From Eubacteriales bacterium (GTDB lineage: Bacteria; Bacillota; Clostridia; Christensenellales; UMGS416): a stretch of 10,146 nucleotides of DNA. This document shows, piece by piece, positions 1-10,146 of the stretch (positions within the stretch are counted from its first letter, which is position 1; each line of letters begins with the position of its first letter). The stretch is taken from assembly GCA_028709505.1 (NCBI GenBank), contig JAQVWW010000012.1, forward strand, positions 1 to 10,146, read 5' to 3'. The position numbers and the translations under genes are program-made. The notes beneath the pieces were generated by a model, which made no database searches, was not told the DNA's origin, and worked only from the letters and a program-made list of their open reading frames with translations.

Positions 1-1176
1 ATCTTTCAGCTCTGGTTGTCCGTTTGCAAAGGGGTCGCGGATTAAATTGTATTTCCCGATAATCTGAGAGGTATCCTTGACGTTCCACGCCCTGAGCACA
101 GCCTCATTAACAAAAACGATGTCACCATTTCTCCCAAATATCTGAATGGGAATCGGAAAAAGCTCGGCAACTCCAAAAAGCTGCCCCTCTGATTCATAAA
201 TGGGATTAAAATCAATTATGGGCTTGCTTTGTTCTGACTGTTTCCTGTTATCGCATACGTCAGCCTGTAATGTCTTTCTGTATTCGGAGGGTGTCATCCC
301 CATCTTTTTTTTGAAGGCTTCTGCAAAGCCGCCATTATAATCAGCACCGCAGGATGCAAATGCCTCGCTGATATTTAGGGTTAAATCCCCCAGAGTTTCA
401 CAGATCTTTTCAATCTTAATCTCCCTATAATAACTATACGGTGTTGTGCCAAAAAAGCTCTTAAACAAGCGCGTCAGATGGTGACGGGATAATCCGGCGT
501 GATCCCCGATTTTGTCTAAATCAAAATCATCCGGCCAGTGAGTGTCAATGTATTCCTTGGCCTTGATGGCATCCAGCCTCGACTGATAGATACGCCTTGT
601 CATGAATACCGTAATCACATAGGCAACTGTTCCATCCTTGTGGAGTAGAGGAAGGCTCAAAATATCTTGATACATCTCATGCTTGATGGGATTTCCTCGC
701 CGGGACCGATAGCGATTGTCGATTTCCCCAAAGGGCATTCTTACATCATAAACGGAGAGAATCTCTCCGGAAAACACACACTCTAAATAATCTTTAAGAC
801 CCAGCTTTCCGCTAATAAAGGGGTCTTGAATAACGTTGAATTTTCCGATGATATCCGAAGGATTTGGGATGTGAAATAATTCTAAAAACACCTTGTTCAC
901 AAACAGGCAAACACCGTCAGGAGAAAACACCTCCATCGGAATGGGAAAAAGATCAAGCACAGAAAAAAGGGAATTTTGCCGTACTAAAGGTGTATGGAAG
1001 GAAGGGGCATCTTTTTTCCTACGCCTATCTTGGGGTTTAGAAGAAGTCTCCGGTATCAGCCACATATGACCTTTTCTAACAGCCCCTTCAATACGCCCAG
1101 AGGCCAAATGATATGTAATCGAGCGGGCGGACACTCCCCATTTCTCCGCCGCTTCGGCGACTGTGATATAGTCCAT
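1..1176 (-). CDS. AraC-family regulator with N-terminal excisionase-like HTH and two PAS domains (3' end missing)
   Basis: The frame is open from ATG at 1176 to the left edge (392 codons, no stop), so the C-terminus lies outside the window. The start is fixed by AAGGAGG at 1184-1190, seven bases upstream. Residues 2-45 form a small DNA-binding module of excisionase/MerR type (ITVAEAAEKWGVSARSI, then a GHMWLIP wing). Residues about 70-195 are a PAS-like sensor (LFPIPMEVF, IIGKFNVIQDPF). Residues about 202-300 are an AraC-type double HTH (AGLSRHHLTRLFKSFFG; second half ending MGMTPSEYRK). From about 331 a second PAS copy begins (LFPIPIQIF, IIGKYNLIRDPF), so the sensor is duplicated around the AraC domain. 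It probably acts as a cytoplasmic ligand-responsive transcription factor; ligand and targets are unknown. Having the AraC domain in the middle is unusual. It is AT-richer than the genes to the right, which may mean transfer. Confidence 0.9.
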   Translation of the reverse strand, partial: MDYITVAEAAEKWGVSARSITYHLASGRIEGAVRKGHMWLIPETSSKPQDRRRKKDAPSFHTPLVRQNSLFSVLDLFPIPMEVFSPDGVCLFVNKVFLELFHIPNPSDIIGKFNVIQDPFISGKLGLKDYLECVFSGEILSVYDVRMPFGEIDNRYRSRRGNPIKHEMYQDILSLPLLHKDGTVAYVITVFMTRRIYQSRLDAIKAKEYIDTHWPDDFDLDKIGDHAGLSRHHLTRLFKSFFGTTPYSYYREIKIEKICETLGDLTLNISEAFASCGADYNGGFAEAFKKKMGMTPSEYRKTLQADVCDNRKQSEQSKPIIDFNPIYESEGQLFGVAELFPIPIQIFGRNGDIVFVNEAVLRAWNVKDTSQIIGKYNLIRDPFANGQPELKD

Positions 1177-1209
1177 CCCTCACCCTCCTTCCGCAATGTC
1201 TGCAATTGA

Positions 1210-1238
1210 ATTATATTTCCTTACACAGAAGAATACAA
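1210..1238 (-). promoter_or_regulatory. Promoter of the AraC/PAS regulator
   Basis: On the minus strand a perfect -10 TATAAT (1210-1215) is preceded by exactly 17 bases and a weak -35 TTGTAT (1233-1238, 3 of 6 matches to TTGACA). Transcription would start near 1203, giving a leader of under 30 bases before the strong ribosome site. The weak -35 would suit an activated promoter. It lies just upstream of the cupin remnant on the other strand. Confidence 0.55.
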
Positions 1239-1261
1239 GGATTCACGATGATGTTTTATGA

Positions 1262-1414
1262 AGGACTGCCCTTGGCTTGGACGAACAGAATATACATGAA
1301 TATGAATCTGGCACTCTTCTAAAGATTTCATCCCAAACAAAAACGAGTATAAAGAATCTGCATGATGAAACATTAGAATTAATTGCTGTGAAGGCTCCTG
1401 CCCCAAAAAGCTGA
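1262..1414 (+). pseudogene. C-terminal remnant of a small cupin-domain protein
   Basis: Fifty codons are open from just after an in-frame TGA (1259-1261) to TGA at 1412-1414. The peptide contains ESGTLLKI, TKTSIKNLHDETLELIAVKAPAPKS and its end fits the last strands of small single-domain cupins: a Gly turn, then the 'SIKN, DETLEL, AVKAP' pattern just before the C-terminus. The usual N-terminal half with the HxH metal motif is absent. The same frame continues upstream of the TGA to an ATG at 1196 with no Shine-Dalgarno site, and that part overlaps the divergent regulator's promoter. It is therefore most likely a truncated, dead gene. The family call comes from pattern only and the match is short. 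Confidence 0.42.
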
Positions 1415-1652
1415 GAGTTAAGAATTGGAAGCACGAAAAATAGTATTGCAGATTATTGGCTTGTTTATGTATCAGAGGTGTTCACCCAACAAACAGGGAC
1501 AGGGATACCAGGTGCATTTTGTATCAAACTCGTGTTCTTTGCCAATTCATACCCTCGCTTGCGATACATACTTGCGCTCGCGATTACTACACCTGTGCTT
1601 TCGATTGTCGGTAAAAGGTTTCATCGTATCAAAAATATCAGCCTTTGCCACA
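1415..1652. other. AT-rich spacer without a convincing gene
   Basis: Short frames exist on both strands but none has a Shine-Dalgarno site or a recognisable family. One minus-strand stretch of about 48 codons (about 1466-1610, including GVVIASASMYRKRGYELAKN) has protein-like composition but no start. It could be a relic. It lies between the cupin remnant and the strong two-way terminator. Confidence 0.4.
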
Positions 1653-1696
1653 AAAAACGGCTTAAAACCTAGTGTTTTAGGCCGCTTTTCTTTTTT
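1653..1696. terminator. Strong rho-independent terminator, probably working in both directions
   Basis: Arms 1653-1668 and 1674-1689 form a 16-base stem with one mismatch and one G-T wobble around the loop CTAGT. On the plus strand it is followed by C and six T (1691-1696). On the minus strand the arm is followed directly by six T (complement of 1652-1657). On the minus strand it lies about 100 bases beyond the recombinase remnant, a usual place for an integrase terminator. On the plus strand it could end transcripts coming through the cupin remnant. Confidence 0.75.
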
Positions 1697-1797
1697 ACAC
1701 TCAATTAATACCCCAGTTTGTGCGGATTTGCGCAGCCGCCTATTCGGATAGCCGCTGCAATATATCAGCCGACACGGCCGAAACTTGCTACCGCCCA

Positions 1798-2073
1798 CTA
1801 TGCTATACATCGTAATATTACTCGCCGATAAAGGCGGCACTGCTGTGCCGTATCGCTTCTGCAATCGCCGCATCGTCTGCGCCGGCCCTGCATGAGAGCA
1901 GTGGCAAACATGCGCCGGAATGCATTTGTACCCGTACTTCTGCCGAGCGTCTTGCCGGACGCCCGCTTATGCATGCAGCATATTGCCCGCGGGTTCATTG
2001 GGCTTCTAAAACCATCGGGGAAAACGAAGTTGTTATCCCGCCAATACTTGCCAAAGGCGTACATTGTATCCAA
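1798..2073 (-). pseudogene. Decayed tyrosine recombinase (phage-type integrase), C-terminal part
   Basis: One minus-strand frame reads NNFVFPDGFRSPMNPRAI, then FRRMFATALMQ. This matches the 'VFPD.. G.PMNP' segment and the LRHTFAT-type box of tyrosine recombinases. The frame then turns into nonsense. Removing one G from a GGG run (complement of about 1884-1888) restores MQAGADDAAIAEAIRHSSAAFIGE. That is the expected continuation: 'GAD' turn, helix, and a GHSS-type box with the catalytic His kept. A stop (1818-1820) then precedes YYDV, the expected place of the catalytic Tyr. The N-terminal domain and first catalytic Arg are missing. It is thus 5'-truncated, frameshifted and nonfunctional. It marks a past integration event. 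The reading rests on motif order only. Confidence 0.5.
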
Positions 2074-2300
2074 TCATTGTAGGTATGTAATCAAGGAAAG
2101 ACTGACAAAGAAAGCGGCAGCGGGGCTTTACCTTGTCCTAGCGGGAACGGTGGCAATGCTGATAGAAGGATTGGGGCGATAGCAACGGGTTGAAATGCCA
2201 TTATGTTGATTTGCCCGTGTGCGCGCATGAATTGTGCAGGGATTCCCAAATAAAAGGATGCTCACCCATATGTTTGCTGCTGGCAGGCAGCGCCCGCACG
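2074..2300. other. Spacer with a possible relic of a small membrane protein
   Basis: No complete gene is supported. On the plus strand 2102-2182 encodes LTKKAAAGLYLVLAGTVA and then MLIEGLGR before a stop. This is a lysine-rich start followed by a hydrophobic helix, as in tiny membrane proteins of clostridial mobile elements. An AAGGAAAG sequence (2093-2100) sits just before it, but the first codon would be CTG, so it may be a start-lost relic. I see nothing else here. Confidence 0.25.
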
Positions 2301-2337
2301 AAAATTCGTAAACCCCTTGAGTGGTTTGCGAATTTTT
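2301..2337. terminator. Long hairpin, probable two-way terminator
   Basis: Arms 2301-2314 and 2323-2336 pair over 14 bases with one T-G wobble around the loop CCTTGAGT. The stem ends in A/T pairs (AAAATTCG with CGAATTTT), so either strand ends in a short T run (five T on plus, four on minus). No intact gene ends beside it on either strand. It may be left over from the decayed element. Confidence 0.55.
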
Positions 2338-2858
2338 ATACCTGAAATGGGCGTCATTTGAATCAACGAAGCATTGCAGCCGGCAGGGCCGGCAGCCAAT
2401 ATCGCATATCCTGTCGGAATGCTCCGCGATATTGTTGCGGCCGCTGCAAAACCGATACCAAAATGGCCAGGACGCCCGGACATCTCATCAAAAGGCACCG
2501 ATGCTTGCAGAACAGTTCGTTTCTTTCAGCATGCGTAATAAGATAAAAGCTCCCTAGGTGCGACAGCGGCTTTTGCCCAAAGTTCTGCCCGCAGCGCTCA
2601 TCAAACAGCCAGCTTTTGGGCGGTGCGCCGCCTGTGACGGGAATGAGCATCCGCGTATTTTTCGGACGGCATAGGACGGCGGTGCGGCGCCGAGCCACAA
2701 CGCCAAAATCCGATGCCGGCGCTTTATTTTGCGTTTACATTGATTTTTTGGCTGTCCCGGCAACGGTATGGCAACGCGCCGGAAGACGGCTGTGCCGGGC
2801 GAACGCAGCGAGGAGGGCGCGGACGGCGATAATTTTTTATTTCCATATAAATGCTGCG
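2338..2858. other. GC-rich region without an identifiable gene
   Basis: Several overlapping frames are open on both strands, as expected from base composition, but none has a Shine-Dalgarno site plus a recognisable product. One plus-strand stretch (about 2366-2530, including VGMLRDIVAAAAKPIPKWPG) and one minus-strand stretch (2262-2498, including IPTGYAILAAGPAG) look protein-like. They overlap each other and cannot both be genes. I treat the region as noncoding or degraded. Confidence 0.4.
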
Positions 2859-2887
2859 TAGACAGCGCCTTTTCTTTGGGATATGAT
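2859..2887 (+). promoter_or_regulatory. Sigma-A-type promoter of the four-helix membrane protein
   Basis: TAGACA (2859-2864, 5 of 6 matches to TTGACA), a 17-base spacer, then TATGAT (2882-2887, 5 of 6 matches to TATAAT). Transcription would start near 2894, 40 bases before the ATG at 2934. AAAGGAG at 2916-2922 lies within this leader. Confidence 0.65.
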
Positions 2888-2933
2888 GGGGGAAAGAGCG
2901 CTGCCATGATGCAATAAAGGAGCTGAAAAGAAC

Positions 2934-3413
2934 ATGACGAGACGTGAAAACATTGAAAAAATATTTGAGGGGTCGAGAAAGCAGTTGCTGGCGTTGGTGG
3001 GTTTTTCGGCGGCAAATCTCTTGCTTGGCTTGTTCAATGCCAACATCACTTTTTTGTTCTCGGCGTCGTTTCCGCAGTTCGTGCTGGAGCTGGGAAAGAT
3101 CCTATGGCAGGATTTTGGCAGCCCCACGCCCTTCCTCATTGCTCTTGTCCTATCGCTTGCCCTCATCGCTTTATATGGAATATGCTATCTGCTGGCGAAA
3201 AAACGCAGGGCGTTTATGGCGGCTGCGCTGGCCCTTTTTACCTTGGATACGTTATTTTTGCTATGGACGCTGATGCAGGGATTTGATTGGTCGGCTTTGT
3301 TTGATATCGGTTTTCACGTGTGGGTAATGTTTTTCCTGATAATGGGTACCAAAGCCTGGTTGGACTTAAGAAGCCTGCCTGCCGACGAACCGGAGAGTAC
3401 AGAAACCGTTTAG
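2934..3413 (+). CDS. Four-helix integral membrane protein of unknown function
   Basis: This 159-residue protein begins at an ATG with AAAGGAG (2916-2922) eleven bases upstream. A charged amphipathic start (MTRRENIEKIFEGSRKQ) is followed by four predicted membrane helices at about 17-37, 65-88, 93-113 and 121-142. The longest non-membrane segment, about 38-64, lies between helices 1 and 2. The C-terminus (LPADEPESTETV) is acidic and soluble. Similar small proteins with 'FLFSAS.P' after helix 1 and a conserved 'LFHVW'-like patch in the last helix occur as uncharacterised proteins in clostridia; here the patch is FDIGFHVWVMFF. I cannot assign a function. There is no transporter or enzyme motif. 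It has its own promoter, and a 366-base gap follows, so it is probably monocistronic. Confidence 0.85.
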   Translation: MTRRENIEKIFEGSRKQLLALVGFSAANLLLGLFNANITFLFSASFPQFVLELGKILWQDFGSPTPFLIALVLSLALIALYGICYLLAKKRRAFMAAALALFTLDTLFLLWTLMQGFDWSALFDIGFHVWVMFFLIMGTKAWLDLRSLPADEPESTETV

Positions 3414-3769
3414 CCGTAGACGGGAAGAGCGCCAGGGTGGCTTTGCCGAAAGCGTCGCCGGCGCTGTTGCCAGCGCTCACGATGCTTTGATCCGTGCGTC
3501 AAGGCGGGAAGATGCAGGCCTGTTCGCATGACGCGGATGGCTTTGCTTGCTGTCTCCGGCGCTTACGTATAGGGTTTGCCGCCGCGGCAAGCGCCCGTAT
3601 CGGCGGTTTGCGTGCGCTTTTCCAAAAACCACATCCTATCCGGCCCAGCCTTTACAAAGCGTGGCCGGCACCTGTTCTTATCTTGCGGGGCTTTGCAACA
3701 CTCCTGCGCGGCGAAAAGTAAATTTTTTACGCGGTACCCTTTATGAAAAAATCGAAACGGACGATGGCC
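3414..3769. other. GC-rich intergenic region
   Basis: No gene is supported on either strand; the open frames lack starts with ribosome sites and resemble no family. Minor structure seen: GCGCTG-TTGC-CAGCGC near 3460-3478 and GTAAA-TTT-TTTAC at about 3718-3730. No clear terminator follows the membrane protein, and no promoter with both boxes could be found for the peptidase gene at 3780. Confidence 0.4.
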
Positions 3770-3779
3770 GAGGTGCAAA

Positions 3780-4412
3780 ATGAAACTCTATTTGTCCTCC
3801 TATAAGCTGGGGAATAGTACCGATGCGCTCAAAGAATGGATCAGCGAAAACGGCAATCGGATGGCGCTGATACCCAACGCCCGCGATGCGTATCCCGACG
3901 GCGCGCAAAAAGAACGGGGCATTGGCGACGACGTGCAAGCGCTGCAAGAGGTGGGCTTTGCGGTGACGGTCGTCTCTCTAACCGATTATTTCGGGAAGGC
4001 GCAACGGATGCGGGCGGATTTAAAAGAGTTCCGTGCATTTTTCGCCATCGGCGGCAACACGTTTGTGCTGCGCCAAGCGATGCGGCAAAGCGGCTTTGAT
4101 ACGTACCTGAAAGAATTGTCTGTGCTCAAACCGTATCTGTATGGTGGGTACAGTGCGGGCATCTGCCTGCTGGCTCCCCATATGCAGGGGTTGGAGTTGG
4201 TGGACGATCCGACGGCGAACCCCTACGGCTGCGCGCCAATATATGCAGGCCTTGGGTTGATAGAGTATCTGCCGGTACCCCATTATCAGTCGGATCACCC
4301 CGAGTCACAAGCCGTAAACGACGTTGTGGCATTCTTGCGCGGCAACGGCGTAAAGCACGTCACGCTGCGCGATGGCGACGTCATCGTGGCCGATACCTGC
4401 CGGGCCCCGTAA
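3780..4412 (+). CDS. Peptidase S51 (dipeptidase E-like) family protein
   Basis: The 210-residue protein starts at ATG 3780, with GAGGTG at 3770-3775 four bases upstream. An in-frame TGA at 3744 with no start codon after it rules out a longer start. The S51 family has a class-I glutamine-amidotransferase-like fold with a Ser in place of the usual nucleophilic Cys. Seen here: the substrate-loop motif IGGNTFVLRQAM (about 90-101), the nucleophile elbow GGYSAGICLLAP with Ser125, an acidic pair D142/D143 suitable for the triad acid, and His168 in VPHYQSDHPES. The length fits this group (about 200-230). Known members cleave N-terminal Asp-X dipeptides or related peptides such as cyanophycin products. 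This one has no signal peptide, so it is probably a cytoplasmic peptidase. The exact substrate cannot be told. A terminator follows directly. Confidence 0.9.
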   Translation: MKLYLSSYKLGNSTDALKEWISENGNRMALIPNARDAYPDGAQKERGIGDDVQALQEVGFAVTVVSLTDYFGKAQRMRADLKEFRAFFAIGGNTFVLRQAMRQSGFDTYLKELSVLKPYLYGGYSAGICLLAPHMQGLELVDDPTANPYGCAPIYAGLGLIEYLPVPHYQSDHPESQAVNDVVAFLRGNGVKHVTLRDGDVIVADTCRAP

Positions 4413-4428
4413 CGGCGATACATTTTTT

Positions 4429-4449
4429 GCCGGCCGGGCCGGCTTTTTT
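4429..4449 (+). terminator. Rho-independent terminator of the S51 peptidase gene
   Basis: The 15-base GC-rich palindrome GCCGGCCGGGCCGGC (4429-4443) is followed by six T (4444-4449), starting 17 bases after the stop codon. With a five-base loop it forms a 5-bp all-GC stem. There is no T run in the minus direction. Confidence 0.8.
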
Positions 4450-4492
4450 GTGCCCGGTCCGCCAAAATGTCTGCGATTGTACGCAAGCCGTC

Positions 4493-4520
4493 AGCGGCGG
4501 GAAATATTAAACCCGCCGCT
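4493..4520. repeat. Perfect inverted repeat, 9-base arms
   Basis: AGCGGCGGG (4493-4501) and CCCGCCGCT (4512-4520) flank the AT-only loop AAATATTAAA. No T run follows, so it is a poor terminator. It could be a spare hairpin behind the peptidase gene or a protein site. A second exact palindrome, GCCGGCGCGGCGCCGGC, lies at 4617-4633. The intervening sequence holds no gene. Confidence 0.5.
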
Positions 4521-4666
4521 TCTTGCCGCTGCAACCGCACCGGTTACCGCGCAACGTTGCCGTTGCCAACAAAGGCCGGCCCCTGCCCAATAGCCCGGCA
4601 TCGTTCGGATGGCAAAGCCGGCGCGGCGCCGGCAATATAGTCCGGTATGGCCGCAATATTTTAAAA

Positions 4667-4695
4667 TTGTCTTCGCGGGCCGGCCATGGTACCAT
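4667..4695 (+). promoter_or_regulatory. Candidate extended -10 promoter for the DUF2284 gene
   Basis: TTGTCT (4667-4672, 4 of 6) is followed by exactly 17 bases and TACCAT (4690-4695, 4 of 6). TG one base before the -10 makes an extended -10 (TGGTACCAT), which often compensates for weak boxes. Transcription would start near 4702, giving a leader of about 215 bases. Confidence 0.4.
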
Positions 4696-4917
4696 AGGGT
4701 CAGACGCAATGCGTCAAGAGCCGCCTGCGCGGAGGACGCGGCGTAGCGCAGGGTGCGCAACGGCAGTCGCAGGGCACGGGATTATGGAAAGCAGGCCGAA
4801 GCCTTTGCCAAAGCAAGGATGACGGCAGTTTTTGTATGCGCCTTGGCCGGCACACGGGAAACGTCCGCGTCGCCGGCGCGGCAAAACGACCGTATCAACA
4901 TACAGGAGGACAGACGT
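4696..4917 (+). other. Long GC-rich leader upstream of the DUF2284 gene
   Basis: About 220 bases lie between the candidate promoter and the ATG at 4918. They include a short hairpin GACGC-AAT-GCGTC (about 4702-4714) and several self-complementary GC blocks. I could not match it to a known riboswitch consensus, cobalamin included. The reading frame is open upstream through 4753, but the first strong ribosome site is at 4904-4910, so I read this stretch as untranslated. Confidence 0.35.
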
Positions 4918-5460
4918 ATGCCAGAAGAGAAAGCCGCCCTCATACAAGAGGCGCTGGATTGTGGTTTTTCCCAGGCCGGGGAGCTGAATGTCGCCGCGCT
5001 GGAATTTATGCCCGAGGTGCGGGATATGTGCCGCGCCGATCGCTGCCATCAATACGGCAAGAATTGGCGCTGCCCGCCGGGATGCGGCAGCATTGAGGAG
5101 GCCGCCGCGCGCGCCGCGCAGTATTCCTACGGCATTCTGGTGCAGACCATTGGCCATATGGAGGATAATTTTGATTACGAAACCATGCAGCAGACCGGCG
5201 AAACGCATAAGCAGAACTTTGCCACGCTGGTCGATCGGGTAAAGGAACGCCATCCGGATATGCTGCCCATGGGTGCGGGCACCTGCACGCTGTGCGAAAC
5301 CTGCACGTATCCCGACGCGCCCTGCCGCTATCCCGATAAATCCATCGCGTCGATGGAAGCCTATGGCCTGTGGGTTAGCCGCGTATGTGAGCTTTCGAAC
5401 ATCCCCTACAACAACGGCAAGCTGACCATCACCTATACCAGCTGCTACCTGCTTAAATAA
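4918..5460 (+). CDS. DUF2284 family cysteine-rich, predicted metal-binding protein
   Basis: This 180-residue protein starts at ATG 4918 behind AGGAGGA (4904-4910), seven bases away. That site is much better than anything near the upstream in-frame GTG at 4753. Cysteines come in two clusters. The first is C38, C43, C52 and C56, around NWRCPPGC, the hallmark of DUF2284. The second is C123, C126, C129 and C136 (CTLCETCTYPDAPC), a ferredoxin-like spacing. C157 and C176 follow. Eight cysteines in two groups of four suit two iron-sulfur clusters or metal sites; this is inference. There is no signal peptide or membrane segment, so it is cytoplasmic. The biochemical role of the family is not established. 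It appears to be a single-gene unit with its own leader and a terminal hairpin. Confidence 0.9.
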   Translation: MPEEKAALIQEALDCGFSQAGELNVAALEFMPEVRDMCRADRCHQYGKNWRCPPGCGSIEEAAARAAQYSYGILVQTIGHMEDNFDYETMQQTGETHKQNFATLVDRVKERHPDMLPMGAGTCTLCETCTYPDAPCRYPDKSIASMEAYGLWVSRVCELSNIPYNNGKLTITYTSCYLLK

Positions 5461-5491
5461 GCGCAACCGGGCGCTTAGCACCCGGTTGCGC
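5461..5491. terminator. Strong GC hairpin between convergent genes
   Basis: GCGCAACCGGG (5461-5471) and CCCGGTTGCGC (5481-5491) form a perfect 11-bp stem with a nine-base loop, starting directly after the TAA of the DUF2284 gene. On the plus strand no T run follows. On the minus strand it is followed by TTATTT, so it may end readthrough from the regulator that converges from the right. A competing hairpin (TAAGCGC 5458-5464 with GCGCTTA 5471-5477) shares its bases. Confidence 0.6.
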
Positions 5492-5598
5492 TATACTGCC
5501 GGCCAACCGCGAGGGCTATATAAAAACAAAACGTTATGTTTATAAAAATGTATGCCAACATCGGCTAATGCAAGAGGAAGGTTTTTAGTCAGAACCCG

Positions 5599-7044
5599 TC
5601 AAGTCTCGTCCTGCTGCCGCAGCGCCCGATAGACGGCGCAGAGGTTTTCATGGCTGGGATAGTCGTTAACCAGGATGATGTGCGGGTGCGAAATCGGAAG
5701 GTTGGGGACTGTGGTGACGATGATATCGTACACGTCACGGGACGCCTCTTCTAATACGTCGGGGTAAGACGCAACGGTAGGCTGGATGGCGACGCCGTCG
5801 TCGTGGTTGAAGAAGCCTGTCAGCATCTGAGCCAAAAAGGCGCTGTGCTGACGGCCGAAATCGCTGACCACCAGCACTTTTTTAGGGAGAAGACAGCCGT
5901 GAAAAGGCGGCCAGGTCAGGCAGATCCACAGCAATATGTCCTGGATGCAGCACCCCATATCCAGCCCCACGTCGCGGGAAAACTGCGCCAGGTTCTCTTC
6001 TATTAGCGCATAGACGGGCCGGTTATGCATCTGAAAGAGCAGCGAAAAATAATAGACCCTGTCGAACAGCACCGACGTTGCGCCGGGGCGAAATTTGGCG
6101 GTTAAATACATCATCGTGATTACGTTGCGCAGCTTGTGCAACACCTGCTTGCCGGGAGACAGGCCCAGCGTTTGAAAGGTCTGATCCAAAAAGACCTGCG
6201 CGGCGCTCTGCACGCGGCTTTGTTCGTCGTCGTCGTCCCACCCGTTTTGCTTGCGGGCGATAAATTCGTGGATGGCGCACAGGTTTTGCCGCGTGACAGC
6301 GGAGAAATAGACCGATAGCCGGCCAAAGGTTTCATCGTCCATTTGGGCGGCTATCGAATAATCTGACGCGATGGTATAGCCCTGGTTTTCGCGTATCAGC
6401 GATACCAGATAGAATACCGACAAAAACATTGTGCCAATGTCGTCTTCGCGCAGCAGATGGCAGCCGGGCGCCTCCAGGATTTTCTTTACGGTGCCGGCAA
6501 GCAGCTGCATATCGATGTCGGGCTGACAGTCTTTGGGCGGAATACCGCCCAGTTCAATAAGAAACGACGCGAAAAACTGGCGCAGGTATTGTTCGTCGTC
6601 GGCATGGATTTCATAGTTGTTGCCCCGGCGGCAGACCGTCATACCCCGCGGGGACAGCGCGCCGTTGATGCGGGGCAGCAGGCGGTTGAGCGTAGAGCGG
6701 CTGGTAAAAAGCCGCTCCTCGTAATATTCCAGCGGCTTGCGCGGGTGGTACAGCAGCTCTTTGAGCCAGCGCAGCGCCAGGGATTCGTTGAAAATATCCA
6801 GAAACACACTGCCCATCATAGCGATGCTGCAATTGTGTATCCGCACGCCCTGCTTGACGGATACTTCAATATTCAGATAGGAGGCCCAGCGTTTTTTTAA
6901 CGTGGCGATGTCGGCGGTCATCGTTCTTTGGCTGGCGCCGATGGCGTCGGACAGCTGCTGGATGGTGATCCAGTCGTCCTTGAGTATCAGGGACTCGATA
7001 ATTTGCATAATTCGTTGCGACGAAGCGTCGAGTAGTGCTCTCAT
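5599..7044 (-). CDS. Mga/AtxA-type (PRD-containing) transcriptional regulator
   Basis: 481 residues from ATG 7044. An in-frame GTG at 7053 is possible, but GCGGTGA fits as ribosome site for the ATG (spacing about five) and nothing fits the GTG. Residues about 23-76 are an N-terminal HTH (WITIQQLSDAIGASQRTMTADI). Residues about 105-147 hold a second HTH of the Mga type (YEERLFTSRSTLNRLLPRI). Residues about 180-375 are helical and PRD-like, with candidate regulatory histidines H259, H303 and H340 (MHNRPVYALIEENL). Residues about 387-481 resemble a PTS EIIB fold (KKVLVVSDFGRQHSAFLAQML) but lack the phosphorylated Cys. Order and length match Mga/AtxA/RofA-like regulators, which activate surface-protein and virulence genes and can respond to sugar-uptake phosphorylation. 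It is divergent from a surface adhesin, its likely target. A BglG-type antiterminator is less likely because the N-terminus is DNA-binding HTH. Confidence 0.88.
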   Translation of the reverse strand: MRALLDASSQRIMQIIESLILKDDWITIQQLSDAIGASQRTMTADIATLKKRWASYLNIEVSVKQGVRIHNCSIAMMGSVFLDIFNESLALRWLKELLYHPRKPLEYYEERLFTSRSTLNRLLPRINGALSPRGMTVCRRGNNYEIHADDEQYLRQFFASFLIELGGIPPKDCQPDIDMQLLAGTVKKILEAPGCHLLREDDIGTMFLSVFYLVSLIRENQGYTIASDYSIAAQMDDETFGRLSVYFSAVTRQNLCAIHEFIARKQNGWDDDDEQSRVQSAAQVFLDQTFQTLGLSPGKQVLHKLRNVITMMYLTAKFRPGATSVLFDRVYYFSLLFQMHNRPVYALIEENLAQFSRDVGLDMGCCIQDILLWICLTWPPFHGCLLPKKVLVVSDFGRQHSAFLAQMLTGFFNHDDGVAIQPTVASYPDVLEEASRDVYDIIVTTVPNLPISHPHIILVNDYPSHENLCAVYRALRQQDET

Positions 7045-7094
7045 GATGTTCACCGCTTATTAAAAATGTTCGAAAAACAGTTATTTTATCTATT

Positions 7095-7123
7095 ATTGTA
7101 ACATAATAAGCAAGCAGTTCCAA
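7095..7123 (-). promoter_or_regulatory. Promoter of the Mga-type regulator
   Basis: On the minus strand, TTGGAA (7118-7123, 4 of 6) is followed by exactly 17 bases and TACAAT (7095-7100, 5 of 6). Transcription would start near 7088, about 44 bases before the ATG at 7044. Confidence 0.6.
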
Positions 7124-7155
7124 GTTTGCGGCGGGCTAACCGTAAAGCTTCAACA

Positions 7156-7210
7156 ATTGCGTGGGCATATGCAATTATTGGAATAAGAAGATAGGGATTG
7201 CGTGGGTATA
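7156..7210 (+). repeat. Direct repeat pair, candidate regulator-binding site
   Basis: ATTGCGTGGGCATA (7156-7169) and ATTGCGTGGGTATA (7197-7210) match at 13 of 14 bases and start 41 bases apart, close to four helical turns, so they face the same side of the DNA. The second copy runs into the adhesin gene's -10. The position between a Mga-type regulator and a surface-protein gene makes them good candidates for binding by that regulator; this is inference. Confidence 0.6.
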
Positions 7211-7212
7211 AT
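7207..7212 (+). promoter_or_regulatory. -10 box of the adhesin gene, no -35
   Basis: TATAAT (7207-7212) is a perfect -10, but no -35-like hexamer lies 16-18 bases upstream; TTGGAA at 7178-7183 is 23 bases away. That pattern is usual for promoters needing an activator. Transcription would start near 7219, giving a leader of about 156 bases. Confidence 0.5.
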
Positions 7213-7216
7213 GGAG

Positions 7217-7242
7217 TTAACTGTATTGTTAAATATAGTTAA
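7217..7242 (+). repeat. 11-base inverted repeat at the adhesin transcription start
   Basis: TTAACTGTATT (7217-7227) and AATATAGTTAA (7232-7242) are inverted repeats with one mismatch, read as G-U in RNA, around the four bases GTTA. GTTAA occurs three times here (7216, 7228, 7238). At the predicted transcript 5' end it could be an operator for a dimeric protein or a 5'-stabilising RNA hairpin. Confidence 0.5.
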
Positions 7243-7287
7243 TTTTATATACGCAAGAGGAATTTTTATCGTTTTGCCGGGCCAGGG

Positions 7288-7364
7288 CCGCCGGCGATAC
7301 CAATAAAAGATGGATGTTTTCGATAGGAGCACCGGCGGTATCCGCGTACCGCCAAAGAGAGGAG
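7288..7364 (+). promoter_or_regulatory. Foldable leader and ribosome site of the adhesin gene
   Basis: GGCGGTA (7334-7340) pairs with TACCGCC (7347-7353) around TCCGCG, ending four bases before the Shine-Dalgarno region AGAGGAG (7358-7364; ten bases before ATG 7375). CCGCCGG (7288-7294) can instead pair with CCGGCGG (7332-7338), which would break the first hairpin. Two exclusive folds near the ribosome site could tune translation, but no folding was computed. Confidence 0.35.
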
Positions 7365-7374
7365 ATCAATTCGT

Positions 7375-10146
7375 ATGACCAAAAAAATCAGTCTGTTGCT
7401 CAGCGTATGTTTGCTTTTGCAAATAGTATTGCCGGCCGTCGCGTTGGCAGCCGCCACGCCGAACGACCTGACGGGGAAGACCCAGTATCTGGTGATGCAC
7501 GATACCACCGGTACCTACCCCGCCTATCAGGGAGGACCGTCGTCACTGACTGTAAAAAGGCCCGACGGTACGCCCATCCCGCTGATCGGCAATACGTATT
7601 CGGACGTACCCTCCGGCTCCAGCTTTGAGCTTAACTATGTGTTCCACCTGGAGGACGGCGACGGCATCAGCAACGTGTACGACTATTCAGGCTCCAACTA
7701 CTTTGATATTACGCTGCCCGAAGGCATCACCTTTACGCCGCCCGCCGGCGAGAACGCCAAAGTATACGCCATAGACAAGAGCGTCAGGTGGCATCTGGGC
7801 AACTGGGAATTTATCGGCCCGAACACCGTCCGTGTGCAGCTGACCCCCGAAGCGGCCGAACACCGCAGGATGTGGGGAGAAATCGGTATTCAAGGTACCT
7901 TTGACGAGACGTCCGCCGGCGATGACGACGAGGTCAGCATGCTGCTGGGCACGCAGAACGTTACATTCGTGCGCGTTATTCCGCCGCCGCCCAGCATCAA
8001 TGTGGCAAAGACCGGCGTGTATAACGCCGCCAGCAATACGATAACCTGGACCATAACCGTAGACCCGCCCGAGGGCATATCGCTGGCCGGATACAAGCTG
8101 GAAGATGTGTACTCCGCCAACCAGACCTATAAAGCCGGAACCTTCTACAAAGGCGTCGGCGAAGGCGCTACCAACATCCCCGATGCCAACCTGGACTTGA
8201 CCCAGCTGCGTAAAATTATTTACGAAATCCTTGCGGGCGCCACCGGGCAGCAGGTATTTACATATCAGACGACGCCGGACTCCTTCGCCAACGAGACGGG
8301 CATGGGAGGCGCTGCCTACGAATACTCACGCTTTACCAACACGGCCACCCTCAAGCTGGGTGACGATCCGGCGGCCGACCCGGTGAAGGCCGACGTCGAC
8401 ATCAACTGGACGTCCAAGAGCGGCTCGCTGGTCACCACCACCGACGGCTCTGTTGTCATGAAGTGGGAAGTGTCGGTGATCGTGCCTCCGGGTTCGGCCA
8501 TCACCGGCACCTGCATTACCGATACGCTGCCGGCGGGGCTTAAGCTTATCGAGGCTTCGCCGCGCCTGCCGCAGGTCAGCTTTGCCGGCGGCACGGCGCA
8601 GAACGTGTCCAGCGGCACCGGCGCGGGCACCTATACCTACACTTATACCGGCAGCACCGCCTCCAGCCAGCTGGTCTACCGCTTTCCGGCGGTGGACGGC
8701 GTGGACGGTAAGCTTTCCGGCACGGCCAAATTTGTGTATTTTACCGAAGTGACCGACCGCACCGCGTACTTAAACAACAACGGTTCGGTGAACTTCACCA
8801 ACAGCGCCCAGTTAAACTGGGCCGAAATGCCCGGCACCACGCCCCCAAAGGATACGGCGTCGGCCGGCATCACCGGCGGCGGGCTTATCAGTAAGAGCGG
8901 TGGCAGCACCGTAAACTACGTCCACCCGGGCATCATCCAGTGGACGGTCACGGTAAACCGCAATAAAATTGCGATGTCCGCCGTTACCATTCTCGACAGC
9001 GTTCCTGTGGGCCAGGAGCTGCTCATCGGTAGCGACAACCCGCTGACCATACAGGGGCCGGGCGCGCCGGTTGTCATCACGTCGGTGGAGCCGCCGCTGC
9101 CCACGGCCCTTTCGTCGGAAGACGCCTTCACCCGCAAATTCGCTTACGTACTGGGCGATATCACCGATACGTACACGCTGCGGTACTACACGCGGATTAT
9201 CGACACCAACCCCGACGCCAATAACGACGCCAGCGGCCTGGATACGCTATATGTCAACGGCCAGGTAAGTTTTCAAAACGGAGTCACGCTTAGGCGCGGC
9301 ACGCAGGATCTGCCGATAGAGGGGACGAAGACATACAACAGCCAGGTGATTCAAAAGACGGTGCTGGAGCATTATAACCACAACACGCACGTGGCCAAGT
9401 GGTCCATCGTCGTCAACCGCAACCGGCTGCCGCTGACCACCGCGTCGGTGCGCGACGTGCTGCCCGCCGGCATGGTTCTGCTCATCGACGACGACCACGC
9501 CTTCGCGGTGACCAAGCGCGGCGTAGCCACGCCGGTGGCCACGGCTCCCACCACCGGCGTAAACGGATCCACTGAATTTGTCTACGCCTTTGGCAGCATC
9601 AACGACGAGCATACCATTACGTTCTATACGCAGATGACCGATACGGCGCTACTGGGCCAATGGGACGGCGAGCACGACTTCACCAACCGCGCGATACTGG
9701 AAGCCGATCAGTTGCCCCTCGATATCGAGAGCACGGCCAAGACGCAGGTAATCAACCCCATCGTCTCCAAACGGGCGGCATACACCGCCGGGGCCGACTA
9801 CATCCAGTGGTCGGTGGTCATCAACGCCGGCCAGGTGCCGCTGTGTGAAGCCGAAGTGGAAGACCGGCTGGACACCGGCCTGGTGCTGGATAGCGCGTCG
9901 CTGAAGCTGTACGAAGTGCCGGTGGCCGCCGACGGCACTGTGGGCCAAGCCAGCGCTGGTACGTTGGTCACCACCGGCTATACGGTAGGAGAGCCTACCG
10001 CTGCCAATAAAAACACGCTAAGCGTGCAGCTGCCCGAAGGCAGCCGGTCGGCCTACCGGTTGGAGTTTGCCACGTTCATCGTCGTCAACAACCTGGACTT
10101 TACCAACGAGGTCACGCTGACCGGCACCACGCAAAGCCCCGGCGGT
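7375..10146 (+). CDS. Large secreted adhesin with tandem isopeptide-type beta-sandwich repeats (3' end missing)
   Basis: Open from ATG 7375 to the right edge: 924 codons, no stop. The start is set by AGAGGAG (7358-7364) and a signal peptide, with KK, a hydrophobic core and VALA at 22-25 before the likely cleavage. Residues about 27-205 resemble the N-terminal Ig-like domain of Cna/Sdr-type adhesins (FDITLPEGITF; TVRVQLTPE). Five repeats follow from about 208, 343, 503, 658 and 792. Each begins with a Lys strand (VAKTG, TSKSG, ISKSG, IQKTV, VSKRA), then W-x-V/I-x-V/I, an Asp motif (ITDTLPAG, ILDSVPVG, VRDVLPAG), and closes with F-x-N (FTNTATL, FTNSAQL, FQNGVTL, FTNRAIL, FTNEVTL). The Lys, Asp and Asn positions suit CnaA-type isopeptide bonds. 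It is probably cell-wall-anchored; a sorting signal would lie outside the window. The ligand is unknown. Its likely regulator is divergent on the left. Confidence 0.9.
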   Translation, partial: MTKKISLLLSVCLLLQIVLPAVALAAATPNDLTGKTQYLVMHDTTGTYPAYQGGPSSLTVKRPDGTPIPLIGNTYSDVPSGSSFELNYVFHLEDGDGISNVYDYSGSNYFDITLPEGITFTPPAGENAKVYAIDKSVRWHLGNWEFIGPNTVRVQLTPEAAEHRRMWGEIGIQGTFDETSAGDDDEVSMLLGTQNVTFVRVIPPPPSINVAKTGVYNAASNTITWTITVDPPEGISLAGYKLEDVYSANQTYKAGTFYKGVGEGATNIPDANLDLTQLRKIIYEILAGATGQQVFTYQTTPDSFANETGMGGAAYEYSRFTNTATLKLGDDPAADPVKADVDINWTSKSGSLVTTTDGSVVMKWEVSVIVPPGSAITGTCITDTLPAGLKLIEASPRLPQVSFAGGTAQNVSSGTGAGTYTYTYTGSTASSQLVYRFPAVDGVDGKLSGTAKFVYFTEVTDRTAYLNNNGSVNFTNSAQLNWAEMPGTTPPKDTASAGITGGGLISKSGGSTVNYVHPGIIQWTVTVNRNKIAMSAVTILDSVPVGQELLIGSDNPLTIQGPGAPVVITSVEPPLPTALSSEDAFTRKFAYVLGDITDTYTLRYYTRIIDTNPDANNDASGLDTLYVNGQVSFQNGVTLRRGTQDLPIEGTKTYNSQVIQKTVLEHYNHNTHVAKWSIVVNRNRLPLTTASVRDVLPAGMVLLIDDDHAFAVTKRGVATPVATAPTTGVNGSTEFVYAFGSINDEHTITFYTQMTDTALLGQWDGEHDFTNRAILEADQLPLDIESTAKTQVINPIVSKRAAYTAGADYIQWSVVINAGQVPLCEAEVEDRLDTGLVLDSASLKLYEVPVAADGTVGQASAGTLVTTGYTVGEPTAANKNTLSVQLPEGSRSAYRLEFATFIVVNNLDFTNEVTLTGTTQSPGG

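Follow-up and report, generated by a model that had tools for sequence, protein, structure and literature searches.

Five consecutive CnaA-type domains, each with a conserved Lys-Asp-Asn triad, in a truncated adhesin gene of an Eubacteriales bacterium

Internal bonds are a well-known means of strengthening adhesins, and a gene cut by the end of a contig from an Eubacteriales bacterium (GTDB order Christensenellales) raises the question of whether every one of a series of tandem adhesin domains might be locked in this manner. The window, meaning the whole 10,146 nt stretch of contig JAQVWW010000012.1 that was analysed, ends within a plus strand frame of 924 residues (7375-10146) that is still open at the contig end, position 10146, so the C-terminal part of the adhesin lies outside the contig; the missing 3' part of the gene was not found on the other contigs of the same genome. 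An earlier note had proposed that this frame contains five domains of the CnaA type, each with an Asp-assisted Lys-Asn isopeptide bond. With domain boundaries drawn by hand, the frame can be divided as follows.

7375-7452, plus strand: putative signal peptide, residues 1-26 (approximate), read from a hydrophobic start and an Ala-rich end in the sequence, with a low-confidence helix at residues 5-15 of the structural model
7456-7983, plus strand: N1-like (Big_8-like) domain, residues 28-203, without a Lys-Asp-Asn triad (Big_8 scans, structural alignment, Lys conservation)
7984-8409, plus strand: CnaA-type domain 1, residues 204-345, with K212, D244 and N322 (Collagen_bind matches of homologues, profile comparison, structural matches)
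8410-8874, plus strand: CnaA-type domain 2, residues 346-500, with K348, D383 and N476 (Collagen_bind in one of six sequences, profile comparison)
8875-9345, plus strand: CnaA-type domain 3, residues 501-657, with K507, D541 and N635 (Collagen_bind over cut-off)
9346-9759, plus strand: CnaA-type domain 4, residues 658-795, with K661, D694 and N771 (Collagen_bind over cut-off)
9760-10146, plus strand: CnaA-type domain 5, residues 796-924, its end cut by the contig, with K799, D830 and N911 (Collagen_bind over cut-off)

A residue-by-residue check found all 15 triad residues where the earlier note had placed them. The Lys-Asp spacings in domains 1 to 5 are 32, 35, 34, 33 and 31 residues, within the 31-35 originally claimed, and the Lys-Asn spacings of 110, 128, 128, 110 and 112 likewise agree. 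Each triad Asn closes an F-x-N motif, as had been described; the adhesin contains six such motifs in total, the additional one, at 304, belonging to no triad. Five non-overlapping triads of this form were never recovered in 20,000 shuffles of the protein's composition, which yielded none in 10,195 instances, one in 7,796, two in 1,818, three in 184 and four in seven. The ranges used in this test (29-39 residues from Lys to Asp and 100-146 from Lys to the Asn of an F-x-N) were drawn from homologues and picked after the data had been seen, and conservation is therefore the better test. The suggestion that the domains fall into two size classes does not hold: when the homologues are considered along with the window protein, the Lys-Asn spacing ranges from 103 to 146 in domain 3 and from 109 to 128 in domain 2, such that the apparent classes are differences in loop length.

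Conservation was assessed by aligning the window protein to 26 homologues (P0002-P0027), a partly redundant set in which seven pairs are more than 90% identical and the mean pairwise identity is 45%. With gaps set aside and the window protein included, the triad Lys is retained in 25/25, 25/25, 27/27, 26/26 and 26/26 sequences for domains 1 to 5, the Asp in 25/25, 25/25, 27/27, 23/26 and 26/26, and the Asn in 25/25, 27/27, 25/26, 26/26 and 26/26. The five triad Lys are the five most conserved of the 30 Lys residues, an outcome expected once in 142,506 under random ranks. Several Asn outside the triads are equally conserved, so Asn alone would not pick out the triad. The window protein is a clear case of an adhesin with complete triads in all five CnaA domains, and 24 of the 26 homologues are only 37-55% identical to it; such retention supports the idea of selection for cross-linking every domain. 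The two distant homologues, P0026 and P0027 (25% and 29% identical in the alignment), also keep every triad that they cover. As a separate observation, K844 (9904-9906), found within an S-x-K-L-Y motif of domain 5, is a sixth conserved Lys, present in 96% of 25 homologues and with no partner identified.

The exceptions to triad conservation are confined to two positions. That of D694, in domain 4, is occupied by Asp in 22 of the 25 homologues covering it and by Glu in three (P0010, P0012 and P0019), while that of N635, in domain 3, is Asn in 24 of 25 and Asp in P0019. Such substitutions would fit a protein in which the CnaA folds and the triad are present but only some of the five domains become bonded, for instance because bonding is slow or dependent on neighbouring domains. 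This seems unlikely, given that the window protein keeps all 15 residues, that these hardly vary among its homologues, and that all four tandem domains of the Enterococcus faecalis adhesin PrgB are reported to be bonded (PMC10588982). The substituted domains may, although this is put forward tentatively, represent other chemistries tried within the CnaA domains of this family. According to the parts of a 2025 survey that bear on the point, Lys-Asp bonds with Glu are typical of CnaB domains and Lys-Asn bonds with Asp of CnaA domains (PMC12617251); were the substituted domains still to bond, CnaA domains could use a Glu catalyst and form Lys-Asp bonds. This is a minor point that may be new, and the natural Asp-to-Glu and Asn-to-Asp changes provide a ready-made comparison of bond chemistry.

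The earlier note had described the repeats as resembling neither plain DUF11 nor plain Cna_B, which is literally right, but the family is a known one. Domains 3, 4 and 5 score 38.8, 34.9 and 38.8 bits against Collagen_bind (PF05737; cut-off 27.5), whereas domains 1 and 2 of the window copy did not reach this cut-off in the Pfam scan, domain 1 giving no Collagen_bind match and domain 2 only sub-threshold matches to DUF11, CBM_56 and Big_8. When the window pieces were scanned together with their counterparts from five homologous loci, Collagen_bind was matched at E ≤ 0.1 by three of the six sequences comprising the N-terminal domain and domain 1 (best 3.6e-5) and by one of the six domain 2 sequences (8.9e-5). 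Profile-profile comparison, leaving out rows that spanned less than 60% of a domain, linked all ten pairs of the five domains, at 65% probability for domains 1 and 5 and at least 97% for the other nine; the domain 1 profile matched those of domains 2 to 4 at 97-98%, and the domain 2 profile those of domains 3 and 4 at 99%. In these alignments the triad Asp and Asn were in register in all ten pairs and the Lys in seven, the Lys lying beyond the local alignment in the other three. By contrast, the profile of the N-terminal domain matched none of the five (0.4-9%). Domains 1 and 2 are thus read, from their sequences, as divergent relatives of domains 3 to 5. The idea that they might constitute a new isopeptide family was dropped, since some of the homologous pieces match Collagen_bind. 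DUF11 (CLIPPER) was ruled out as an identity, as its scores of 9.9 bits for the whole protein and 15.3 for domain 2 fall under the cut-off of 24.6. CnaB-type domains, which are transthyretin-like and have a catalytic Glu, were similarly ruled out: Pfam detected neither Cna_B nor SpaA within the 924 residues, and the acidic residue is an Asp on strand 3 and not a Glu.

In searches against PDB sequences, the single sequence returned only an irrelevant match to PsaR (E 0.71). A profile of the whole alignment retrieved mainly SpaA/CnaB structures, through the C-termini of the homologues, along with RspB (1.8e-14), the Cnm structure 7LGR (8.8e-4) and the Clostridium perfringens pilin 8gsx (0.007). 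Among profiles of individual pieces, that of domain 3 matched 7LGR (1.6e-4) and, at 0.025-0.037, 8gsx, RspB and 9vo4; that of domain 2 matched a glucokinase (0.081) and, more weakly, 9IFR (0.72), which is a DUF11 structure; that of domain 4 matched an unrelated protein (0.52); and those of domain 5 and of the N-terminal domain with domain 1 had no matches.

An AlphaFold2 model based on the 27-row alignment (pLDDT 88.1, pTM 0.59) predicts a β-sandwich for each of the five domains. With strands of at least three residues counted and a tolerance of one residue, all five domains have the triad Lys on strand 1 and the Asp on strand 3; the Asn occupies the penultimate strand of domains 1 to 4 and the edge of the last visible strand of domain 5, because the contig stops there. 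Such a placement of Lys, Asp and Asn, on the first, third and penultimate strands respectively, is given as the CnaA topology in the relevant part of PMC12617251. Foldseek with the full model placed axoneme proteins and integrins at the top with TM scores of about 0.1-0.2, and these were set aside as generic chains of β-sandwiches. The best structural matches of the individual domains include the CnaA-type domains of ACE, CNA, Cnm, SpaD, EbpB and PrgB, and domain 1 matches LrpA, PilA and the N2 domains of ACE and Cnm. The CnaA assignment made in the earlier note is therefore borne out, since the predicted fold, the placement of the triad on strands, its conservation and the structural neighbours all agree with it, and all five domains appear able to form the internal bond. 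In the proposed reaction, the strand 1 Lys would attack the side-chain amide of the penultimate-strand Asn, aided by the buried Asp of strand 3, with the loss of ammonia and the formation of an intramolecular isopeptide bond upon folding.

The repeats might alternatively be ordinary Ig-like or DUF11 stalk domains, in which the triad is kept for folding, as a salt bridge or turn, and is non-covalent. The sub-threshold DUF11 match of domain 2 would suit such an interpretation, as would a match to the B_ant_repeat model TIGR01451 barely over its cut-off (26 bits against 24). It is nevertheless very improbable: the strand placement of the triad is that of bond-forming CnaA domains, and a DUF11 (CLIPPER) domain has itself been solved with a Lys-Asn bond, as recorded in the survey (PMC12617251).

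Covalently cross-linked CnaA domains therefore remain the favoured interpretation, and several known systems share their features. The N2-type Collagen_bind domains of CNA, ACE, Cnm and RspB have the same fold, triad and spacing; in Cnm (7LGR), for example, the triad K177-D210-N291 has spacings of 33 and 114, like those of the window domains. In these proteins an N1 domain is followed by N2 at the N-terminus, presumably as one N1-N2 pair each, whereas the window protein has five consecutive CnaA domains. It also differs from CNA-type N2 in that its domains 1 and 2 are below Pfam detection and that collagen binding is only putative here. PrgB (8beg) has four tandem Ig-like domains, all of which contain an Asp-associated Lys-Asn bond, as found by experiment, but it combines a polymer adhesin domain with domains of the CSA/CSC type, and a figure legend in the same article lists no SpaA domains (PMC10588982). 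The C-terminal domains of antigen I/II proteins (SspB/C123, SpaP, BspA and AspA) are likewise CnaA-like and were structural matches to the window domains, although they belong to other Pfam families and lie C-terminally on a stalk of different construction. For two of these families, AgI_II_C2 and Antigen_C, Lys-Asp-Asn triads are entered in Table 1 of PMC12617251. Domain 5 resembles D2 of SpaD (K187/D224/N299) and domain 4 resembles EbpB, but in SpaD a single CnaA domain is flanked on either side by a CnaB domain, and the protein polymerises to form pili. As tandem cross-linked CnaA domains have been published for PrgB, and tandem isopeptide domains are reported in the 2025 survey, the gene follows a known pattern.

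The N-terminal region does not share in this arrangement. Big_8 scored 22.6 bits in the window protein, just under the cut-off of 22.9, with the best stretch at 108-180, and was found at E ≤ 0.1 in five of the six sequences comprising the N-terminal domain and domain 1 (best 1.8e-12). No Lys of the N-terminal domain (about 28-203) is conserved above 32%, so that, as judged from the alignment, this domain would not be locked by a triad bond. For residues 28-345 the top structural rows were N1-N2 pairs (RspB, ACE, Cnm and CNA), though the pair superposes at an rmsd of about 22 and other proteins tie with these. The N-terminal domain and domain 1 thus appear similar to the N1-N2 head found in CNA-type adhesins, and domain 1 is probably part of a binding head and not of the stalk. 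The claim that the whole stalk is covalently locked was accordingly too strong: besides the N-terminal domain without a conserved Lys and the probable place of domain 1 in the head, the C-terminus lies outside the contig, and the bonds themselves are deduced.

The direct family of the window protein consists of the homologues P0002-P0027, in which Big_8 is followed by several Collagen_bind domains, then by several SpaA domains and LPXTG. Apart from its missing 3' end, the window copy shows no essential difference from them. SpaA (CnaB) domains lie downstream in the four homologues scanned, and most homologues have LPXTG-type anchors. Similarly, the survey, in the part concerned with architecture, describes tandem isopeptide domains as often co-occurring with Big_8 and an LPXTG motif (PMC12617251). 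The gene very probably encodes a sortase-anchored MSCRAMM-like adhesin with five self-crosslinked CnaA domains. The contig would hold roughly the N-terminal two thirds of it, the missing C-terminus comprising SpaA (CnaB) domains and an LPXTG-type sorting signal. After secretion, the distal binding head would consist of the N1 domain and CnaA domain 1, and the upper stalk of CnaA domains 2 to 5; bonds joining both sheets of each domain could protect the shaft against pulling and against proteolysis.

The protein might instead be a sortase-assembled pilin or pilus-tip subunit and not a single-chain fibrillar adhesin. Its neighbours in the window comprise the following.

1-1176, minus strand: truncated regulator whose AraC-type HTH exceeds its cut-off, while an N-terminal HTH_17 and a PAS-like stretch score below theirs
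4753-5460, plus strand: DUF2284 predicted metal-binding protein, the best match among relatives being 62% identical and from another family of the order
5599-7053, minus strand: regulator of the AcpB/EbpR/MafR family (Mga-type), divergent from and upstream of the adhesin (NF053736 at 168.1 bits, cut-off 130; Pfam Mga)

From its position, the last of these possibly controls the adhesin. EbpR, as described in the relevant part of PMC2824692, activates the ebpABC pilus operon of E. faecalis, and a neighbour of this regulator family would accord with a pilin, as would the matches of single domains to the shaft and basal pilins SpaD, EbpB, LrpA and PilA and the naming of some homologues by their sources as 'SpaA isopeptide-forming pilin-related'. 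A pilin is still improbable, however, as 22 of the 26 homologues are single chains of 1,278-1,553 aa, those four that were scanned are multi-domain, most have an anchor of their own, and no candidate for a second pilin was present among ten neighbouring ORFs at four homologous loci (three each at L007 and L008, two each at L009 and L010).

In the same neighbour scan, a sortase gene was divergent from and adjacent to the adhesin homologue in Sporobacter termitidis (L008) and Desulfosporosinus hippei (L009), and none was among the scanned ORFs of L007 and L010. No sortase was found in the window's own genome, which is 76% complete; one is present in all seven genomes examined from its family or genus. 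Relatives of the adhesin occur in 11 of 391 genomes of the class, its own included, the ten others (of 390) being 26-33% identical over the best stretch, and a search of 60 other relatives, including one from the same genus, gave no adhesin match at E 0.001 (1/61 with its own genome). Likewise the regulator at 5599-7053 had no match at this threshold in 30 other relatives (1/31 with its own genome). The patchy occurrence of adhesin and regulator possibly reflects horizontal acquisition or a misbinned contig. The DUF2284 gene was found in nine of 31 relatives, its own genome included. Elsewhere in the window, positions from about 1400 to 2900 hold only short overlapping ORFs, with no Rfam match at the gathering threshold and no tRNA; scans of the whole window for both returned none. 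In the truncated regulator at 1-1176, the stretch following the AraC-type domain appears by eye to repeat the first PAS-like one (LFPIP...); the order of parts in this regulator is unusual.
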